Source: Candidatus Tumulicola sp. (GTDB taxonomy: Bacteria > Vulcanimicrobiota > Vulcanimicrobiia > Eremiobacterales > Eremiobacteraceae). Taken from it: DNA of 64,000 bases. Below the pieces are notes generated by a model. It had not been told where the DNA came from. It saw only the letters and a program-made list of their open reading frames with translations, and did no database searches. A program made the translations under genes and the position numbers. The stretch lies in NCBI GenBank assembly GCA_035601835.1, contig DATNNM010000003.1, positions 124,001 through 188,000 on the forward strand, in the 5' to 3' direction. Below, piece by piece: positions 1 through 64,000 of this stretch (position 1 is the first letter of the stretch; the number at the start of each line of letters is the position of its first letter).

Positions 1-177
1 CTCGCGCTTTTGCGTCGGTAAGTAAGGCGAAGCGGTCAGCAGCCAGCGAGCGAATCTGGCGTCGGCCAAGGTTTGGTAAAAACTCAACGGCGTGTGCCGC
101 GCGAAGTTGCCCGCTTGTGCCGCGCACGAGAGCGCCACGATCATCGCGGCGAAGAGCAGGCGCATCGGTTTCGGCAT
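1..177 (-). CDS. secreted protein, N-terminal fragment
   Basis: The gene runs off the left edge, so only the first 59 residues are visible. They begin MPKPMRLLFAAMIVALSCAA, a basic start followed by a hydrophobic stretch and small residues, which is a signal peptide with a likely cut after Ala-Gln-Ala near residue 22. The mature part (GNFARHTPLSFYQTLADARF...) belongs to no family I recognise. The ATG at 177 is preceded by a weak AAAGG. The gene is divergent from mnmG and shares a roughly 170-base upstream region with it that contains an AT-rich TTTATATAG element at 274-282. An exported or periplasmic role is likely; nothing more specific can be said. Confidence 0.6.
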   Translation of the reverse strand, partial: MPKPMRLLFAAMIVALSCAAQAGNFARHTPLSFYQTLADARFARWLLTASPYLPTQKRE

Positions 178-350
178 CGCGTTTTTTGGCCTTTCTACTC
201 ACGTCAACGCGCCGCGAGCTCGCGCGATTGCCGGCTCCGGTGAGAACGAAGTGAGAAAATGCTCGCACGATGCTTTATATAGTCCATGATTAAGCGCCTA
301 ACGAGTTAACGCGCAAGAGTTTTTGAACGCCTGCGGCCAAGTGGGGCGGC

Positions 351-2213
351 ATGAAGCGCGATTTCGGCGTGATTGTGATCGGAGGCGGACACGCCGGCTG
401 CGAAGCAGCGCTCGCGGCAGCGCGCATGGGCGTGTCCACGCTGGTGGTTACGGGAAGACTGGACACGGTCGGATTGATGCCCTGCAACCCGTCGATCGGT
501 GGGCCGGCGAAGGGTCAGCTGGCTCGAGAGGTCGATGCGCTGGGCGGCGAGATGGGGCGCTGCATAGACCAGACGTTCCTCCACGTGCGCTGGCTCAACG
601 AGAGCAAGGGGCCTGCGGTTCGGGCGCTCCGGGCGCAAGCCGACAAGGCGGCATACGCCAAGACTATGCAGCGCGCGCTGCGCGAGCAAGCAAACCTCGC
701 CGTGCTGGAAGCCTTTGTCGTGGACCTCATCATCGAACGCGATGCGGTCGCGGGCGTCGTGTTGGCCGACGGCTCGCGCATCCGCACTCAGCAGGTGGTG
801 CTGTCGGCCGGCACATTCATGGCCGGCACGATGTTCGCGGGGGAGAAGAAGAGCGCCGGCGGGCGCGTGGGTGAGGCGCCGAGCATCGGGCTGTCGGCGG
901 CGCTGCGGCGGCTAGGTTTCCCGACCGGCCGGCTGAAGACCGGCACGCCGCCGCGGGTGCGAAAGGGGTCGATCGACTTCTCCAAGACGGAGGAGCAGCC
1001 GCCGAGCCCCGTGCCGTTGATGTTCTCCTACCGCAGCGAGCCTGCGTTCCCCGGCCCGCAGCTTTCCTGCCACATCACCCAGACCAATGCCGCCACGCAC
1101 GAGTTGATCCGCGCCAACTTGCACCGTTCGCCGATGTATGGCCTGGGTCTCATCGAAGGCATCGGACCCCGCTATTGTCCTTCTATCGAAGACAAGGTCA
1201 TGAAGTTCGCGCACAATCCCAGCCATCAGATCTTCCTCGAGCCGGAGGGCTGGGAGACCGAGTCCACCTACATCGGCGGTTTCTCGACGTCGCTGCCGGA
1301 AGAGGTGCAGCTTGCGATGCTGCACAGCCTGCCGGGACTCGAGTGCGCGGAGATGCTGAAAGCGGGCTACGCGGTGGAATACGATTTCGTGCCGCCCACC
1401 GAGCTTGGCCCAAGCCTTGAAACCAAGCGGGTTTGCGGGCTTTACCACGCGGGCCAGGTCAACGGAACCTCAGGCTACGAAGAGGCCGCCGCGCAGGGGC
1501 TTGTGGCAGGCGTCAACGCGGCCCTTCGGGCGCTTGGTCGCGAGCCGGTCACGTTCTCCCGGACGACTTCGTATGTGGGGACGCTGATCGACGACCTGAT
1601 CACCAAAGGCGCGCCCGAGCCCTATCGCATGCTCTCATCGCGCGCCGAGCACCGCTTGCTGCTGCGCCACGATAATGCCGACGAACGGCTGACGCCCGTC
1701 GGTAGAAGCGTTGGCCTCATCGACGACGAGGCGTGGAAGGCCTTCGAAGGCCGCATGAAGAGCATTCGCGGGGAGCGCGAACGGCTCGAGTCCACGAAGG
1801 CCGCACCCGCGCTCGCGCTCGCTGTCGGTGCAAGCGCGGGAACGACGCTGGCCGGCCTGCTCAGACGCCCGCACGTGGATTACGCGGAGATCGGAGGCAG
1901 CGAAGGTATAGATCCGGAGCTTGGCGATCGGGTGGCGATTGAGCTTCGCTACGAGGGCTACATACGGCGCCAGAGCGCCGCGATCGAGCGCATCGCAAAG
2001 GCCGAGCACGTCAGGATTCCGTGCGATTTCGACTACGCCGGCTGCCGCGGTTTGTCGCGCGAGGCGCGCGAGAAACTCGCCGGGTTACGCCCGGAGACGC
2101 TTGGCCGGGCCGGGCGCATTCCCGGCGTCACGCCGGCGGATATCGCCGTTCTGTCGGTGTTCTTGCACCGCCACGCCGAAGCAGGCCGCCTCGCGGCACC
2201 CGCTGCGCCTTGA
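351..2213 (+). CDS. mnmG: tRNA uridine-5-carboxymethylaminomethyl synthase MnmG (GidA)
   Basis: MnmG with MnmE installs the cmnm5 group on the wobble uridine (U34) of certain tRNAs, using FAD. The N-terminus carries the FAD-binding motif [10 protein letters not shown] at about residues 10-20, and the family motifs [11 protein letters not shown] and KTGTPPR follow. At 620 residues it is of usual length and ends in the helical domain that contacts MnmE. The ATG at 351 leads directly into [16 protein letters not shown], so the start is well placed. rsmG follows after one base, the classical gidA-gidB arrangement found near parAB and often near the replication origin. Confidence 0.97.
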
Positions 2214-2214
2214 G

Positions 2215-2940
2215 TTGGAGGCATCCGAGCAAGTCCTGATCGCGGGTCTGGAACAGCTCGGCTTCGCCGAGCCCAGCGGCCTTGCTGAAGGGCTGCTACG
2301 ATTCGGCAGCCTGCTGCTGGAAGCGAATCGAAAAACGAACCTGGTAGGCGCCGCCGATGCAGACGTGCTGGTGCGCGCCCACATTCTGGACAGCCTCGCG
2401 CCGCTGCGCGGCCTCCGCCTGCGGGAGCCCGTGCTCGACGTGGGCAGCGGGGCCGGGCTTCCCGGCCTCGTCGCCGCCCTCGCCTACCCGCACCTGCGTT
2501 TCGTGCTGCTGGAGCCGCGCGCCAAGCGGGCGGACTTCTTGCGCACGGCAGTCGCGGCGCTCAAACTTAGCAACGTCACGGTCCAACCGGTCACGGCGGA
2601 AACCGCCGGACGAGGCGCCTGGCGCGAGCGGGCGGGGGCCGTGCTGATGCGGGCGGTCGCCAAGCCCCCAAGGGCGCTCGAGCTCGGCTTGCCTTTCTTG
2701 AGCCGCGGCGGGCGGTTGGTGGTGTATCTGGGCAGGCAGTCCCGGCCGGAGCCCGGCGAAATGGCGATTATCGAGTTGCTCGGCGGCCGGCTCGAAGAGG
2801 CGCGCCTGGTGCAGGTTCCGTACCTAGACGCCGTGCGGCATGTGTGGATCATTCTCAAGAAGGGGCATACGCCGCCGGAGTTTCCGCGACGGAGTAGCCC
2901 GGGCAAGCGAGCCCTCACCAGCCTGGCGTGTTTCACGTGA
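2215..2940 (+). CDS. rsmG: 16S rRNA (guanine-527-N7) methyltransferase RsmG (GidB)
   Basis: SAM-dependent methyltransferase that modifies G527 of 16S rRNA. The SAM motif LDVGSGAGLPG lies near residue 76, with LLEPRAKRADFL after it and the C-terminal VVYLGRQSRP region typical of RsmG. I place the start at TTG 2215, two bases after the mnmG stop, which gives 241 residues, the usual length. The same frame stays open upstream inside mnmG, so the exact start is not proven. The last codons and stop overlap the cca start and a parS-like palindrome. Confidence 0.9.
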   Translation: MEASEQVLIAGLEQLGFAEPSGLAEGLLRFGSLLLEANRKTNLVGAADADVLVRAHILDSLAPLRGLRLREPVLDVGSGAGLPGLVAALAYPHLRFVLLEPRAKRADFLRTAVAALKLSNVTVQPVTAETAGRGAWRERAGAVLMRAVAKPPRALELGLPFLSRGGRLVVYLGRQSRPEPGEMAIIELLGGRLEEARLVQVPYLDAVRHVWIILKKGHTPPEFPRRSSPGKRALTSLACFT

Positions 2941-4319
2941 AAAACGAGACCGTCAAATTCGACCGGCAACTGGCCGCCACGCTCTCCGGAGCCGGGGTTT
3001 TCGCCGTTGGGGGCAGCGTTCGTGATGCGATCATGTCGAAACAACCCAGCAATCTCGACTACCTTGTGACCGGCATGCCCCTGGACGAGATACTGGCGCG
3101 CCTACGCGCGGTTGGGCGCGCAGACATGGTCGGCGCGTCCTTCGGGGTCATCAAGTTCACCCATGACGGGACGACCGCAGACATCGCGCTGCCACGCCGC
3201 GAGCGTTCCACCGGCCCGCACCACCGGGACTTCGCTATTGAATTCTCCCCCGACATACCGCTGGCGGAGGACCTCGGGCGGCGCGACTTCCGGATCAACA
3301 TGCTCGCCCGGGACGTGCGCACCGGCGCCATCATCGACCCCTACCGCGGGCGCTCGGACATCGAGGCGCGGCGCCTGGACGTGTTGAGCGAGCGCGTATT
3401 CGAAGAGGATCCGCTGCGCATCTTGCGCGGCGCCCAATTCGCCGCTCGCTTCGAGCTGACAGCCACGCCGAACGCGCTTGCCGGGATGCGCGGCGCGGCC
3501 GGGCTGCTGCCGAGCGTAGCGGCCGAGCGGATGGCTGAAGAGCTCAGAAAACTGCTGGAGCTCGCCGATCGGCCCAGCGTCGGCTTCGAACTGCTCCGGG
3601 AGACGGGCGCACTGGAGCACGTCCTGCCCGAGCTGCTCGAAGGCTGGCAGGTCGAGCAAAACGAGTACCATGCGTATAGCGTGTACGAGCACAGCCTGCG
3701 CTCCTGCGATGCGGCGGCGGCGGACCTCGAATTGCGCCTTGCCGCGCTGTTGCACGACATCGGTAAGCCGCGGACCAAAGAAGGCCCACATTTCTACCGC
3801 CACGAGTTCGTCGGCGAGGCGATGGCGCGCAGCGCCCTCGAGCGGCTGCGCTTCCCGGGGGACACGGTCGAGCGCGTGGCTCACCTCATCAAGAACCACA
3901 TGTACAGCTCGATCGACGCGATGACCGACGCCGCCGTGCGCCGCTTCATCCGCCGGGTGGGTCCGGACCGCGTCGCGAGCCTGTTCGCGTTGCGCCGAGC
4001 GGACGTCGCGGCGACCGGGCTCCCAACCCGCGACCGCGAGCAAAACGAGCGCTTCGAGCAGCGGGTGAAGGCGGCCATTGAAGCGCCGCACGTCTTTTCG
4101 GTGGCCGATCTCGCGATCGATGGCGAGGACGTCAAGTCCCTTATGCGCGAGCGCGGCCTTGTCGACGCAGGCTTTGCCGGTGATAAACGCGTAGGCGGCG
4201 CGTTGCGCTGCTGCCTCGAAGAAGTGCTAGAAAACCCCGATCTCAATGTAAGGCAGGCGCTGCTGGACTTGGTAGGCCGATATTTTTCGAGCGCAAAGGT
4301 GAAGGAACAAGGCTCATAG
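2928..4319 (+). CDS. cca: CCA-adding tRNA nucleotidyltransferase with HD domain
   Basis: Class II nucleotidyltransferase that adds or repairs the 3' CCA of tRNA. In order: nucleotidyltransferase core (GGSVRD near residue 28, then [20 protein letters not shown]), tRNA-binding helices, and an HD domain with LLHDIGKPR near residue 275. The GTG at 2928 lies within the end of rsmG, and the stop overlaps the parA start (TAGTG). Oddity: the metal-binding DxD motif that follows GGxVRD in this family reads N-L-D here (Asn42, Asp44, codon AAT), so the first catalytic Asp appears to be Asn. The HD domain is in the position seen in bacterial enzymes that also trim tRNA ends. A poly(A) polymerase or a compromised enzyme is possible. 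Confidence 0.85.
2929..2944. promoter_or_regulatory. parS-like centromere site
   Basis: TGTTTCACGTGAAAAA matches the bacterial parS consensus TGTTTCACGTGAAACA at 15 of 16 bases; only the penultimate base differs. It covers the cca start codon (GTG 2928) and the rsmG stop (TGA 2938-2940), and lies about 1.4 kb upstream of parA. ParB is expected to load here and spread. The chance of such a match next to parAB is low. I noticed no second copy in the window, but my scan by eye is not exhaustive. Confidence 0.85.
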
Positions 4320-5140
4320 TGGCCCGCATAAAGGGACAGCGGCCCGTGCGCGGTTCGCATATCGGGACACGAAATGGCCGGCGCGGCCGCATCATCGCCG
4401 TGGCCAACCAGAAGGGCGGGGTCGGCAAGACCACCACCGCTGTGAATTTGGCCGCCGCGCTGGCCGCTCGGGGCCAGTCGGTGCTGCTGGTCGACGTCGA
4501 CCCGCAGGGTAATTCCACCACCGCAGTCGGGCTGGAGAAGTCCGAAATCACGCGCTGCATTTACGACGTGCTATTGAAATCCGCCGGGCTCGAAGACGTT
4601 TCGCACGAGACAAAGACCGCGCGACTGCGCGTCGTGCCGGCGACATTGAATCTTGCCGGCGCGGAGCTCGAACTGGTCGCGGAATTCTCGCGCGAACATC
4701 GCTTGCGCGCCGCGCTCGAACCTCATCGCTCGTCGTACGATTACATCTTGGTGGATTGCCCGCCGTCGCTGGGATTGCTGACCATCAACGCACTGACGGC
4801 GGCCGATTCGCTGATCGTGCCGCTGCAAGCGGAATATCTCGCGCTCGAAGGACTGGGGCAACTGACGCGCGTGATCGAGCTGGTGCGCTCGCAACTGAAT
4901 CCGCGCCTGCGCATTCTCGGAGTCCTCGTCACGATGTTCGACGGACGGACCAATCTTGCGATGCAGGTCGTCAAAGAAGTGGAGCGCTACTTCCCAGGCG
5001 TCGCTTTCAAGACCAGGATCCCAAGGAGCGTGCGGCTTTCGGAGGCGCCGTCATATGGCACGCCGATCGCCGCGTTCGATCCGAAAAGCAAAGGCGCGGC
5101 CGCGTACGCCGCGCTCGCAAAAGAGGTGATGTCGCGATGA
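4319..5140 (+). CDS. parA: chromosome partitioning ATPase ParA (Soj)
   Basis: Deviant Walker-type ATPase that drives origin segregation together with ParB and parS. After a basic 25-residue leader comes [20 protein letters not shown], the deviant P-loop with the signature lysine in [21 protein letters not shown] and [12 protein letters not shown] follow, as in Soj-type proteins. Length is 273 residues. The GTG start at 4319 overlaps the cca stop by one base. The stop overlaps the parB ATG (ATGA), so the two genes are translationally coupled. Confidence 0.96.
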
Positions 5141-6015
5141 GCAAACAGCGCGGTCTAGGCCGAGGGTTGGGGGCGCTCTTCCCCGGCGCGCGTGCGGGGG
5201 TAGCACAAAGCCCGAGCGATGCGGTGATCAGCATCGACGTGAAAGATATCGCGCCGAACCCCGCGCAGCCGCGCCGCGGCTTTGACGCCGCCGCGCTCGA
5301 AGCCCTCGCGCAATCCATCCGCGCCAACGGCTTGCTCGCGCCGATCATCGTCCGTCCGAAAGCCGATGGCGCCGCGCACTACCAGATCGTCATCGGCGAA
5401 CGCCGCTGGCGCGCGGCTCGCCTGGCAGGCCTCCGTACCATCAACGCGTTCGTGCGCGACGCGCGCGACGGTCAGGCCATCGAGCTCGCGCTGCTCGAGA
5501 ACGTGCAGCGCGCGGACCTCAACGCGATCGAAGAAGCCGCGGGTTACCGCCAGCTCATGGGAGAGCACGGGTTCACGCAGGACAGTCTCGCGCAGCGGCT
5601 CGGCAAGAGCCGCCCGGGGATCGCCAACGCGCTGCGGCTCCTGAATTTACCTGATTCGGTGCAAGCGATGGTGCGCGACGGCAAGCTCTCAGCCGGACAT
5701 GCGCGCGCGCTGGCATCGCTCCCCGGACCAAAGGCGGAAAAACTCGCCCGCACCGCGGTCGCTCGCGGTTGGAACGTGCGCGACATCGAGCGGGCCGCTG
5801 GGGCGCAAAGCGGCAAACACCCATCGCCGAAGAAAAGCGCGGCGCGGTCACCTCTGCCGCCCGATCTCATGGAGATAGAAGATCGCCTGCGCTTCGCGCT
5901 CGCCACGCGCGTCTCGCTGCGCCGGGGCCCACGCGGCGGCAGCCTCGAAATCCACTACGCCGACGACGAAGAGCTTCAGCGCATCGTCGATCGCATCTGC
6001 CCGGAGGCTTCATGA
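5137..6015 (+). CDS. parB: chromosome partitioning protein ParB (Spo0J)
   Basis: CTP-dependent clamp that binds parS. The ATG at 5137 overlaps the parA stop and gives 292 residues beginning [18 protein letters not shown], the typical ParB opening. The N-terminal CTP-binding domain has NPAQPRR and [14 protein letters not shown] central helix-turn-helix region follows ([23 protein letters not shown]), then the C-terminal dimerisation region ending near [10 protein letters not shown]. The overlapping order parA-parB with a parS nearby supports a chromosomal segregation system. Confidence 0.96.
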
Positions 6016-6851
6016 CCCGTCACGTTTCGCGTCTTGCATCGGCAGTGGCGTCGCTCGCAGCAGCGCTCGCCTCTGGCCTAGGACCCGCCGCCGATGCAGC
6101 GCAACCGTCGCCGAATCCGGCGGCGATCGCGGTCGTGGATCGGTACATGCGCGCGCTATCGGCCCGCGATTGGCAAACAGCGTACGGGTTGCTCGCCGGC
6201 AGCCAACAGCGCTACTTCGAAAACCGATCGAACTTCGCCTCAAACGCCCTCGCGACGCACTATACGATCCTGAAGTACTCGCTTGGCCGCGCGATCGCGC
6301 ATCCAGACGTGGTCGAAGTCCAGGTGAAGCAAAACGTGACGCTGCTCGACGTCGGCACCGGCAAGACGATTCCGGCAACGGTGAAGGAGCCGGTGTTCGC
6401 GATTCGCCAGCAGTCCGGCTGGGGCGTGAAACAACTCTATCAGCCTTGGAAGGCGTACGCGCCGAACGCGAACGGCACGAATCACGGCGTGGAGGTGGTC
6501 ATCACCCGCGTCGAATTCTTCGACAAGCGCATCGTTGTGGATTGCACGATCCGCAACGTCGGCAAAGTGCCCGTGCAGATCCTCCCGATGCTGAAGAGCA
6601 CGCTCACGGACGGCGCCGGTCACACGTTCGCGGCGTTCAAGGAAGCGGTGTTCCCCCTGAACGACGTCGAGTTCTTCAAGGGTCCACGCATCTACCCGCT
6701 GCATCAATCGGTCGGATACATCACCTTCGTCATCACGGAAAAGAAGGACGAAACACAGTCCTACAGCCTGGCGGTCGGGCCGGCGATCGAAGACGGGGGC
6801 GCCCAAACGTTCTCCGTGCCGGTCGGTCCCTTCACGCTGCCGAAGTTGTAG
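6012..6851 (+). CDS. secreted protein of unknown function, NTF2-like N-terminal part
   Basis: 279 residues with a clear signal peptide ([20 protein letters not shown], small residues to about position 35). The mature start AIAVVDRYMRALSARDWQTAYGLL resembles the opening of NTF2-like/DUF4878 domains. The C-terminal half (from about residue 155) is a beta-rich segment with VDCTIRNVGKVPVQ and GYITFVITEKKD, reminiscent of small Ig-like or DUF4352-type folds. The ATG overlaps the parB stop (ATGA) and is preceded by GGAGG, so it is the last gene of the par operon. The function is unknown and the domain assignment is by resemblance only. Confidence 0.7.
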   Translation: MTRHVSRLASAVASLAAALASGLGPAADAAQPSPNPAAIAVVDRYMRALSARDWQTAYGLLAGSQQRYFENRSNFASNALATHYTILKYSLGRAIAHPDVVEVQVKQNVTLLDVGTGKTIPATVKEPVFAIRQQSGWGVKQLYQPWKAYAPNANGTNHGVEVVITRVEFFDKRIVVDCTIRNVGKVPVQILPMLKSTLTDGAGHTFAAFKEAVFPLNDVEFFKGPRIYPLHQSVGYITFVITEKKDETQSYSLAVGPAIEDGGAQTFSVPVGPFTLPKL

Positions 6852-7005
6852 GGACCGGCAGCGGCGGAGGAGGCCCAGGGGGCCCTGCGAAGCGAAAGTC
6901 CCAAGGGCTGGTCACCTTCACGAAAGCCGGCGGTTGAGCCATTTCGAGGCGCCCCGAGCCCGTGCTGGCCGCGACTTAGGATGCCTGCGTAAAGGAAAGG
7001 TTTCG

Positions 7006-7500
7006 ATGCAACGTTTACGGCGAGCGATTTTCACGTTAGTCACCGTGGCTGCAGTGGCGGCCTCGACCGGCTGCACCGGTCTGGGTGCGAACATCGGCTC
7101 GGGTTCCAAAGGTTCGGATTTCGTGCAAAGCGTGATCATCCAGACGATCTCCGGCGTCGACGTGCTGCAAGTGCTCGTCGGACACTGCCTAGTGGTCCAA
7201 GCGGTGGCATTAGGCGCCCAAGGCAGCGGCAACGGTGTTTCCTCGGTGCAGGGCGCTACGTGGAACAACCTACCGCCGGGCCCGCCGGCCGGAAACCAGT
7301 CCAACATAGCGTTGTTCGAGGCCGACTGCGTCACGCCATATGGCGGCGAGGTTCAGCAGGCGATCGGAATTAAGGGATCGTTTGCCTTCGCCAGCGTGGG
7401 GCGAAAAACGCTTCTTATCGTCAACGATGGAACCGCGTTCATAAGAGCGACGGTCAAGGGCGTCACGGGCTTCAACACGGTCAAAGTCTTCTTCAGCTAG
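7006..7500 (+). CDS. tandem lipoprotein paralogue 1
   Basis: First of three neighbouring paralogues. The N-terminus MQRLRRAIFTLVTVAAV leads to a lipobox ASTGC, so the mature protein should start at Cys22 and be lipid-anchored. The mature part begins TGLGANIGSGSKGSDFVQSV and contains HCLVVQAVALGAQGSGNG. It holds two conserved cysteines (in GHCLV and EADC) and ends VKGVTGFNTVKVFFS. The ATG at 7006 follows GGAAAGG and matches the start of the other two copies. I do not recognise the family. The copies differ mainly in a short central stretch (here NNLPPGPPAGNQ) and before the C-terminal block. Confidence 0.75.
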   Translation: MQRLRRAIFTLVTVAAVAASTGCTGLGANIGSGSKGSDFVQSVIIQTISGVDVLQVLVGHCLVVQAVALGAQGSGNGVSSVQGATWNNLPPGPPAGNQSNIALFEADCVTPYGGEVQQAIGIKGSFAFASVGRKTLLIVNDGTAFIRATVKGVTGFNTVKVFFS

Positions 7501-7523
7501 GACTTAGCGCGGAAGAGGTCTCA

Positions 7524-8021
7524 ATGCGACGTTTACGACGAGTGATTCTCACATTAGTCACCGTGGCTGCAGTGGCGGCTTCGACCGCCTGCACCGGTCT
7601 GGGTGCGAACATCGGCTCCGGCTCCAAAGGTTCGGACTTCGTTCAAAGCGTGATCATCCAGACGATCTCCGGCGTCGACGTGCTGCAAGTGCTCGTCAAT
7701 CACTGCCTGGTTGTGCAGGCGGTGGCGTTAGGCGCCCAAGGCAGCGGCAATGGCGTCTCCTCGGTGCAAGGCGCTACGTGGTCGAAAGCCTCCACGCCGA
7801 ACGGCAGCGCCAGCAACATCACACTGTTCGAAGCGGACTGCATCCACCCGTATGGCGGCGAAATACAGCAGGCGATCGGCATCTTCGGGGGTACACCACC
7901 GGGCAGCGGCTGCGCCTCTGCGGGGCGTAGAACTCTTTTCGTCAACGACGGCACCGCGTTTATCAAAGCGACGGTCAAAGGCGTCACGGGCTTCAACACG
8001 GTCAAGGTCTTCTTCAGCTAG
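7524..8021 (+). CDS. tandem lipoprotein paralogue 2
   Basis: Second copy, 165 residues, starting 23 bases after the first copy stops. Lipobox ASTAC. It is nearly identical to copy 1 over the first 90 or so residues and over the C-terminal VKGVTGFNTVKVFFS. The central variable loop reads SKASTPNGSASN and a longer insert (GTPPGSGCASAGRR) precedes the C-terminal block. AGAGG precedes the ATG. The very high similarity at DNA level, including third codon positions, indicates recent duplication. Confidence 0.75.
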   Translation: MRRLRRVILTLVTVAAVAASTACTGLGANIGSGSKGSDFVQSVIIQTISGVDVLQVLVNHCLVVQAVALGAQGSGNGVSSVQGATWSKASTPNGSASNITLFEADCIHPYGGEIQQAIGIFGGTPPGSGCASAGRRTLFVNDGTAFIKATVKGVTGFNTVKVFFS

Positions 8022-8133
8022 GACTTAAGCCGACAGGCCGACGTTCCACGGGCCGCGGAGGATATGCCCGCAGCGCCTTCGAAACGCGCACCCGGAAAAC
8101 ACCGGCGCGCTCTGCACGAGAAGAGGGATGCAC

Positions 8134-8640
8134 ATGCAACGTTTACGGCGAGCGATTTTCACGTTCGTCACCGTGGCTGCGGTGGCGGCTTCGACCGCTT
8201 GCACCGGTCTGGGTGCGAACATCGGCTCGGGTTCCAAAGGTTCGGATTTCGTCCAAAGCGTGATCATCCAGACGATCTCCGGCATCGACGTGCTGCAAGT
8301 CGTCGTCCGCCATTGCCTGGTCGTGCAGTCCGTGGCGTTGGGGGCCCAGGGCAGCGGGAACGGCGTATCGTCCGTGCAAGGCGCGGTGTGGACCAAGGCC
8401 GCGACGCCGGGCGGCAACATCCTGGACATAGGCCTATTCGAAGCAGACTGCACCACGCCATACGGCGGCGAAATACAGCAGGCGATCGGCATCATCGGAA
8501 CGCCGCCGGTCTGCTCGGATTCAAATGGCCGATTGCCGCTGGCCACCTGCTCCCTAAATCCCGGCGATGGAACCGTGTTCATCAAGGCGACGGTCAAGGG
8601 CGTCACGGGCTTCAACACGGTCAAGGTCTTCTTCTCGTAG
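8134..8640 (+). CDS. tandem lipoprotein paralogue 3
   Basis: Third copy, 168 residues, separated from copy 2 by about 110 bases. I prefer the ATG at 8134 over the in-frame ATG at 8128. The purine-rich AAGAGGG then sits at proper distance, and the protein starts MQRLRRAIFTFVTVAAV like copy 1. Lipobox ASTAC. The pre-C-terminal insert is longest here (GTPPVCSDSNGRLPLATC) and adds two cysteines. A strong terminator follows at 8681. Function unknown. Confidence 0.75.
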   Translation: MQRLRRAIFTFVTVAAVAASTACTGLGANIGSGSKGSDFVQSVIIQTISGIDVLQVVVRHCLVVQSVALGAQGSGNGVSSVQGAVWTKAATPGGNILDIGLFEADCTTPYGGEIQQAIGIIGTPPVCSDSNGRLPLATCSLNPGDGTVFIKATVKGVTGFNTVKVFFS

Positions 8641-8680
8641 CGCCGGCTTATTCGTAAACGCTTCCCGGGCACTCGAGGGC

Positions 8681-8712
8681 AGGGCCGGCACGTCCGGCCC
8701 TTTCCGTTTCTC
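8681..8712 (+). terminator. Rho-independent terminator after the lipoprotein array
   Basis: Perfect 8-bp stem AGGGCCGG / CCGGCCCT (8681-8688 with 8694-8701), loop CACGT, followed by the T-rich tract TTTCCGTTTCTC. It lies 40 bases after the third lipoprotein gene. Confidence 0.8.
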
Positions 8713-8727
8713 TAAAGATAATACGAC

Positions 8728-10392
8728 ATGTTCGTCTTCGCAATGGTGCTCCAACTCGCGGCGCAAATCGACGCTGCGCCGGCAGCGGTCGTCCAACCGG
8801 CGAGCGTGGCCGTCATCTGGCATATCAGCTCGGCGCCGTACGCCGATGCGTCCGTTCGCGCGGCCGCAAATGCGCTCGAAGCGCCCGGCGATCTCAGTCC
8901 GATCCTCCGCGCACTGCAAGCGCATCCCCGGGCGCGCTTCGCGCTCGCCATCGACGCAGATGCGCTGTCAGCCCTCGAGATGGTTCGAACGGGGGGAACG
9001 GCGCTCTCGGAAGTGGTCGCCGGTCATTGGAACGCAGCCGACGCGCGCGCGCCTGATCTAGCGCGCATACTGACGCGACTTCCCGTCGCGGACAAACAGC
9101 TGAGCGATAGTCCGGCGTTCAAACGCTACGCGGAGCTTGCCGCAACAGTCCGGCACGCGCTCGACGTCGAAACCGCTCCGCACGTGCGAGCGAACGATCT
9201 CGTCGAACTCGCCGGGCTCGCGGCGCTGAATCGGCTGGCGACGTTCGGCGCGATCCCATCGAACTCGAAGCTGCTGCGCAAGAGCGCCATGTCGCGTGCC
9301 GAAGCCGCTTCGCTCGTGGCGCAGTTGTCTAGCGCCGACGCCGACGCGCTCGACGTGATGAAGGCGCTAGCCGCGCAAGGTCAGTTGGAGATATTGGCGG
9401 ATCCGGCCGGCGAACCAATACTGCCGGTGCTGGTGGACAACGGCGGCCGGACGTCGCTCGACCCTAATTTCGTGCAGCTCGGCGCCTTTGCCGACGCCGA
9501 ATATCTCGTCACCGACGCGTTGCGCTGGGCGCGAAAGGAATCGCCCGAAGGCGCAGCTCCAGGTATTTTCTCACCGCATGGAGCGTACGACGACAAAACC
9601 GCGGCGCTGCTGGTGTCGCGCGGCGCTGCTTTCGCGCTGTTTTCGGATCGCGTCTTGGCATCAGCTCCGGCAGGCGGTTCGCTCGCAGCGGTGACCGCAT
9701 CGGACAGCGCCGCATTTCACGCGTACGCCGTCCAGGCCACGAGTTCGCGCGCTTTGCCCGCGCTTTTCTGGAGCGAGGACGAGAGCATCGCCATCTCCGC
9801 CCTGCCCAGCGACAGTCCGCCCACCGCGATGGGCGAACGCATGGCGATATTCGCGGGCAAAGCAGCGCAGTCGCTTGGCCCAGCAGCATCTGCGCTCGTC
9901 GTCTTGAGGATCGACGCTGATGGCGCATGGGCACAGCGCGCCGATCGCGCTGCTGTGGTCGATCATCTTGCCGCCGCATTGAGCCGCGCCGGCGTCGACG
10001 CGGTGACGCCGGGGCAGTACATGCGCGCGCGCCACCTGGGTGTCACCGCATACGGGTTTGCGCCGAGTTCCGATGAAGGCTCGCTCTCCGCCTGGACGAG
10101 CGATTCAAACCAGCAATCCATGTGGTCGGCGATCGCCGATGCGCGAAAAGCCGCGGGCGGCGACGCGGCGCTCGGCAGCGACGCTACGCGCACGCCGCTC
10201 TTGCAAGCCGAGGCCTCGCATTGGTACGACTCGATTTTGCTGGCGCAGCCAAAAGAGCAGATAAGCGCCACCGTCGCCGCGTTCAGGAAACTCGTCGAGC
10301 AGGTGTACCGGGCGGCTGGAAAAACGGCCCCCGCGAACATCGCACCGCTCGTGGCGGCCAGCCCGACGCCGGCCCCAACGCCGAGCCCGTGA
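8728..10392 (+). CDS. secreted GH57-like protein, catalytic motifs degenerate
   Basis: 554 residues. The hydrophobic N-terminus (MFVFAMVLQLAAQIDAAPAA) is a likely signal peptide. The layout resembles glycoside hydrolase family 57: an opening VAVIWHISSAPY where true GH57 has a WHxHQPYY-type motif, then PGIFSPHGAYDDKTAALL in the place of the GxWPxEG motif. Later comes LVVLRIDADGAWAQRADRAA where GH57 has a DGEN-type motif, and finally AGVDAVTPGQYM. The expected acidic catalytic residues are not apparent, so this may be a non-catalytic relative. A Pro/Thr/Ala tail ends the protein. GATAAT ends only five bases before the ATG and no Shine-Dalgarno is visible, so the mRNA may be leaderless. Confidence 0.5.
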   Translation: MFVFAMVLQLAAQIDAAPAAVVQPASVAVIWHISSAPYADASVRAAANALEAPGDLSPILRALQAHPRARFALAIDADALSALEMVRTGGTALSEVVAGHWNAADARAPDLARILTRLPVADKQLSDSPAFKRYAELAATVRHALDVETAPHVRANDLVELAGLAALNRLATFGAIPSNSKLLRKSAMSRAEAASLVAQLSSADADALDVMKALAAQGQLEILADPAGEPILPVLVDNGGRTSLDPNFVQLGAFADAEYLVTDALRWARKESPEGAAPGIFSPHGAYDDKTAALLVSRGAAFALFSDRVLASAPAGGSLAAVTASDSAAFHAYAVQATSSRALPALFWSEDESIAISALPSDSPPTAMGERMAIFAGKAAQSLGPAASALVVLRIDADGAWAQRADRAAVVDHLAAALSRAGVDAVTPGQYMRARHLGVTAYGFAPSSDEGSLSAWTSDSNQQSMWSAIADARKAAGGDAALGSDATRTPLLQAEASHWYDSILLAQPKEQISATVAAFRKLVEQVYRAAGKTAPANIAPLVAASPTPAPTPSP

Positions 10393-10442
10393 TCAAAAGG
10401 TTCCGAATCGGGCCGATTTCGAGGTTGACCCCCAAACGAATG

Positions 10443-10473
10443 TTCTCCACAGGAGCTGTGGAAATGTGGAAAA
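10443..10473. promoter_or_regulatory. cluster of three DnaA-box-like motifs
   Basis: Within the roughly 115-base gap before thiD lie TTCTCCACA (10443-10451, plus strand), TGTGGAAAT (10457-10465) and TGTGGAAAA (10465-10473, complement TTTTCCACA). TTTTCCACA is the form described for cyanobacterial DnaA boxes and is one mismatch from the E. coli TTATCCACA. The cluster is about 5 kb from parAB. The gap is short and not notably AT-rich, so a complete oriC is not shown. It could be an accessory DnaA site or coincidence. Confidence 0.4.
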
Positions 10474-10507
10474 CCCCCGAATCCGAGCGCGAATTAGGGT
10501 CGTAGCC

Positions 10508-11257
10508 ATGCGAGCTTCAGCCAAAAGAACCATCTGCTCTATCGGCTCGACGGATCCGACGGCAGCGGCGGGCATCGGCAGGGATCTAGGCATCTTCGAA
10601 CGTCTGGGCGCCCGGGGCGTGTTCGCGGTCGCCGCCGTCACGGCTCAGAACTCACGCTCGGTGAGCGCTGTCGCGACGGTCGCGCCGAGGGTTATCGCGG
10701 CGCAACTGCGGGCGATCTGGCAGGAGCGCAAACCCGACGCGATTCGGGTCGGCCTGTTACCCGATGCCGGCGGCATACGAGCCGTGATGCGCTTCTTGCG
10801 CAAAAAAGCCGGACGGACGCCGATAGTCCTCGACCCCGTGCTCGCGGCCTCATCCGGAAGACGTTTTGCAGGACCGACTGAAGTCGCGGCGCTTAAGAGA
10901 TTGATGGCACTGTGCACGATCGTCACGCCCAACGCGAGCGAAGCGCAGCATCTCAGCGGCGTGACGGTGCGCGATGCGGGCGGCGCGGAGCGCGCGGCGC
11001 ATGCCCTGGCGGCGATAGGCCCAGCCGTGCTCGTCAAGGGTGGTCACTTGCGCGGCTCTCAGGTGACGGACGTGCTGGTGGACGCGGGCTCGGTAACGCG
11101 TTTCCGCTCGCGGCGCATCGGCTCGCGCCTGCACGGCAGCGGGTGCACGCTCGCGGCGGCACTCGCCGTCGCGCTCGCGCGCGGCGAACCTCTCGTTCGC
11201 GCAGTCCGCTTCGCGCGGCGATTCGTGCGAGCGGAATTGATGTCGCGGGCGGGGTAA
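10508..11257 (+). CDS. thiD: hydroxymethylpyrimidine phosphate kinase (ThiD-type)
   Basis: Ribokinase-fold kinase that phosphorylates HMP and HMP-P for thiamine synthesis. Family features in order: SIGSTDPTAAAGIGRDLG (normally GSDPSGGAGIQADL), VTAQNSRSV, VLDPVLAASSG, TPNASEAQHLSG, VLVKGGH, and the anion-hole motif LHGSGCTLAAALA. Length is 249 residues from the ATG at 10508, preceded by AGGG. An upstream in-frame GTG at 10466 lies inside the DnaA-like motifs and is less likely. No other thiamine gene is nearby, so salvage rather than de novo synthesis is possible. Confidence 0.88.
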   Translation: MRASAKRTICSIGSTDPTAAAGIGRDLGIFERLGARGVFAVAAVTAQNSRSVSAVATVAPRVIAAQLRAIWQERKPDAIRVGLLPDAGGIRAVMRFLRKKAGRTPIVLDPVLAASSGRRFAGPTEVAALKRLMALCTIVTPNASEAQHLSGVTVRDAGGAERAAHALAAIGPAVLVKGGHLRGSQVTDVLVDAGSVTRFRSRRIGSRLHGSGCTLAAALAVALARGEPLVRAVRFARRFVRAELMSRAG

Positions 11258-11266
11258 GTCCCACGG

Positions 11267-12268
11267 ATGAGCGTCGCCGTTGAGACTCGGACCAAACCGC
11301 GCCGGATCATGGCCGGCATGCGGCCGTCGGGTCGCCTGCACGTGGGTCACCTGTTGGGCGCGCTCGAAAATTTCGTCGCGCTCACGCACGCGAATGACTG
11401 CTTTTTTGAAGTCGCCGACCTTCATGCGTTGACCACGAAGTTCGATCGCAGCCGCGAGATCGCCGCCGACGTGCGCGAGATGGTCATCGGCTGGCTCGCC
11501 GCCGGCCTGAACCCGGAACGCTGCACGATCTTCGTGCAGTCGCATATCCCGGAAATCGCCGAGATGTCGATGCTGTTGTCGATGATCACACCCGTATCGT
11601 GGCTCGAGCGCGTCCCCACCTATAAAGATCAGATCAACGCGCTCGGTTCGGAGATCGCCACCCACGGCTTCTTGGGCTACCCAGTGCTGCAGACGGTCGA
11701 CATCGCGATCTTCAAAGGCGAGGGAGTGCCCGTAGGTCAGGATCAACTGCCGCATCTCGAGCTGTGCCGGGAGATCGTGCGGCGCTTCAACTATTTGTAC
11801 GGCGACGTCCTGATCGAGCCGGAAGCGGTGCTGTCGCGCACGCCCTACGTGCCCGGCACCGACGGGCGCAAGATGAGCAAGTCGTATAACAACAGCATCT
11901 TGCTGTCGGACAGCGAAGAAGAGACGACCGCCAAAGTCAAAGAGATGTTCACCGACCCGACCAAGATCCGCAAAACGGATCCGGGCCACCCCGAGACCTG
12001 TCCGGTTTTCTTCTTCCACGAGATCTACAACGCGGGCAACGCGCCCGATATCGCGACGCGTTGCCGCGCCGGGCAACTCGGCTGTGTGGAGAACAAGGCC
12101 GACATGGCCAAACACCTCAACGCCGCGCTGCGTCCGATACGCGAACGCTGGCGCGACCTCGCGGCGAAGCCGGCGCACATCGAAGAGGTCATGCGCGAAG
12201 GCACCAAGCGCGCGCGCGGGATCGCGCAAACGACGCTGGGCGAAGTCAAAGCCGCGATGGGCTTCTAG
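11267..12268 (+). CDS. trpS: tryptophanyl-tRNA synthetase
   Basis: Class I aminoacyl-tRNA synthetase charging tRNA-Trp. The HIGH-type motif is LHVGHLLGAL (about residues 24-33), GEGVPVGQDQLPHLEL marks the tryptophan pocket region, and the KMSKS loop is DGRKMSKSYNN. At 333 residues it is of the common bacterial length. It starts nine bases after thiD. Its stop overlaps the stop of the convergent aminotransferase gene by four bases, so the two transcripts meet tail to tail. Confidence 0.97.
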   Translation: MSVAVETRTKPRRIMAGMRPSGRLHVGHLLGALENFVALTHANDCFFEVADLHALTTKFDRSREIAADVREMVIGWLAAGLNPERCTIFVQSHIPEIAEMSMLLSMITPVSWLERVPTYKDQINALGSEIATHGFLGYPVLQTVDIAIFKGEGVPVGQDQLPHLELCREIVRRFNYLYGDVLIEPEAVLSRTPYVPGTDGRKMSKSYNNSILLSDSEEETTAKVKEMFTDPTKIRKTDPGHPETCPVFFFHEIYNAGNAPDIATRCRAGQLGCVENKADMAKHLNAALRPIRERWRDLAAKPAHIEEVMREGTKRARGIAQTTLGEVKAAMGF

Positions 12269-13458
12269 GCGGTCCGACGGTAGGCCGAGAGGGCTTTTTT
12301 GATGCGCTCGAGCGCTTCGCGCAAATGGGCTTCCGAGTTGGCATATGACATCCGGATGAAGCCTTTGCCGTGCGGGCCGAATGTCGAGCCGCCGAGCACG
12401 GCGACATTGCCCGTGTCCAAGATGTAGTTGGAGAGTTTGACGTCGTCCGGGTCGATCGCGGAGAAGTTCGGAAATACGTAGAACGCGCCGCCCGGCAGCT
12501 GACAAGTCACGCCCGGCAACGCGCGCAGGCCTTCCACCAGGATGTGGCGCCGGCGCAAGAACTCGTCGTGCATCGCCTGCACCGGTTTGTCGTCTCCCGT
12601 CAGCGCGGCGATGCCGGCGTCTTGGACGAACGTGGCCGTGCACGAGATCGTGTTGAGCATGAGCGCGCCGACCGCTTGCGCGATGTATGTCGGGTACACG
12701 CCGAAGCCAAGGCGCCAGCCCGTCATCGCCCACGCCTTGGAAAAGCCGTCGACCAAGACGGTGCGTTCCGGCATCTGCGCGATGCCGTAGTACGAAGCGA
12801 ACGGGGCATCGTAACAGTGCCGGTTGTAGATCTCGTCGCTGATGACCAGGATATCGCGCTTGGCGATCATCGCAGCGATCGTCTCGATATCATCGCGCGT
12901 GAGGATGCCCCCGGTCGGGTTGTGCGGTGAGTTCAAAACGAGGATCTTGGTCTTGGGCGTGAGCGCGGCCTCGAGCGCGTTCAGATCGAGCCGGAACGCT
13001 TTGCTCTCCAGCAGCGGCACGCTGACCGCCTTCGCGCCGACATACGTCGTGATCGAACGGTACGCCGGATAAGCCGGATCGGGAATGACCACTTCGTCGC
13101 CGGGGTTGAGCAGCGCCATAAGGGTCGCGGCGATGGTCGCCTTCGCGCCCGGACTGACCACCACGTTCTCGCGCTTGGCGGCGATGCCGCGCGTCTTCGT
13201 CACATGCGCGGCGATCGCGTCGCGCAGATCCGCGATGCCCTCGGCCGGCGTGTAGTGCGTGCGGTTGGCGCGGATCGCCGCGATGCCGGCTTCCTTGATA
13301 TGGCTGGGCGTGTCGAAATCGGGCTCGCCGATCTCCAAGTGTATGACGTTGCGGCCTTGCGCTTCAAGCGCGCGTGCGCGCGCCAGCACGAGGAAAGCGC
13401 TTTCCGTGCCGAGTCGGCTCATCGAATCGGCCAGTGCGAAGCGCGGCGTCGTCTGCAT
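12265..13458 (-). CDS. PLP-dependent aminotransferase, class I/II (AspC family)
   Basis: 397-residue fold-type I aminotransferase. Visible landmarks: HLEIGEPDFDTPSHI, YTPAEGIADLRDAIA, VIPDPAYPAYRS, LNSPHNPTGG, ISDEIYN, the PLP lysine in VDGFSKAWAMTGWRLGF, and FIRMSYANS near the C-terminus with the substrate-binding Arg. This is the pattern of aspartate and aromatic aminotransferases; the exact substrate cannot be told. AAGGAG stands seven bases before the ATG. It is separated from mrdA upstream by about 70 bases containing one palindromic element. Confidence 0.9.
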   Translation of the reverse strand: MQTTPRFALADSMSRLGTESAFLVLARARALEAQGRNVIHLEIGEPDFDTPSHIKEAGIAAIRANRTHYTPAEGIADLRDAIAAHVTKTRGIAAKRENVVVSPGAKATIAATLMALLNPGDEVVIPDPAYPAYRSITTYVGAKAVSVPLLESKAFRLDLNALEAALTPKTKILVLNSPHNPTGGILTRDDIETIAAMIAKRDILVISDEIYNRHCYDAPFASYYGIAQMPERTVLVDGFSKAWAMTGWRLGFGVYPTYIAQAVGALMLNTISCTATFVQDAGIAALTGDDKPVQAMHDEFLRRRHILVEGLRALPGVTCQLPGGAFYVFPNFSAIDPDDVKLSNYILDTGNVAVLGGSTFGPHGKGFIRMSYANSEAHLREALERIKKALSAYRRTA

Positions 13459-13476
13459 TAGAGAACTCCTTATATC

Positions 13477-13496
13477 AACGGACCTTTAGGTCCGTT
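13477..13496. repeat. TTTA-loop palindrome, copy 1
   Basis: Perfect 8-bp stem AACGGACC / GGTCCGTT with loop TTTA, followed by two more T on the plus strand. It lies in the gap between mrdA and the aminotransferase gene. One of six copies of a dispersed hairpin family in this window. Confidence 0.8.
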
Positions 13497-13527
13497 TTGC
13501 ACGCGAACCTTCATGTCTCTAATGTCG

Positions 13528-15435
13528 TTAGTCGCGGATGCCGTTGCCCTGGGGCCCCGCGCGATTGAGATGGAAATACGCCTCGACGATGGCCTGCGCG
13601 ACCGGAGCGGCGTTCACCGCGCCGAAGCCGCCGCTTTTCTCCATGAACACGGCGACGGCGATCCGCGGATGATCGTACGGCGCGAAGCAGACGAACCACG
13701 CATGGTTACGGCCCTCGGGGTTGTCCGGCGTGCGCACATTTTCGACCGTGCCGGTCTTGCCGGCGTAGTGAAAACCGGGAATGAGCACGTTGTAGGCGGT
13801 GCCGTACGGACTTTCGATCGCGCCGAGCATGCCCTCGCGCACGATCGCCAGATCCGATTCGGAGACGGGCAAGCGGCCCTGATAGCGCGGACCAAAACGC
13901 TTTGCTACGTGTCCATGCGCGTCGCGCACGTCGGCAAGAAAGTACGGCGCATACAATCTGCCGCCGTTGGCGATCGCCGAGCCGACCTTGAGCATCTGGA
14001 CCGGTGAGGCTTCGACAAAGCCCTGGCCGATGGCCATGTTGACGGTGTCGCCCGCGTACCAGCGATCGTCATAGTAGCGCTTCTTCCAGGCCGGCGTTGG
14101 AAGGGTGCCCGTCGTTTCGCCCGGCAGGTCGATGCCGGTGCGATGCCCGATGCCGAAGGCGGAAGCAAAGCGATCCAAGCGCGCGATGCCGAGTTCGTAT
14201 CCCACCTTGTAGAAGAAGACGTCGCACGAACGCGAGATCGCTTGAATCGGGTTGAGCGTGCCGTGGCCGCCGGCCGCGTCGTCGTTGAAGACCAGGCCGA
14301 GATCGAAATAGCCGGGGCAGTTGCGCACGCTGTCGCGCGTGAGCACGCCGCTTGCAAAAGCCGCTGAGCTCGTGATCATCTTGAAGGTGGAACCGGTCGG
14401 GTACTTGCCCTCGATCGCGCGGATGAACAACGGCTTGAGCGGGTCGTTGAGGTACTCGGCGTACTTCTTCTCAGAAACGGCCACGGCGAAGTCATTGGGA
14501 TTGATGTTCGGTTGGCTGACCATGGCCAGCACTGCGCCGGTGTTGGGGTCCTCGACGATCGCCGCACCGGCGATGCGGTGGCCGATGCGCTGCGCGATCA
14601 CGCGGATCTGCGCGTCCATCGCCTGCTCGGCCGCGCGCTGGAGATTCCAGTCGACGGTCAGGTCCAGACTGTTGCCCGGCACGGCGTCGCTGTCGCCGAG
14701 CGTGGCCACCGCCTGGCCGGCGGAGTTGACCTTGATCTGTCGGCCGCCGCCGATGCCGCGCATGAACTCGTCATACGTGTCTTCTAGCCCATCCTTGCCG
14801 ATGACGTCGTTTGAACCATAGCCTCGACCCTTGCGCTCCTCGTACTGGTCCTTGGTGATGCGCCCCACGTAACCCATGATGTGAGAACCCAGCGTGCCGA
14901 AAGGATATTTGCGCACCGGCACGAGTTCGACCGCGATGCCGGGCAGGCGGTCAGCGCGCTCGGAGAAGCGAGCGACGGTCGCAGCGCTCAAGTCCTGGGC
15001 GATCGTGACCGGTCCCAAGGGCACCGCTGCTGCCAACGCATCGAAGTCTTTGTACGCGACGCCTTCTTGATGGAGCAACCGGCGCATCAGCACGGCGGGA
15101 GGTTGGCCGAGGACCTGCGCGAGTTCTGCGAGCTCGCCCTGCGGGTCGCGCAACTGCATCGGCACGACCTGCACGACGAACGAGGGGCGGTTCGCCGCGA
15201 TGATGACGCCGCGGCGATCGTACATCAAACCGCGCGGCGCGGCGAGAGGGATCGTGCGCAGCTGATTGGCGTCGGCGAGTTGCTCGTACTGCGCCCCGTG
15301 GACGAGTTGCACATCGATCAAGCGCCAGATGAGCACACCGAGCGCCGCGCCTACGAGAAGAATGAAGATGATGGTCCGCCGCAGCCGGATCGCAGCATCG
15401 TCACCGCCGACGGGAGGTCGCGTCAGTACGGCCAT
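13528..15435 (-). CDS. mrdA: penicillin-binding protein 2 (MrdA), elongation transpeptidase
   Basis: Class B PBP that cross-links peptidoglycan in the rod complex. It has an N-terminal membrane anchor (TIIFILLVGAALGVLIWRLI, about residues 21-40), a dimerisation domain with AAPRGLMYDRRG, and a transpeptidase domain with the three active-site motifs: STFK, SCD (the SxN position) and KTGT. Length is 635 residues. It is the last gene of the lysA-to-mrdA run, nine bases after mreD, which matches its role with MreBCD. RodA is not in the window. Confidence 0.95.
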   Translation of the reverse strand: MAVLTRPPVGGDDAAIRLRRTIIFILLVGAALGVLIWRLIDVQLVHGAQYEQLADANQLRTIPLAAPRGLMYDRRGVIIAANRPSFVVQVVPMQLRDPQGELAELAQVLGQPPAVLMRRLLHQEGVAYKDFDALAAAVPLGPVTIAQDLSAATVARFSERADRLPGIAVELVPVRKYPFGTLGSHIMGYVGRITKDQYEERKGRGYGSNDVIGKDGLEDTYDEFMRGIGGGRQIKVNSAGQAVATLGDSDAVPGNSLDLTVDWNLQRAAEQAMDAQIRVIAQRIGHRIAGAAIVEDPNTGAVLAMVSQPNINPNDFAVAVSEKKYAEYLNDPLKPLFIRAIEGKYPTGSTFKMITSSAAFASGVLTRDSVRNCPGYFDLGLVFNDDAAGGHGTLNPIQAISRSCDVFFYKVGYELGIARLDRFASAFGIGHRTGIDLPGETTGTLPTPAWKKRYYDDRWYAGDTVNMAIGQGFVEASPVQMLKVGSAIANGGRLYAPYFLADVRDAHGHVAKRFGPRYQGRLPVSESDLAIVREGMLGAIESPYGTAYNVLIPGFHYAGKTGTVENVRTPDNPEGRNHAWFVCFAPYDHPRIAVAVFMEKSGGFGAVNAAPVAQAIVEAYFHLNRAGPQGNGIRD

Positions 15436-15443
15436 CTACACGC

Positions 15444-16025
15444 TCACCGCGCCGGAAGACGGACGTTGGCGAAGAGGCGGAGGCTGAACAGCGCGAGCGT
15501 AGCGATCGCGCAATTCAGCACGATCGCGTAGAGCGTCTCGTGCGAAAGCCTGTGGAACAGGCCGCGATCGCCGAACGCGACCTCCAGCACGACGTACTGC
15601 ACCGCCGCGCGCACCACGGTGCCCGCGGCCACAGCCGCCAAGAACACCGGCAAAGAGTCGGAGAAGAAACGATTGCTCAACAAGCCCGCGAGATACCCGA
15701 CGAGCGTTGCGCCGAGCACTTGAAGCCCTCCGCCGCCCAGCGCGTCCTCCAGCAGGCCGCCGAAGAGTCCGAGCCATCCACCCGTGGTGACGCCGCAGCG
15801 CAACCCCGTCCATACGATGAGCACGGTCAGCGGGCTGGCCTGAGCGCCCCTCAGGGAGAAGCCGTGCAATACGGTCGCTTGAAGCAGAACCGCCAGAGCC
15901 GCCAGGCCCAGCAAAACCGGAAAGCGCGGCGCAACCGAGATCTCGGCATCAACGCCGCGCGCGCGCGGCTTCCCGCTGGTCGTCGTGCTGCGTTGGCCCG
16001 GGGCGCGCATCGCGTCGGCGCTCAC
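15444..16025 (-). CDS. mreD: rod shape-determining protein MreD
   Basis: 193 residues. After a hydrophilic leader of about 30 residues come five or six hydrophobic segments (VLLGLAALAVLLQATVLHGF, LTVLIVWTGLRCG, WLGLFGGLLEDALGG and others), as in MreD. The sequence is weakly conserved in this family, so position carries much of the evidence: the start overlaps the mreC stop by four bases, and mrdA follows. It is part of the membrane portion of the elongasome. Confidence 0.88.
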   Translation of the reverse strand: MSADAMRAPGQRSTTTSGKPRARGVDAEISVAPRFPVLLGLAALAVLLQATVLHGFSLRGAQASPLTVLIVWTGLRCGVTTGGWLGLFGGLLEDALGGGGLQVLGATLVGYLAGLLSNRFFSDSLPVFLAAVAAGTVVRAAVQYVVLEVAFGDRGLFHRLSHETLYAIVLNCAIATLALFSLRLFANVRLPAR

Positions 16026-16843
16026 GGCGAGCGCAGCACCAGCACGTGCACGAGCGACGAGAAGTCTACCGCCGGTTCGAGCACGGCCGTTTGATACAGC
16101 GCATTGTCCTTGCGATCGACTTCCCGTACGCGCCCGATCGGGATGCCGCCCGGATACACTTCGCCTTTTCCCGTGACCACGACCTCATTTGGAAGAACCT
16201 TGGCGTCCTGATTGATGTACTTCATCTTCGCGTGCAGCCACGTGCCGGTCACGATGCCCCACGAACGCGTGTCCTCCAAATACGCGGGCACGGCGCTCGT
16301 GGGATCGATGAGGAGCAACACGTGTGCCTCGCGAGCGCCGACGTCGGTGACGTGGCCGACGAGGCCGTCGCCGTCGACGACCACCGCGTCGCGTTTGACG
16401 CCGTCGCGAGAGCCTTTGTCTATCGTCACTTCTCGTCGCGCCGCCTCGGGGACGAAGCCGACGACGTCCGCTGGAATGGTCCCGCGACGCAATGCCTGGC
16501 GCATCGCGAGCATCTTGCGCAGCTCTTGATTCTCGACCGAAGACGAACGCAACCGCTCGTTGGCGCCGGCCAGCGCGCGCACTTTTTCCTGCAGCGCTCG
16601 ATTCTCCGCGGCCAGCGAGCCTGCGCTCGCGAGATCGTGCGCTTGTTGCGCGATGCCGCCGATCACGTGCGCGATGCCGCTCTCAACCGGTACGTACACG
16701 GCGCTCACGACTTGATCGATGATGCTCTGTCGTCCGCTACGCACCGCGTCGAGTTCGAGCAGCATCAGCGCCGACGCGACGATGATCAGCGCGACGAAGA
16801 CGAGGAGTTTGCGTTCGTCCCAGAACGAAGGAATCGCCACCAC
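16022..16843 (-). CDS. mreC: rod shape-determining protein MreC
   Basis: Bitopic protein linking MreB to PBP2. One membrane segment (KLLVFVALIIVASALMLLEL) is followed by a coiled coil (about SLAAENRALQEKVRALAGAN onwards) and the beta-barrel region with VTIDKGSRDGVKRDAVVV and PGGIPIGRVREV. The open frame extends further upstream, but the family start and a GGCAGG just before it point to GTG 16843 (VVAIPSFWDERKLLV). The gene then overlaps the end of mreB by about 58 bases. GTG 16840 is an equal alternative. Confidence 0.9.
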   Translation of the reverse strand: MVAIPSFWDERKLLVFVALIIVASALMLLELDAVRSGRQSIIDQVVSAVYVPVESGIAHVIGGIAQQAHDLASAGSLAAENRALQEKVRALAGANERLRSSSVENQELRKMLAMRQALRRGTIPADVVGFVPEAARREVTIDKGSRDGVKRDAVVVDGDGLVGHVTDVGAREAHVLLLIDPTSAVPAYLEDTRSWGIVTGTWLHAKMKYINQDAKVLPNEVVVTGKGEVYPGGIPIGRVREVDRKDNALYQTAVLEPAVDFSSLVHVLVLRSP

Positions 16844-17892
16844 CTGCCGATCAGCGACTGCGGCGCCGGAAACAATGCGGAGAACAAACGAGGATCGCGC
16901 AGGATCTCGGCGGCGCCCAGCGCCACGCACAGCATCGGATCCTCGGCCACGCGCACCGGCACGCCCAGCACGAGTTGCAGCGTCGGCGCGAGTCCGGCGA
17001 TGGCTGCGCCTCCGCCGGCGAGCGCGATACCTCGTTCCGCGACGTCGCGCACGAGTTCCGGCGGCGTCTGCTCGAGCACTCCGCGGATCGCGTCGACGAT
17101 CTCGCCGAGCGGCTCGGCGATCGCGGCGCCGACTTCTTCCTCGTGCACCTCGATCGTTCCCGGCCCGAGCCGGCGCACGTCTTGGCCGACGATCTTGACC
17201 GGCGGCCGGCCGACGGGCCTGCCGTAATAACCATGCGAGATCTTGAGCGCTTCCGCGGTGCGCTCGCCGACGATGAAGCTGCGCGTGGTGCGCAGGTGCG
17301 CCATCAGCGCCTCATCGAGCCGGTTGCCGCCCAAGCGCAAAGAACGGCCCACGACGATGCCGCCCAACGCGAGCACTGCGACTTCGGTGGTCCCGCCGCC
17401 GATGTCCACGATCATGCTGCCGTGCGGCTGCAAGATCGGCAGCCCGGCGCCGACGGCCGCAGCGATGCCTTGCGGCACGAAATAGACCCGCCCGGCGCCG
17501 GCGCCGAGTGCGGCCTCGCGCACGGCTTTGCGCTCGACGTTGGTCGCGCTGCCCGGCACGCCGATGATGACGCGCGGCGGGATGATCGAGCGCCCGCGCA
17601 GCGCGCGATCCAGCAACATGTGCACCAGCGCTTCGGTGTACTTATAGTTCGAAATGACGCCGTTGCGCATCGGCCGGACCACGGTGATGTTGCGCGGTGT
17701 CTTGCCCATCATCTGCTTGGCGCCCTCGCCCACGGTGATGATCTCACCCGAATCCGTGTCGATGGCGACGACCGTCGGCTCGACGAAGCGTACGCCCACG
17801 CCGCGCACGTGCACGGGCGTGTTGGCGGTGCCGAGGTCGATGCTGACCTCCGGTGCGACGCGCGCATACAGTTGTTCGAAGACGCCTGCCAT
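16786..17892 (-). CDS. mreB: actin-like cell-shape protein MreB
   Basis: Bacterial actin that orients lateral wall synthesis. Visible: SIDLGTANTPVHVRG (phosphate 1), VIIGVPGSATNVERKA, SMIVDIGGGTTEVAVLALGG (phosphate 2), and IALAGGGAAIAGL (adenosine motif). I start at ATG 17892 (MAGVFEQLYARV), five bases after the maf stop, giving 368 residues. That is about 20-30 longer than most MreBs, because of a C-terminal basic and serine-rich tail that overlaps the mreC start. Confidence 0.95.
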   Translation of the reverse strand: MAGVFEQLYARVAPEVSIDLGTANTPVHVRGVGVRFVEPTVVAIDTDSGEIITVGEGAKQMMGKTPRNITVVRPMRNGVISNYKYTEALVHMLLDRALRGRSIIPPRVIIGVPGSATNVERKAVREAALGAGAGRVYFVPQGIAAAVGAGLPILQPHGSMIVDIGGGTTEVAVLALGGIVVGRSLRLGGNRLDEALMAHLRTTRSFIVGERTAEALKISHGYYGRPVGRPPVKIVGQDVRRLGPGTIEVHEEEVGAAIAEPLGEIVDAIRGVLEQTPPELVRDVAERGIALAGGGAAIAGLAPTLQLVLGVPVRVAEDPMLCVALGAAEILRDPRLFSALFPAPQSLIGRWWRFLRSGTNANSSSSSR

Positions 17893-17897
17893 GTCTG

Positions 17898-18485
17898 TTA
17901 GATCAGATCGTATCCCAAGGTCGCGCACGCGCGCGCCACGCGCGCAAGCGGCAGACCCATCACGGTGTAAAAATCGCCGGCGATGGACGTGACCAGCAGC
18001 GCGCCGCGGCCCTGGATGCCATACGCGCCGGCTTTGTCAAGCGGCTCGCCGGTGGCGACATAGCGCTCGATCTCGCCGTCGCTGAGCGGCGAGAACTGCA
18101 CGGCGGTTGATTCCATGCCGATGGTCCGACCGCCCGTGAGACGATCGACGACCGCGAAACCGGTGTAGACCGTGTGGCGCCGGCCGGACAGGCGGCGCAG
18201 CATGCTGCGCGCTTCGACGGCGTCTTTTGGTTTGCCGAGAACCTCGTCACCGACCGCGACGAGCGTGTCGGCCGCGATGAGCAGCGCAGGTCCAGCCGGC
18301 TCAGCGCGTTCCGCCTTGCCCGCTGCGTGGAGCTGTACGAGCTCGCCCGGTTCAAGTTTGGCGTCTGCACGATGTTCTTCGTACGCCGATCGCACGACCG
18401 TGACGTCAAGCCCGATGCTTTGCAGCAGCGCCAGGCGGCGCGGCGAGGCGGAGGCGAGCGCTATCGCGTGGATCCGTTCACTCAT
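17898..18485 (-). CDS. maf: Maf-family nucleoside triphosphate pyrophosphatase
   Basis: Hydrolyses non-canonical or pyrimidine nucleoside triphosphates (dTTP/UTP-type house-cleaning in the YhdE group). The signature ALASASPRRLALL is at the N-terminus, followed by AADTLVAVGDEVLGKP, RMLRRLSGRRHTVYTG-like sequence, and the conserved KAGAYGIQG. Length is 195 residues. It lies directly upstream of mreB, a common maf-mreB association. Its start overlaps the end of the DUF3465 gene by eight bases. Confidence 0.95.
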   Translation of the reverse strand: MSERIHAIALASASPRRLALLQSIGLDVTVVRSAYEEHRADAKLEPGELVQLHAAGKAERAEPAGPALLIAADTLVAVGDEVLGKPKDAVEARSMLRRLSGRRHTVYTGFAVVDRLTGGRTIGMESTAVQFSPLSDGEIERYVATGEPLDKAGAYGIQGRGALLVTSIAGDFYTVMGLPLARVARACATLGYDLI

Positions 18486-18900
18486 ATGTTGCGCCGCCCA
18501 CCCGGATGAAGCCGGGTTGGTGGCGCAACCTGGGATCGTGGTGGGTCCAGTGGATGACGGGTCCCTTGCGATCGAGCGCGAGCTCGCCTTTGATCACGAC
18601 GTCGTCACCGACCTTGAGCGGCGCCGTGGGGGCGATGTCGATGTTGTGCGAGACGAGGATGAGTTGCTGCTCACCTTCTCCGGTGCTCAGGTTGATGATG
18701 AAATTTTGGTGATCGCCCGCGGCCGTGCGGGAGTTGGGCAGGACCGACTCCACGGTGCCTTCGACGACGACTTCCTGCGCGCTCTTGCGGTCATGGATGT
18801 CGCCGACGGCCGCGATGTTGTCCGGCTTGTCGCTGCTTGCGGCGGAACAAGCGACCGCCGCTAACGCCGCGACCAGCGCGGCCATGCACTGCCGTATCAT
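18478..18900 (-). CDS. DUF3465-type lipoprotein
   Basis: 140 residues. MIRQCMAALVAALAAVACSA is a lipoprotein signal with the lipidated cysteine near residue 18. The rest is a compact OB-like domain: VVVEGTVESVLPNSRTAAGDH, then FIINLSTGEGEQQLILVSHN. It ends with VIHWTHHDPRLRHQPGFI, a segment I associate with DUF3465. AGGAG precedes the ATG at good distance. The ATG overlaps the lysA stop (ATGA). Molecular role unknown; its place between lysA and the mre genes suggests envelope work (inference). Confidence 0.75.
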   Translation of the reverse strand: MIRQCMAALVAALAAVACSAASSDKPDNIAAVGDIHDRKSAQEVVVEGTVESVLPNSRTAAGDHQNFIINLSTGEGEQQLILVSHNIDIAPTAPLKVGDDVVIKGELALDRKGPVIHWTHHDPRLRHQPGFIRVGGATYE

Positions 18901-20258
18901 GGAGTGGCTCCTTCGGCGCCATGCACGTCGAGGTCGAGCACGTGCTCGAGCGGCTCTCGCCGCGCAGCGAGCCGCGCGCGTCCGCCCCCGACCAGCACGA
19001 CCGCTGGGCGTGGAAAGCGATTGTAGTTGCTCGCCATGGAATAAGTGTACGCTCCGCTTGCGTGGACGGCAAGCAGGTCGCCGGCCTTGGGTTCCGGCAG
19101 CGGCACGCGTGCGACCATGCGGTCGGATTCGCAGTGCCGGCCGAAGACCGTGAAGGTGCCGCTTGGCTCCGCGCCTTGCCGATGGGCGAGCGAAACGCGA
19201 TAATTCGCGCCGTACAGCGCGGGCCGGGGATTGTCGGACATGCCGCCGTCCACGATGAGCGCTTCGGCGCCGTCCGGAAGCCGCTTGCGAACGCCGACCC
19301 GATACAGCGTGGTGCCGGCTGCGGCGATGATGGCGCGCCCGGGCTCGACCAGGATGTGCGGCGGGCTCTTCGCAGCGCGCTTCTCGCGCGGGTCCCAATG
19401 CCGGTCGAACGAGTCGAACAGCGCTTTCGCCCAGGCCTCCGGCGTCGGCCCTTGCCGATCGCCCTCGTCGACGCCAAGGCCGCCGCCGACGTCGACGATA
19501 TCGATGCTTATCCCGCGGTCATGCTGCGCTTGATGTGCGAGTGCGGTAAGCGCGGCGACCTCGTGTTCGTACGCCACCAAGTCGACGATCTGCGAACCGA
19601 GATGGCAATGCAGACCCCCCAGGGTCAGGTGCGGAGCAGCGCTCACCGCCGCAAGCGCTTCCATAGCTTGGCCGTCGGCGATCGCGAAGCCGAACTTCGA
19701 ATGCGCAGCGCCGGTTTGCACGTGCTCGTGGGTCACGGCCTCGATGGCGGGATTGACCCGCACGAGCACGCTGCAAGCGGCTTTGCGACGTTCGGCTGCA
19801 GCATCAAGCGCTGCTATTTCTTCGATATGATCCACCACGACGTGGCGCACGGCCGCGCCGACGGCGAGGTCGATCTCGGCGTCGAGCTTGAAGCAGCCGT
19901 GGACGATGCAATGATCGGCGGGCACGCCTGCACGCAGCGCGGTCTCCAGCTCGCCGCGCGAGCAGACGTCGATGATGAGCCCCTCGTCGTAGGCGATCGC
20001 GGCGATGGAGCGAAGCAGCAGCGCCTTGCCTGCGTAGGTGAGCGACGCGAGCCAGCGCGGGTGTTCGAACGCAGCCTTGAAACGCCGCATCGTGTCGCGC
20101 AGCGCCGGCTCGTCGATGACCAGGAGCGGAGTGCCGAAAGAGCCTGCCAGCGCCTCCGCTTCGCAGCCGCCCAGCATGAGCGTGGAACTGCGCCGGCGCC
20201 GGCGCCGCTCGACCGGACGTTCGGAATTGGCAGCTCTAGTTTGGGGCGGTATACTCAT
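18897..20258 (-). CDS. lysA: diaminopimelate decarboxylase
   Basis: Fold-type III PLP enzyme making lysine from meso-DAP. Landmarks: FGTPLLVIDE, the PLP lysine in YAGKALLLRSI, GGLHCHLGSQI, VDVGGGLGV, ILVEPGRAIIA, HCESDRMV (catalytic Cys) and YTYSMASNYNRFPRP. The start is uncertain. I take ATG 20258 (MSIPPQTRAAN) because the family needs about 25-40 residues before FGTP. ATG 20306 and ATG 20177 are possible and none has a clear Shine-Dalgarno. It is the first gene of a run leading through maf to mreBCD and mrdA, tying lysine/DAP metabolism to wall synthesis. Confidence 0.92.
   Translation of the reverse strand: MSIPPQTRAANSERPVERRRRRRSSTLMLGGCEAEALAGSFGTPLLVIDEPALRDTMRRFKAAFEHPRWLASLTYAGKALLLRSIAAIAYDEGLIIDVCSRGELETALRAGVPADHCIVHGCFKLDAEIDLAVGAAVRHVVVDHIEEIAALDAAAERRKAACSVLVRVNPAIEAVTHEHVQTGAAHSKFGFAIADGQAMEALAAVSAAPHLTLGGLHCHLGSQIVDLVAYEHEVAALTALAHQAQHDRGISIDIVDVGGGLGVDEGDRQGPTPEAWAKALFDSFDRHWDPREKRAAKSPPHILVEPGRAIIAAAGTTLYRVGVRKRLPDGAEALIVDGGMSDNPRPALYGANYRVSLAHRQGAEPSGTFTVFGRHCESDRMVARVPLPEPKAGDLLAVHASGAYTYSMASNYNRFPRPAVVLVGGGRARLAARREPLEHVLDLDVHGAEGATP
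20227..20255 (+). promoter_or_regulatory. sigma70-type promoter candidate reading away from lysA
   Basis: TTGGCA (20227-20232), a 17-base spacer and TATACT (20250-20255) fit the housekeeping promoter consensus with one mismatch in each hexamer. It points into the lysA-nadD gap on the plus strand, where no recognised gene lies on that strand. An ATG begins two bases after the -10 element. Confidence 0.4.
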
Positions 20259-20511
20259 GGGTACAGAAGTCCCAAAGTTCTCCGTTTCTCTTTCCGAGGT
20301 CCACATTATTGCTCGAAGCGCAAGACTCGCCGTTTGGCGATGATCCGAAGATTTCCGGCGCAGCGCATTTGCGCCGCTTGGTCCGTGCAGCAGGCAACAT
20401 CCGCATCATGCTGCTCGGTTGGCCCGGCCCGGCCGGCGCGAGAAGGGCGACGCGACCGATTGCGACGGGCACGTTCTCATTCCCCGCCCTGAGCGCCAAC
20501 TAGCGTAGCAT
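20257..20511 (+). other. lysA-nadD gap, possible short transcript of unknown nature
   Basis: The gap holds no gene I recognise. On the plus strand, downstream of a promoter-like sequence, there is a 28-codon frame from ATG 20257 and, in another frame, a 64-codon frame from TTG 20309 to 20503 (begins LLEAQDSPFGDDPKISGAA). Neither has a Shine-Dalgarno or visible homology. A TTTA-type palindrome closes the region. It could be a small RNA, a decayed gene or simply spacer. Confidence 0.25.
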
Positions 20512-20530
20512 GCCGGACTTTTAGTCCGGC
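20512..20530. repeat. TTTA-loop palindrome, copy 2, at the nadD stop
   Basis: GCCGGACT / AGTCCGGC, 8-bp stem with a TTT loop (equivalently GCCGGAC with loop TTTTA). Read on the minus strand, it supplies the last residues (Pro-Asp) and TAA stop of nadD at 20521-20523. It is preceded by GTAGCAT; a GTAG leader is also seen before copies 4 and 5. Confidence 0.8.
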
Positions 20531-21141
20531 CCGTTCCCCTTGCGATAGAGCCTTTTCGATTCGATATATTTGACGACGGCATCCGGCGTGAGATAGCGGA
20601 TGGGTTCGTCGTTCGCCACGCGCTCGCGGATCACGCTCGAAGAGATATCGACGAGCGGCAGGTCGAGCATCTCGAAGCGCTGGTAGAGATCCGCGGGCAA
20701 GTCGCCGAGCACGCTCGCCATCTCTTCAAGGAGCGTGCCTTCGCGACGCACGACGTAAAAGCGCGCGACCGCGGCCGCGACCTCATCGAGGCGGCGCCAG
20801 CGGCTGGCTGTGAGCGCATCAGCGCCGGCGATGAAGTACAACTCGTCATTCGTCAGCTTCGGGCGTACGAGCGCCAGAGTGTCCGCGGTATACACCGGGC
20901 CTTTTTGCTCGAGCGCGGTGTCGTCGATCGCGAAGTGCTGATTACCGGCGATGGCCAGCTCCACCATGGCCTTGCGGTGGGCTGCGGTCGCGTGAACGGC
21001 TCGATGCGACGGATCGCCGACCGGCATGAAGAGCACGCGATCGAGGCCCGCCTTTGCGCACACCGCTTGGGCGATGAACAGATGTCCGAAGTGGATCGGA
21101 TCGAACGTGCCGCCCAGCAAGCCGGTGCGGGTGAGGCTCAT
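20521..21141 (-). CDS. nadD: nicotinate-nucleotide adenylyltransferase
   Basis: Transfers AMP to nicotinate mononucleotide in NAD synthesis. The nucleotidyltransferase signature GGTFDPIHFGHLFIAQ is at residues 10-25, and the family motif SSSVIRERVANDEPIRYL is near the C-terminus. Length is 206 residues. The ATG overlaps the obgE stop (ATGA). The gene ends inside a palindromic repeat that provides its stop codon, so the final Pro-Asp is probably repeat-derived. Confidence 0.94.
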   Translation of the reverse strand: MSLTRTGLLGGTFDPIHFGHLFIAQAVCAKAGLDRVLFMPVGDPSHRAVHATAAHRKAMVELAIAGNQHFAIDDTALEQKGPVYTADTLALVRPKLTNDELYFIAGADALTASRWRRLDEVAAAVARFYVVRREGTLLEEMASVLGDLPADLYQRFEMLDLPLVDISSSVIRERVANDEPIRYLTPDAVVKYIESKRLYRKGNGPD

Positions 21142-22409
21142 GAAAAGGTGATCTCGGCCGGACCGACGCGCACCATGTCGCCGGTGCGGACGCCGAGTCT
21201 TTCGAGTTTGCGGCGCGCGCCGCTGCGGTAGAGCGCGCGCTCGAAGAACGCGCGCGCATCGTCCGAGGAAAAATCCGTCATCGCGGCGAGCCGTTCGAGG
21301 CGCTGGCCGATCACGCGGAAGCCATCGGCCTCCTTGACTACCCTGACGGTGCGTACCGGCGCGGGCTTCGGCCGAAGCACGGGCTCGCTGTCCTCAGAGC
21401 CACGGACCTTTAGGTCCGTGTCCTTCTCCCTCGCCTCGACGATCGCCAGGTATGTCGCTTGCATGAGTTTGCGCACGCCGTGCCCGGTGGCGGCGGAGAT
21501 GCCGAACACCTCTTGCTTGGCGTGTGCCGCAACCGCGTCGAGCGTCTTCTTCGCGTCGGGCAGATCCAGTTTCGAGACGGCGAGAATGCGCCGCTTTTCG
21601 ATCAGCGCCGGATTCCACGCGCGCAATTCTGCTTCGATCATCGACATCTGCTCGATGGCCGCATCCGGTGGGAGCGCGCCATCGATGAGATGGATCAGCA
21701 CGCGCGTGCGTTCGATGTGCCGCAAAAACTTGTCGCCGAGTCCGGCGCCCTGACTTGCACCCTCGATCAAGCCCGGAAGATCGACGAGCACGAAGTTCAC
21801 GTCGATGTCGATCTTCACGACGCCCAGCTGCGGGTCCAGCGTGGTGAACGGATAGTCGGCGATTTTCGGGCGAGCCGCTGAAACGCTGGCGAGCAACGTC
21901 GACTTGCCGGCGTTAGGCGCACCCACGATGCCCGCATCGGCGAGGAGTTTGAGTTGAAGATCGAGCGCGAGTTCTTCGCCAGGTTCACCATGCTGCGCGA
22001 AGCGCGGCGTTTGATTCACCGACGTCGCGAAGTGCTGGTTGCCAAGGCCGCCGCGTCCGCCGCGCGCCACGACTGCGCGCGCGCCGGGCTCGCTCAAGTC
22101 TACGATGAGTCGGTCGTTTTCGTAGACCAGCGTGCCGATCGGCACGGGAACCGTGATGTCGTCGCCGTCTTTGCCGTGACAGTTGTCAGCGCCGCCGTTC
22201 TCGCCGTTTGGCGCGAGGAATTTGCGCTTGTGCCGGAATTCGAGCAGCGTCGAAAGTTGAGGATCCGCGACGATGGAGATGGATCCGCCGCGCCCGCCGT
22301 CGCCGCCGCTGGGACCGCCGCGCGGCACGAACTTCTCGCGGCGGAATGCGACCTTGCCGTTGCCACCGTTGCCGCCGCGCACGTCGATGCGCGCTTCGTC
22401 TACGAACAC
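21138..22409 (-). CDS. obgE: Obg family GTPase (ObgE/CgtA)
   Basis: Ribosome-assembly GTPase. The glycine-rich Obg domain (RGGNGGNGKVAFRREKFVP) is followed by the G domain with P-loop GAPNAGKST, DLPGLIEGA and SKLD. An OCT domain follows at the C-terminus (about residues 350-423). Length is 423. Oddity: the linker between the G and OCT domains contains a 20-base perfect palindrome (21401-21420) encoding TDLKVR. The start is the GTG at 22409 (MFVDEARIDVRGG). Confidence 0.96.
   Translation of the reverse strand: MFVDEARIDVRGGNGGNGKVAFRREKFVPRGGPSGGDGGRGGSISIVADPQLSTLLEFRHKRKFLAPNGENGGADNCHGKDGDDITVPVPIGTLVYENDRLIVDLSEPGARAVVARGGRGGLGNQHFATSVNQTPRFAQHGEPGEELALDLQLKLLADAGIVGAPNAGKSTLLASVSAARPKIADYPFTTLDPQLGVVKIDIDVNFVLVDLPGLIEGASQGAGLGDKFLRHIERTRVLIHLIDGALPPDAAIEQMSMIEAELRAWNPALIEKRRILAVSKLDLPDAKKTLDAVAAHAKQEVFGISAATGHGVRKLMQATYLAIVEAREKDTDLKVRGSEDSEPVLRPKPAPVRTVRVVKEADGFRVIGQRLERLAAMTDFSSDDARAFFERALYRSGARRKLERLGVRTGDMVRVGPAEITFS
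21401..21420. repeat. TTTA-loop palindrome, copy 3, inside obgE
   Basis: Perfect 8-bp stem CACGGACC / GGTCCGTG with loop TTTA. It lies in frame within obgE around codons 330-337, in the linker between the GTPase and OCT domains, and encodes T-D-L-K-V-R on the minus strand. Identical to copy 4. Confidence 0.85.
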
Positions 22410-22425
22410 GGCGTCACAATCGACA

Positions 22426-22449
22426 AAGCCCGCATTGAAGTGCGGGCTT
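22426..22449 (-). terminator. hairpin between rpmA and obgE, terminator or attenuator
   Basis: AAGCCCGCA / TGCGGGCTT, 9-bp perfect stem with a 6-base loop, reading into TTTG on the minus strand just before obgE. It would end or attenuate the rpmA transcript. The T-run is short, so efficiency is doubtful. Confidence 0.45.
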
Positions 22450-22492
22450 CGCTCTCATCGCTGGTGTCAATCTCGTCGCGGATGTCCGTAGC

Positions 22493-22512
22493 CACGGACC
22501 TTTAGGTCCGTG
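22493..22512. repeat. TTTA-loop palindrome, copy 4
   Basis: CACGGACC-TTTA-GGTCCGTG, identical over 20 bases to the copy inside obgE about 1.1 kb away. Here it lies between the rpmA stop and obgE. It is preceded by GTAGC, as copy 2 is. Confidence 0.85.
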
Positions 22513-22524
22513 CGTCCATCGCGA

Positions 22525-22818
22525 TCAAGCCTTGGCCGCGGCCGGCGCCACGGCGACGATCTGGCGATCCTTGCTGCGGCGCGTGAAGAGCACCGTGCCG
22601 CCGACCAGCGCGAACAACGTGTTGTCTTTGCCCATGCCCACGCCGTGGCCGGGGAAGAACCTTGTGCCGCGCTGGCGCAGGATGATGTTTCCCGGCACGA
22701 CTGCTTGACCGCCGAATTTCTTCAAGCCGAGGCGCTTGCTCTGAGAATCACGCCCGTTGCGAGACGAGCCGAGACCCTTCTTGTGCGCAAAGCGCTGTAG
22801 GTTAATGTAAAAAGACAC
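22525..22818 (-). CDS. rpmA: 50S ribosomal protein L27 with N-terminal extension
   Basis: 97 residues. The mature L27 body is clear: [20 protein letters not shown] and later [20 protein letters not shown]. In front of it stands [10 protein letters not shown], so the sequence across the junction is [10 protein letters not shown]. This resembles the cleavable extension (NLQFFA-type) removed by the Prp protease in Firmicutes. AGGAG lies eight bases before the GTG start and a good promoter lies 47-76 bases upstream. The usual partners rplU and prp are not adjacent. Confidence 0.95.
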
Positions 22819-22864
22819 GTAGACTACTCCTAGGGTTCAGTATGCGGGACGAGGGAACCAACCT

Positions 22865-22894
22865 AGTATACCAAAGCCCTCCGACCTCGGTCAA
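22865..22894 (-). promoter_or_regulatory. sigma70-type promoter of rpmA
   Basis: On the minus strand TTGACC (22894-22889), an 18-base spacer and TATACT (22870-22865) stand about 47 bases upstream of the rpmA start. Each hexamer has one mismatch to consensus. Confidence 0.7.
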
Positions 22895-22901
22895 CTTGGC
22901 A

Positions 22902-23540
22902 TCATGCAGCTTTCCGTTTCGCTCGGAGATCACTGGCTGCGACGCCCAGGCGCGCAAGAACCGCGAGCACCATGCTAACCCAAAAAATCCCGAACAACGT
23001 GCCTCCGATGACGTCAGTCAAGTAGTGCGCGCCGAGCGCGAGGCGCGACCAGTCGATTGCGAGCATCCACACGAAGAGCACGGCGGCGCAAACGATCTTT
23101 GCCAGTCTGGGCAGCGGCGCCATCAGAATGATCAGCAACCAGCTTCCGAAAAATACGATCGCGGTGCTGGCGTGCCCGCTCGGATACGAGTATCCCGGCT
23201 CGTGATAGACGAGCCAGTGATCGGGTCGAGCGCGGTGAAAGAAGATCTTGATCAATTCGACAACGCCTTGCGACATGATCTGCGATACAAGCACACCGGC
23301 ACCCATCCATAGCGCCAGGCGCGCCGCCGCGAGAGTTGCGATGCCGATCAAGCCGATCGACAACAGCGGTAAGAACCGCCCCGATTCGGTGAAAATGACG
23401 GCCGCCTGCATGCCATGACCTTGAAGCGCTGTGGCTGCCGCATCGAGGCGTGAGAACGGCGGCGTCGCGACCAGAAAACCGAGGACGATAAAGAGCGCAA
23501 AAGCAACTGCGCTGATCGTCCAGAGTCGCATTTTATGCAT
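22902..23540 (-). CDS. PAP2-family membrane phosphatase
   Basis: 212 residues with about six membrane segments. The three PAP2 motifs are intact: KIFFHRARP (about 107-115), PSGH, and SRLALGAHYLTDVIGG. Members dephosphorylate lipid phosphates such as undecaprenyl pyrophosphate or phosphatidate; which one applies here cannot be told. Lipid-carrier recycling would suit the wall and glycan genes in this window (inference). It is separated from rpmA by a promoter region. Confidence 0.9.
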   Translation of the reverse strand: MHKMRLWTISAVAFALFIVLGFLVATPPFSRLDAAATALQGHGMQAAVIFTESGRFLPLLSIGLIGIATLAAARLALWMGAGVLVSQIMSQGVVELIKIFFHRARPDHWLVYHEPGYSYPSGHASTAIVFFGSWLLIILMAPLPRLAKIVCAAVLFVWMLAIDWSRLALGAHYLTDVIGGTLFGIFWVSMVLAVLARLGVAASDLRAKRKAA

Positions 23541-23620
23541 TTGGGCGCTGCACGAGCTTGCCCTCTTGCGCTCCAGGGCGGTTGCGCGATGATTCCGAAG
23601 CGTCGACGCGGAGAGATAGT

Positions 23621-24208
23621 TTGCAAGAACACGTCAAATCCGACGGCACCCTTCAAACGGTGCGCCTCGTCTTGCGGGTCGGACCAAGCGATGCAGCGAC
23701 GCGCCTTGCGCAATACTACCGCGACAACGCAGAGCATCTACGGCCATGGGCGCCGGTGCCGGCCGACCGGTTTTTCAGCGCGGCTTTTTGGGAAGAGGCG
23801 CTGGACCGCGATCGTCACGAGTTCTTGGAGCGGCGTTCGGCGCGCTTTGTGATCTTCGCGCGGGACTACCCGAATGGTCCGGTCCTCGGGCAATGCAACT
23901 TCTCCGAGTTCGTCAGCGGGATTTTTCAGGCGTGTTATCTCGGTTATGCGCTCGATCGGCGCTGCGTCGGCAAAGGTTTCATGACCGAAGCGCTGAGCGC
24001 GGCCATACCCTTCGTGTTCGAGACGATCGGCATGCACCGGATCATGGCCAACTACATGCCCGCCAACGAGCGAAGCGGCGCACTGCTGCGCAAACTCGGC
24101 TTCGAGGTCGAGGGTTTCGCGCGCAACTACCTTTACATCAATGGCGGCTGGCAGGACCACATCCTCACGGCGTTGACCAATCCGAACCCGAGCGAGCCCG
24201 TCCTGTAA
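23621..24208 (+). CDS. GNAT acetyltransferase, RimJ/RimL type
   Basis: 195 residues from TTG 23621, chosen because GGAG lies seven bases before it. TTG 23558 is an in-frame alternative. The opening VRLVLRVGPSDAATRLAQYY and the later LGYALDRRCVGKGFMTEAL (acetyl-CoA loop) and HRIMANYMPANERSGALLRKLGFEVEGFARNY regions match the RimJ/RimL family. That family acetylates protein N-termini or small amines. The substrate is unknown. Confidence 0.85.
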   Translation: MQEHVKSDGTLQTVRLVLRVGPSDAATRLAQYYRDNAEHLRPWAPVPADRFFSAAFWEEALDRDRHEFLERRSARFVIFARDYPNGPVLGQCNFSEFVSGIFQACYLGYALDRRCVGKGFMTEALSAAIPFVFETIGMHRIMANYMPANERSGALLRKLGFEVEGFARNYLYINGGWQDHILTALTNPNPSEPVL

Positions 24209-24211
24209 GCC

Positions 24212-25069
24212 CTATCGCGCGAGCGCGATCAGCGAGACGCTGATCGCTGCGAGGGCCATGCCGCCAAGGGCGAGCGGGGTCATGCGTTCTTTAAGGATGA
24301 AGCGCGCCATCAGCACGGTGCTGGCGGGATACAGCGAGGTCAAAACCGCGACGACCGAGAGCAGGCCGTAGCGCGTCGAGATCACGTACAGCGCCGTGCT
24401 GGTCGCGTCGATGAGTCCGGCTAGGACGATGGGCCGAAGCGGAGCGGAAAAGGGCTGGATCGGGCGGCGAGTCGCAAACGCGATCGTGCCGAGCAGCACG
24501 ATCGACGAACAACGCGCGGCAGCCAGCGCCCACAAGCCCGCCTCATGACGCACGTGCGCCAACAGGATCAAGAACGTGCCGATAGCAAGTCCGGAAGCGA
24601 TCCCTGCGGCGATTCCAGCGCGAGCCGCGCGCGGCGGCAGGGGATTGGCTGCGTGTTCGGGCGCGCTCGATATCAGAACCACCGAGACCAAAGCCAGCCC
24701 CACCCCGTAGAGCGCGAGCGCAGCGGGTCGCTCTCCGCTCGCGATACCGAACACGACGGGCAGCGAGGCGCCGAGCAGGGCGGTCAGCGGCGAGACGACG
24801 CTCATGCGGCCAATCGCAAGTCCGAGATAGAGCAGCGCGAGGCCGACGCCGCCCGCGCAGCCGGCCGCAAGACCCCAACCCACATCGCCGGCGTTCGGAA
24901 ACGCGGTCCCCGGAACGAACCAGACCGTGCATAGCAGCAATGCGAGACCGGAAAGCTGCGAGATCACCACGACCGTGAGCACGGGCGTGCGCCGGGTCAC
25001 AAGTCCGGCTACAAAGTCGGCTGCCCCGAATGCCACGGCCGACAACAAAGCTAATATCGTTGCGAGCAC
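24212..25069 (-). CDS. EamA/DMT-family transporter
   Basis: 285 residues with ten predicted membrane segments in two homologous halves, the EamA pattern. Typical features are the small-residue-rich helices and the motif ALYVISTRYGLLSVVAVLTSLYPASTVLMARFILKERM near the end, which has the usual ...LYPA...l.a...L.E shape. Substrate unknown (metabolite or drug export in this family). It is convergent with the acetyltransferase gene, three bases apart. Confidence 0.88.
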   Translation of the reverse strand: MLATILALLSAVAFGAADFVAGLVTRRTPVLTVVVISQLSGLALLLCTVWFVPGTAFPNAGDVGWGLAAGCAGGVGLALLYLGLAIGRMSVVSPLTALLGASLPVVFGIASGERPAALALYGVGLALVSVVLISSAPEHAANPLPPRAARAGIAAGIASGLAIGTFLILLAHVRHEAGLWALAAARCSSIVLLGTIAFATRRPIQPFSAPLRPIVLAGLIDATSTALYVISTRYGLLSVVAVLTSLYPASTVLMARFILKERMTPLALGGMALAAISVSLIALAR

Positions 25070-25184
25070 GATAGTGCAGCATGCGAGAGAAACGGATCAA
25101 AGTCCGGCTTGCCGCATCCAGAGAACAAGAGGAAGTAGCCGCGCCCGGCTCGGACGTTTGCAACCCCAGATTCGGAGGACCGCC

Positions 25185-27122
25185 ATGCGAATCCAATGGA
25201 CGAAGTTGTCCGTGCTCGTCATCCCGCTCGCGCTGATCGCGACGCTGGCAGCGCCCGCGCGCGCCGACCTGCCGCCGCTGATCCCGCGCGACGTGCTGTT
25301 CGGCAACCCGGAGAAAGCAGCGCCGGCGATCTCTCCCGATGGTGTGCGTTTGGCCTACTTGGCGCCGTCCAATGGCGTGCTCGCCGTCTGGGTGAAAACG
25401 ATCGGTCGAAACGACGACCGCGTCGTGGCCTCCGACCCGAACCGTCCGATTCGCAACGTCACGTGGGCGCCGAACTCCCTCAGCGTCCTTTACACCCAAG
25501 ACAAGAATGGCGACGAGAACTCTCACATTCTCGCCGCGGGCATCGCCGGTGGCGCTCCTCGGGATCTCACGCCGTACGACGGCGTGCGCGCGGATATCCT
25601 GGACATCAACCTCGCCCAACCGCACGCGATTCTCATCCAGATGAACAAGCGCGATAAGAGCGTCTTTGACGTGTATCGGCTCGACCCGGCCACTGGAAAA
25701 TCGACCTTGGACACGCAGAACCCCGGCTCGGTGGCGGGCTGGGTCGCTGACGCATCGTTGCAAGTGCGCGCCTCATTCACCCAACACGCCGATGGTTCGT
25801 ACGAGATCGACGTGCGCGACGCGCCGAGTTCGAAGTGGCGCAAACTCGTCACGTTCAGCGCGGATGACGGCTTGCCGTCGCCCGAAGGGTTCTCGGCGGA
25901 CGGCAAGTCCCTGTACGTCACGGCCAACGCCGGCGCGAACGTCGCTCGACTGCTGAAGTACGACGTCGCAACCGGAAAATACAGCATGGTCTACCAGGAT
26001 CCCGCGTACGATGTGGATAGCGCATACTTTTCATCGTCACACCGGCTGATCGCCGCAAGGATCCAGCGCGAACACCTCGAGTGGGCGTTCTTCGATCCCG
26101 CATATCAACTGGATTTCGCGGCGCTGATCGCCGCCCACCGGGGCGACATCCGCATTCTCGGCTCGGATCGGGCCGAACACACGCTGCTCATCAGCTACAC
26201 CGTTGCCGACGGTCCCGTCTCGTACTACCTCTACGACCGCTACACCAAGACCACCTCATTTCTCTTCAGCGCCCGCCCCGCGCTGGATCTGCTCGCGCTT
26301 GCGAACATGCAGCCGATCACTTACCAAGCCCGCGACGGCTTGACGATTCACGGCTACCTGACACTGCCGGTCGGCGTCGAACCGACAAAACTACCCATGG
26401 TGATGCTCGTGCACGGCGGACCGTGGGGCAGAGACGTGTGGGGCTACAGCGGCACCGTGCAGTGGCTGGCAAACCGCGGCTATGCGGTCTTGCAGGCGAA
26501 CTTCCGCGGTTCGACCGGCTACGGCAAGGCGTTTCTCAATGCGGGTGATCGCCAGTGGGCGGGCACGATGCGCACCGATCTGCTCGACGCAAAGGATTGG
26601 GCGGTGACGCAAGGCTACGCCGATGCCAAGCGCGTGGCCATCATGGGCGGCAGTTACGGCGGCTATGCCACGCTGGCGGCGCTGGCGTTTTCACCAGACG
26701 CGTTCACGTGCGGCGTCGACATCGTCGGGCCCTCGAATCTCAACACGCTCTTGGCGTCGATACCGCCGTACTGGGAGACGCAGCGCGCGCTGTTCGACCG
26801 GCGCATGGGCGACACGGTGGATATTCTCAACGCGCAATCGCCGCTGTTCAAGGCGGATCAGATCAAGGCGCCGCTGCTCATCGGCCAGGGACTGCACGAT
26901 CCGCGCGTCAACGTTCGCGAGAGCGACCAGATCGTGGCCGCGATGCGCCAAAACGGCAGGCCCGTGACCTACATCGTGTTCCCGGATGAGGGCCACGGCT
27001 TCGCGAAACCGGAGAACACCAAGCGCTTCAATGCGGCGGTGGAATCGTTCTTGGCGAAGTATCTCTACGGCCGCGACGAGCCGCCGAAGCGAGACGAAAA
27101 CGTCTCCGCCTTCCTGAAATGA
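25185..27122 (+). CDS. secreted S9-family prolyl oligopeptidase-like peptidase
   Basis: 645 residues. Signal peptide MRIQWTKLSVLVIPLALIAT ending near ARA-D. A seven-bladed propeller-like region (PDGVRLAYLAP, NVTWAPNSLSVLYT, EGFSADGKSLYVTA) occupies the first 380 residues. The alpha/beta-hydrolase domain follows, with HGGPWGRD, MGGSYGGYA (Ser490), GLHDPRV (Asp572) and DEGHGF (His604), so the catalytic triad is complete. GGAGGA precedes the ATG at 25185 at ideal spacing, which decides the start. It likely degrades peptides in the periplasm. Confidence 0.92.
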   Translation: MRIQWTKLSVLVIPLALIATLAAPARADLPPLIPRDVLFGNPEKAAPAISPDGVRLAYLAPSNGVLAVWVKTIGRNDDRVVASDPNRPIRNVTWAPNSLSVLYTQDKNGDENSHILAAGIAGGAPRDLTPYDGVRADILDINLAQPHAILIQMNKRDKSVFDVYRLDPATGKSTLDTQNPGSVAGWVADASLQVRASFTQHADGSYEIDVRDAPSSKWRKLVTFSADDGLPSPEGFSADGKSLYVTANAGANVARLLKYDVATGKYSMVYQDPAYDVDSAYFSSSHRLIAARIQREHLEWAFFDPAYQLDFAALIAAHRGDIRILGSDRAEHTLLISYTVADGPVSYYLYDRYTKTTSFLFSARPALDLLALANMQPITYQARDGLTIHGYLTLPVGVEPTKLPMVMLVHGGPWGRDVWGYSGTVQWLANRGYAVLQANFRGSTGYGKAFLNAGDRQWAGTMRTDLLDAKDWAVTQGYADAKRVAIMGGSYGGYATLAALAFSPDAFTCGVDIVGPSNLNTLLASIPPYWETQRALFDRRMGDTVDILNAQSPLFKADQIKAPLLIGQGLHDPRVNVRESDQIVAAMRQNGRPVTYIVFPDEGHGFAKPENTKRFNAAVESFLAKYLYGRDEPPKRDENVSAFLK

Positions 27123-27257
27123 CTAATCGCCGCAGCAGTTCTCGATGAGGCGCCCGCATTTGGCGCAGTAGATCTTGGCGATGCGGTAGACCACGTCGGT
27201 TGAACCGCAGGCGTAACAGCGGAGATTTTCCGCGTTCTTAGGCGGTTTCTGTTTCAT
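27123..27257 (-). CDS. 44-residue zinc-ribbon protein
   Basis: A tiny gene whose product contains C-x2-C-x13-C-x2-C (Cys14, 17, 31, 34), a zinc ribbon, plus a Cys-Cys pair at 41-42 and a basic start MKQKPPKNAE. The ATG overlaps the stop of the PLP-enzyme gene (ATGA), so it is translationally coupled to it. Such ribbons bind nucleic acid, protein or simply metal. No family is recognised. Confidence 0.7.
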   Translation of the reverse strand: MKQKPPKNAENLRCYACGSTDVVYRIAKIYCAKCGRLIENCCGD

Positions 27258-28435
27258 ATAGCGTCCAAGCCGCGCTTCAGGTCGCCTTCGATGTCTTCCA
27301 CCGCCTCGATGCCCACCGACAAGCGCAAGAAGCCGTCGTGGATGCCAAGCGCCGCGCGTTCCTCGGCCGAAAGCGCGCGATGCGACGACTTTGCGGGATG
27401 CGCGAGCGTGGTCCCGACGCCTCCAAAGCTCAAGACCAGCTTGATGAGCTCAAGTTTGCCCAACAGCCGGTTGACTGCAGCAGCGCCGCCGTCTATTTCA
27501 AAGGAAAGCATCGGGCCGAACCCATTTACCAGCACTCGGCGCGCGACCGCGTGGTCGGGATGCGATTCCAGCCCCGGATAGTGGACGACGCGGATTTTCG
27601 GGTGATGCGCGAGCCAGCCGGCGACGCGCGCCGCATTCGCCGACTCGCGCTCGACGCGCAGCGTCACGCTGCTCACGGAACGCGTGCTCAGCCACGCGTC
27701 GAACGCCCCTGGCACGATGCTGCTGCGGACGGCGAGCGTGCGGATCGGCTCGACGAGCTCGCGCGCGCCGCCGACCGCGCCGATCACCACGTCGTGATGA
27801 CCGCTGAGGAACTTCGTCGCGCTCTCCATCACCAGGTCCGCGCCGAGTGCGAGGGGGCGGCAATGCCACGGCGTGGCCAACGTGTTGTCCGCCAAAAGCA
27901 GCGCGCCGCGCTCGTGCGCGATATCCGCGAGCACTGGAACGTCCGCCACGCGCATCCGCGGATTTGAGATCGTCTCAACGAGCACGAGGCGCGCGGGCAT
28001 TGCCAGCGCGCGGCGCACGACGTCGAGGTCGGTGGCGTCGAGGAACTCGGCGCTCACCCCGAAGCGGGCGAGGTGCTGCATGAGGCGGACGCTGTTCCCG
28101 TAGAGGTCGCGGCTGGCCACGATCCGGTCGCCTTGGCGCAGCACACCGAGAAACGTGGCGAGCAGCGCCGACATGCCGCCGCTCGTCACCACGACCGATT
28201 GCGCGCCCTCTAACGACGCGAGCTGTGCCTCAAGCGCCAGCGTGTTGGGCAAGCCATCGGTGCCGTAAATGGCTCCGGGCACGCGGTGCTCGTAGACCGC
28301 ATCGACCTCATCGAGATCGCGGAACGCCCAACCGGCGGACTGATAGATCGGCAGACTTGCGGGTTGATTGACGGGTCGCGGGATGTCGCCGGCGTGCACC
28401 GCTTGCGTCGCGAGAGTAGTTTCATGCTTGTCCAC
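27254..28435 (-). CDS. Cys/Met-metabolism PLP enzyme (cystathionine gamma-synthase/lyase family)
   Basis: Fold-type I PLP enzyme of about 393 residues. Landmarks: YIP-type opening PASLPIYQSAGWAFRDLDEV, YGTDGLPNTLALEAQLASLEGA, VVTSGGMSALLATFL, LLADNTLATPWHCRPLALGADLV and the PLP lysine in ESATKFLSGHHDVVIGA. The C-terminal end is VVHYPGLESHPDHAVA...LSVGIE. The family includes cystathionine synthase/lyase, methionine gamma-lyase and O-acetylhomoserine sulfhydrylase; I cannot choose between them. The start is uncertain. GTG 28435 gives the family N-terminus but lacks a Shine-Dalgarno and touches the divergent acetyltransferase gene. Confidence 0.88.
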   Translation of the reverse strand: MDKHETTLATQAVHAGDIPRPVNQPASLPIYQSAGWAFRDLDEVDAVYEHRVPGAIYGTDGLPNTLALEAQLASLEGAQSVVVTSGGMSALLATFLGVLRQGDRIVASRDLYGNSVRLMQHLARFGVSAEFLDATDLDVVRRALAMPARLVLVETISNPRMRVADVPVLADIAHERGALLLADNTLATPWHCRPLALGADLVMESATKFLSGHHDVVIGAVGGARELVEPIRTLAVRSSIVPGAFDAWLSTRSVSSVTLRVERESANAARVAGWLAHHPKIRVVHYPGLESHPDHAVARRVLVNGFGPMLSFEIDGGAAAVNRLLGKLELIKLVLSFGGVGTTLAHPAKSSHRALSAEERAALGIHDGFLRLSVGIEAVEDIEGDLKRGLDAI

Positions 28436-28450
28436 GAAGGTGACGTTACC

Positions 28451-29062
28451 GTGCCCTCGCTCGATTCCCTCGGCATCGTCAACGCCGATACACCGGCGCG
28501 CATCGCAGATGCGCGAGAGCTTCTTCGGGAATACGCCGCGTCGATCGCCGGCACGGTTTGCTTGACGCACCTGGATGAAGAGCTTGCCGATCTGCCCGGC
28601 GCTTACGGCCCGCCGCGCGGCAGGCTGTTGCTCGCGTATGCGGCGGGGACGCCGATCGGATGCGTGTGCTTGCGCGACCTCGGGCTTTGGACGTGCGAGA
28701 TGAAGCGCTTGTACGTCCGCCCAGCGCACCGCGCCACGGGCGCCGGGCGCGCGCTGGTCGAGTCGGTCATCGACGTCGCCGCCGGCATCGGCTACCGGAG
28801 AATGCGCTTGGACACGCTGCCTTTCATGGCGCGCGCCATCGACCTCTACCGGAGTTTAGGTTTCGTCCGCATCGACCCATACGGGCCGGGGGCTGCGAAG
28901 GGAGCGCTGGTCTTCGAGTTGCTCCTCAACAGCGTGAGGAAGCTTGGATGGGCCGTATACACGGGGCTCGCGCGCAAGGACGGCGGGCCGCGCGGCGAGC
29001 GCTACTTCAAAGAATTAAAGAAGGGGCCCCGCCGAAGCGGCACCCCTCGAAATCTGTCATAA
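28451..29062 (+). CDS. GNAT-family acetyltransferase
   Basis: 203 residues. The central part MKRLYVRPAHRATGAGRALVESVIDVA is the GNAT acetyl-CoA loop (R-x2-G-x-G/A pattern), followed by YRRMRLDTLPFMARAIDLYRSLGFVRI. GTG 28451 is taken as the start, with GAAGG about ten bases before it. ATG 28424 is in frame but would overlap the start of the divergent PLP gene. The C-terminal 45 residues are basic and extend beyond the fold. Substrate unknown. Confidence 0.82.
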   Translation: MPSLDSLGIVNADTPARIADARELLREYAASIAGTVCLTHLDEELADLPGAYGPPRGRLLLAYAAGTPIGCVCLRDLGLWTCEMKRLYVRPAHRATGAGRALVESVIDVAAGIGYRRMRLDTLPFMARAIDLYRSLGFVRIDPYGPGAAKGALVFELLLNSVRKLGWAVYTGLARKDGGPRGERYFKELKKGPRRSGTPRNLS

Positions 29063-29096
29063 CGCGATTAGCGCGTTAGTGTTTCTTTTTCTTTTT
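29061..29096 (+). terminator. terminator of the acetyltransferase gene
   Basis: AACGCG / CGCGTT stem (29061-29066 with 29072-29077, loop ATTAG) begins within the stop codon and is followed by a long T-rich tract to 29096. Confidence 0.7.
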
Positions 29097-29120
29097 CGCC
29101 TTTGCTTTCTTCTTGGCCAC
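29076..29120 (-). CDS. 14-residue lysine-rich peptide
   Basis: Start codon GTG 29120, product MAKKKAKAKKKKKH, TAA stop. A strong Shine-Dalgarno GGGGAGGTGA lies upstream, with about ten bases between its end and the start, a little long. The product looks like the tail of a histone H1-like or ribosome-binding basic peptide. Its T-rich complement also serves as the terminator tail of the neighbouring gene, which could be the true reason for the sequence. Translation is unproven. Confidence 0.4.
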   Translation of the reverse strand: MAKKKAKAKKKKKH

Positions 29121-29581
29121 GGTGTGCAGGTCACCTCCCCTCTGAATTTCCGGCGCTCGCGGGGCGTTGCTGTACGCCTCTTTGTATGATTGTATCCGCC
29201 GCTGCGGAGCGTTGGCGGTTTTTGCGCGCGGCCGGAGGGTACGGGGTCTTTACACGGCCCACATCGCGACTGTTCGCGTCGATGCACTATTCCCCTTCAT
29301 TATCATCGGTTGGGGGAAAAAATACTTGAGCCACCCATTTTCCAGTGTCGTGGAGAAAAAGTTTTGCGATTCGCGGTTCTACGCGCATCGTGCGCGAACG
29401 ATCCGCAACGCACGCGCGTGCAACGCGAGCTGGAATCAAATCGACCTACAAGTCCGCTCCACCATCGCCTCATTGCAGGAACCACGCTTCAACGCACACC
29501 ATATAGGGAAGGCGATAATAGGTCCCGGGCTCGATACTGCGTTACCCGGGACGCCATCATGAGGACGCTTTAGCAAACCGC
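29121..29581. other. intergenic region upstream of fabF
   Basis: About 460 bases, locally more AT-rich than the surroundings. I see no convincing gene: frames of about 130 codons on the plus strand lack Shine-Dalgarno and codon bias. A perfect 8-bp hairpin GTCCCGGG / CCCGGGAC (29522-29529 with 29545-29552) lies 30 bases before the fabF start and may act on its mRNA. A TACAAT element on the minus strand could serve the lysine-rich peptide. No tRNA or riboswitch was recognised. Confidence 0.5.
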
Positions 29582-30826
29582 ATGCGCTTTGAGAGGCGCG
29601 TCGTCGTCACCGGCCTCGGCGCCATCACGCCGCTCGGCAACTCCGTCTCGGAGTTCTGGTCCAACGTAACCGCCGGCAAGAGCGGCATCGATACCATCAC
29701 GTTCTTCGATCCGTCGGCTCTGCCGACGCGTTTCGCCGGTGAAGTGCGCGGTTTCGACGCCGCGGCCGTCATCGGCAAGAAGGACGCGCGCCGGATGGAT
29801 CGGTTCGCGCAATTCGCCTTTGTCGCCGCCAATGAGGCCGTGAAGGACTCCGGGCTTGTGGTGGACGACGGCAATCGAGACGAGATCGGCGCTATCATGG
29901 GGTCCGGTATCGGCGGCCTCACGACCATCGAGCAGCAGCATCAAGTCATGCTCGCGCAGGGCGCCGACCGCCTCTCACCGTTCTTCATCCCGATGCTCAT
30001 CGGCAACATCGCGCCGGGCCTCATCTCCATCCACCTCGGCTTGCGCGGCCCCACGCAGACCGCCGTGTCGGCATGCGCCTCGTCGAACAACGCGATCGGC
30101 GACGCGTATCGCACGATTCAGATGGGCGAAGCGAACGCGATGATCTGCGGCGGCTCGGAGGCGCCCATCACGCCGCTGGCGGTCGCCGGGTTCTGCGCCA
30201 TGCGCGCCCTATCGACGCGCAACGACCAGCCGCAAAAGGCCAGCCGCCCCTTTGACAAGGAGCGCGACGGCTTCGTGATGTCCGAAGGCGGCGGAGCCAT
30301 GGTGCTCGAGGAGCTCGAGTCTGCCCGCAAGCGAAGCGCAAAAATCTATGCCGAGATCGTCGGCTACGGGCGATCGTCGGATGCTTATCATATGGTAGCG
30401 CCCGACCCGGACGCGCGCGGCGTGACCCTCGCGATGGAACGAGCGCTGCGCGATGCGAACATCAAGCCCGAAGACGTCGACTACATCAACGCGCACGCGA
30501 CGTCGACCGACCTCGGCGACATCTCGGAGACGTCTGCGATTCACCGCGTGTTCGGCGAAAAAGCCAAAAAACTGCCGGTCAGCTCGAACAAGTCCATGTT
30601 CGGCCACGCCCTGGGGGCGGCGGGAGCGCTGGAGGGCATTTGCACCGTGCTGACCATCCGCGACGGCATCATCCCGCCCACCATCAACTACGAGCACGTC
30701 GACCCGGCATGCGATCTGGACTGCGTGCCCAACGTGGCGCGCAAGGCCGAAGTGAACATCGCGATGTCGAATTCGTTCGGTTTCGGCGGCCACGACGCGG
30801 TGCTGGTCTTCAAAAAATTTGTCTGA
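29582..30826 (+). CDS. fabF: 3-oxoacyl-ACP synthase II (FabF)
   Basis: Condensing enzyme of type II fatty acid elongation. The thiolase-fold active site is complete: Cys165 in SACASSNNAI, His305 in NAHATSTDLGD, Lys337 and His342 in SNKSMFGHALGAAG. 414 residues, the usual length. It heads the run fabF-rnc-smc-purH. Its stop overlaps the rnc start by eight bases. acpP, often next to fabF, is absent. The ATG lacks a close Shine-Dalgarno; GAGGA lies 16 bases upstream. Confidence 0.96.
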   Translation: MRFERRVVVTGLGAITPLGNSVSEFWSNVTAGKSGIDTITFFDPSALPTRFAGEVRGFDAAAVIGKKDARRMDRFAQFAFVAANEAVKDSGLVVDDGNRDEIGAIMGSGIGGLTTIEQQHQVMLAQGADRLSPFFIPMLIGNIAPGLISIHLGLRGPTQTAVSACASSNNAIGDAYRTIQMGEANAMICGGSEAPITPLAVAGFCAMRALSTRNDQPQKASRPFDKERDGFVMSEGGGAMVLEELESARKRSAKIYAEIVGYGRSSDAYHMVAPDPDARGVTLAMERALRDANIKPEDVDYINAHATSTDLGDISETSAIHRVFGEKAKKLPVSSNKSMFGHALGAAGALEGICTVLTIRDGIIPPTINYEHVDPACDLDCVPNVARKAEVNIAMSNSFGFGGHDAVLVFKKFV

Positions 30827-31535
30827 CGGCGCACGCCGGCGCCAAGCGCTCCGGGCCTTCGGCAAACGCTTGGGCTTGAAGGCAACGGCGGCGGGCGAAT
30901 GCGCCATGCTCGACACCGCGCTGACCCACGATTCCTACGTCCACGAAAAATCGGGCCGAAGCGCCGGCCTTCAATCCAACGAGCGCCTCGAGTTCCTCGG
31001 CGATGCGGCTCTGGGCTTGATCGTCGGGCGAGCGCTACACGATCGCTTCGCGCAGGAATCCGAGGGCAGGCTTTCGCGCAGGCGAGCGGCGCTGATCTCG
31101 CGGAGCGCGTTGGCGCAGACGGCGCAGCGAGTTGGCATCGGCTTGCTGCTGCGCTTGGGCAAGGGCGAGAGCGCGGCGCACGGCGAGCAGCGCCCGTCCA
31201 TCCTTGCCGCGGCGTTCGAGGCGATCGTCGGAGCGGTCTACGTGACCGAGGGATTCGAAGCAGCCGCGCGCTTCGTCGAGCGCCAGCATCTCGCGCACGC
31301 GGCATCGGTTTCGGCCGCCGACCCGAAGACCGCGCTTCAAGAGCTGACCCAAGAGCGCTTTTCGAAAACGCCTTCGTATGCGACGAGCGGTGAGAGCGGC
31401 CCGCCTCACTCGCGAGTGTTTTCGGCGACCGTATCGATCGACGGTGACGTGCTTGGAAAGGGCTCTGGACCCACCAAAAAACAGGCGCAGACCCAGGCGG
31501 CTGCCGAAGCCCTGCACAGGCTGCGTTCAAGCTAG
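30819..31535 (+). CDS. rnc: ribonuclease III
   Basis: Double-strand-specific endonuclease for rRNA and mRNA processing. The catalytic signature NERLEFLGDAALGLIVG is at about residues 51-67 and the second acidic site is in AAAFEAIVGAVYV. A C-terminal dsRNA-binding domain follows (DPKTALQELTQERF...PTKKQAQTQAAAEAL). 238 residues. The TTG start at 30819 overlaps the fabF end. The order fabF-rnc-smc is a widespread conserved neighbourhood. Confidence 0.95.
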   Translation: MSDGARRRQALRAFGKRLGLKATAAGECAMLDTALTHDSYVHEKSGRSAGLQSNERLEFLGDAALGLIVGRALHDRFAQESEGRLSRRRAALISRSALAQTAQRVGIGLLLRLGKGESAAHGEQRPSILAAAFEAIVGAVYVTEGFEAAARFVERQHLAHAASVSAADPKTALQELTQERFSKTPSYATSGESGPPHSRVFSATVSIDGDVLGKGSGPTKKQAQTQAAAEALHRLRSS

Positions 31536-31555
31536 CCCGCACGAGGGAAAGCGCG

Positions 31556-34500
31556 ATCTACCTAAAGAGCATAGACCTCTTCGGCTTCAAGACGTTCGCG
31601 GAACGCACGCGTCTGGTTTTCGAACCCGGCATCTCCGCCGTGGTCGGTCCCAACGGCTCGGGCAAGTCGAACTTGGTCGATGCGGTGCGCTGGACGCTTG
31701 GCGAACAAAGCGCGAAGCAGCTGCGCGGATCCCGGATGGACGAAGTCATCTTCGCGGGCAACGCGCGGCGCCGGCCCGTGGGCATGGCCGAAGTCACGCT
31801 CACCTTCGACAACAGCGACGGCGCGCTGTCCACGCCATTCGCCGAGATCGCGGTCACGCGCCGCGTCTATCGCAACGGCGAAGGCGAGTACTTCCTCAAC
31901 AAGTCGCACGTCCGTTTGCGCGACATCATGGATCTCTTGCTCGGCACCGGTTTGGGTCCGGACGCGTCGGCGATCATCTCGCAGGGCGAGATCGACGCGA
32001 TCCTTTCGGCCAAGCCGCTTGCGCGCCGCGAAGTGTTCGAGGAAGTCGCCGGCACGAGCAAATATCAAGCGCGCAAACAAGAAGCCCAGCGCCGCCTGGA
32101 TCAGACCGAAACCAACGCGCTGCGCATCAACGACGTGTTGATGGAGCTCGAACGGCAGGTGCCGGCGGTCGAGCAGCAGGTGCGCCGCGCCAAACGCTAT
32201 CAGAAAGTGGTCGGGCGGCTGCGCGATATCGAGATCTTGTCGTTCCTCTTGAAGACGCAAGCGCGGCGCGGAGAGCGCGCCGGCCTCGCGAAAACGCTTG
32301 GCGAAGAGGAGGCCGAACGCGCGGACGTGGAGCGGCGCCGCACGCAACTGGAGGCTGAGGCGAGCCGGGTCCGCTACGAGGAGTATCAGGCCTCCCTCGC
32401 GCTGGACGAGCGCAACGCGGCGCGCTCAGAGACGGCGCAGGCGTTGCAAGAAGCTTCGTCGGCGCAAGCCACCGCCCAGGCGCGTTTTGAGGAGATGGGG
32501 CGCCGCTGCGAAGCGCTCGAGCGCGACGTCGATGTGGCCGCGCGGGCGAGCACCGCCGCCGAGGCCGAGGTCGCCACACTCGTCGCGCAGCTCGCAGAGT
32601 CGCGCCAGCGACGCGATGCCGCCATGCACGAGGTCGAGCAGCGTTCGCACGCTGAGCGCACCGGCGCGGCGACATGGGAACGAGCGTACGCGCGGTTGCG
32701 CGAGGTCGAGGACCGCCGCGCGAAGGCCGCGGCGCGAGCGGCCGAGAGCGAAGGCGCGTTGCAGGCGCAGAACGCCGTGCGCGATCGCGCAAAAGCGACC
32801 GTTGCGCAGCTCGAGAGCGACCTTGCCACGACCCGCGAGCAGCTCACGGCACACGGACAGCGCAGCGAGGCGCTTGCGAATGCGTTGGCGGACGCGCATC
32901 GAGCGCTGGCAGCCGCAGCTGACGACCTTTCGCTTGCGCAGCGCGCCCATACGGTTGCCACGCAGGCTTTGGAAGAGGCGCGCGCCGACCTCGAGAGCAA
33001 GCGCGCTGCGGTCGCCCATAGCCAAGCGCGCCACGATGCGCTGCAAGAATTCGAAACGAGTGGGCACGGACGCCCCGGATCCGTGCAAGCGGTGCTGGAC
33101 GCGCGCAGCGCCAAGCGGCTTCGTGGCATCGCGGGCGTGGTGTCGGAGCTTCTCGACGTCGACCGGCAATACGCCGCCGCGATCGACGTCGCATTGGGGC
33201 CGAACGCGCACGCATTGGTCACGGATACGGGCGAAAACGCACAGGCCGCCATCGCCATGTTGCGGTCCTCGCGCGCGGGCCGCGCGACCTTCGTGGCGCT
33301 GGACGCCGTCCGCCAGCGCGAGCTGCCGCTGCTTGAAGAAGCGCGCTCGCGGCCGGGCGTGATCGGGCTGGCGGCCGACCTGGTGCGCTGCCCGAGCGAA
33401 GCGCGCCCGGCGATCGAGTATCTGCTCGGCAACGTCATCGTGGTGGACAAACTCGCCACTGCATTGGCGCTGGGCCGGGCCTATGCCCACGCGAGCGTGG
33501 TCACCGTCGGCGGCGAACTGGTGCGCGATGTCGCGATCACCGGGGGCAGCGCCGAGGGCGAAGCGGGACCGCTGGCTCGTCGAGTCGCGATCGCCGATTT
33601 GGCGAAGGCGCTCTCCGAACACCAAGCGATCGCGGACGCAGCGCGCGATGCCGTGGCTTCGGCTCACCGAGTCCTGGATGAGGCGGCTGCGGCGCGCGAA
33701 CGCGCCCAGCAACGTCGAAGCGAGGGCTTTAGCGCGCGTCAAGACGCAGCGGTCGGATTGGAACGATCCAAGGCCGAGGCCGAAGCGCTTGCCCGCGCGG
33801 GCGCCAGCTTCGAAGAGCAATTGAGCGACGCGCGCGTCGAACTGGGAAAAGCGGCGAGCGAGTGGCAAGCCACGGAGCGAAACGCGAAGACTGGGCGAGA
33901 TGCGGTCGCAATTCTGGAAGCCGACCGGAAGAAGGCGGCAGCCGAAAGCGACGCGCTCCAAAACGAATTGACGGGCTTGCGCGAGCGGCATCGCACGGCC
34001 GCGGCCGACGCTGCGGCGCTGGTCGAGCGGGTCGCGCAAGTAGGCGACGACGTCGAAGCGGCGCGCGCAAACGTGATCGACCGCCGCAAAGCGCATGAAG
34101 CCAGCGCGAGCTCGCTGGCGCAAGCCAAAGAGGAGCACTCGCGCTCGAGCAAGGACGCCGCCGCGACAGCGGGTCGGCGCAGCGAGGCCGACTCGGCGCT
34201 AGCGAAGATCCAGTCCGAAGCGGACGCGCTGCGCGCCAAACGCGACGAGCTCGCCGCGTCGGCGCGCACGCTAGAAGAACGATTGTCGGGCGAACAACAG
34301 CAAGGGCAAGAGCGCCGTCTCGAATTTGAACGCCACAAGATGCGGCTGGCCGAGATCGACGCCGAACTCGGGGTGTTGCAGGAGACGTTTGCGCAGAATC
34401 CGGCGACGCCCGAGGAGTGCGATGACGTCGCCAAGCGCTGCGCCGGCTACGAAGGCGACGCGGACGCGGAGATCCGCCGCTTGCGCGACGAACTCGCGCG

Positions 34501-35107
34501 GCTGGGAGGCGTCAATCTCAACGCGCTGGAGGATCAGGCCGCGCTGGTCGAGCGCCGCGACTTCTTGCGCCATCAGCTGATCGACCTCGAGGAGGCGCGC
34601 AAGAGCATCTTATCGGTGATCGCCGACATCGACGCCGAATCGGTGCGCCAGTTCAACAGCGTCTTCGAAAAAGTCGCCGAGGCCTTCGGCGAGATGTTTG
34701 GGCGCTTGTTCAGCGGCGGCGTCGGCAAGATATGGCTCGCGCAGTCCGAGGACCCGGCCCTCGCCGGCGTCGAGATCGCCGCGCAGCCGCCCGGCAAGAA
34801 GATGCAAAGTCTGAACGCCCTCTCCGGCGGCGAGCGCGCACTGACGGCTGTGGCGCTGATCTTTGCGATTTTGAAGGTGCGCCCAAGCCCGTTTTACATC
34901 TTCGACGAGATCGACGCCGCGCTCGACGAGGCCAACATCGGCCGCTTCGGCGCGGTGCTGGCGGAATTCGCAAGCCGCGCGCAGATCGTGATCATCACGC
35001 ATAACAAGGCGACCATGACGCTCGCCGACCGCATCTACGGCGTCACCATGGGCGAACCGGGGGTCTCCAGCCTGCTTTCGCTCGCGCTGGAGCAGGTGGG
35101 TGCCTGA
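31556..35107 (+). CDS. smc: chromosome segregation protein SMC, apparent ATC start
   Basis: Condensin ATPase. Walker A VVGPNGSGKSNLVDAVRW, then long coiled-coil arms around a hinge (about residues 500-660, GRPGSVQAVLDARSAKRLRGIAG onward). The C-terminal head has LNALSGGERALTAVALIFAI and FYIFDEIDAALDE. The family opening is [M]YLKSI-LFGFKTFAERT; here the matching codons are ATC TAC CTA AAG from 31556. No ATG, GTG or TTG is in frame upstream, and the next one (GTG 31640) would remove the first strand of the head. GAGG lies nine bases before the ATC. From ATC the length is 1183, standard for SMC. Confidence 0.93.
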   Translation: MYLKSIDLFGFKTFAERTRLVFEPGISAVVGPNGSGKSNLVDAVRWTLGEQSAKQLRGSRMDEVIFAGNARRRPVGMAEVTLTFDNSDGALSTPFAEIAVTRRVYRNGEGEYFLNKSHVRLRDIMDLLLGTGLGPDASAIISQGEIDAILSAKPLARREVFEEVAGTSKYQARKQEAQRRLDQTETNALRINDVLMELERQVPAVEQQVRRAKRYQKVVGRLRDIEILSFLLKTQARRGERAGLAKTLGEEEAERADVERRRTQLEAEASRVRYEEYQASLALDERNAARSETAQALQEASSAQATAQARFEEMGRRCEALERDVDVAARASTAAEAEVATLVAQLAESRQRRDAAMHEVEQRSHAERTGAATWERAYARLREVEDRRAKAAARAAESEGALQAQNAVRDRAKATVAQLESDLATTREQLTAHGQRSEALANALADAHRALAAAADDLSLAQRAHTVATQALEEARADLESKRAAVAHSQARHDALQEFETSGHGRPGSVQAVLDARSAKRLRGIAGVVSELLDVDRQYAAAIDVALGPNAHALVTDTGENAQAAIAMLRSSRAGRATFVALDAVRQRELPLLEEARSRPGVIGLAADLVRCPSEARPAIEYLLGNVIVVDKLATALALGRAYAHASVVTVGGELVRDVAITGGSAEGEAGPLARRVAIADLAKALSEHQAIADAARDAVASAHRVLDEAAAARERAQQRRSEGFSARQDAAVGLERSKAEAEALARAGASFEEQLSDARVELGKAASEWQATERNAKTGRDAVAILEADRKKAAAESDALQNELTGLRERHRTAAADAAALVERVAQVGDDVEAARANVIDRRKAHEASASSLAQAKEEHSRSSKDAAATAGRRSEADSALAKIQSEADALRAKRDELAASARTLEERLSGEQQQGQERRLEFERHKMRLAEIDAELGVLQETFAQNPATPEECDDVAKRCAGYEGDADAEIRRLRDELARLGGVNLNALEDQAALVERRDFLRHQLIDLEEARKSILSVIADIDAESVRQFNSVFEKVAEAFGEMFGRLFSGGVGKIWLAQSEDPALAGVEIAAQPPGKKMQSLNALSGGERALTAVALIFAILKVRPSPFYIFDEIDAALDEANIGRFGAVLAEFASRAQIVIITHNKATMTLADRIYGVTMGEPGVSSLLSLALEQVGA

Positions 35108-36674
35108 CGCCGTAGCCCCCGTCGCGTTGCTCTCGCTCTCGGACCGGTCAGGCCTTGAGTCGCTCGCGCGCACGTTGGCGCGCCGCGGCTATCGGCTGAT
35201 AGCTACGAGCGGCACAGCGGCCGCCGTGCGCGCTTTCGGATTGACGTGCGAGGATATCGGCGACATCACGGGCTTTCCAACGTTGTTCGGCGGCCGGGTC
35301 AAGACGCTGCACCCGATCATCTTGGGCGGTGTGCTGGCGGACCCGCAAAGCGCCGAGCACGCGGCCGAGATGCGCGCGCACAAGATCCCGGCGATCTCCG
35401 TCGTCGCCGTGAGCCTGTATCCGTTCGAGAAGACCGTGACGAACGTGCGCGTGACCGATGCGGAAGCCGTCGAGCAGATCGACATCGGCGGCGTCACGCT
35501 GCTGCGCGCCGCCGCAAAGAATTTCGAGCGCGTAAGCGTCTTGAGCGATGCGGCAGCGTTCGAAGCGTTCGCGCGCGCCGCCGATGACGGCGGGCCGACG
35601 CTCGAACAGCGCCGACGCTGGGCAGCCACCGCATTCCGGCGCTGCGAAGACTACGATCGCGCGATCGCCCGCTACTTCAATGATCCGTCAAGTAGTGCCG
35701 GAGCTTTAGCTCCGGATGGCGGCCTCCATCTCGATCTTCCTCTCGCGGCCCGCGTGCGCTACGGCGAAAACCCGTGGGCGCTGGGGGCTTTTTTCGGCAC
35801 GATGGCGATGGAGCAGCTTTCCGGCAAGGAGCTATCATATAACAACTTGCTCGACGTCGACGCGTGCCTTAGACTGCTCGCGCCCATCGATGAGCCAAAG
35901 GGATTTCCGGCGGGCGTGCGCTCGCGCCGGCATGTACGCGGCGCGATCGTCAAGCACACCGTGCCGAGCGGCGTCGCCGCGCGCGACTCTGTCGCGCAAG
36001 CCTTAGCGGCCGCGCTCGGGGCGGATCCGATCTCCGCGTTCGGCGGCATCGTGGCATGCGATGCCGGCATCGACCTGGCGGCGGCGCAGCTGCTCAACTC
36101 GAGGTTCCTCGAAGTGATCGCCGCGCCCGGCTTCGATGCTGCGGCGCTGGAGCTGCTCGAGAAAAAGAAGAACTTGCGATTGCTGACCTTCGATCCGACG
36201 TTGCCGGCGCGGCTGCTCGCCGAGCCGAAATTGCGCTCGGCGCTTGGCGGACTGCTGGTCGAACGCCCCGATCCTGCGGCCGCGCCCGATGCGTGGCGCG
36301 TCGTCACCGAGGTCGAACCGACGCCGCCGCAGTGGCGCGACCTGCTCTTCGCATTCGCAGCGGTGCGCCAGGTCAAGTCCAATGCGGTGGTGGTGGCGGC
36401 GGACGAAGTGACGCTCGGCGTTTGCGGCGGGCAGACCAATCGCGTTGCCGCCGTCGAAATCGCATGTCAACGAGCCGGCGCGGCGGCGCGGGGCGCCACG
36501 CTCGCGACAGACGGGTTCTTTCCGTTCGCGGATGGCATCGATGCGGCGGCTCGCGCCGGCATCGCGGCCGTGGTCGCGCCGAGCGGTTCGATCCGCGACG
36601 AGGAAGTCATCGCAGCGGCGCGCAAGGCTGGCGTCGCCCTCGTTTTTTCGACGCGTCGCTACTTCTCGCACTAG
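35100..36674 (+). CDS. purH: bifunctional AICAR transformylase/IMP cyclohydrolase
   Basis: Last two steps of purine synthesis. The N-terminal IMP cyclohydrolase part has SDRSGLESLARTLARRG, TSGTAA, GGRVKTLHPIILGGVL and DIGGVTLLRAAAKN. The C-terminal transformylase part has RYGENP, LSGKELSYNNLLD and KHTVPSGVAA. 524 residues from GTG 35100, overlapping the smc stop. Oddities: the usual RYGENPHQ reads RYGENPWA, the usual KHxNPCG reads KHTVPSG, and the interdomain linker contains a palindromic insertion (35698-35715) encoding part of SSSAGALAPDGG. Confidence 0.94.
   Translation: MPDAVAPVALLSLSDRSGLESLARTLARRGYRLIATSGTAAAVRAFGLTCEDIGDITGFPTLFGGRVKTLHPIILGGVLADPQSAEHAAEMRAHKIPAISVVAVSLYPFEKTVTNVRVTDAEAVEQIDIGGVTLLRAAAKNFERVSVLSDAAAFEAFARAADDGGPTLEQRRRWAATAFRRCEDYDRAIARYFNDPSSSAGALAPDGGLHLDLPLAARVRYGENPWALGAFFGTMAMEQLSGKELSYNNLLDVDACLRLLAPIDEPKGFPAGVRSRRHVRGAIVKHTVPSGVAARDSVAQALAAALGADPISAFGGIVACDAGIDLAAAQLLNSRFLEVIAAPGFDAAALELLEKKKNLRLLTFDPTLPARLLAEPKLRSALGGLLVERPDPAAAPDAWRVVTEVEPTPPQWRDLLFAFAAVRQVKSNAVVVAADEVTLGVCGGQTNRVAAVEIACQRAGAAARGATLATDGFFPFADGIDAAARAGIAAVVAPSGSIRDEEVIAAARKAGVALVFSTRRYFSH
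35698..35715. repeat. TTTA-loop palindrome, copy 5, inside purH
   Basis: Perfect 7-bp stem CCGGAGC / GCTCCGG with loop TTTA, in frame within purH at about codons 200-206. It lies exactly in the linker between the cyclohydrolase and transformylase domains. It is preceded by GTAGTG, similar to the GTAGC leader of copies 2 and 4. Confidence 0.85.
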
Positions 36675-36680
36675 AGGATC

Positions 36681-37013
36681 ATGGCAAAAGCAAAACCCGC
36701 ACCGCGCGCCGTGGTCGCGTACGATTCGATAGCTGCGTCGATGACGAAAAAAGGCGGCGTCGAGGCGTCGCAGATGTTCGGCATGCCGACCCTCAAGGTG
36801 AAGGGCAAGGCGTTCGCCGGGCTTTTCAACGACGCGATGGTGTTCAAACTGAAAGGCGTGCATCACGCAGCGGCGCTGGCGTTGGCCGGCGCGAAGCTAT
36901 TCGATCCCATGGGCGGCAGGCCCATGAAAGAATGGGTGCAAGTGCCCATGAAACACGAAAGCGCGTGGGTCAAGTTGGCAGAGAGCGCGCGCGATTACGT
37001 GTCAAAAGGTTAG
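36681..37013 (+). CDS. TfoX N-terminal domain protein
   Basis: 110 residues. The core QMFGMPTLKVKGKAFAGLFNDAMVFKL and FDPMGGRPMKEWVQVP match the TfoX N-terminal domain family. These proteins are stand-alone relatives of the competence regulator TfoX, mostly without known function. It starts six bases after purH and ends ten bases before the selenoprotein gene, so the two may be co-transcribed. Confidence 0.8.
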   Translation: MAKAKPAPRAVVAYDSIAASMTKKGGVEASQMFGMPTLKVKGKAFAGLFNDAMVFKLKGVHHAAALALAGAKLFDPMGGRPMKEWVQVPMKHESAWVKLAESARDYVSKG

Positions 37014-37023
37014 GAGTCCGCTC

Positions 37024-37494
37024 GTGCTCGACGTCGAAGATCGCGCCCCTTCCATCGCAGTGCCGGATCAGAGCGGCAAACCGCGCACGCTCGGCGAGTT
37101 CGCCGGCGCGTGGCTGGTGCTGTGGTTCTATCCTAAGGACTTCACCAGCGGCTGAACCAACGAGGCGTCGCAGTTCCGCGACGCTTACCCGCAGTTCCAA
37201 GCCGCCGGCGCAGAAGTGATCGGCGTCAACCGCGATTCCGCAGAGTCGCACGCGAAGTTCCAGGGCGAACTCGCCCTCCCGTTCCCGCTGTTGGCCGACA
37301 CCGACGAGAAGTTGTGCAAAGCATTCGGGGTGCTCGTGGAGCGCGAGCACGAAGGCAAGAAGTTCATGGGCGTGCAGCGCTCGACGTTCCTGATCGATCA
37401 CACAGGCGTGATCCGCAAAGTGTGGCCGAAAGTAGACGTGACCGGGCACGCGGCCGACGTGCTCGCCACGCTGCTCCAACTCACAGCCGCTTAA
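37024..37494 (+). CDS. selenocysteine-containing peroxiredoxin (BCP/AhpC-TSA type)
   Basis: Thiol peroxidase-fold protein of 156 residues with TGA at codon 44 (37153-37155) read as selenocysteine. The context is WFYPKDFTSG-U-TNEASQFRD, where ordinary family members have FYPKDxTPGCT: the TGA replaces the peroxidatic cysteine. Upstream of the TGA the frame reads VLDVEDRAPSIAVPDQSGKP and downstream GAEVIGVNRDSAESHAKF through STFLIDHTGVIRKVWPKV, one continuous domain. AGGAG precedes the GTG start. A SECIS-like hairpin begins nine bases after the TGA. A Cys is also present in KLCKAFGV (residue 99), a possible resolving residue. Standard gene callers would report a truncated gene or pseudogene. Confidence 0.92.
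37165..37184 (+). promoter_or_regulatory. bacterial SECIS element candidate
   Basis: GCGTCGC / GCGACGC, a perfect 7-bp stem (37165-37171 with 37178-37184) with a 6-base apical loop AGTTCC. It begins nine bases downstream of the selenocysteine TGA. Position, stem length and a GU in the apical loop agree with bacterial SECIS elements recognised by SelB. The stem also encodes the conserved A-S-Q-F-R-D part of the protein, so part of the pairing could be coding coincidence. Confidence 0.8.
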
Positions 37495-38035
37495 GCGTGG
37501 CCGCCGAGAGCTCGTAGCGCAGTTCGCCGTCACGCAACGTCGCGTGTAAAGCGCCGCTGACGCGAACGCGCGTGCCCGCGGCTGCGAGCGCGATCGGCGA
37601 TGCCGGTGTCACGTCGAAGCCGACGTCGATCGCGTCGGCGGCGCAACAGGTCATGATGCGGCGCGATACAGCGGCGGATCGACCGCCGCGTGGCGGCGTC
37701 CATTCGCCGCTGACGCTGACGCGTTTGCCGAGGACGGAAGCCGGGTCACGATCGATTCTGTCGAGCAGCGCGAAGAGGTCACCGCCTGGATGTCTCCCTA
37801 CCGGTCTCGCGATGACCGGGCCCGCATTTTCAGGCGGCATTTGCGGAAGGGCGAGGCCGAGCGCGGCACCCGTGAAGAGCGCGATCAGGCTGCTCCGAGA
37901 CGCACGCACATGCATGGCGGCGACGATGCCCGCGGCCAGTATGAGAACGGCCGGCGGAAGCGCGATGAGCGCCGGAGCCGCGCCCGAGATGACCGACCCC
38001 AGCGCAACCCCTGCGACGAGCGGCCCGAGTTTCAT
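37481..38035 (-). CDS. YcgQ-like membrane protein (TIGR03943/DUF1980 type)
   Basis: 184 residues. Two or three N-terminal membrane helices (LVAGVALGSVISGAAPALIA, VLILAAGIVAAMHV, LIALFTGAALGLAL) precede a soluble domain with VLGKRVSVSGEWTPP and MTCCAADAIDVGFDV. The CCxAD-type motif is characteristic of this family. The ATG overlaps the stop of the partner permease gene. The pair is conserved as ycgR-ycgQ in other bacteria, with a suspected metal or thiol role. The 3' end overlaps the end of the convergent selenoprotein gene by 14 bases. Confidence 0.75.
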   Translation of the reverse strand: MKLGPLVAGVALGSVISGAAPALIALPPAVLILAAGIVAAMHVRASRSSLIALFTGAALGLALPQMPPENAGPVIARPVGRHPGGDLFALLDRIDRDPASVLGKRVSVSGEWTPPRGGRSAAVSRRIMTCCAADAIDVGFDVTPASPIALAAAGTRVRVSGALHATLRDGELRYELSAATLKRL

Positions 38036-38904
38036 CGAGCGATAATCGCCGCGAGGCAGCAGCCCGCCGCGCCCGCGATAGTTCCGAGCAGCGCAGGGGC
38101 GGCGCCGAAGCACCGCCCGAGCAGAGTGATCTGACGAACGTCGATGCATTGCGCCGCCACGATGAAGGTCGCGTGCGCCGCCGATGTCGACATCAGCGCG
38201 CGGGCCAGGATCGGGTCGGCGCTCGAGCACGGGGAGAGCAGCGCGCCGGCAAACGCCGCGAACCACGGCGAGGAGTGAGCCCGGAGCCAGTCCGGAAAAA
38301 AAGCCAAAACGGTGCCGCCCAAGACCGCGGCCAAGACCAGCGATTTCACACCGCTCCCGAAATGCTCGACAAGTGCGGGCTGCCCGACCTTAGTCTGGCA
38401 AGAAGCTTCAGTTGCTTTGAAGCGGGCGCGCCCGATCGCCCATGAAGTCGCGATCAGCAGCGACGCAGCAAGAGCGCCGCCCATGCGCGCGAGCGTGAGC
38501 CTGCCGCCGAGGATTTGATACGTGGTGAGCAGAGCGATCGGGTTGCAACAGCTTCCCCACACGATGAGCGCGCCTGCGACTGGAGGCGGCAGCGATCCCA
38601 ACGAGCGAGCAAATCCGTTCATGCTGCAGTCGCAGCCCGGCGCGATGGCAGCGAAGAGCGCGACTAATACGGAGCGGTGAGCCAGACGTTCGAACATGGC
38701 CGCCGCAATCGCGCCCACAAGGATATATGGAATGGCCTCCAGGACTATCGACCAAGCATACGTCCACGCGCGAGCCGCATCGGACCATGCGAGCGCCGTT
38801 GTGGCAGGCGACACGAAACACGCGCCGGCGATCGCACAAAGCAACGTCAGCCGGACTAAAGTCCGGCATACCACACCAACGTCCGGCAGACCAAATATCG
38901 TCAT
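38032..38904 (-). CDS. UPF0718/DUF318-family permease (YcgR/YraQ-like)
   Basis: 290 residues, about eight membrane helices. The family pattern is visible: EAIPYILVGAIAAAMFERL, PGCDCSMNGFARSL, GSCCNPIALLTTYQILGGRL and LLSPCSSADPILARALM, rich in Cys, Pro and Ser. Family members are putative two-half permeases. The start is uncertain: from ATG 38904 there is no Shine-Dalgarno, and the first 20 codons contain palindrome copy 6. A start at the TTG around residue 21 is possible. It is divergent from hisS. Confidence 0.8.
   Translation of the reverse strand: MTIFGLPDVGVVCRTLVRLTLLCAIAGACFVSPATTALAWSDAARAWTYAWSIVLEAIPYILVGAIAAAMFERLAHRSVLVALFAAIAPGCDCSMNGFARSLGSLPPPVAGALIVWGSCCNPIALLTTYQILGGRLTLARMGGALAASLLIATSWAIGRARFKATEASCQTKVGQPALVEHFGSGVKSLVLAAVLGGTVLAFFPDWLRAHSSPWFAAFAGALLSPCSSADPILARALMSTSAAHATFIVAAQCIDVRQITLLGRCFGAAPALLGTIAGAAGCCLAAIIAR
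38850..38867. repeat. TTTA-loop palindrome, copy 6
   Basis: GCCGGAC / GTCCGGC with loop TAAA on the plus strand (TTTA on the minus strand). It falls in the first codons of the permease frame, encoding CRTLVR, or in its leader if a later start is used. A partial copy, GTCCGGCA, follows at 38881. Confidence 0.8.
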
Positions 38905-38916
38905 CAGAGGAGGGAT

Positions 38917-40197
38917 GTGAAGGACCTCAAGGCGCCGCGCGGCACCTTCGACATACTCCCCGCGCAAGCTCGCCTTTGGCAAGCCCTCGAGCGCATCGTC
39001 GACGACGTTTGCGCTCGCTTCGGCTATGGTGAGATCCGGACGCCGATCTTCGAATCGACCGATGTTTTCGTGCGCACGCTCGGCGAGGGAACCGACGTCG
39101 TCTCGAAGGAGATGTACACATTCACGGACCGCGGCGACCGCAGCATCACGCTGCGTCCGGAACTCACGGCGCCGGTGGTGCGAGCGGCGCTCGAGCACAA
39201 TCTCCTGCAGAATCTGCCGTTGAAGCTGTACTATCGCGGACCGATCTTCCGCTACGAACGCCCGCAGAAGGGGCGCTTCCGCCAATCGCACCAATGGGGC
39301 GTCGAATGTTTTGGCGTCGCGGGGCCAGAGGCCGACGCAGAGATCATCGCGATCGGACTCGCGGTGTTGCGCGGCGCCGGCGTGTTCGAGTATCGCGTTG
39401 AGATCAATTCGATGGGCTGCGACGCGTGCCGCCCGCGCTATCGCGACGCGTTGATCTCCTATTTTCGCGGTCGGGCAGGCGAATTGAGCGAGATCAGCCG
39501 CCAACGCCTGGAAAAGAATCCCTTGCGCATACTCGATTCGAAGGACGAGGCCGATCGCAAAGTCGTGGACGGCGCTCCGGATATCGCCGGCTTCTGGTGC
39601 AAGGAGTGTCGCGAGCACTTCGAACGGACGTTGTTCATCCTCGCGGCGATCGGCGAAACGGCGATCGAACGCAACCCGAAGATCGTCCGCGGCTTCGACT
39701 ACTACACGCGCACCGTCTTCGAGATCACGACCAATGTGCTCGGCGCGCAAAACGCCGTGTGCGGCGGCGGCCGCTACGACAACCTCGTCGCAGATATGGG
39801 CGGTCCGCCGACTGCCGGTGTCGGACTGGCCATGGGAATGGAGCGCCTGCTCCTCTTGGCAGAAGCGAGCGGCAGCGCTGCGCATCTGGCAAGCCCGCCC
39901 GGTATCGAGGTCGCCTTCGTTCCGGTGGACGCGGAAGACGCGTTGCTGCTCTTGCCGGTCATGCATCACCTTCGCGCGCGGGGCGTCGCAGCGGACATGG
40001 ATTACACTCGCCGCAAACTCGAAAAGCAACTTCGCAACGCGGCCGAACGCGGTGCGAAGCTCGCGGTCATCGCGGGAAGCAACGAGCGCGCCGCCGGCGA
40101 AGTGACCATTCAAGACCTGAACACGCGGGAGCGCCGATCGGTCAAGCTCTCCGCGGCGCAAAGCGAGGTCATACGCATGCTCGGCAAGGAAGCCTAA
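38917..40197 (+). CDS. hisS: histidyl-tRNA synthetase
   Basis: Class II synthetase charging tRNA-His. APRGTFDILP and the motif 1 region start the protein. Motif 2 is YYRGPIFRYERPQKGRFRQSHQWGVECFG, and the His A/B motifs are RGFDYYTRTVFEI and GGGRYDNLV. Motif 3 lies in GVGLAMGMERLLLL, and an anticodon-binding domain closes the 426 residues. GTG 38917 is preceded by GAGGAGGG at proper distance. Confidence 0.97.
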   Translation: MKDLKAPRGTFDILPAQARLWQALERIVDDVCARFGYGEIRTPIFESTDVFVRTLGEGTDVVSKEMYTFTDRGDRSITLRPELTAPVVRAALEHNLLQNLPLKLYYRGPIFRYERPQKGRFRQSHQWGVECFGVAGPEADAEIIAIGLAVLRGAGVFEYRVEINSMGCDACRPRYRDALISYFRGRAGELSEISRQRLEKNPLRILDSKDEADRKVVDGAPDIAGFWCKECREHFERTLFILAAIGETAIERNPKIVRGFDYYTRTVFEITTNVLGAQNAVCGGGRYDNLVADMGGPPTAGVGLAMGMERLLLLAEASGSAAHLASPPGIEVAFVPVDAEDALLLLPVMHHLRARGVAADMDYTRRKLEKQLRNAAERGAKLAVIAGSNERAAGEVTIQDLNTRERRSVKLSAAQSEVIRMLGKEA

Positions 40198-40205
40198 GAG
40201 ACGCG

Positions 40206-40649
40206 ATGGATCTCAACAAGAAGATCCTGGACCAACTCGTCGAGCTGATGCAGCGCGACGGGCTTGACCGTCTGCGCGTGCGCGTGGGCGACCTCGATCT
40301 CGACCTTCGCATGTCGCTGCCGCACGCGGCTGAATCCTCGGGTTCGGCGGCCGCCAGCGCGAGCGCCGCCGGGTCGCAACACGCGACGAAAACCGACGAA
40401 GCGCCGCCGGGCGTGCGCAAAGTTCTCGCGCCGCTCGTCGGCGTTTTCTATCGCGCGCCCGCACCCAGTGCAAAACTGTTCGTCGAAAACGGCGACAGCG
40501 TTTCCGCAGGCCAGGTTTTGTGCATCCTGGAAGCGATGAAGCTGATGAATGAGATCGTGAGCGAGTACGACGGCACCGTGGTCAAGGTCTGCGCCAAGGA
40601 CGGCGAGTTGGTGTCGCTGCATCAGGAGCTGTTTTGGATCGGGAGCTGA
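40206..40649 (+). CDS. accB: biotin carboxyl carrier protein of acetyl-CoA carboxylase
   Basis: 147 residues. The N-terminal helix MDLNKKILDQLVELMQRDGL is typical of AccB. An Ala/Ser-rich linker (about 40-58) is followed by the biotinyl domain with the biotinylated Lys112 in LEAMKLMNE. Unusually, accC does not follow: the next gene is gmhA, overlapping by 16 bases. Biotin carboxylase must be encoded elsewhere. It places fatty-acid synthesis and LPS heptose genes on one transcript. Confidence 0.95.
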   Translation: MDLNKKILDQLVELMQRDGLDRLRVRVGDLDLDLRMSLPHAAESSGSAAASASAAGSQHATKTDEAPPGVRKVLAPLVGVFYRAPAPSAKLFVENGDSVSAGQVLCILEAMKLMNEIVSEYDGTVVKVCAKDGELVSLHQELFWIGS

Positions 40650-41227
40650 ACGCGCCGCAACGGACTAAACGATTCGAAGACTGCCTCGCCGAACGCGCCG
40701 ACCTGTGGTTCGGCACCGATTACGGGGACGCGGTCAGGCTATGTGTGGACGCGATCGTGCGCTGCCTGCGCTCGAAAGGAACGGTCTACTTCTTCGGCAA
40801 CGGCGGCAGCGCCGCGCAAGCCCAGCACCTCGCCGCCGAACTCACGGGACGCTTCATGCTGGAGCGCCCGGGATGGGCAGGCCTCGCCCTTTCTACCGAC
40901 ACCTCGGCGATCACCGCGATCGCGAACGATTACGGTTTCGAGCAGATCTTCGCGCGCCAGCTCGAGGGGTTGGCACGCAAGGGTGACGTCGCCATGGGCA
41001 TCACCACCTCCGGCGCATCGCCGAACGTGCTCGCAGGCATGAAGATGGCTCGCCACAAGGGCGCCACGACCCTCGCCCTGACCGGCAACGGCGGCGGCCC
41101 GATCGTCGGGCTGGCGGACATCGCGATCGTCGGACCGAGCGGTCCGGCATGGAAAGTCCAGGAAGTGCAGTTCGCCTTAGGCCACATCATCTGCGAACTG
41201 GTGGAGCTGGCTCTGGTCGCTTCGTGA
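40634..41227 (+). CDS. gmhA: sedoheptulose-7-phosphate isomerase GmhA
   Basis: First step of ADP-heptose synthesis, giving D-glycero-D-manno-heptose 7-phosphate. It is an SIS-fold enzyme: YFFGNGGSAAQAQHLAAEL, ITTSGASPNVL, and ALGHIICELVE with the catalytic His. The Glu in AAELTGRF is the other catalytic residue. 197 residues from TTG 40634, which lies inside the end of accB; no better start exists. Confidence 0.94.
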   Translation: MDRELNAPQRTKRFEDCLAERADLWFGTDYGDAVRLCVDAIVRCLRSKGTVYFFGNGGSAAQAQHLAAELTGRFMLERPGWAGLALSTDTSAITAIANDYGFEQIFARQLEGLARKGDVAMGITTSGASPNVLAGMKMARHKGATTLALTGNGGGPIVGLADIAIVGPSGPAWKVQEVQFALGHIICELVELALVAS

Positions 41228-41856
41228 CCCAGAACGCCCCCGCGCCTTCACGCCGCGCCGTATTCTTGGATCGCGACGGCACGCTGAACGTCGACAAACG
41301 CTTTGTCGGATCGCCCGACGACGTCGAACTCGCGCCCGGCGCGGCAAACGGAGCTCGCGCGCTCACCGATGCGGGCTTTTTGCTGATCGTCGCTTCGAAC
41401 CAATCGGGCATCGCGCGCGGGATGTTCACGGACCGGCAGGCCGACGCGGTGGACGCGCGCGTGAGCGAGCTGCTCGCCGCGCAGGGCGCGACGATCGCCG
41501 CATTCTATCGTTGCCCGCATTTGCCCGACGCGCCGCTGCCGGCATACGCCCGCGATTGTCCCTGCCGCAAACCCAAACCCGGCATGCTGCTCCAGGCCGC
41601 AGCCGAGTGGCGCATCGATCTCGCGCAGTCGTGGGTGGTCGGCGACCGCGCTCGCGACATCGCAGCCGGCCGCGCAGCCGGTTGTCGCGCCGTCTCGGTC
41701 ATCGGTTCGCCGCCGCACGAGCCGCCGGAAGATTTCAAGGCCGCGCCGCCGGATCACGCCGCGCAGGACCTAGGCGACGCCGCGCGTTTCATCATCGCCC
41801 ACGCGCAGGATGCTGGAGCGTTCCGACCGAGGCCTGGAGAAGAAGGCCCTCGTTGA
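41224..41856 (+). CDS. gmhB: D-glycero-D-manno-heptose-1,7-bisphosphate 7-phosphatase GmhB
   Basis: HAD-type phosphatase of 210 residues removing the 7-phosphate. The nucleophile motif is VFLDRDGTLN (about 14-23), followed by VASNQSGIARGMF and the zinc loop with C-P-H-L...C-P-C (YRCPHLPD ... DCPCRKPKPGML). The final acidic motif is WVVGDRARDIAAGRAAG. GTG 41224 overlaps the gmhA stop, and the stop overlaps the rfaE1 start (TTGA). Confidence 0.94.
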   Translation: MTQNAPAPSRRAVFLDRDGTLNVDKRFVGSPDDVELAPGAANGARALTDAGFLLIVASNQSGIARGMFTDRQADAVDARVSELLAAQGATIAAFYRCPHLPDAPLPAYARDCPCRKPKPGMLLQAAAEWRIDLAQSWVVGDRARDIAAGRAAGCRAVSVIGSPPHEPPEDFKAAPPDHAAQDLGDAARFIIAHAQDAGAFRPRPGEEGPR

Positions 41857-42878
41857 AAGATAATGCGTGGCTGGCACTGACGCTGCGGGCGATGCGCGGC
41901 AAGCGCATAGTCGTCGTCGGCGACATCATGCTGGACGAGTGGCTATGGGGGCGAGTGAGCCGGATCTCCCCCGAAGCGCCGGTGCCGGTCGTCGAAGTGC
42001 AGGATCAGTCGTACACGTTGGGCGGTGCCGGCAACGTGGCCAACAATCTGGCGGCGCTTGGCGCGCGCGTGCGCCTGATCGGCGTCGTCGGCGATGACCA
42101 AGCAGCGCAACGCGTGCGCGACCTCTGCAAGACGCTGCGCATCGATACCAGCGGCATCGCGTCCGTGCGCTCCCGGCCGACCACGCAAAAGACCCGCATC
42201 GTAGCGCACAACCAGCAGGTGGTGCGCGCGGATCGAGAGCACGTCGGCGGCCTTGACGCTCGCGCCGCGAAGTCCATCCGTGCCGCGGTCGCGGCGCTTG
42301 ATGGTGAGGTTGACGGCGCGATCGTCTCTGACTACGGCAAGGGGCTCATCAGCGCGCCGATCGTTCGCGCGCTGCTTGCATTCAAACACAGGGTCGTCGT
42401 AGCGGGTGACCCGAAACCGCGCAACCTCGATGCATTTGCCGGAGTGGACTGCATCGCGCCCAACACCGCCGAGGCCGAAGGAGCCGCGGGGACGCCGATC
42501 CGCACCGACGCCGACCTTGCGGCCGCCGCCCGCCAGCTCTTGCGACGCACCGGCTGCCGCTATGTGTTGATCACGCGTGGCGAGCACGGCATGACGCTGT
42601 TCGCAAAATCACAGCCGCCATTCACCGTGCCTGCCATCGCGCGGCAGGTGTACGACGTCAGCGGCGCCGGCGACACCGTCATCTCGGCGCTCACCCTTGC
42701 GCTGGTCGCGGGGGCTTCGATTCAACGAGCGGTCGAGCTCGCGTCGATCGCCGCGGGCGTGGTGGTCGAGAAGCTTGGCACCGCGACCGCGTCGCCTAAG
42801 GAGATCCTGCACTTCGCAGAGCACGAGGGCATCGCGCACGCCAAGCGGTTCGGGGGTGCGCGTGCGCGCCGCCGATAA
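41853..42878 (+). CDS. rfaE1: heptose-7-phosphate 1-kinase (RfaE domain 1, stand-alone)
   Basis: PfkB/ribokinase-fold kinase of 341 residues corresponding to the N-terminal half of HldE. Visible: VVVGDIMLDEWLWGRVSRISPEAPVPVVEV, TLGGAGNVANNLAALGA, GDPKPRNLDAF and VSGAGDTVISALTLAL (catalytic DTVIS, anion hole GAGD). TTG 41853 overlaps the gmhB stop. The adenylyltransferase half is a separate gene right after it, as in bacteria with split HldA/HldC-type enzymes. Confidence 0.93.
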   Translation: MKDNAWLALTLRAMRGKRIVVVGDIMLDEWLWGRVSRISPEAPVPVVEVQDQSYTLGGAGNVANNLAALGARVRLIGVVGDDQAAQRVRDLCKTLRIDTSGIASVRSRPTTQKTRIVAHNQQVVRADREHVGGLDARAAKSIRAAVAALDGEVDGAIVSDYGKGLISAPIVRALLAFKHRVVVAGDPKPRNLDAFAGVDCIAPNTAEAEGAAGTPIRTDADLAAAARQLLRRTGCRYVLITRGEHGMTLFAKSQPPFTVPAIARQVYDVSGAGDTVISALTLALVAGASIQRAVELASIAAGVVVEKLGTATASPKEILHFAEHEGIAHAKRFGGARARRR

Positions 42879-43344
42879 GATCGTCGCCCGCGAAGAGCTG
42901 GCTCGCCGGCTTTCGCAGCTGCGCGCGACCCAGGGCAAAGTGGTCTTCACCAACGGCGTGTTCGATTTGCTGCACGTCGGCCACGTGCGCTACCTGGAAT
43001 TCGCGCGGGCCCTGGGCGGCATGCTCGTCGTCGGCGTCAACTCCGACGCTTCCGTGCGCCAGCTCGGCAAAGCTCCGGGAAGACCTATCGTGCCGCAAGC
43101 GGAACGCGCCGAGGTCGTCGCCGCGTTGGCAAGCGTCGACTTCGTGTGCATTTTCGACGAGCTGCGCCCCGACGCGACGATCCGCGCCCTGCGCCCCGAT
43201 GTTCACGTCAAGAGCGCAGAGTATGCGGGCGCGGAACTGCCTGAGGCGGGCGCGGTGCGCGACGTCGGCGGCGAGATCGTGTTCGCGCCGCACGTGGAAG
43301 GCAGCTCGACGACGTCGTTGCTGAGCCGCATCGCACGGAGATGA
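42856..43344 (+). CDS. rfaE2: heptose-1-phosphate adenylyltransferase (RfaE domain 2, stand-alone)
   Basis: 162-residue cytidylyltransferase-like enzyme completing ADP-heptose. The signature is VVFTNGVFDLLHVGHVRYLEFARALG. A later motif, EGSSTTSLLSRI, matches the family GxSTT end. GTG 42856 or 42862 lies within the end of rfaE1. Together with gmhA, gmhB and rfaE1 it makes a complete path from sedoheptulose-7-phosphate to ADP-glycero-manno-heptose. Confidence 0.93.
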   Translation: MRVRAADKIVAREELARRLSQLRATQGKVVFTNGVFDLLHVGHVRYLEFARALGGMLVVGVNSDASVRQLGKAPGRPIVPQAERAEVVAALASVDFVCIFDELRPDATIRALRPDVHVKSAEYAGAELPEAGAVRDVGGEIVFAPHVEGSSTTSLLSRIARR

Positions 43345-44588
43345 GCGCGCGACTGGTCGTCACCGTCAACGGTCCCGGAGAATTGATGGGCTGGGCTCGA
43401 CCCTTCGTGCGCGCGGTGTACGCTCACGAGCCCGACGCGGCGCTCACCATCGTGTTCGTCCCATGCGCGTACGCCACCGGAAAAGAGGCCGCCATCACGC
43501 GCCTGTTGTTCCCGCGGGCGACGGTCGTCGAGCCCAAACGCTACGCGCGCTTCCTCATGGGGCGCGCGACCGAAGGCATGACGCGCGGTCCTGGGGCGCT
43601 GCAATATCTCGGCGGCGATCTTTTCCACGCGACCACCATCGCGAAGCGGCTCGGCGTGCGCCCGATGACGTACAAATTCTCGCATCGCCCGTACGCGCAC
43701 GTCTTCGAGCGCTTCTTCGCGCTGGATGAGGCGAACGCGGCGCAGTTCCGCCGCCAGGGTGCGCCGGCAGAGGCCGTGCGCGTCGTCGGCAATTTGGTCC
43801 CCGACTCGGTGCTCGGGTCTCTCGATTTTCCGCCGCCGACGCCGGGTATCGGTGAAGGCGTGTGCTTCTTGCCCGGCAGCCGGCCATACGAGTTGCACAG
43901 CCTGCTGCCGTTCTTCTTGGGCGCTGCGGGCAAACTCGCGGCGCGCCACCCCGGCCTCGGGTTCTCCGTGGTGATATCGCCGTTCAACAGCGATGACGAA
44001 TTGCGCGCCAGTCTGCGGGCGCCGGACCCGGCGCTGGGAGGCATCGGCGGTGAACTCATCGAGGAAGGCAATGCGATCCTCGCCGGCGGCATCCGCTTCG
44101 CTCTGGACCGCTCCGGCGGATACCGCGCGATGGCCGGCGCTCAGCTTGTCGTCACGATTCCTGGGACCAAATGCCTGGAAGCCGCAGTGCTGGGCCGCCC
44201 AACCTTGACGGTGCTCCCGACCAATCGCATGGACCAGGTCGCCATGAACGGCATCGCCGGCTATCTTCAATATATACCGCTGGTCGGCCGGCCGATCAAG
44301 ACGTGGGTCGCGCGTAACGCGGAGCGGCGCTTTCGGTTCGTCGCACAACCGAATATCGACGCCGACCGGCTGATCATGCCCGAACTGCGGGGCATTCTCA
44401 CGCCGGACGACGTCGCGGAGCGCGCCGGACAGATGCTTGCGGATCCGCAAAACCTGCGTGCCATGGGCGAGTCGCTTGCAAAGATCTATGCGCCGCACGC
44501 CGGCGCCTCGGATCGCATGGCAAGAGAAGCGCTGATCGTCGCTGCGGCGGAGCCCAAGCGCAGCGCCGCTCGGGGAGCTGCTTCGTAA
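43341..44588 (+). CDS. LpxB-related glycosyltransferase
   Basis: 415 residues with a GT-B-like layout: VVTVNGPGELMGWARPFVRA at the start, then FFALDEANAAQFRRQGAPAEAVRVVGNLVPDS, VCFLPGSRPYELHSLLPFFL, AGAQLVVTIPGTKCLEAAVLGRPTLTVLP. The N-terminal GPGE and central PGSR...E and TIPGTxxLE motifs recall lipid-A-disaccharide synthase (LpxB), but overall similarity looks distant. It may be a related hexosyltransferase rather than LpxB itself. No other lipid A gene is in the window. The ATG overlaps the rfaE2 stop (ATGA). Confidence 0.6.
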   Translation: MSARLVVTVNGPGELMGWARPFVRAVYAHEPDAALTIVFVPCAYATGKEAAITRLLFPRATVVEPKRYARFLMGRATEGMTRGPGALQYLGGDLFHATTIAKRLGVRPMTYKFSHRPYAHVFERFFALDEANAAQFRRQGAPAEAVRVVGNLVPDSVLGSLDFPPPTPGIGEGVCFLPGSRPYELHSLLPFFLGAAGKLAARHPGLGFSVVISPFNSDDELRASLRAPDPALGGIGGELIEEGNAILAGGIRFALDRSGGYRAMAGAQLVVTIPGTKCLEAAVLGRPTLTVLPTNRMDQVAMNGIAGYLQYIPLVGRPIKTWVARNAERRFRFVAQPNIDADRLIMPELRGILTPDDVAERAGQMLADPQNLRAMGESLAKIYAPHAGASDRMAREALIVAAAEPKRSAARGAAS

Positions 44589-45452
44589 GTGCCTGAAGCC
44601 ACGGTGGTCATCGCGACGCGCGACCGCGCGTCGCTTTTGCGCGACTGCCTGGGCGGGCTCGCGCGGCAGAGCGCGGCCGGGCGCTTCGAGGTGATCGTGG
44701 TCGACAACGGCTCGAGCGATGAGACGCCGCGCGTGATCCACGAAGCCGGTGCGCGCGGTCTCTTCGTGGCCGATCCGAACCGCGCCAAAGCGCGCAATGC
44801 GGGAATAGCGCAAGCCGCCGGCCGCATCGTGATCTTTTGCGACGACGACACGCTGCCGCCCGCTGATTTCGTGCAGGCGCATCTGCACGCGCATGGGGAC
44901 GCGCTCGACCGGGCGGTGACCGGTCCGATCGTCAACGTGCCCGACGCGCAACATCTGCCGCCTGCCGACTCGCGCCACTACTCGCGCCAATTCTTTTGCA
45001 CGTGCAACGCGAGCGCGCCGAAGGCCGCGCTTGAAGCCGTCGGCGGATTCGACGAACGCTATGACCTCTACGGCTGGGAGGACACCGATCTGGGCGTCCG
45101 CCTGCGGGCGAACGGCATGTGCCACGTGTTCGCATGGGACGCGTACATCTATCACCTCAAGCCCGACTCGATGACGACGCTGGAGCGGCGCATCGCCCTT
45201 ACGCGCGAAAAGGCTGCGATGGCGGCGCGCTTTGTGCGGAAGAACCCGAGTTGGCGCGTGAAGCTCGCAACCGGCGCCTATGCCGCCAACTTCGTGCGCG
45301 CGTCGATCGTCAACGCGCGGCCGCTGCGCCGCATGTACGAGCGGCTGTCCGAAGGGTCTCCAACGCTGCTCCGCCGGCTCGCGCGCGAGGCGCTCATCGA
45401 TGCGCACTACGTCGACGCATTGCGCACGGCGCTACGCCGCCCCGATGCTTAG
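44589..45452 (+). CDS. GT2-family glycosyltransferase
   Basis: 287 residues. GT-A fold signature: TVVIATRDRASLLRDCLGGL, FEVIVVDNGSSDETPRV, AKARNAGIAQAAGRIVIFCDDDTLPP (DxD-type DDD), and GGFDERYDLYGWEDTDLGVRL (ED catalytic region). GTG 44589 follows directly on the upstream stop. Cytoplasmic-face transfer in LPS-core or surface-glycan assembly is likely from context. It is one of three related GT2 genes in the cluster. Confidence 0.88.
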   Translation: MPEATVVIATRDRASLLRDCLGGLARQSAAGRFEVIVVDNGSSDETPRVIHEAGARGLFVADPNRAKARNAGIAQAAGRIVIFCDDDTLPPADFVQAHLHAHGDALDRAVTGPIVNVPDAQHLPPADSRHYSRQFFCTCNASAPKAALEAVGGFDERYDLYGWEDTDLGVRLRANGMCHVFAWDAYIYHLKPDSMTTLERRIALTREKAAMAARFVRKNPSWRVKLATGAYAANFVRASIVNARPLRRMYERLSEGSPTLLRRLAREALIDAHYVDALRTALRRPDA

Positions 45453-46455
45453 CAAAACGAGGTTCTTACTGGTGCGCTTAGATGGTCTGGGTGACGCATT
45501 GGCGTGCGTGCCCGGCCTCGCCGGTCTGTCGCGCGCTTTCCCGGAAGCTCAATTCGGGGCCGTGTGCTCGAAGGCCAACTCGCGGCTTTTCTCAACCCGC
45601 GTCCGGACTCATCTGTACGCCGCCGGCGCATTGGATGAGCTCGGGGATGAGTTGGCAAGCGCGGGCTACACCCATGCCATCGTGGCCACCGAAGAGGTCG
45701 CCGGCTACCGGCTCGCTCGGCTCAGCGGTGCGAAGAGACGCACGGGCTTTTGGCATCGATTCGAAAAAACGTTCAAATCGCTATGGCAGTATTCGCAACT
45801 GACCGACCCCGTGTACCGGCCGGCGGCGTGGACCGCGCGCCCCGAACACGAAGTCGAAGCGCTGTACCGGCTTGCCGGCATCTTCGGCGCAGCGCCGCCT
45901 CCGCCCGCAGACGCTCGCGAGCTGCGCCCTTGGCTTTTCGTCGAGGGCGGCGGCGCCGTCGAGGCGAGGCAGGGCGAAGCACCGCTCGGCATTCAAGTGA
46001 CGCCAAAGCTCGCGAGCGGAGGCTGGGGTCCGGGTGCGCTCGGACATTTCATCGTCGCAGCGCTGGAAGCGTCAACACTGCGACGTTGCCTGCTATTGGC
46101 GCCCGCAGCTGACGAGGGCTTCGCGCGGTCGATTCTGGAACAATTACCGCGCGCGCTTCGCGAGCGCGATCAGGTCGCGCTCGCACCGCCCGCCGACTTG
46201 CCGCACTGGCTCGGCGCGATCGAATCGCTCGCCGCGCTGATCACACCTGACACCGGCGCCGCACACGCCGCCGGCATGCTTGGAGTCCCTGTCATCGATT
46301 TGTTCGACGAAGCCCGCTTTGCGCAACTCTCTCGCCAATGGCGTCCGTGGGCCGCTCCGCATCGCTGCGTGATCAAACCGGCATGGCAAACCGGACTGGC
46401 GGCGTCGTTCGGGTCGCAGATCGGAGCGAGCGTCGCGGAAGTCGTACGCGCATGA
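45445..46455 (+). CDS. GT9-family (heptosyltransferase-like) glycosyltransferase 1
   Basis: 336 residues. The opening KTRFLLVRLDGLGDALACVPGL has the GT9 R-x-D-x-x-G-D motif. The C-terminal part, SLAALITPDTGAAHAAGMLGVPVIDLF, matches the family nucleotide-sugar site (D-T-G/S-x-x-H). ATG 45445 overlaps the end of the GT2 gene by eight bases. Adjacent ADP-heptose genes suggest it adds heptose to the core oligosaccharide (inference). Confidence 0.85.
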   Translation: MLSKTRFLLVRLDGLGDALACVPGLAGLSRAFPEAQFGAVCSKANSRLFSTRVRTHLYAAGALDELGDELASAGYTHAIVATEEVAGYRLARLSGAKRRTGFWHRFEKTFKSLWQYSQLTDPVYRPAAWTARPEHEVEALYRLAGIFGAAPPPPADARELRPWLFVEGGGAVEARQGEAPLGIQVTPKLASGGWGPGALGHFIVAALEASTLRRCLLLAPAADEGFARSILEQLPRALRERDQVALAPPADLPHWLGAIESLAALITPDTGAAHAAGMLGVPVIDLFDEARFAQLSRQWRPWAAPHRCVIKPAWQTGLAASFGSQIGASVAEVVRA

Positions 46456-47501
46456 GCACGCGCGTGCTGGCCGTCTGCACGGGTGGCGGCATCGGCGATC
46501 TGCTCGCCGCAACGCCCGCGATGAGCGCGCTGGCGCGCCACTTCGATGCGCCGGTGACCGCGCTCGTGTCGCCATACGCGAAGCCGATGCTGGAGGACCA
46601 CCCGGCGATCGCGAGCGTGATGGTCGACGATGGCCGCAGGCCGTTTGCGGAGCTGTTGATGGAAGTGAAAGCCGGCGGCTTCACGCATGCCGTCGTGTTT
46701 TGGTCGAACCCGCGCGTGGCTTCGCTGGTATGGCGCGCCGGCATTCCCGTGCGCGCCGGCCAGTCCCGCCGTTTGTATTCATTCCTTTATACCGTGCGCG
46801 TACCCGTGCGCACGGAGAGCGGGGACGTGAGCAGCCATTGGACCGACGTCCAGATGGATTATGCGCGCGCTCTCGGCGCGCAGCCGCGACCCGACGACTT
46901 CAAGATCGATATCGCCATCCGTCCGCGCGATGACGCGGAGGCTCAAGCGGTCCTCCAGACTGCCGGCGTGCACGAGCCGTTCGTCGTTTGGCACGCTGCG
47001 CGCGGCCTCTCGCCTGCTGCGCCTGCGTGGCCCGCCGAAGCCTTTGCGGCTGTCGGCGACGCGCTCGGCAAGGCATTTGACGCTCGCGTGGTGCTGACCG
47101 GGAGCGCGGACGACGCGGCGTCGCTTGAACTGATAGCGTCCGCGATGTCGGTTCCAAACATCAGTCTCGCCGGCAAAACAAGCTTGCGCGGTTTGGCTGC
47201 GCTGCTCGCGCGCGCGACGGTGGTGGTCGCGCTCGACTCCGGTCCGATGCACATCGCGGCGGCGGTCGGCGCTCCGACGGTCGGCATCTTCGCATTGCGC
47301 ACCGATTTGCCCAAGCGCTGGCGACCGTTGGGACCGCGCGTGGCGGTCATCGAACCGAGTTATCCGTGTCCATCCTGGTGCCGCAAAGAGACATGCCGGA
47401 CATTCGCGTGTTACCGCGCGCTGTCGAGCGCGGCAATCGTCGCGGCCGCGCAGCAGATCTGCGCCGCCCCTCCCAGGGCGCGCGCGGCGGCCGGCTCCTA
47501 G
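46452..47501 (+). CDS. GT9-family (heptosyltransferase-like) glycosyltransferase 2
   Basis: 349 residues. VLAVCTGGGIGDLLAATPAM replaces the usual R-x-D-x-x-G-D opening, keeping only GIGD. The C-terminal site is complete: ATVVVALDSGPMHIAAAVGAPTVGIFA. A cysteine-rich stretch near the end (PCPSWCRKETCRTFACY, about 313-330) resembles the Cys-containing end of WaaF/WaaC-like proteins. The ATG overlaps the previous stop (ATGA). Confidence 0.85.
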   Translation: MSTRVLAVCTGGGIGDLLAATPAMSALARHFDAPVTALVSPYAKPMLEDHPAIASVMVDDGRRPFAELLMEVKAGGFTHAVVFWSNPRVASLVWRAGIPVRAGQSRRLYSFLYTVRVPVRTESGDVSSHWTDVQMDYARALGAQPRPDDFKIDIAIRPRDDAEAQAVLQTAGVHEPFVVWHAARGLSPAAPAWPAEAFAAVGDALGKAFDARVVLTGSADDAASLELIASAMSVPNISLAGKTSLRGLAALLARATVVVALDSGPMHIAAAVGAPTVGIFALRTDLPKRWRPLGPRVAVIEPSYPCPSWCRKETCRTFACYRALSSAAIVAAAQQICAAPPRARAAAGS

Positions 47502-48448
47502 TGCCCGCGCTCACCCCCGCGTCATCTGCGCGCAGGCCGATCATATCCGTGCAGATGAACACGTATAACCGGCGCGAGCTCTTGGGTTCGGTGTTGGAAG
47601 CGCTGTTCGCGCAGGATTTGGATCCCGCCGATTACGAGATCATTCTCGTCGACGACGGCTCGACCGACGGCACCTACGAGGACGTCATCGCGCGCGTACG
47701 GCCGACCTGCGCCTTCACGTGCATCCGGCGGAAGAACGCCGGATTGGCGAGCGGCCGCAACGCCGGCATCGCGCGGGCACGTGGGAAATATCTCATGATC
47801 ATGGACGACGACGTGCTCGCGACGCCGGGGCTGCTCGCGGCGCACATCCGCTGTCACGAGCGACACCCAAGGGCCATCTGCCAAGGCGGCGTCATCAACG
47901 TCGCTTCGTTCGGCGAGCATCGCCCCGCCCGCTGGACGTGGCGCAACTTCTCGGCCAGCTATTTTTGGACCACCAATGTGTCTTTGCCGCTCGACCTGGC
48001 GCGCGAAGCCGGCGGGTTCGACGAGCGCTTTCACGAGTACGGCTGGGAAGATCTCGAACTGGGCTTCCGGCTGCGCATGATGGGCGTGCCATCCATCTTC
48101 ACCAAGGACGCGCTCGTGTACCATCACAAACCCGCGTTGCGACCGGACCAGTTCGCCGGGATGATCCGCCAGGCTCGAGCGCAGGCGCGCACCGCCACGC
48201 AGTTCTTGAACAAGCACCCGCACTGGCGCGTGGCGCTGGCGACCGGGATCGTCGGCCCCGCGCTATACTTGAGCGCCGCATTCCGCGCACTCAAGTATCC
48301 GCAGTTCCTCGCCGCGCTGGCCGGGAGGCCCGAGGACATCTCGCGCGTGCCGATGGTCGTGCGTCGCTGGGCGGCGCAGCGCTTGGCTCGCGCTGAATTC
48401 TACGACGAACTCGACCAAATCGCTGCACGGAAGGCGCGCTGCGCCTAA
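47501..48448 (+). CDS. GT2-family glycosyltransferase
   Basis: 315 residues from GTG 47501, which shares a base with the upstream stop (TAGTG). GT-A features: ISVQMNTYNRRELLGSVLEAL, YEIILVDDGSTDGTYEDVIARV, GLASGRNAGIARARGKYLMIMDDDVLATP, and GGFDERFHEYGWEDLELGFRL. Paralogous to the GT2 genes on either side; together with the alternating GT9 genes it suggests an oligosaccharide built from several sugars. Confidence 0.88.
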   Translation: MPALTPASSARRPIISVQMNTYNRRELLGSVLEALFAQDLDPADYEIILVDDGSTDGTYEDVIARVRPTCAFTCIRRKNAGLASGRNAGIARARGKYLMIMDDDVLATPGLLAAHIRCHERHPRAICQGGVINVASFGEHRPARWTWRNFSASYFWTTNVSLPLDLAREAGGFDERFHEYGWEDLELGFRLRMMGVPSIFTKDALVYHHKPALRPDQFAGMIRQARAQARTATQFLNKHPHWRVALATGIVGPALYLSAAFRALKYPQFLAALAGRPEDISRVPMVVRRWAAQRLARAEFYDELDQIAARKARCA

Positions 48449-48458
48449 TTATCGGCGC

Positions 48459-49451
48459 ATCCTCCTCATCCGCACCGATCGCATCGGTGATCTTATCCTG
48501 TCGACGCCGGCCATCGCCTCGTTTCGGCGCTCGTGGCCCAACGCGCGGATCGAAGCGCTCGTCACCGATTACACCGAGCCGGTTCTCCGTCACAACCCCG
48601 ATCTCGATGCCTTCCACGTCCTTCCGCGGCGCGATCTCGATGCCGCTACACGCGATCTCGTGGGCAAACTCGGCGCGTCAGCCGACATCGCCGTAGCGCT
48701 TGCGCCGCGCACGCAGGACTACCGGCTCGCGGCGTGGAGCCGAGCGCCCAGGCGATTGGGCTACGTGTACCGGCGGCGCTACCTCTCTCGTCTCGCGGCG
48801 CAGTTCTTGCTGACGGAACACTGCATCTCCGAAGCAGATCCCAGGCTCGCCGATCGTCATCCGGAGCGGCCCGTGGAGCACGAGGTCCATCAGGTCCTCG
48901 CCCTCGTGTCGCTTGCCGGCGGCTCGCAGTGCACGGATGAATTGCTGCTGCGGGTGAGCGACGACGATGTGGCCTTTGCGAAGGAGCGCGTGCCCGATCG
49001 AGCCGTGTGCATCAATCTGGCGCCCCGCTGGTTCGCCTCCGATTTCGGCGCCGGCGCGCTGCGTTCGCTCATCGAGCGGCTCGCTTCAGAGCAAAGGGAC
49101 GTGCTGGTCACCTACGGAACTGACGTCGCGGATGCGGCGGCGCAGCTTCGCGGCGCCGTTTTGTCACCCAATGTCACGTGGCTCGGCGAGTCGCCGTTGT
49201 TGGAATGGGCGGCGGCGCTTGCTCGCTGCAGCGTCGTAGTGACGGTCGATTGCGGCGCTACGCACGTCGCCGCTGCGATGCGCGTCCCCGTGGTGGTGGT
49301 CTACGAGCACCAATACTATCGATTGAGTTCGCAGGAGTGGAGTCCGTGGCGAGTGCCGAGCGCGATCCTGCGCAAACCACCGCCCGGCGGCGCGGTGACG
49401 ACCCTGCTCGACGACGTCGTGAGCGCGACCCGCGCGCTGGCCGCGCGCTAG
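48459..49451 (+). CDS. GT9-family glycosyltransferase 3, no canonical start codon
   Basis: About 330 residues. The open frame contains RRILLIRTDRIGDLILSTPAIASF, the GT9 opening, at 48453-48524, and VVVTVDCGATHVAAAMRVPVVVVY near the end. It has no ATG, GTG or TTG upstream of this motif. The first is GTG 48660, which would delete the R-x-D-x-x-G-D segment. Near-cognate candidates are ATC 48459 (used here) and CTG 48423; neither has a clear Shine-Dalgarno. The TAA of the upstream GT2 ends at 48448, so coupled re-initiation is likely. A sequencing error or a decayed start is possible. Confidence 0.75.
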   Translation: MLLIRTDRIGDLILSTPAIASFRRSWPNARIEALVTDYTEPVLRHNPDLDAFHVLPRRDLDAATRDLVGKLGASADIAVALAPRTQDYRLAAWSRAPRRLGYVYRRRYLSRLAAQFLLTEHCISEADPRLADRHPERPVEHEVHQVLALVSLAGGSQCTDELLLRVSDDDVAFAKERVPDRAVCINLAPRWFASDFGAGALRSLIERLASEQRDVLVTYGTDVADAAAQLRGAVLSPNVTWLGESPLLEWAAALARCSVVVTVDCGATHVAAAMRVPVVVVYEHQYYRLSSQEWSPWRVPSAILRKPPPGGAVTTLLDDVVSATRALAAR

Positions 49452-49471
49452 GAACCGTTTGCTAGGTCTTG

Positions 49472-50419
49472 ATGGACATATCAGTCGTCATCCCGACGTA
49501 CAATCGCCTCGACACTCTGCGCGTCGTCCTGCCGAGCCTGCTCAACCAGACGCTGGCGCACGATCGCTACGAGCTGGTGCTCGCCGATTCGCGCAGCGTC
49601 GACGGCACCGCCGATTACGTGGAGGAGTTGATGCGCGGCGCAGGAGCCGGTCGCATTCGCTACCTTCCGGGTGACTATAGCGGACGGGCGGCCGCCCGCA
49701 ACGCCGGCGTCGCCGCGGCGCGCGCGCCGATCGTGTTCTTCACGGATGCCGACATCATCGCGTCGCCCAGCTTGCTCGAAATGCACGTCGACGATCATCA
49801 TCTTGCCGGAACGCAGCGCGTCGCGATCATCGGCTGCGAGTATCTTGTCCGGACGCTTGAGGACTACCGCCGTCAGCGCGACGAGCCCGCCGCGCGCCGG
49901 CCGCTCCACCCCAAGAAACGCCGGCGCCTGTCGTGGCTTTATTTCCTCACCGGCAACGCCTCGGCGCGACGCGATGATCTTCTCGCGGTCGGGAGCTTCG
50001 ATGAGGCGTTCACGGGCTACGGACATGAGGATCTCGAGCTTGGTTACCGCCTGCAGAAAAGCGGCGTCCAGGTGCTGTACGACGCGCGCGCGGCCAATTA
50101 CCATTGGCATCCCGTCGGATACGAGGAGCAAAAAGGGCGCATGGAGCTGGCCGGCGTTTCGGCCGTGCGCTTTCTTCGCAAGCATCGCGACATCGCGGTG
50201 ATGGCCAACCTCGGCATGACCCCGGTGTCGCTGGCGCTGCATTCCGTGCTGCACGCCGCCGGACCGGTGCGCCGCGCGATCGAACGCGCGGGGGGTTCGC
50301 AAGAGGTGCCTCGCAAGAACACATGGCCGTACATCGCGCGCCAGATCGTGTTTCAGTATCACTATTTGAACGGCGTCAAGCGCGCGCTGCGCGACTCCGA
50401 CGGAGCACGGCAATCGTGA
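49472..50419 (+). CDS. GT2-family glycosyltransferase
   Basis: 315 residues. ISVVIPTYNRLDTLRVVLPSL, YELVLADSRSVDGTADYV, GRAAARNAGVAAARAPIVFFTDADIIASP (DAD motif) and GSFDEAFTGYGHEDLELGYRL define the GT-A domain. The C-terminal 80 residues are helical and basic, perhaps membrane-associated. ATG 49472 is chosen; TTG 49469 is adjacent. The stop overlaps the aspS GTG start. Confidence 0.88.
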   Translation: MDISVVIPTYNRLDTLRVVLPSLLNQTLAHDRYELVLADSRSVDGTADYVEELMRGAGAGRIRYLPGDYSGRAAARNAGVAAARAPIVFFTDADIIASPSLLEMHVDDHHLAGTQRVAIIGCEYLVRTLEDYRRQRDEPAARRPLHPKKRRRLSWLYFLTGNASARRDDLLAVGSFDEAFTGYGHEDLELGYRLQKSGVQVLYDARAANYHWHPVGYEEQKGRMELAGVSAVRFLRKHRDIAVMANLGMTPVSLALHSVLHAAGPVRRAIERAGGSQEVPRKNTWPYIARQIVFQYHYLNGVKRALRDSDGARQS

Positions 50420-52197
50420 CGGCATTTTCTCGCAAGACCTGCGGCGAGCTGACCTCGAAGGACGAGGGCGCCGGCGTCGAGCTGCGGGGCTGGGTCTCCA
50501 GCTCGCGCGATCACGGAGGGCTGATCTTCGTCGATCTGCGCGACCGCTTCGGCGTGACGCAGTGCGTGTTCGATCCGCGCGTGGATCGCGCATCGGCCGA
50601 CGTGGCGTCGTCGCTGCGTTCCGAGGACGTCGTGGCGGTGCGCGGCACGGTCCGGCGCCGGCCGCCCGGCACGGAGAACGCGAAGCTGACCACCGGCGAG
50701 ATCGAGATCGGCGCGAGCGCCATCGAGGTGCTCAACCGCTCCCTCACCCCTCCTTTTCCGGTGCACGGCGAGGAGGATATCGATGAGAATCTGCGGCTGA
50801 AATACCGCTACATCGACCTGCGCCGGCCGGCCATGCAGCGCAACATCGCGCTGCGCCACCGCGCGCTCAAGGCATGCCGCGACTATCTGGACGGTTTGGG
50901 CTTCCTTGAGATCGAAACGCCGATGCTGATCAAGCGCACGCCGGAAGGCGCGCGCGACTTCCTCGTGCCGAGCCGCTTGCACCCCGGGCAATTCTATGCG
51001 CTGCCTCAATCGCCGCAGCTCTTCAAACAGCTGCTGATGGTGGCAGGCTTCCAGCGCTATTTCCAGATGGCGCGCTGCTTCCGAGACGAGGACACGCGCG
51101 CGGATCGCCAACCGGAGTTCTCGCAGATCGACGTCGAGATGACGTTTCCCACCCAAGAAGACGTCATCGCGGTGATGGAAGGCTCGATGCGAGCGATGTT
51201 CGAGGTCGGGTTAGGCGTGCGCCTCGCGCCCCCGTTCCGCCGCCTCACATTCGGAGAAGCGATGTCGAAGTACGGGACCGACAAGCCGGACCTGCGCTTC
51301 GACATGCCGCTGCACGACCTCAGCCCGGCATTCGAGGGCACCGAGTTCAAGGTGTTCGCAGCGGCGCTCGCGGCAGGCAAGAAGATCATCGGTTTGGTGG
51401 ATCCCGGCGGCGCAGCGCGCTCGCGCCGAGAGTTCGACGCGCTCTCGCAGAACGCGCTCGAGTTCGGAGCCAAGGGACTGGCGTGGTTGACCCTCGGCGC
51501 GGATGGCATCAAATCGTCGCTGCCCAAAGCGGCGCTCGACGACCGGATGCTGGGCAGCGTGCGCGCGCTCGGAAAAGTCGAAGACGGCGATGCCGTGTTC
51601 ATGGTAGCGGACGAGCTCGAGGCCGCACGCGCCGTCGCCGGAAAGTTGCGCCTGCACCTCGGCTCGGCAAAAGGTCTGCGCGACCCCAAACGCTTCGAGT
51701 TCTGCTGGGTGCTCGACTTCCCGCTTTTCGAAAAAGATCCGCAGACCGGTGCGATCGGTCCCATGCACCATCCGTTCACCGCGCCAGCGCCAGGCCAGGA
51801 GTCGCTCGACGGTGATCCGCTCTGCCTGCGCGCCCAGCACTACGACCTCGTGCTCAACGGCTCCGAACTTGGCAGCGGTTCTATTCGCATCCACAACCCC
51901 GAGGTGCAGCGCAAAGTGTTCGCGTTGCTCGGCTATTCCGAAGAGGAAGTGCAAGCGCGCTTCGGCTTCTTGCTCGAAGCGTTCGCGTACGGCGCGCCGC
52001 CGCACGGCGGCATGGCGCTCGGCATCGATCGGATCATCGCCATGATGGTCGGCGCCGATTCCATCCGCGAGGTCATCGCCTTCCCGAAGAACCAGCGCTT
52101 CCAAGACGTGATGATCGACGCGCCGTCGGCCGTGGACGCGCAGCAGCTGCGAGAGCTGCGCATCAAGGTGGACCTGCCCCCCGGCAAGTCGAACTGA
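50416..52197 (+). CDS. aspS: aspartyl-tRNA synthetase
   Basis: Class IIb synthetase of 593 residues. An OB-fold anticodon domain (VELRGWVSSSRDHGGLIFVDLRDR) is followed by the catalytic core with QSPQLFKQLLM, FRDEDTRADRQPEFSQIDVEM (motif 2 region), a GAD insertion domain, and GGMALGIDRIIAMMVG (motif 3). It is the bacterial form with the insertion. GTG 50416 overlaps the previous stop (GTGA), making it the last gene of the hisS-to-aspS run. Whether it charges tRNA-Asn as well depends on gatCAB elsewhere. Confidence 0.96.
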   Translation: MTAFSRKTCGELTSKDEGAGVELRGWVSSSRDHGGLIFVDLRDRFGVTQCVFDPRVDRASADVASSLRSEDVVAVRGTVRRRPPGTENAKLTTGEIEIGASAIEVLNRSLTPPFPVHGEEDIDENLRLKYRYIDLRRPAMQRNIALRHRALKACRDYLDGLGFLEIETPMLIKRTPEGARDFLVPSRLHPGQFYALPQSPQLFKQLLMVAGFQRYFQMARCFRDEDTRADRQPEFSQIDVEMTFPTQEDVIAVMEGSMRAMFEVGLGVRLAPPFRRLTFGEAMSKYGTDKPDLRFDMPLHDLSPAFEGTEFKVFAAALAAGKKIIGLVDPGGAARSRREFDALSQNALEFGAKGLAWLTLGADGIKSSLPKAALDDRMLGSVRALGKVEDGDAVFMVADELEAARAVAGKLRLHLGSAKGLRDPKRFEFCWVLDFPLFEKDPQTGAIGPMHHPFTAPAPGQESLDGDPLCLRAQHYDLVLNGSELGSGSIRIHNPEVQRKVFALLGYSEEEVQARFGFLLEAFAYGAPPHGGMALGIDRIIAMMVGADSIREVIAFPKNQRFQDVMIDAPSAVDAQQLRELRIKVDLPPGKSN

Positions 52198-52210
52198 AAA
52201 GGTGGCTGCG

Positions 52211-53086
52211 ATGTTGACGATCCCGCTTGTCCGCGAGTCCGACGCCTCAGACGAACGCGTTCGCGAGGCCTTTCGCGACATCAAAGCCACGTTGCGGGTG
52301 CCGCTGGTGAGCCAGATATTCCAGGCGTGGGCGACGGTGCCGCGCTTTTTGGATTACGCATGGCGCCGCTTTCGGCCCAACGTGCTCGCCGCGAGCTTCA
52401 TCGAGCAGTCGCGCAGGATCAGCGGGCTCGCCGCGCGGGTGGTTTCGGCGTGGCCGGGCGACGATCACGGAGCGGCCCTGCGCGAGCGGAACGTCAGCGA
52501 AGCGGACATGCTTCGCATGCGCGAGATCTCCAGCATGTTCAACGACCTGGACTGCAAGCTGCTCGCGATCGCGCACGCCGTGCGTCTGGCGCTGGGTGGA
52601 ACCCAAATCGGCGGAGGCGGCATAAGCGGGCCGCAGCACGGCGGCGACAAAGACCGGCTCTCGCGCGATCATCGGGGTCTGAGACTCAGCCTGGTCGACG
52701 AGCGCGATGCCCCGCCTCGCATCCGGACGGTTCTCGAGGACATCAAGTCGAGCCTCGGGCTCTCGCTGATGCCCAGCGAATACCGCGCGATCGCCGCGTT
52801 CCCGGACTGGCTCGAGATATGGTGGAAGGACTGCAAGGCCAGCTTGAACGCGCCGCGCTACGCGGCCCTGCTGCGCGAAGTGGACGAAGCGGGCGTCGAG
52901 GCTGCTCGCGCGCTGCCGTATCGCTTGAACCTCTCCGACGAGCTGTTGCTGCGCTCGGAAGTGACATCCGACGATCGCGCGCGCATCTCGCGCATCAACG
53001 ACGCATTTTGCGAGATGCTGCCCGGCTTGGTCATCACGCTGGCCGTGGCGAACCGCGGCCTCGGCCAGACGACCGGGGTTATCTAG
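52211..53086 (+). CDS. DehI-like protein (haloacid dehalogenase DehI/PF10778 family)
   Basis: 291 residues built of two similar halves. Half 1 has RVREAFRDIKATLRVPLVSQIFQAWATVPRFLDYAWRRFRP; half 2 has RIRTVLEDIKSSLGLSLMPSEYRAIAAFPDWLEIWWKDCKAS. This internal duplication is the hallmark of DehI, a cofactor-independent D/L-2-haloacid dehalogenase. Many family members in ordinary genomes have unknown substrates, so dehalogenation should not be assumed. AAAAGG precedes ATG 52211, which I prefer over GTG 52202. Confidence 0.72.
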   Translation: MLTIPLVRESDASDERVREAFRDIKATLRVPLVSQIFQAWATVPRFLDYAWRRFRPNVLAASFIEQSRRISGLAARVVSAWPGDDHGAALRERNVSEADMLRMREISSMFNDLDCKLLAIAHAVRLALGGTQIGGGGISGPQHGGDKDRLSRDHRGLRLSLVDERDAPPRIRTVLEDIKSSLGLSLMPSEYRAIAAFPDWLEIWWKDCKASLNAPRYAALLREVDEAGVEAARALPYRLNLSDELLLRSEVTSDDRARISRINDAFCEMLPGLVITLAVANRGLGQTTGVI

Positions 53087-53134
53087 GAGAAATCGTTAGA
53101 GATCATCACTGCTTGGCTCCCGGAGGTGTAGAAC

Positions 53135-53524
53135 ATGGTCAATGCGGACGGCATTTCTTATTTCGTCCTGCTGCTGCTCATGGTGCTCATGATCAATTGG
53201 CTGTTCCACGTGCACGCGCTGGGAAGCGCGTGGCGGGAGAACAAGCGTCAACTGCTGCAGATGGGCATCGCGTTCGCGGCAGGCGCGCTGTTCGCGTGGT
53301 TTTCACGCCATGGCGTGTTGTGGGCGCTGCATCTCGTGCCTGAGGGCGGCGGTCTCGATTCGCTCGTCACTGGCGCTGTGATCGCGATCGGCTCTGACAA
53401 CCTCAGCCTGCTGCAAACCCTCGGGGGGCACGCCGCCGCGCCGCAAGCGGCGGCTGCGGGCGCTGCAGGCGGTGCGATTCCGGACGTCGTGCAGGTCAGC
53501 GGACAAGTGCGCCTCGTCAAATGA
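53135..53524 (+). CDS. small membrane protein, unknown family
   Basis: 129 residues. Hydrophobic segment VLLLLMVLMINWLFHVHALG near the N-terminus and a second, ARMGI-AFAAGALFAWFSRHG-like segment at about 43-58; the C-terminal third is Ala/Gly-rich (AAPQAAAAGAAGGA). GGAGGTG lies eight bases before the ATG. The stop overlaps the next gene. No family recognised. Confidence 0.65.
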   Translation: MVNADGISYFVLLLLMVLMINWLFHVHALGSAWRENKRQLLQMGIAFAAGALFAWFSRHGVLWALHLVPEGGGLDSLVTGAVIAIGSDNLSLLQTLGGHAAAPQAAAAGAAGGAIPDVVQVSGQVRLVK

Positions 53525-54237
53525 GACGGGCCGCGGCGATGCTGGCGTTGGCCGGCGCGCTTGTCGCAGGTCAACTCCACGAACGTCGCATCGCGTCCGC
53601 GCAGACCGCAGGGGCGCAGCAGTTCATCACCTGCGTCAATGACGCGCTGCCGTCACAGCAGCGCGAATTACTGCGCGGTATGTCGCAAGGGCTGCAAGAC
53701 GTGGCCTACCAGCGCGCCGTCTCGGCCTGCTTGGACCAACAGCCGAACCTCGGTGTGGGCCGAGGAGATCCTAGAGTGCTCGGCGTCGCACGGTGCCTCG
53801 AGCGCTCTTTCAACATCGAGTGTTTTCAGATCGCGCTCGCCTCACCGCCGCCGACGGCGACCCCAACCCCCGCGCCAAAACCGACGCCGACGCCGACGCC
53901 CAGCCCTTCGCCGACGCCGACACCCACGCCGAGTCCATCACCGACTCCGCGGCCGTCCCCCGCTCCGGCGACGACGCCGCCCGGCTCGGTAAAGCCGCAC
54001 TCCGCGTCGTCGGCTCCGCGACGTACGGCGGGGCCGCAACCCACGCTCCTACCGCCGGTGCCCGCGCCGTCCCCTTCGAGCGCGCCGGTCGTCGACGCCG
54101 GCGCAGCGTACATCGGGCTTGGCTGCGCTTTCTTAGCCGGCGTGCTCTTTGGTGCGGGTCTTGTCGCCAGGCGCGAAGATGCTCGCCGGCGCGCGAAAAG
54201 GCGGATCGCGATCGAGGTCGACCTCGAGGCGAAGTAG
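53521..54237 (+). CDS. secreted protein with Pro/Thr/Ser repeat and C-terminal membrane anchor
   Basis: 238 residues. Signal peptide to about residue 28, then a small domain with four cysteines (FITCVNDALPS, AVSACLDQQP, VARCLERS, ECFQ). A low-complexity PTPTPSPSPTP linker of about 50 residues follows, then a single C-terminal hydrophobic helix (GAAYIGLGCAFLAGVLFGAG) and a basic tail. The topology is that of a surface or periplasmic domain held on a stalk. Its ATG overlaps the previous stop (ATGA). Confidence 0.7.
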   Translation: MRRAAAMLALAGALVAGQLHERRIASAQTAGAQQFITCVNDALPSQQRELLRGMSQGLQDVAYQRAVSACLDQQPNLGVGRGDPRVLGVARCLERSFNIECFQIALASPPPTATPTPAPKPTPTPTPSPSPTPTPTPSPSPTPRPSPAPATTPPGSVKPHSASSAPRRTAGPQPTLLPPVPAPSPSSAPVVDAGAAYIGLGCAFLAGVLFGAGLVARREDARRRAKRRIAIEVDLEAK

Positions 54238-54259
54238 CCCGCCCATTAAAAGACGGCCG

Positions 54260-55351
54260 TCAGTTCGTGATCTCCCAAATCGTCTTGGGCGGCGCGATCA
54301 GATACACGGTGCCGCCGGAACCGTCGAGCCACACGTGCGCGAATTGATCGCGCTTGTAGATGCGGCGGATCTCCCCGGGCGCGGCATACGGATCATTGAC
54401 GATGACGTCGCCCGCGCTCGTGAATCCGCGGACCACCAGCAAGTGGCCGTCCGTCTTGTCGTACGGAGCGCCCTGCAATTCGCCGGACTTCGCCGAGAGG
54501 CTCGCGATGACCGGAATCGCGCGCGCGATGAGCTGCTCGAGGTCCGCCAGGTTGGAGTATTGCCTGACGTAGCCGCCCAGCCCGTGCTCCGCGGCGAACG
54601 CGACATTGAACGGCCAATTGCCGGTTCCGTCATACACCGGATCGTAGGTGCCGTCGGCTGCGGCGGGCACGTCGACATCCCACTCCGGGTGTGCGGCATC
54701 GCGCGCCCAATACGCCATCACCATCGACACGCTTGCAGGGCTGCACCACGCGTCGCCGCCGCCTCCGACGGCATCGGGAGAAGCAGGCACGCGCTGCGTG
54801 CGCTCGGGCACGTGAAGATCGGTCCCCCAAGCGAACTTTTGGATGTCGGCGCGAGCGCCGGGCGGTACGCCGAGCGAGGTCGCGACCGCGAGCAAGTCGA
54901 TGCTCGGCGATCTGCCATCCGCGGAGTCCTGCAGATTCACGCCGATCTGGAAAGCGTCAGCGGGCGCGCGCAGCGTCAGCGTGTCGGTGTCGACTTTGCC
55001 CTCGGTGTCCTGCTGCCCGGCCAACGAACGGCGCTTGCCGGCGAGACGGTTTGAACTCCACAGACCCATGACGTACCAGCGCGTCCAGCGCCCGCCGACG
55101 CGAGCGCGCAGCGTCAGTTCGAGCGAGCTGCCGCGCGGCGTGATCGCGTTCCACGAAGCGATCGCGACGGTGAAACCGCCGGGCACCATCTGGGGATCGC
55201 CTTCGATGTCGGTCGATGCGGCCGGTTGGAAACGCTCGACCCAAACGCGGTCGTTAGCATCGCCGCCCGCGCGCGCGGGTCCGCCCGCGGAGCTCACGAC
55301 CGCGCAAAGCGCAACAAGGCTGCACGCACGCGCTAGATTTCCCATTCCCAA
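54260..55351 (-). CDS. secreted C39-like cysteine peptidase
   Basis: 363 residues. Signal peptide MGMGNLARACSLVALCAVVS. The N-terminal 180 residues are beta-rich (galactose-binding-like appearance). From about residue 205 there is a papain-like C39_2-type domain: GGGGDAWCSPASVSMVMAYW with the catalytic Cys, DGHLLVVRGFTSAGDVIVNDP with the catalytic His and a downstream Asp. It is the last gene of a five-gene minus-strand run with peptide uptake and dipeptide-processing genes, so cleavage of peptidoglycan stem peptides is a reasonable guess (inference). Confidence 0.78.
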   Translation of the reverse strand: MGMGNLARACSLVALCAVVSSAGGPARAGGDANDRVWVERFQPAASTDIEGDPQMVPGGFTVAIASWNAITPRGSSLELTLRARVGGRWTRWYVMGLWSSNRLAGKRRSLAGQQDTEGKVDTDTLTLRAPADAFQIGVNLQDSADGRSPSIDLLAVATSLGVPPGARADIQKFAWGTDLHVPERTQRVPASPDAVGGGGDAWCSPASVSMVMAYWARDAAHPEWDVDVPAAADGTYDPVYDGTGNWPFNVAFAAEHGLGGYVRQYSNLADLEQLIARAIPVIASLSAKSGELQGAPYDKTDGHLLVVRGFTSAGDVIVNDPYAAPGEIRRIYKRDQFAHVWLDGSGGTVYLIAPPKTIWEITN

Positions 55352-56940
55352 GCGTTCCAGAAATCGGTGATGACCGGCGACGGCTTGTAGCCGCGGAGAT
55401 CGCTGTTCGCCGCCACGACGCTGTTATCCCAATAGATTATGACCGCCGGAACCTCTTGCAGCATGATGCGCCAGGCCGCCTCGTAGTCGCGCCGTCGCGC
55501 CGCCTGATCGAAGACGTGCTGCGCGTCGGCCAAATACGCATCCACGCGCCGGTTGCAGTAGAAGTTCGTGTTGCCGCCGTGCGGCGGCCAGTAGGCACAT
55601 CCCCAGAGCGCGAGGTTATCGGGATCGGTGCCTTCGGTGTTGACGATCCACGCCATATCGTACTTGCCGCCATACAGCGGCCCGTTTTCAGCGAACAGGA
55701 CCGCGCCGGCGTAATTTTTGATCGTCAAGTCGATCCCGACGTCTTTGAGCTCCTGCGCGATCAGCGCTTCTGCCGCGGCGCCCGCGCGATTATCAGCGGC
55801 GGTCGAGATCGTCAGCGCGAGCCGTTGACCGTTCTTCACGCGCACGCCGTCCTGATCCGGCGACCAGCCGGCCTTGTCCAGCGTTGTCCGCGCCGCGCTC
55901 GGATCGTGCGCCGGCGGCTCGAGCGCGTTGGCAGCCCAGGAAAAGGGCGGGATGTCGGTCACGGCTCGAATCGCGTAGCCGCCGTACACCGCTTTGATGA
56001 TGCGATCGACGTCGATCGCCTGAGCGATCGCGCGCCGCAGCGCGACGTCCGAGAGAAGCGGGCTCTTGCAATTGAAGTCGAGATGGCGGTAGTTGGCGAT
56101 CATGTGCTTGGTGACGCGGATGCCGTCGATGGCGTCTAGATCGTGCACTTGCGGTTTGGCGACGCCGTCGACGACGTCGAGCTCGTGCGTGCGCAGCAGC
56201 TGGACGACCGTATTCGTGTTGGGCACGACCTTGATGATGATCTGATCCAGTCTCGGTTTGCCGCGCCAGTAGCGCGCGTTGGGAGCGAACACCAATTCCG
56301 AACCGTGTTCCCAATGCTGCAGCACGAACGGACCGTCGCCTATCGGCGCGGCGTCGTACGCGATGTTGTGCAGCGTCTTGTAGCGGCTCAGCAGATGCGC
56401 GGGCAGCGGCGGGAAGTCGCCCTCGGAGAACAGGTACACGGCGGGACTGAACGGCTCTTTCAGCACGATTGTCACTTGATGTTCGTCGTCGGCGACGATG
56501 TCTTTGATCTTGTCGAAGCCGGCCGTACGCACCACCGGATTATTGCCGCCCATGATCGCGCGCCACGTGAAGATGACGTCCTTCGCGGTGACCGGCACGC
56601 CGTCCGACCACAGGACCTCCTTGCGCAGCTTGAACGTGACGCGCAATCCGTCTTTGCTGATCAACCCGTTTTGCGGGGACGGGAAAATCGTCGCGAGGCT
56701 GGGCACCGGCCGGCCGCGATCGTCAAAGCGGAAGAACGGTTCGAAAAGCAATGCGGTGACGTCGTCCGCCGACGCCTGGTTGGAGAACATGCGCACAAGC
56801 GTGTTCGGCTCTTCCGACTCGGCAAAGCGCACGACGCCGTGAATGGTCCACGGATTGCCCGCCCCGCGCGTCGGCGCCTCGGAGACTTTGGAACACGCGA
56901 CCAGCGCGATCAGAATCGACAGAAACGCCGCGTATCTCAC
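55333..56940 (-). CDS. peptide ABC transporter substrate-binding lipoprotein (family 5)
   Basis: 535 residues. Lipoprotein signal (MRYAAFLSILIALVACSK, lipid at Cys16). SBP family 5 features: FEPFFRFDDRGRPVPSLAT, LRKEVLWSDGVPVTAKDVIFTWRAI, YDAAPIGDGPFVLQHWEHG, SDVALRRAIAQAIDVDRII, and near the end YWPPHGGNTNFYCNRRVDAYL. OppA/DppA/MppA relatives bind peptides including murein peptides. No permease or ATPase genes are adjacent. It overlaps the DUF1611 gene by four bases and the C39-like gene by about 19. Confidence 0.9.
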   Translation of the reverse strand: MRYAAFLSILIALVACSKVSEAPTRGAGNPWTIHGVVRFAESEEPNTLVRMFSNQASADDVTALLFEPFFRFDDRGRPVPSLATIFPSPQNGLISKDGLRVTFKLRKEVLWSDGVPVTAKDVIFTWRAIMGGNNPVVRTAGFDKIKDIVADDEHQVTIVLKEPFSPAVYLFSEGDFPPLPAHLLSRYKTLHNIAYDAAPIGDGPFVLQHWEHGSELVFAPNARYWRGKPRLDQIIIKVVPNTNTVVQLLRTHELDVVDGVAKPQVHDLDAIDGIRVTKHMIANYRHLDFNCKSPLLSDVALRRAIAQAIDVDRIIKAVYGGYAIRAVTDIPPFSWAANALEPPAHDPSAARTTLDKAGWSPDQDGVRVKNGQRLALTISTAADNRAGAAAEALIAQELKDVGIDLTIKNYAGAVLFAENGPLYGGKYDMAWIVNTEGTDPDNLALWGCAYWPPHGGNTNFYCNRRVDAYLADAQHVFDQAARRRDYEAAWRIMLQEVPAVIIYWDNSVVAANSDLRGYKPSPVITDFWNAWEWEI

Positions 56941-58016
56941 GCCCGGACGTTCTCTTTCGCCTTCGCCGTCTCAGCGGCGGCGGCACGCACCGCGCGCCAC
57001 AACTTCGCGCCGCCGAAGCGCACGACGTCGTCGACCGGCAGCCCGGTCTGCGCTTCAACGGCGGTGATGGCCGCGCGCGCGGCAGCATCGTCCAGATCCA
57101 TCGTGTTGAGCGCCACCGCCGCGACCCGCGCCGGCTTGACCAGCCGGAGCAGCGCTTCGTGCAACGCGATGAATTCGGGCAACGGCGGGAGCGGCACGCC
57201 GTACTCCTCGATATCGCGCCGTCCGGCCTGCGCGCACATCACGAGCACGTCCGGCGAGCAGCCGAACAAGAGGCCGTGCGTCACCGGAGCGTAGGCGGGA
57301 TGCGCGATGCTGCCTTGCCCTTCAACGAGCGCATAGTCGGCCTCAGCTGAAACGCCGAGCAGCAGTTGTTCAGCAGCTCCGGTTATGAAGTCCGAAATCA
57401 CGCGGTCGACGGCGATCCCCTTGCCCGCGATGAGAATGCCTGTCTGGCCGGTAGCGACGAATTCGCTCCGCTCGCCCGCTTCGCGTGCCGCCCGATCGAG
57501 CTCGATCATGACGGTCTTCTTGCCGATCGCGCAATCCGTGCCGACCGCCAGAACGACGACTTGCGGCACGCGCGCCGCTGCGCCCGAGTACAACGGGATG
57601 TCCGGCGGCGGCACGCGCACATCCCATAACCGCGCCCCGCTCGCCTTAGCGCGTTCGACGAATTCCGCATCGTCGCGCAACAGCTCATGCAGTCCGCTGA
57701 CGATCTCGAGACCCGCGTCGATCGCCACTAGGATGTGTTCGCGGAAGCTCGGCGGGATGAAGCCGCCTTGATTGGCGACGCCCAACAGCAGCGAGGTCGG
57801 CCGGAGCGCGAGCGCCTCGCGCATCGACGCGATGACGGGCGCGTCGCAGCCCAAACGCGGCATGACCTCGCGCATCGTCTTGCCCGCGTACCCGGAATCG
57901 ATCACCGCGACGACTTTGTCGCGGCCATATTGCATCACGCCGTGCGCCGTTTTGGCGCGCCGATCCGTGAGAAAACCGTCGGTGATGATGGCGTAGCGCC
58001 GCGGCGCAGTCGGCAT
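56937..58016 (-). CDS. DUF1611 family protein (DgcN-like N-acetyltransferase)
   Basis: 359 residues. N-terminal Rossmann-like part (YAIITDGFLTDRRAKTAHGVM, VVAVIDSGYAGKTMREVMP) and a P-loop domain with AVGTDCAIGKKTVMIELDRAA and VEGQGSIAHPAYAPVTHGLLFGC. DUF1611 members adjacent to dipeptide epimerase-like genes have been described as DgcN, an N-acetyltransferase acting with DgcA on D-glutamate. The epimerase-like gene is directly upstream here. ATG 58016 follows eight bases after its stop. Confidence 0.85.
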   Translation of the reverse strand: MPTAPRRYAIITDGFLTDRRAKTAHGVMQYGRDKVVAVIDSGYAGKTMREVMPRLGCDAPVIASMREALALRPTSLLLGVANQGGFIPPSFREHILVAIDAGLEIVSGLHELLRDDAEFVERAKASGARLWDVRVPPPDIPLYSGAAARVPQVVVLAVGTDCAIGKKTVMIELDRAAREAGERSEFVATGQTGILIAGKGIAVDRVISDFITGAAEQLLLGVSAEADYALVEGQGSIAHPAYAPVTHGLLFGCSPDVLVMCAQAGRRDIEEYGVPLPPLPEFIALHEALLRLVKPARVAAVALNTMDLDDAAARAAITAVEAQTGLPVDDVVRFGGAKLWRAVRAAAAETAKAKENVRA

Positions 58017-58024
58017 GGGGCGTT

Positions 58025-59032
58025 TTACGCCGCCGCGCGCCTCCGGACCCCCAGGCCGGGCGCCGTCGACAGACATAACTGCGCGCCGCGATATTCCAGA
58101 CCTTCGAACGGATCGTCGGCGACCAACAGCGGTCCGTCGATGTCGGCATATTCCGCCATCGGCGTCAGATGCGCGCCAGCCGCCGAGAGCACGGACGACT
58201 CGATCATGCACCCGATCATCACTTTCATGCCCAGGGCGTGGGCCGCGCGGATCATGCGCGCGCCCTCGCGCATGCCGCCGCACTTGACCAGCTTCACATT
58301 GATGCCGTCCACGCAGCCGGCGAGCGCGCTCACGTCCTCGGGCGTGCGCGAGTCCTCGTCGGTGAAGATGGGAATGGGCGAGCGCTCCTTCACGTAACGC
58401 AAGTGTTCAGGATGTCCGGCGGGCACGGGCTGCTCGCAAAACTCGAGGTCGAAGCGCTTGAGCTCTTTCAAGAGTCTGACGGCTTCTTCGGGAGGCCATC
58501 CTTCGTTGGCGTCGACGCGGATCGTGCCCGTAAATTCGGCGCGAATGGCCTCCACGGTCTCGATCTCGCGCCCGCCGCCAAGTTTGACTTTGAGGATAGG
58601 CATGTGCGCGGCTTCGCGAACTTTCGCCAGCGTCGTCTCGATGTCGGCGATGCCGATCGTGAAGGACGTCGGTTTCGCCGCGGACGGGTCAAGCCCGAAC
58701 AACTCGTAGAGCGGCACGCCGAGGCGTTTTCCGGCCAAATCGTGCAAGGCGATGTCGAGTGCGCACATGGCGCCGCGTCGCTCCTGCGGCACGCGCGACA
58801 GCGTTTCCTCGACGTCGAGCAGGTTCGCGCCCTCAAGCGTGACCTCGCGCATCTGGCGCTCGATGAGTTCCACGCTTTCATCGTATCTGCCGGACGGGGT
58901 CACCTCGCCCAAACCCTCGAGCCCCTCCGCGAAAAGATGCACGATCAGCGAGCGCGAGACGTCTTCGGAACCGCGCGCGATGGTGAAGCGATGCCGCAGG
59001 CGCATCTCGATCGGCTCGCACTGCAGCCGCAC
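58025..59032 (-). CDS. enolase-superfamily epimerase (L-Ala-D/L-Glu epimerase or DgcA type)
   Basis: 335 residues. MLE-subgroup features: catalytic Lys pair in PILKVKLGGG, metal ligands Asp in IRVDANEGW, Glu in EFCEQPV and Asp in FTDEDS, and the second Lys in INVKLVKCGG. SSVLSAAGAHL and DIDGPLLVADDPF at the end are typical of dipeptide epimerases. These convert L-Ala-D-Glu from murein to L-Ala-L-Glu. The close relative DgcA racemises N-acetyl-D-Glu. The DUF1611 neighbour keeps both readings open. Confidence 0.9.
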   Translation of the reverse strand: MRLQCEPIEMRLRHRFTIARGSEDVSRSLIVHLFAEGLEGLGEVTPSGRYDESVELIERQMREVTLEGANLLDVEETLSRVPQERRGAMCALDIALHDLAGKRLGVPLYELFGLDPSAAKPTSFTIGIADIETTLAKVREAAHMPILKVKLGGGREIETVEAIRAEFTGTIRVDANEGWPPEEAVRLLKELKRFDLEFCEQPVPAGHPEHLRYVKERSPIPIFTDEDSRTPEDVSALAGCVDGINVKLVKCGGMREGARMIRAAHALGMKVMIGCMIESSVLSAAGAHLTPMAEYADIDGPLLVADDPFEGLEYRGAQLCLSTAPGLGVRRRAAA

Positions 59033-59039
59033 GGGCGCT

Positions 59040-59453
59040 CTACGTCTTGGTCCGGCGAACGGCGAGCGAGACGATCCAGAGCGGTCCGACGAGCAGATGG
59101 ACGAGGTTGGTCAGGAATGCAGGACTGCGTCCTTCGTGATGATGTCCGACGAATTGGAAGATCCACCCCACCACGAAAAGGGCGATCGCGACGGGCCACC
59201 AGACGAAGCGGCCGATCACGTACAAGAGCGCGAAGGCGACAAGGGCGACAAGTCCGAGTTTGAGGTCGAGCGTCAGATAGAAGCTGATGACCGCGACGCC
59301 GGCTACCATCGCAAGATCGATCGGGCCGAAACGGACCAACTCGAGCAACGCGAAGATCGACAGCACGATCAGCGGAATGCCGATCTCGTGGCAGATGAGG
59401 TTGCGGCGGTCGGTGTGATAGGTGCCGTATTCGGCAAGATAGTGGTCGACCAT
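59040..59453 (-). CDS. Mpo1-like (DUF962) membrane protein
   Basis: 137 residues with about four membrane helices. It has the conserved histidines of the family: YHTDRRNLICHEIGIPLI near the N-terminus and FQFVGHHHEGRSPAFLTNLVHLLVGP near the C-terminus. Yeast Mpo1 is an Fe(II) dioxygenase that alpha-oxidises 2-hydroxy fatty acids; the bacterial role is unknown. It is the first gene of the minus-strand run, seven bases before the epimerase gene. Confidence 0.82.
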   Translation of the reverse strand: MVDHYLAEYGTYHTDRRNLICHEIGIPLIVLSIFALLELVRFGPIDLAMVAGVAVISFYLTLDLKLGLVALVAFALLYVIGRFVWWPVAIALFVVGWIFQFVGHHHEGRSPAFLTNLVHLLVGPLWIVSLAVRRTKT

Positions 59454-59518
59454 GGCGGGCGATTCGGTGCGCCACGGACGCGCCCTCTGGCGACATTGTT
59501 CGCGCGAATCGGGCCAAT

Positions 59519-59543
59519 AAAAAGGCAGCCGCCCGGAGGCGGC
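59519..59543 (-). terminator. Rho-independent terminator of the 23-residue peptide gene
   Basis: Minus-strand hairpin GCCGCC / GGCGGC (59543-59538 with 59533-59528, 4-base loop), then TGCC and five T (59523-59519). It lies 28 bases after the small gene's stop. Confidence 0.8.
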
Positions 59544-59570
59544 CGCCCGCTTGCTACCTGAATCGCGCGC

Positions 59571-59642
59571 CTAGAGCTTCAAGTGCCCCGTGACGACGAG
59601 GAAGATGAGCACTAGGAGCACGATGACGAGCGCAGTATCCAT
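59571..59642 (-). CDS. 23-residue single-pass membrane peptide
   Basis: ATG 59642 to TAG 59571. The product is M-D-T followed by an uninterrupted hydrophobic run (ALVIVLLVLIFLVV) and the polar end TGHLKL, i.e. one transmembrane helix. GGAGG sits seven bases before the ATG, a perfect TATAAT (59680-59675) stands about 33 bases upstream and a terminator follows. It therefore has all parts of an independent gene. Possible roles are a small regulator of a membrane complex or a type I toxin-like peptide; no antitoxin RNA was identified. Confidence 0.7.
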   Translation of the reverse strand: MDTALVIVLLVLIFLVVTGHLKL

Positions 59643-59674
59643 TGTAGCCTCCTTGGCAAAACGAGTTCGCTAGC

Positions 59675-59680
59675 ATTATA
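59675..59680 (-). promoter_or_regulatory. -10 element of the 23-residue peptide gene
   Basis: Exact TATAAT on the minus strand. TTGGGG lies 15 bases further upstream as a weak -35. The predicted RNA start near 59668 leaves a leader of about 26 bases. Confidence 0.6.
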
Positions 59681-59775
59681 CCCGCTCCGCGGGGCCCCCA
59701 ACCGTGATTCTTGTCATCCTGAGAAAGGCGGGAACATCCGTTTGTGGGCAGGCCGCCGGCCAAAAGTCAAGACTT

Positions 59776-60001
59776 GTGCCCGTCAAATTCCCATGATAAC
59801 GTAATGGCGTCGCGCGAGCGATCGCGCGCGCTCTCCCTGCGGTGTTCGAGAGCCCGCTTTGTGATTGAGTCAACATCATCACATAGGGAGCCGATCTCCG
59901 CTCCGCCTTGAGCAAGCCCTCCCCGTAGAGGGAAGCCTGTATCGGAGCGGGTGAGCACCCACCTGCAAGCGCAGGTTCAAGTCCCTGGCGGGTATCGGCA
60001 C
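59776..60001 (+). ncRNA. structured RNA candidate, 6S-like
   Basis: A gene-free stretch with strong pairing. CCGCTCCG and CGGAGCGG (around 59900 and 59945) form an 8-bp helix enclosing a smaller CCCT/AGGG hairpin. Further on ACCTGC / GCAGGT forms a hairpin followed by TCAAGTCCC. GTGCC (59776-59780) can pair with GGCAC (59997-60001) to close the whole. The CACCCACCT...AGGTTCAAG...GGCGG...CGGCAC series resembles the 3' half of 6S RNA, which regulates RNA polymerase. At about 226 bases it is longer than most 6S RNAs. It is not a tRNA: the T-arm-like GGTTCAAGTCC does not pair properly. Confidence 0.45.
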
Positions 60002-60016
60002 TTTGGGGTAGGCAAA

Positions 60017-60048
60017 AACGGCCCGACGCGGCAACGCGGCGGGCCGTT
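60017..60048. terminator. strong hairpin after the RNA candidate
   Basis: AACGGCCCG / CGGGCCGTT (60017-60025 with 60040-60048) continues, after one A/G mismatch, as CGCG-GCAA-CGCG with a GNRA tetraloop. The A-run lies on the 5' side, so on the minus strand it is a perfect terminator (hairpin plus TTTTT). On the plus strand only two T follow. It probably separates the RNA gene from the lipoprotein gene. Confidence 0.6.
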
Positions 60049-60133
60049 CGCTGTGTGCGAGGCTCCGCCGCGGCGGCGCCGAATCGGACGCCCACCTGCT
60101 ATCATCTCCCTTGTGACGGGGGTTTTCAAGATT

Positions 60134-62578
60134 ATGAGACCGCAGGCGGCCAGCCGTTTCTTCTCACTTGTGACTATCGCCGCGATGGTGGCCAACATCG
60201 TCTTGGCCGGCTGCTCGCAGAAGACGGCGCAGAATACTTCACAAAGCGCCGCCTCACCATCGCCCGGCGGGCTCGGCGGCATTTTCGGCCGTCCACCCGC
60301 TAACGCAAGCCCCACGTCCTCCGCCGAGTCTGGAAATGTGGGCGGCGGTGATGCGGGCCAAAACGCCGCGGCTGCCGGCGCCGACGTCAACGACATCTTC
60401 AAATCGGGCGGCGCGATGACGCCGCGCATGGCCATCAACAATTTCGTTAGACGCATGCGGACGATCGCGGACAACGTCCCCAAGGCGGACATCAGTGTCG
60501 GCGGCCTCGCCGACACGCTGCCGAGCGACGCGAATCTCATCGACCAATACGTGCGCGATCAGATCCGCCTCGACATCTATCCTGGCGCGATGCGCGGGGC
60601 GCTAGGCGCAATCCTCAGCCGCGCGGCCAATCCCACCGACAAGGCATCGTTGCTCGCCGCGCTTCTCCAGCGCAAAGGTATGCAAGTCCGCTTTGCCCGC
60701 GGCAATCTCAGCGACAGCGAGATCACCACGCTGCAAAATCTCGTGATGGCGCCGGCGCCGCAGGAGCAATCAACATTCTCCGATGATGTGCTCAAACAAC
60801 TGAACCTCAACGACGCGGACCTCGGCGCAGCCCGCGACCGGCACGCCACCGAAGCTGCCAAGGTCGCGGCCGGGGTGCAGTACGGGCAGACTCAAGCCGG
60901 ACGGTTGATCGACTTGTTGTCGCGCCGCAGCGTCGACGTCGCATCGGCGTCGGCCGCCGAATGGCCGAACGCGCTGCGCCAGCACTACTGGGTTCAGGTC
61001 AGTCAGAACAGCAAGTGGATCGACCTCGATCCTTCGGCGCCGTCGCTCCAGCCGGGCCAACACCTCGGAACCATCGACGGCTCGTTCTCAGCGGATGCGC
61101 TGCCAGACGACGCATATCAGACTCTCAACGTGAAGGTGATCGCGACGTACTTACGCGGCGGTGTCTTGCAGGATCAGACGCTTCTCACCAGCTCGCCAAA
61201 GGTCGTTGAGCTGGTCGGTCAGCCGGTTGAGATCGACATGATGCCGGATCACGACACGAAACCCGAGACGATAGGCCAAGCCACGACCTTCCAGCCGGTC
61301 TTCAGCATCGGCGACCGCGATTTCAAAGGCACCGTTCTCGACCTGCAAAAAGACGGGCCGGCTCTTGCCGAGGTTCGCATCGAGCTTCAAGTGAGCGCGC
61401 CCGGCCGTCCGTCGGTCTCTTATCGGCGCTGGGTGCTCGATCGTCGCAGCGGATCCGGTCTGACTTCCATGAGCGCCGAAGCGTTGGCGCGCAACGTCGC
61501 CACCATCTACCGTGGGCTCGCCGCGACGGGCAGCTTCAACGATTCGTTCGTCGCTGCGCGAACCGCCGACTACTTTCAGGCCGTGAAGCCGGCGCTGCTC
61601 GACATTATTTCACCGGCGGATCAAAAGTCTAAGAGCGGTTTGCCCTTGAACGCGAAGCCCTATCCCATCTACGCGCTCGCGTACTTCGCGCGCGACCGCG
61701 CAGTGGCGGACGCCCTCGAGCAGACGCAAAACGGCACGACGCGGTTGTATGCCGACCGCCCGAACTTGGCCTTGGTGCGCATGAGCATGGGGAACACCGC
61801 CGGTTCCAACGTGGCGCTGAGTTTCGACATCATGGAGAACGGGATGGCGGCGGTCGGCGACGCGCACGTCGCCGCACGTCTGAACGTCGCGCGTGGCATC
61901 CTCGACACGCGCATCGAGCAGATCGTGATGAACGCGAAGGGGCCGATGCCCACCGTGGGCGTATTCAAGGCGGCCCACCAACAAGGCATCAGTCCGTGGG
62001 TGCTCGCACCGGCGGACGTCGCCGCGGCACAAAAACCCGCCTTGGGCCGGCAGACCGCGGAGAGCTTGCAGGACACGCTGCGCGCGGGCCAAGCGGCCGT
62101 GGCGGTGGAGCGGCCGGTCGCCCTCGCGGGCGGGACCCAGTTCGGTTGGTGGGCCGTCGACCTGAAGACCGGAAGCACCGTCGGCCGCATGAGCGGCGGG
62201 TTCGGGCCTTCGATGGTCGAGTACGGAAAAATTCTAACCGTCATGAATATCGCGTACCACGCCTGGATCGCTCTCGTGGAATGCTCGGAGGGCGTGTCGT
62301 GCGGATGCGTGCTAGCCGCAATCGAACTTGCCGCCGCTGCTTTCTTGGGGGGCCTTGGATGGGGAAGCGCGCACGCAGCCGGCCATTCGATCGCTGAGGC
62401 GACAGTAGCGACCGGAATGGGCGCGACGCACGACATGGGCATCTGTTCATCAAGCGGTGGACACGGCGGCGGTGAAGGCGGCGGCGAGGGCGGTGGCGGC
62501 GCTGGCGGCGGTGGCGGTGGCTGCGGCGGTTCAAGCGGTGGCATGTGCGGCGGCGGCGCGCCAATTTGCGGCGGCTAG
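60134..62578 (+). CDS. large lipoprotein with transglutaminase-like region and Gly/Cys-rich tail
   Basis: 814 residues. Lipoprotein signal (MRPQAASRFFSLVTIAAMVA, then VLAGC; lipid at about Cys28). Around residues 170-320 there is a transglutaminase-like pattern: NPTDKASLLAALLQRKGMQVRFARG and QHYWVQVSQNSKWIDLDPS. The usual catalytic Cys before the helix is not present. The C-terminal 50 residues are almost pure glycine with spaced cysteines (GGCGGSSGGMCGG) after a hydrophobic segment (CGCVLAAIELAAAAFLGGLG). Start ATG 60134. GTG 60113 is in frame, seven bases after a TATCAT element, and could be a leaderless start. Exact role unknown. Confidence 0.7.
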   Translation: MRPQAASRFFSLVTIAAMVANIVLAGCSQKTAQNTSQSAASPSPGGLGGIFGRPPANASPTSSAESGNVGGGDAGQNAAAAGADVNDIFKSGGAMTPRMAINNFVRRMRTIADNVPKADISVGGLADTLPSDANLIDQYVRDQIRLDIYPGAMRGALGAILSRAANPTDKASLLAALLQRKGMQVRFARGNLSDSEITTLQNLVMAPAPQEQSTFSDDVLKQLNLNDADLGAARDRHATEAAKVAAGVQYGQTQAGRLIDLLSRRSVDVASASAAEWPNALRQHYWVQVSQNSKWIDLDPSAPSLQPGQHLGTIDGSFSADALPDDAYQTLNVKVIATYLRGGVLQDQTLLTSSPKVVELVGQPVEIDMMPDHDTKPETIGQATTFQPVFSIGDRDFKGTVLDLQKDGPALAEVRIELQVSAPGRPSVSYRRWVLDRRSGSGLTSMSAEALARNVATIYRGLAATGSFNDSFVAARTADYFQAVKPALLDIISPADQKSKSGLPLNAKPYPIYALAYFARDRAVADALEQTQNGTTRLYADRPNLALVRMSMGNTAGSNVALSFDIMENGMAAVGDAHVAARLNVARGILDTRIEQIVMNAKGPMPTVGVFKAAHQQGISPWVLAPADVAAAQKPALGRQTAESLQDTLRAGQAAVAVERPVALAGGTQFGWWAVDLKTGSTVGRMSGGFGPSMVEYGKILTVMNIAYHAWIALVECSEGVSCGCVLAAIELAAAAFLGGLGWGSAHAAGHSIAEATVATGMGATHDMGICSSSGGHGGGEGGGEGGGGAGGGGGGCGGSSGGMCGGGAPICGG

Positions 62579-62582
62579 AGCA

Positions 62583-64000
62583 ATGATTGCGATTCGCAAC
62601 GTAAGCGCTGTCTTCGCGATGGTGCTTACGCTCGCGTCGTGCGCGAAACAACAGCCGGCGGCTGTGCAAGCGACGCCGACAGCAACCGAAGCTGCAACCG
62701 CGGTACCTGGAGCGGCGTCGCCGCAACCAGCGGGTGCCCAGACGCCTTCGCCGACTCCATCTCCAAGCCCGACGCCCTCGCCCACCCCTGCGCCAAACCT
62801 GCTCACCTTCGAACAAGGGGCGATCGTGCGCTCGTGGCCGCCCACCGGCAAGGACATCGCACCTGCGGTATTGCTCATCGGTGCCGGCTGGGGATGGAAG
62901 TCGCGCCCTGGAGCTGCGGGGCCCTACACGTTCGTGTTCGAGTTTCCTGTGCCGACGAGTATAACGTCGCTCGAGATGTCGCGAGCCAGCGGAACGCCGC
63001 CTCCGAGCGGCCAGGAACCCGATGCTGAAGCGGTGCGCCTGGAAGGATCGACGGTTGCGGCCGACTCCGGTTATAGCGACATGGGTACGTATCAAGTCAA
63101 AGCGGGCGGCGGCCCGCAGAAATTTCCCGTGACGGCGACGGGTAAAGCAAGATGGCTGCGCGTGACCCTTACGCCGGCGAGCGGAACGCCGCTCGCGGAC
63201 CTTGAGGAGCTCGCCGTGTTCGGCACGCCGGACGCCAACCCGGCGAACAAGCCGCTCGCGGGCACGTGGTTCTTGATAGGGGACCCGGCGACCGCAAACG
63301 ATGCGCTCTTCGCTTCCGGCAAACTACCGGACGCGCCGGATTGGAAGAAGTTCGCCTCGGGGCACTATCTCTGGAAGATCATACAAAAGGGCGCCGAGCT
63401 TCGGGGCATCGAGTGCGGCGAACGGGGCGACTTCTACGAGGAGATCGGCGCTTCACAAGACGGCGCGCGCGTCAACTGGGTGCCGATCGGCGTGCGCAAG
63501 GATCGTCCACCGGGCATTCTCTATCCGGAAGGCAACATCGTGGTGGGGGGCGGCTCCGGCGGCAGGTACATCGCGATGCGGGTCAGCGACGCGAACGCCT
63601 GCAAACCCCCGCCTAAACCGGTCGGCCACGACAGAAAAGTCTTGCTGCTCAACCCGGCCGGGGATCCCTGGAACTATTATCCATACCAAAGAGCGCAGTA
63701 CAACGATCCGGCGTTCGGCCCGTTCGAATTCATACCGGCGTATGCGACGCTCTTCCAACCGGCGCAGCTGAAGGGCATCGACACGCTCGAGCTGCTGTGG
63801 GTGTGCGGAGGGGACAACGAATTCGCGAAGTGGCAATCGGATGCGTTCGGACCGTTCGTCGCAGCAGGTCACAAACTCATCATCCACGACTCGGACACAT
63901 GTACGAAGACCGGCTACTCGTTCTTACCGTATCCGTTCACGACGTCGAATCCGGGCGCGCGCGGCGCGCACGGCGAGCACCTCGACCTCGTCGAGTCGAG
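62583..64000 (+). CDS. lipoprotein with discoidin-like domain, C-terminus cut off by window end
   Basis: The first 472 residues are visible. Lipoprotein signal MIAIRNVSAVFAMVLTLASC (lipid at Cys20), then a Pro/Thr/Ser linker (TPSPTPSPSPTPSP). A beta-sandwich resembling F5/8-type C domains follows (TFVFEFPVPTSITSLEMSRA, ARWLRVTLTPASGTPLADLEELAVFG). A final part, KVLLLNPAGDPWNYYPYQRA and DTLELLWVCGGDNEFAKWQSDAFGPFVAAGHKLIIHDSDTC, has an alternating beta/alpha look. It starts four bases after the previous lipoprotein gene, so the two form an operon. Function unknown; a surface or periplasmic binding protein is likely. Confidence 0.7.
   Translation, partial: MIAIRNVSAVFAMVLTLASCAKQQPAAVQATPTATEAATAVPGAASPQPAGAQTPSPTPSPSPTPSPTPAPNLLTFEQGAIVRSWPPTGKDIAPAVLLIGAGWGWKSRPGAAGPYTFVFEFPVPTSITSLEMSRASGTPPPSGQEPDAEAVRLEGSTVAADSGYSDMGTYQVKAGGGPQKFPVTATGKARWLRVTLTPASGTPLADLEELAVFGTPDANPANKPLAGTWFLIGDPATANDALFASGKLPDAPDWKKFASGHYLWKIIQKGAELRGIECGERGDFYEEIGASQDGARVNWVPIGVRKDRPPGILYPEGNIVVGGGSGGRYIAMRVSDANACKPPPKPVGHDRKVLLLNPAGDPWNYYPYQRAQYNDPAFGPFEFIPAYATLFQPAQLKGIDTLELLWVCGGDNEFAKWQSDAFGPFVAAGHKLIIHDSDTCTKTGYSFLPYPFTTSNPGARGAHGEHLDLVES

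Follow-up and report, generated by a model that had tools for sequence, protein, structure and literature searches.

The question raised by this locus is whether a TGA in the middle of a peroxiredoxin gene marks a stop, an error, or a codon for selenocysteine (Sec). The gene lies in a 64-kb stretch of DNA (G000:C3:124001-188000, here called the window) from a genome of the Ca. Eremiobacterota that is 2.57 Mb in size, 97.9% complete, and a draft in 18 contigs. The reading of TGA 37153-37155 as a Sec codon is strongly supported by sequence comparison, and we consider it highly probable that the gene as a whole encodes a cytosolic peroxiredoxin of the PrxQ/BCP type, into which Sec would be inserted at this UGA through SelB and a hairpin, and that would likely act as a 1-Sec peroxidase.

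A peroxiredoxin frame with one internal TGA

The gene (37024-37494, forward strand) is a single frame of 156 codons from a GTG start to a TAA stop, with the TGA at codon 44 as its sole internal stop, and its translation is VLDVEDRAPSIAVPDQSG...LVLWFYPKDFTSG-U-TNEASQFRDAY...RSTFLIDHTGVIRKVWPKV... The segment WFYPKDFTSG-U-T aligns with YFYPKD.TPGCT of solved PrxQ/BCP enzymes, and since the alignment with these structures is gapless near the site, the TGA stands opposite the peroxidatic Cys. Frame and alignment thus agree with an earlier note on this DNA, made from the sequence alone, which had placed a lone in-frame stop at the peroxidatic Cys codon. Automatic annotation had been expected there to split or discard such a gene, and the mechanical ORF list indeed reports only 37216-37494 (92 aa) from it. 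A Shine-Dalgarno-like AGGAG (37012-37016, forward strand) 7 nt before the GTG overlaps the stop codon of an upstream ORF (36681-37013, forward strand) that resembles TfoX_N at a score below the family cut-off (24.5 bits versus 30.1) and is probably on the same transcript; the next upstream neighbour is, by profile match, purH (AICAR transformylase/IMP cyclohydrolase; 35100-36674, forward strand). The sole Rfam match in the window is a 6S RNA (59831-60013, forward strand; 91.6 bits), which overlaps the start of an ORF listed at 59951, so that this ORF probably begins further downstream.

With Cys in place of U, the protein matches Pfam AhpC-TSA (E 4.7e-38) and PDB chains of PrxQ/BCP (up to E 2.2e-43). 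The AlphaFold model, built from the window and locus sequences, has a pLDDT of 92 and TM scores of 0.82-0.97 to PrxQ/BCP structures, so both the AhpC-TSA/thioredoxin-like fold and the best matches place the protein with PrxQ/BCP. The NCBIfam equivalog models score it below their curated cut-offs (116.7 versus 140 for PRK09437 and 135.8 versus 260 for PrxQDein). The PxxxTxxC/U motif and the catalytic Arg are present as Pro37, Thr41, U44, and Arg119, and Thr41 and Arg119 occur in all 116 aligned homologues. No signal peptide was seen in the protein.

All 12 relatives detected in the order (36-67% protein identity) carry the TGA at the corresponding codon, and so do another 22 genomes from the class. 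Reading codon 44 in homologues, a check named in the earlier note, gave 35 Sec (TGA) and 82 Cys (TGC/TGT) forms among the 117 homologues read across the phylum; a further one (L110), a Cys form whose sequence begins beyond residue 34, lies outside this set, and the site is Cys in those homologues that were read from other phyla. The frame had also been described as continuous on both sides of the TGA, which holds up in comparison with relatives: these align across the TGA, the frame is intact upstream and downstream of it, and third codon positions change most in 7 of 8 comparisons.

Selenocysteine machinery and the hairpin after the UGA

A Sec gene implies a Sec decoding system, as the earlier note had pointed out, and selA, selB, selD, and tRNA-Sec all occur in the same genome. 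The tRNA-Sec scores 77.1 bits (cut-off 47) and is called SeC(tca) by ARAGORN, selA (533 bits) and selB (312 bits) are adjacent on contig C11, with selA immediately upstream, and SelD scores 372 bits; a genome lacking selB or tRNA-Sec, which had been named as refuting Sec, is thus not what we found. Among the 35 genomes with a Sec peroxiredoxin, tRNA-Sec was not found in five (G009, G011, G071, G074, and G077), all of them fragmented drafts and four less than 90% complete. The association between tRNA-Sec and the Sec peroxiredoxin across genomes is weak (30/35 versus 46/71; Fisher p 0.04) because most of the phylum has tRNA-Sec, and it adds little to the case.

Five further genes in the genome carry an in-frame TGA at a Sec-type site. 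Three of these are the formate dehydrogenase FdhA (motif RTUHAPSV), an FdnG-like formate dehydrogenase of the Tat type (RVUHGPTV), and SelD itself (CAGU). The fourth, a periplasmic peroxiredoxin with an active-site TGA (L162; G000:C18:173129-173506, reverse strand), has the TxxU-like motif FFPLAFSAGUT, and the fifth, a UxxC redoxin with TGA in its UPFC motif (L161; G000:C18:127984-128358, forward strand; HWUPFCRRQ), is a probable further selenoprotein. After each of the five TGAs lies a hairpin with G within the first two loop positions; in the redoxin, the periplasmic peroxiredoxin, and SelD it is short (5-6 bp). The search for selenoproteins covered named families only, so that the six listed are a lower bound. 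The periplasmic peroxiredoxin has a signal-peptide-like N-terminus and adjoins a thioredoxin-like gene. At one formate dehydrogenase locus with TGA at the Sec site (L171; G000:C1:57624-59486), the match covers none of the first 50 positions of the model, which have a separate match on another contig (C11:1740-1889). TGA also serves as an ordinary stop in this genome, terminating the genes of a ketoacyl synthase, SMC, MnmG, AspRS, and a peptidase.

These observations bear directly on the other ways in which the TGA could be read. It is one base away from the Cys codons and the genome is a draft, as would suit a pseudogene or a sequencing or assembly error, but a TGA kept in all relatives found in the order is neither a sequencing error nor a fresh pseudogene; together with its presence in the further class genomes and the protein-like constraint on the frame to either side, this conservation refutes a broken or misread Cys codon, which we reject as having a negligible chance of being correct. 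TGA-as-Trp codes occur in some uncultured bacteria, and a reassigned TGA, or one read by a generic suppressor, would put a residue other than Sec at position 44. Such recoding is hardly credible here, where conserved genes such as those for MnmG, SMC, and AspRS terminate at TGA, all in-frame TGAs found lie at catalytic Sec/Cys sites, and a tRNA-Sec is present, and it was rejected on these grounds. The remaining reading takes the ORF list at its word, with a peptide of 43 residues followed by a separate product that starts at GTG 37216; that product would contain neither the catalytic residue nor the conserved NEASQF helix, however, and the alignment of relatives is continuous across the TGA, so that two products are very improbable and this reading was also rejected.

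For the Sec reading, the hairpin after the UGA is the remaining element. Beginning nine bases past the TGA, a stem (GCGTCGC, 37165-37171, with GCGACGC, 37178-37184) encloses the loop AGTTCC (37172-37177); this is the perfect 7-bp hairpin with a GU-containing loop that had been noticed earlier, and one G.U and one A-U pair lengthen it to 9 bp (37163-37186, forward strand). Published limits for a bSECIS are a loop of 3-9 nt, G in the first two loop positions, a distance of 16-37 nt from the UGA, and a free energy of at most -7.5 kcal/mol (PMC13188914), and the hairpin of the window gene lies within them, with a 6-nt apical loop (AGUUCC) that starts 16 nt after the UGA and -14.5 kcal/mol for the 9-bp hairpin. 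The region 37150-37205 folds at -23.9 kcal/mol (z = -3.7), which 0 of 200 shuffled sequences equalled. In our own scan of the 1418 TGA trinucleotides in the window, however, 11.6% were within the bSECIS limits and 1.1% had an equally stable hairpin, so that the hairpin by itself is only suggestive. What makes the comparative case for a Sec-UGA decisive is where the TGA lies and that it is conserved.

At the threshold of -7.5 kcal/mol, the bSECIS scan was passed by 21 of the 35 Sec genes and 5 of the 81 Cys genes of the phylum. The other 14 Sec genes, thirteen in family f3 and one in group 2 (described below), fail this simple hairpin test, which means that the SECIS is not uniform across the phylum, and several of the f3 genes may have an irregular SECIS without a simple hairpin. 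The Sec genes form two groups: group 1, the type found in the window, has its hairpin at 16 nt, and group 2 has another, near-invariant hairpin at 28 nt after the UGA (AGTCAGC-GGTCN-GCTGACT), in which 62 of 63 stem cells are paired and one pair switches from A-U to G-C. Group 2 (L025-L032 and L150) consists of divergent Sec-PrxQ proteins with 36-44% identity to the window protein, and nine other genomes in the window genome's family carry it instead of the window type. Cys genes that share the EASQF peptide keep the inner stem, and in 28 of 29 of them the outer pair +11/+28 is lost, most often owing to a Leu codon where the 3' arm otherwise has its Ala codon.

Probable catalytic cycle and the residue that switches with Sec

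In the peroxiredoxin family, the peroxide is held in place by Pro, Thr, and Arg residues for attack by the peroxidatic residue. For the window gene, we infer that SelB and Sec-tRNA(Sec) would recognise the hairpin just 3' of UGA 37153-37155 and that Sec would be inserted at residue 44 during translation. In the usual pocket of Pro37, Thr41, and Arg119, the selenolate of Sec44 would then reduce H2O2 or organic hydroperoxides and be converted to a selenenic acid, and the 1-Sec enzyme would most likely be recycled by an external thiol, either thioredoxin-like or of low molecular weight.

A resolving Cys is present in only part of the PrxQ/BCP family and is not required of 1-Cys members. The window protein has none at either of the known PrxQ positions in helix 2 and helix 3, which are occupied by Ser49 and Gln80, and only Cys98 is left. 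An atypical two-residue peroxiredoxin in which Sec pairs with Cys98 as the resolving partner would fit with the presence of Cys98 in 23 of the 35 Sec forms; against this, the residue is as common in the Cys forms (53/81), has been replaced in 12 Sec forms, and does not belong to the known resolving positions of PrxQ, and the aligned part lacks any other Cys in 11 of the 35 Sec homologues. We therefore regard a Sec-Cys98 pair as unlikely, and the same observations make the 1-Sec cycle the most likely one.

Codon 34 of the window gene is TGG (37123-37125, forward strand), and in the alignment of 116 homologues this column has Trp in 35 of 35 Sec forms and Tyr (79) or Phe (2) in 81 of 81 Cys forms. 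One additional sequence read by eye (L140) also fits the rule, which brings the Cys forms with Tyr or Phe to 82 of 82. Column 34 is the only alignment column that predicts Sec or Cys perfectly, with a mutual information of 0.883 bits, which is the maximum, compared to 0.396 for the next column. A tree for which residues 34 and 44 were masked requires at least 8 changes between Sec and Cys (about 8 inferred, 4 of them forced by supported branches) and likewise 8 between Trp and Tyr. On the supported branches, four of four independent pairs agree on Sec/Trp (sign test p 0.125), so that the phylogenetic support for the coupling is limited.

The coupling was also examined outside the phylum, in a pattern-based scan covering 396 genomes from the Acidobacteriota, the phylum of an Acidobacteriaceae genome. 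This gave two Sec-PrxQ candidates that have Tyr and Phe where the window protein has Trp34, and so ruled out a general Sec-Trp rule. Both candidates (L157 at 1501-1527 and L158 at 637-663) are PrxQ-type with TGA at the peroxidatic position, and one has a signal-peptide-like start. From these comparisons, we take Trp34 to be a partner or marker of Sec that is specific to the lineage, and not a requirement. A functional partnership within the lineage, in which the exchange of Tyr and Trp follows that of Cys and Sec and tunes the selenolate in its reactivity, its protection from over-oxidation, or its recycling, somewhat like the active-site Trp of glutathione peroxidases, is a tentative suggestion that we hold to be somewhat less probable than its opposite. 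The Sec-Trp coupling is the part worth following up. The family is a natural series of Sec and Cys enzymes in which one residue co-switches, and it offers a directly testable case of what else a swap from sulfur to selenium requires.

Relation to known selenoprotein peroxiredoxins

Selenoprotein peroxiredoxins are known, as the earlier note had stated. The Sec-containing peroxiredoxin (Prx, PF00578, TxxU) is listed as a prokaryotic selenoprotein family (PMC13188914, PMC1794560), with 91 TxxU proteins reported from 78 organisms (PMC5029168) and an entry in a 2026 review (PMC13188914). A search of mainly freely available literature for Eremiobacterota together with selenocysteine or selenoprotein found no paper. 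The enzyme type is thus already known, and what appears to be undescribed is its spread through the Eremiobacterota, always with one particular Trp. An uncultured phylum carries an active-looking selenoproteome in which standard annotation truncates the Sec peroxiredoxin.

The window protein shares with the prokaryotic Sec peroxiredoxins the PF00578 fold, the PxxxTxxU motif, the peroxidatic Sec, and the alternation of Sec and Cys between relatives. It differs from that group, which is taken at the level of the family and not by subfamily, in belonging to the PrxQ/BCP branch, and from NCBIfam PrxU in that it does not reach the model NF040737 (58.1 bits versus a cut-off of 270). Compared with the Cys-containing PrxQ/BCP of Xanthomonas campestris and the Burkholderia ambifaria enzyme 5enu, with which it has about 39-47% identity, TM scores of 0.82-0.93, and shared catalytic residues, it has Sec for the peroxidatic Cys and Trp34 for Tyr, and relative to the Xanthomonas enzyme, it is without the resolving Cys at the C84 position. 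Further Cys counterparts are PrxQ proteins of other Ca. Eremiobacterota (for example, L051 and L053), with up to 62% identity and the same motif; these have TGC/TGT, Tyr34, and a hairpin whose outer part is usually disrupted, whereas the window gene has TGA and Trp34 and adds a member of the PrxQ branch to the established Sec peroxiredoxins.
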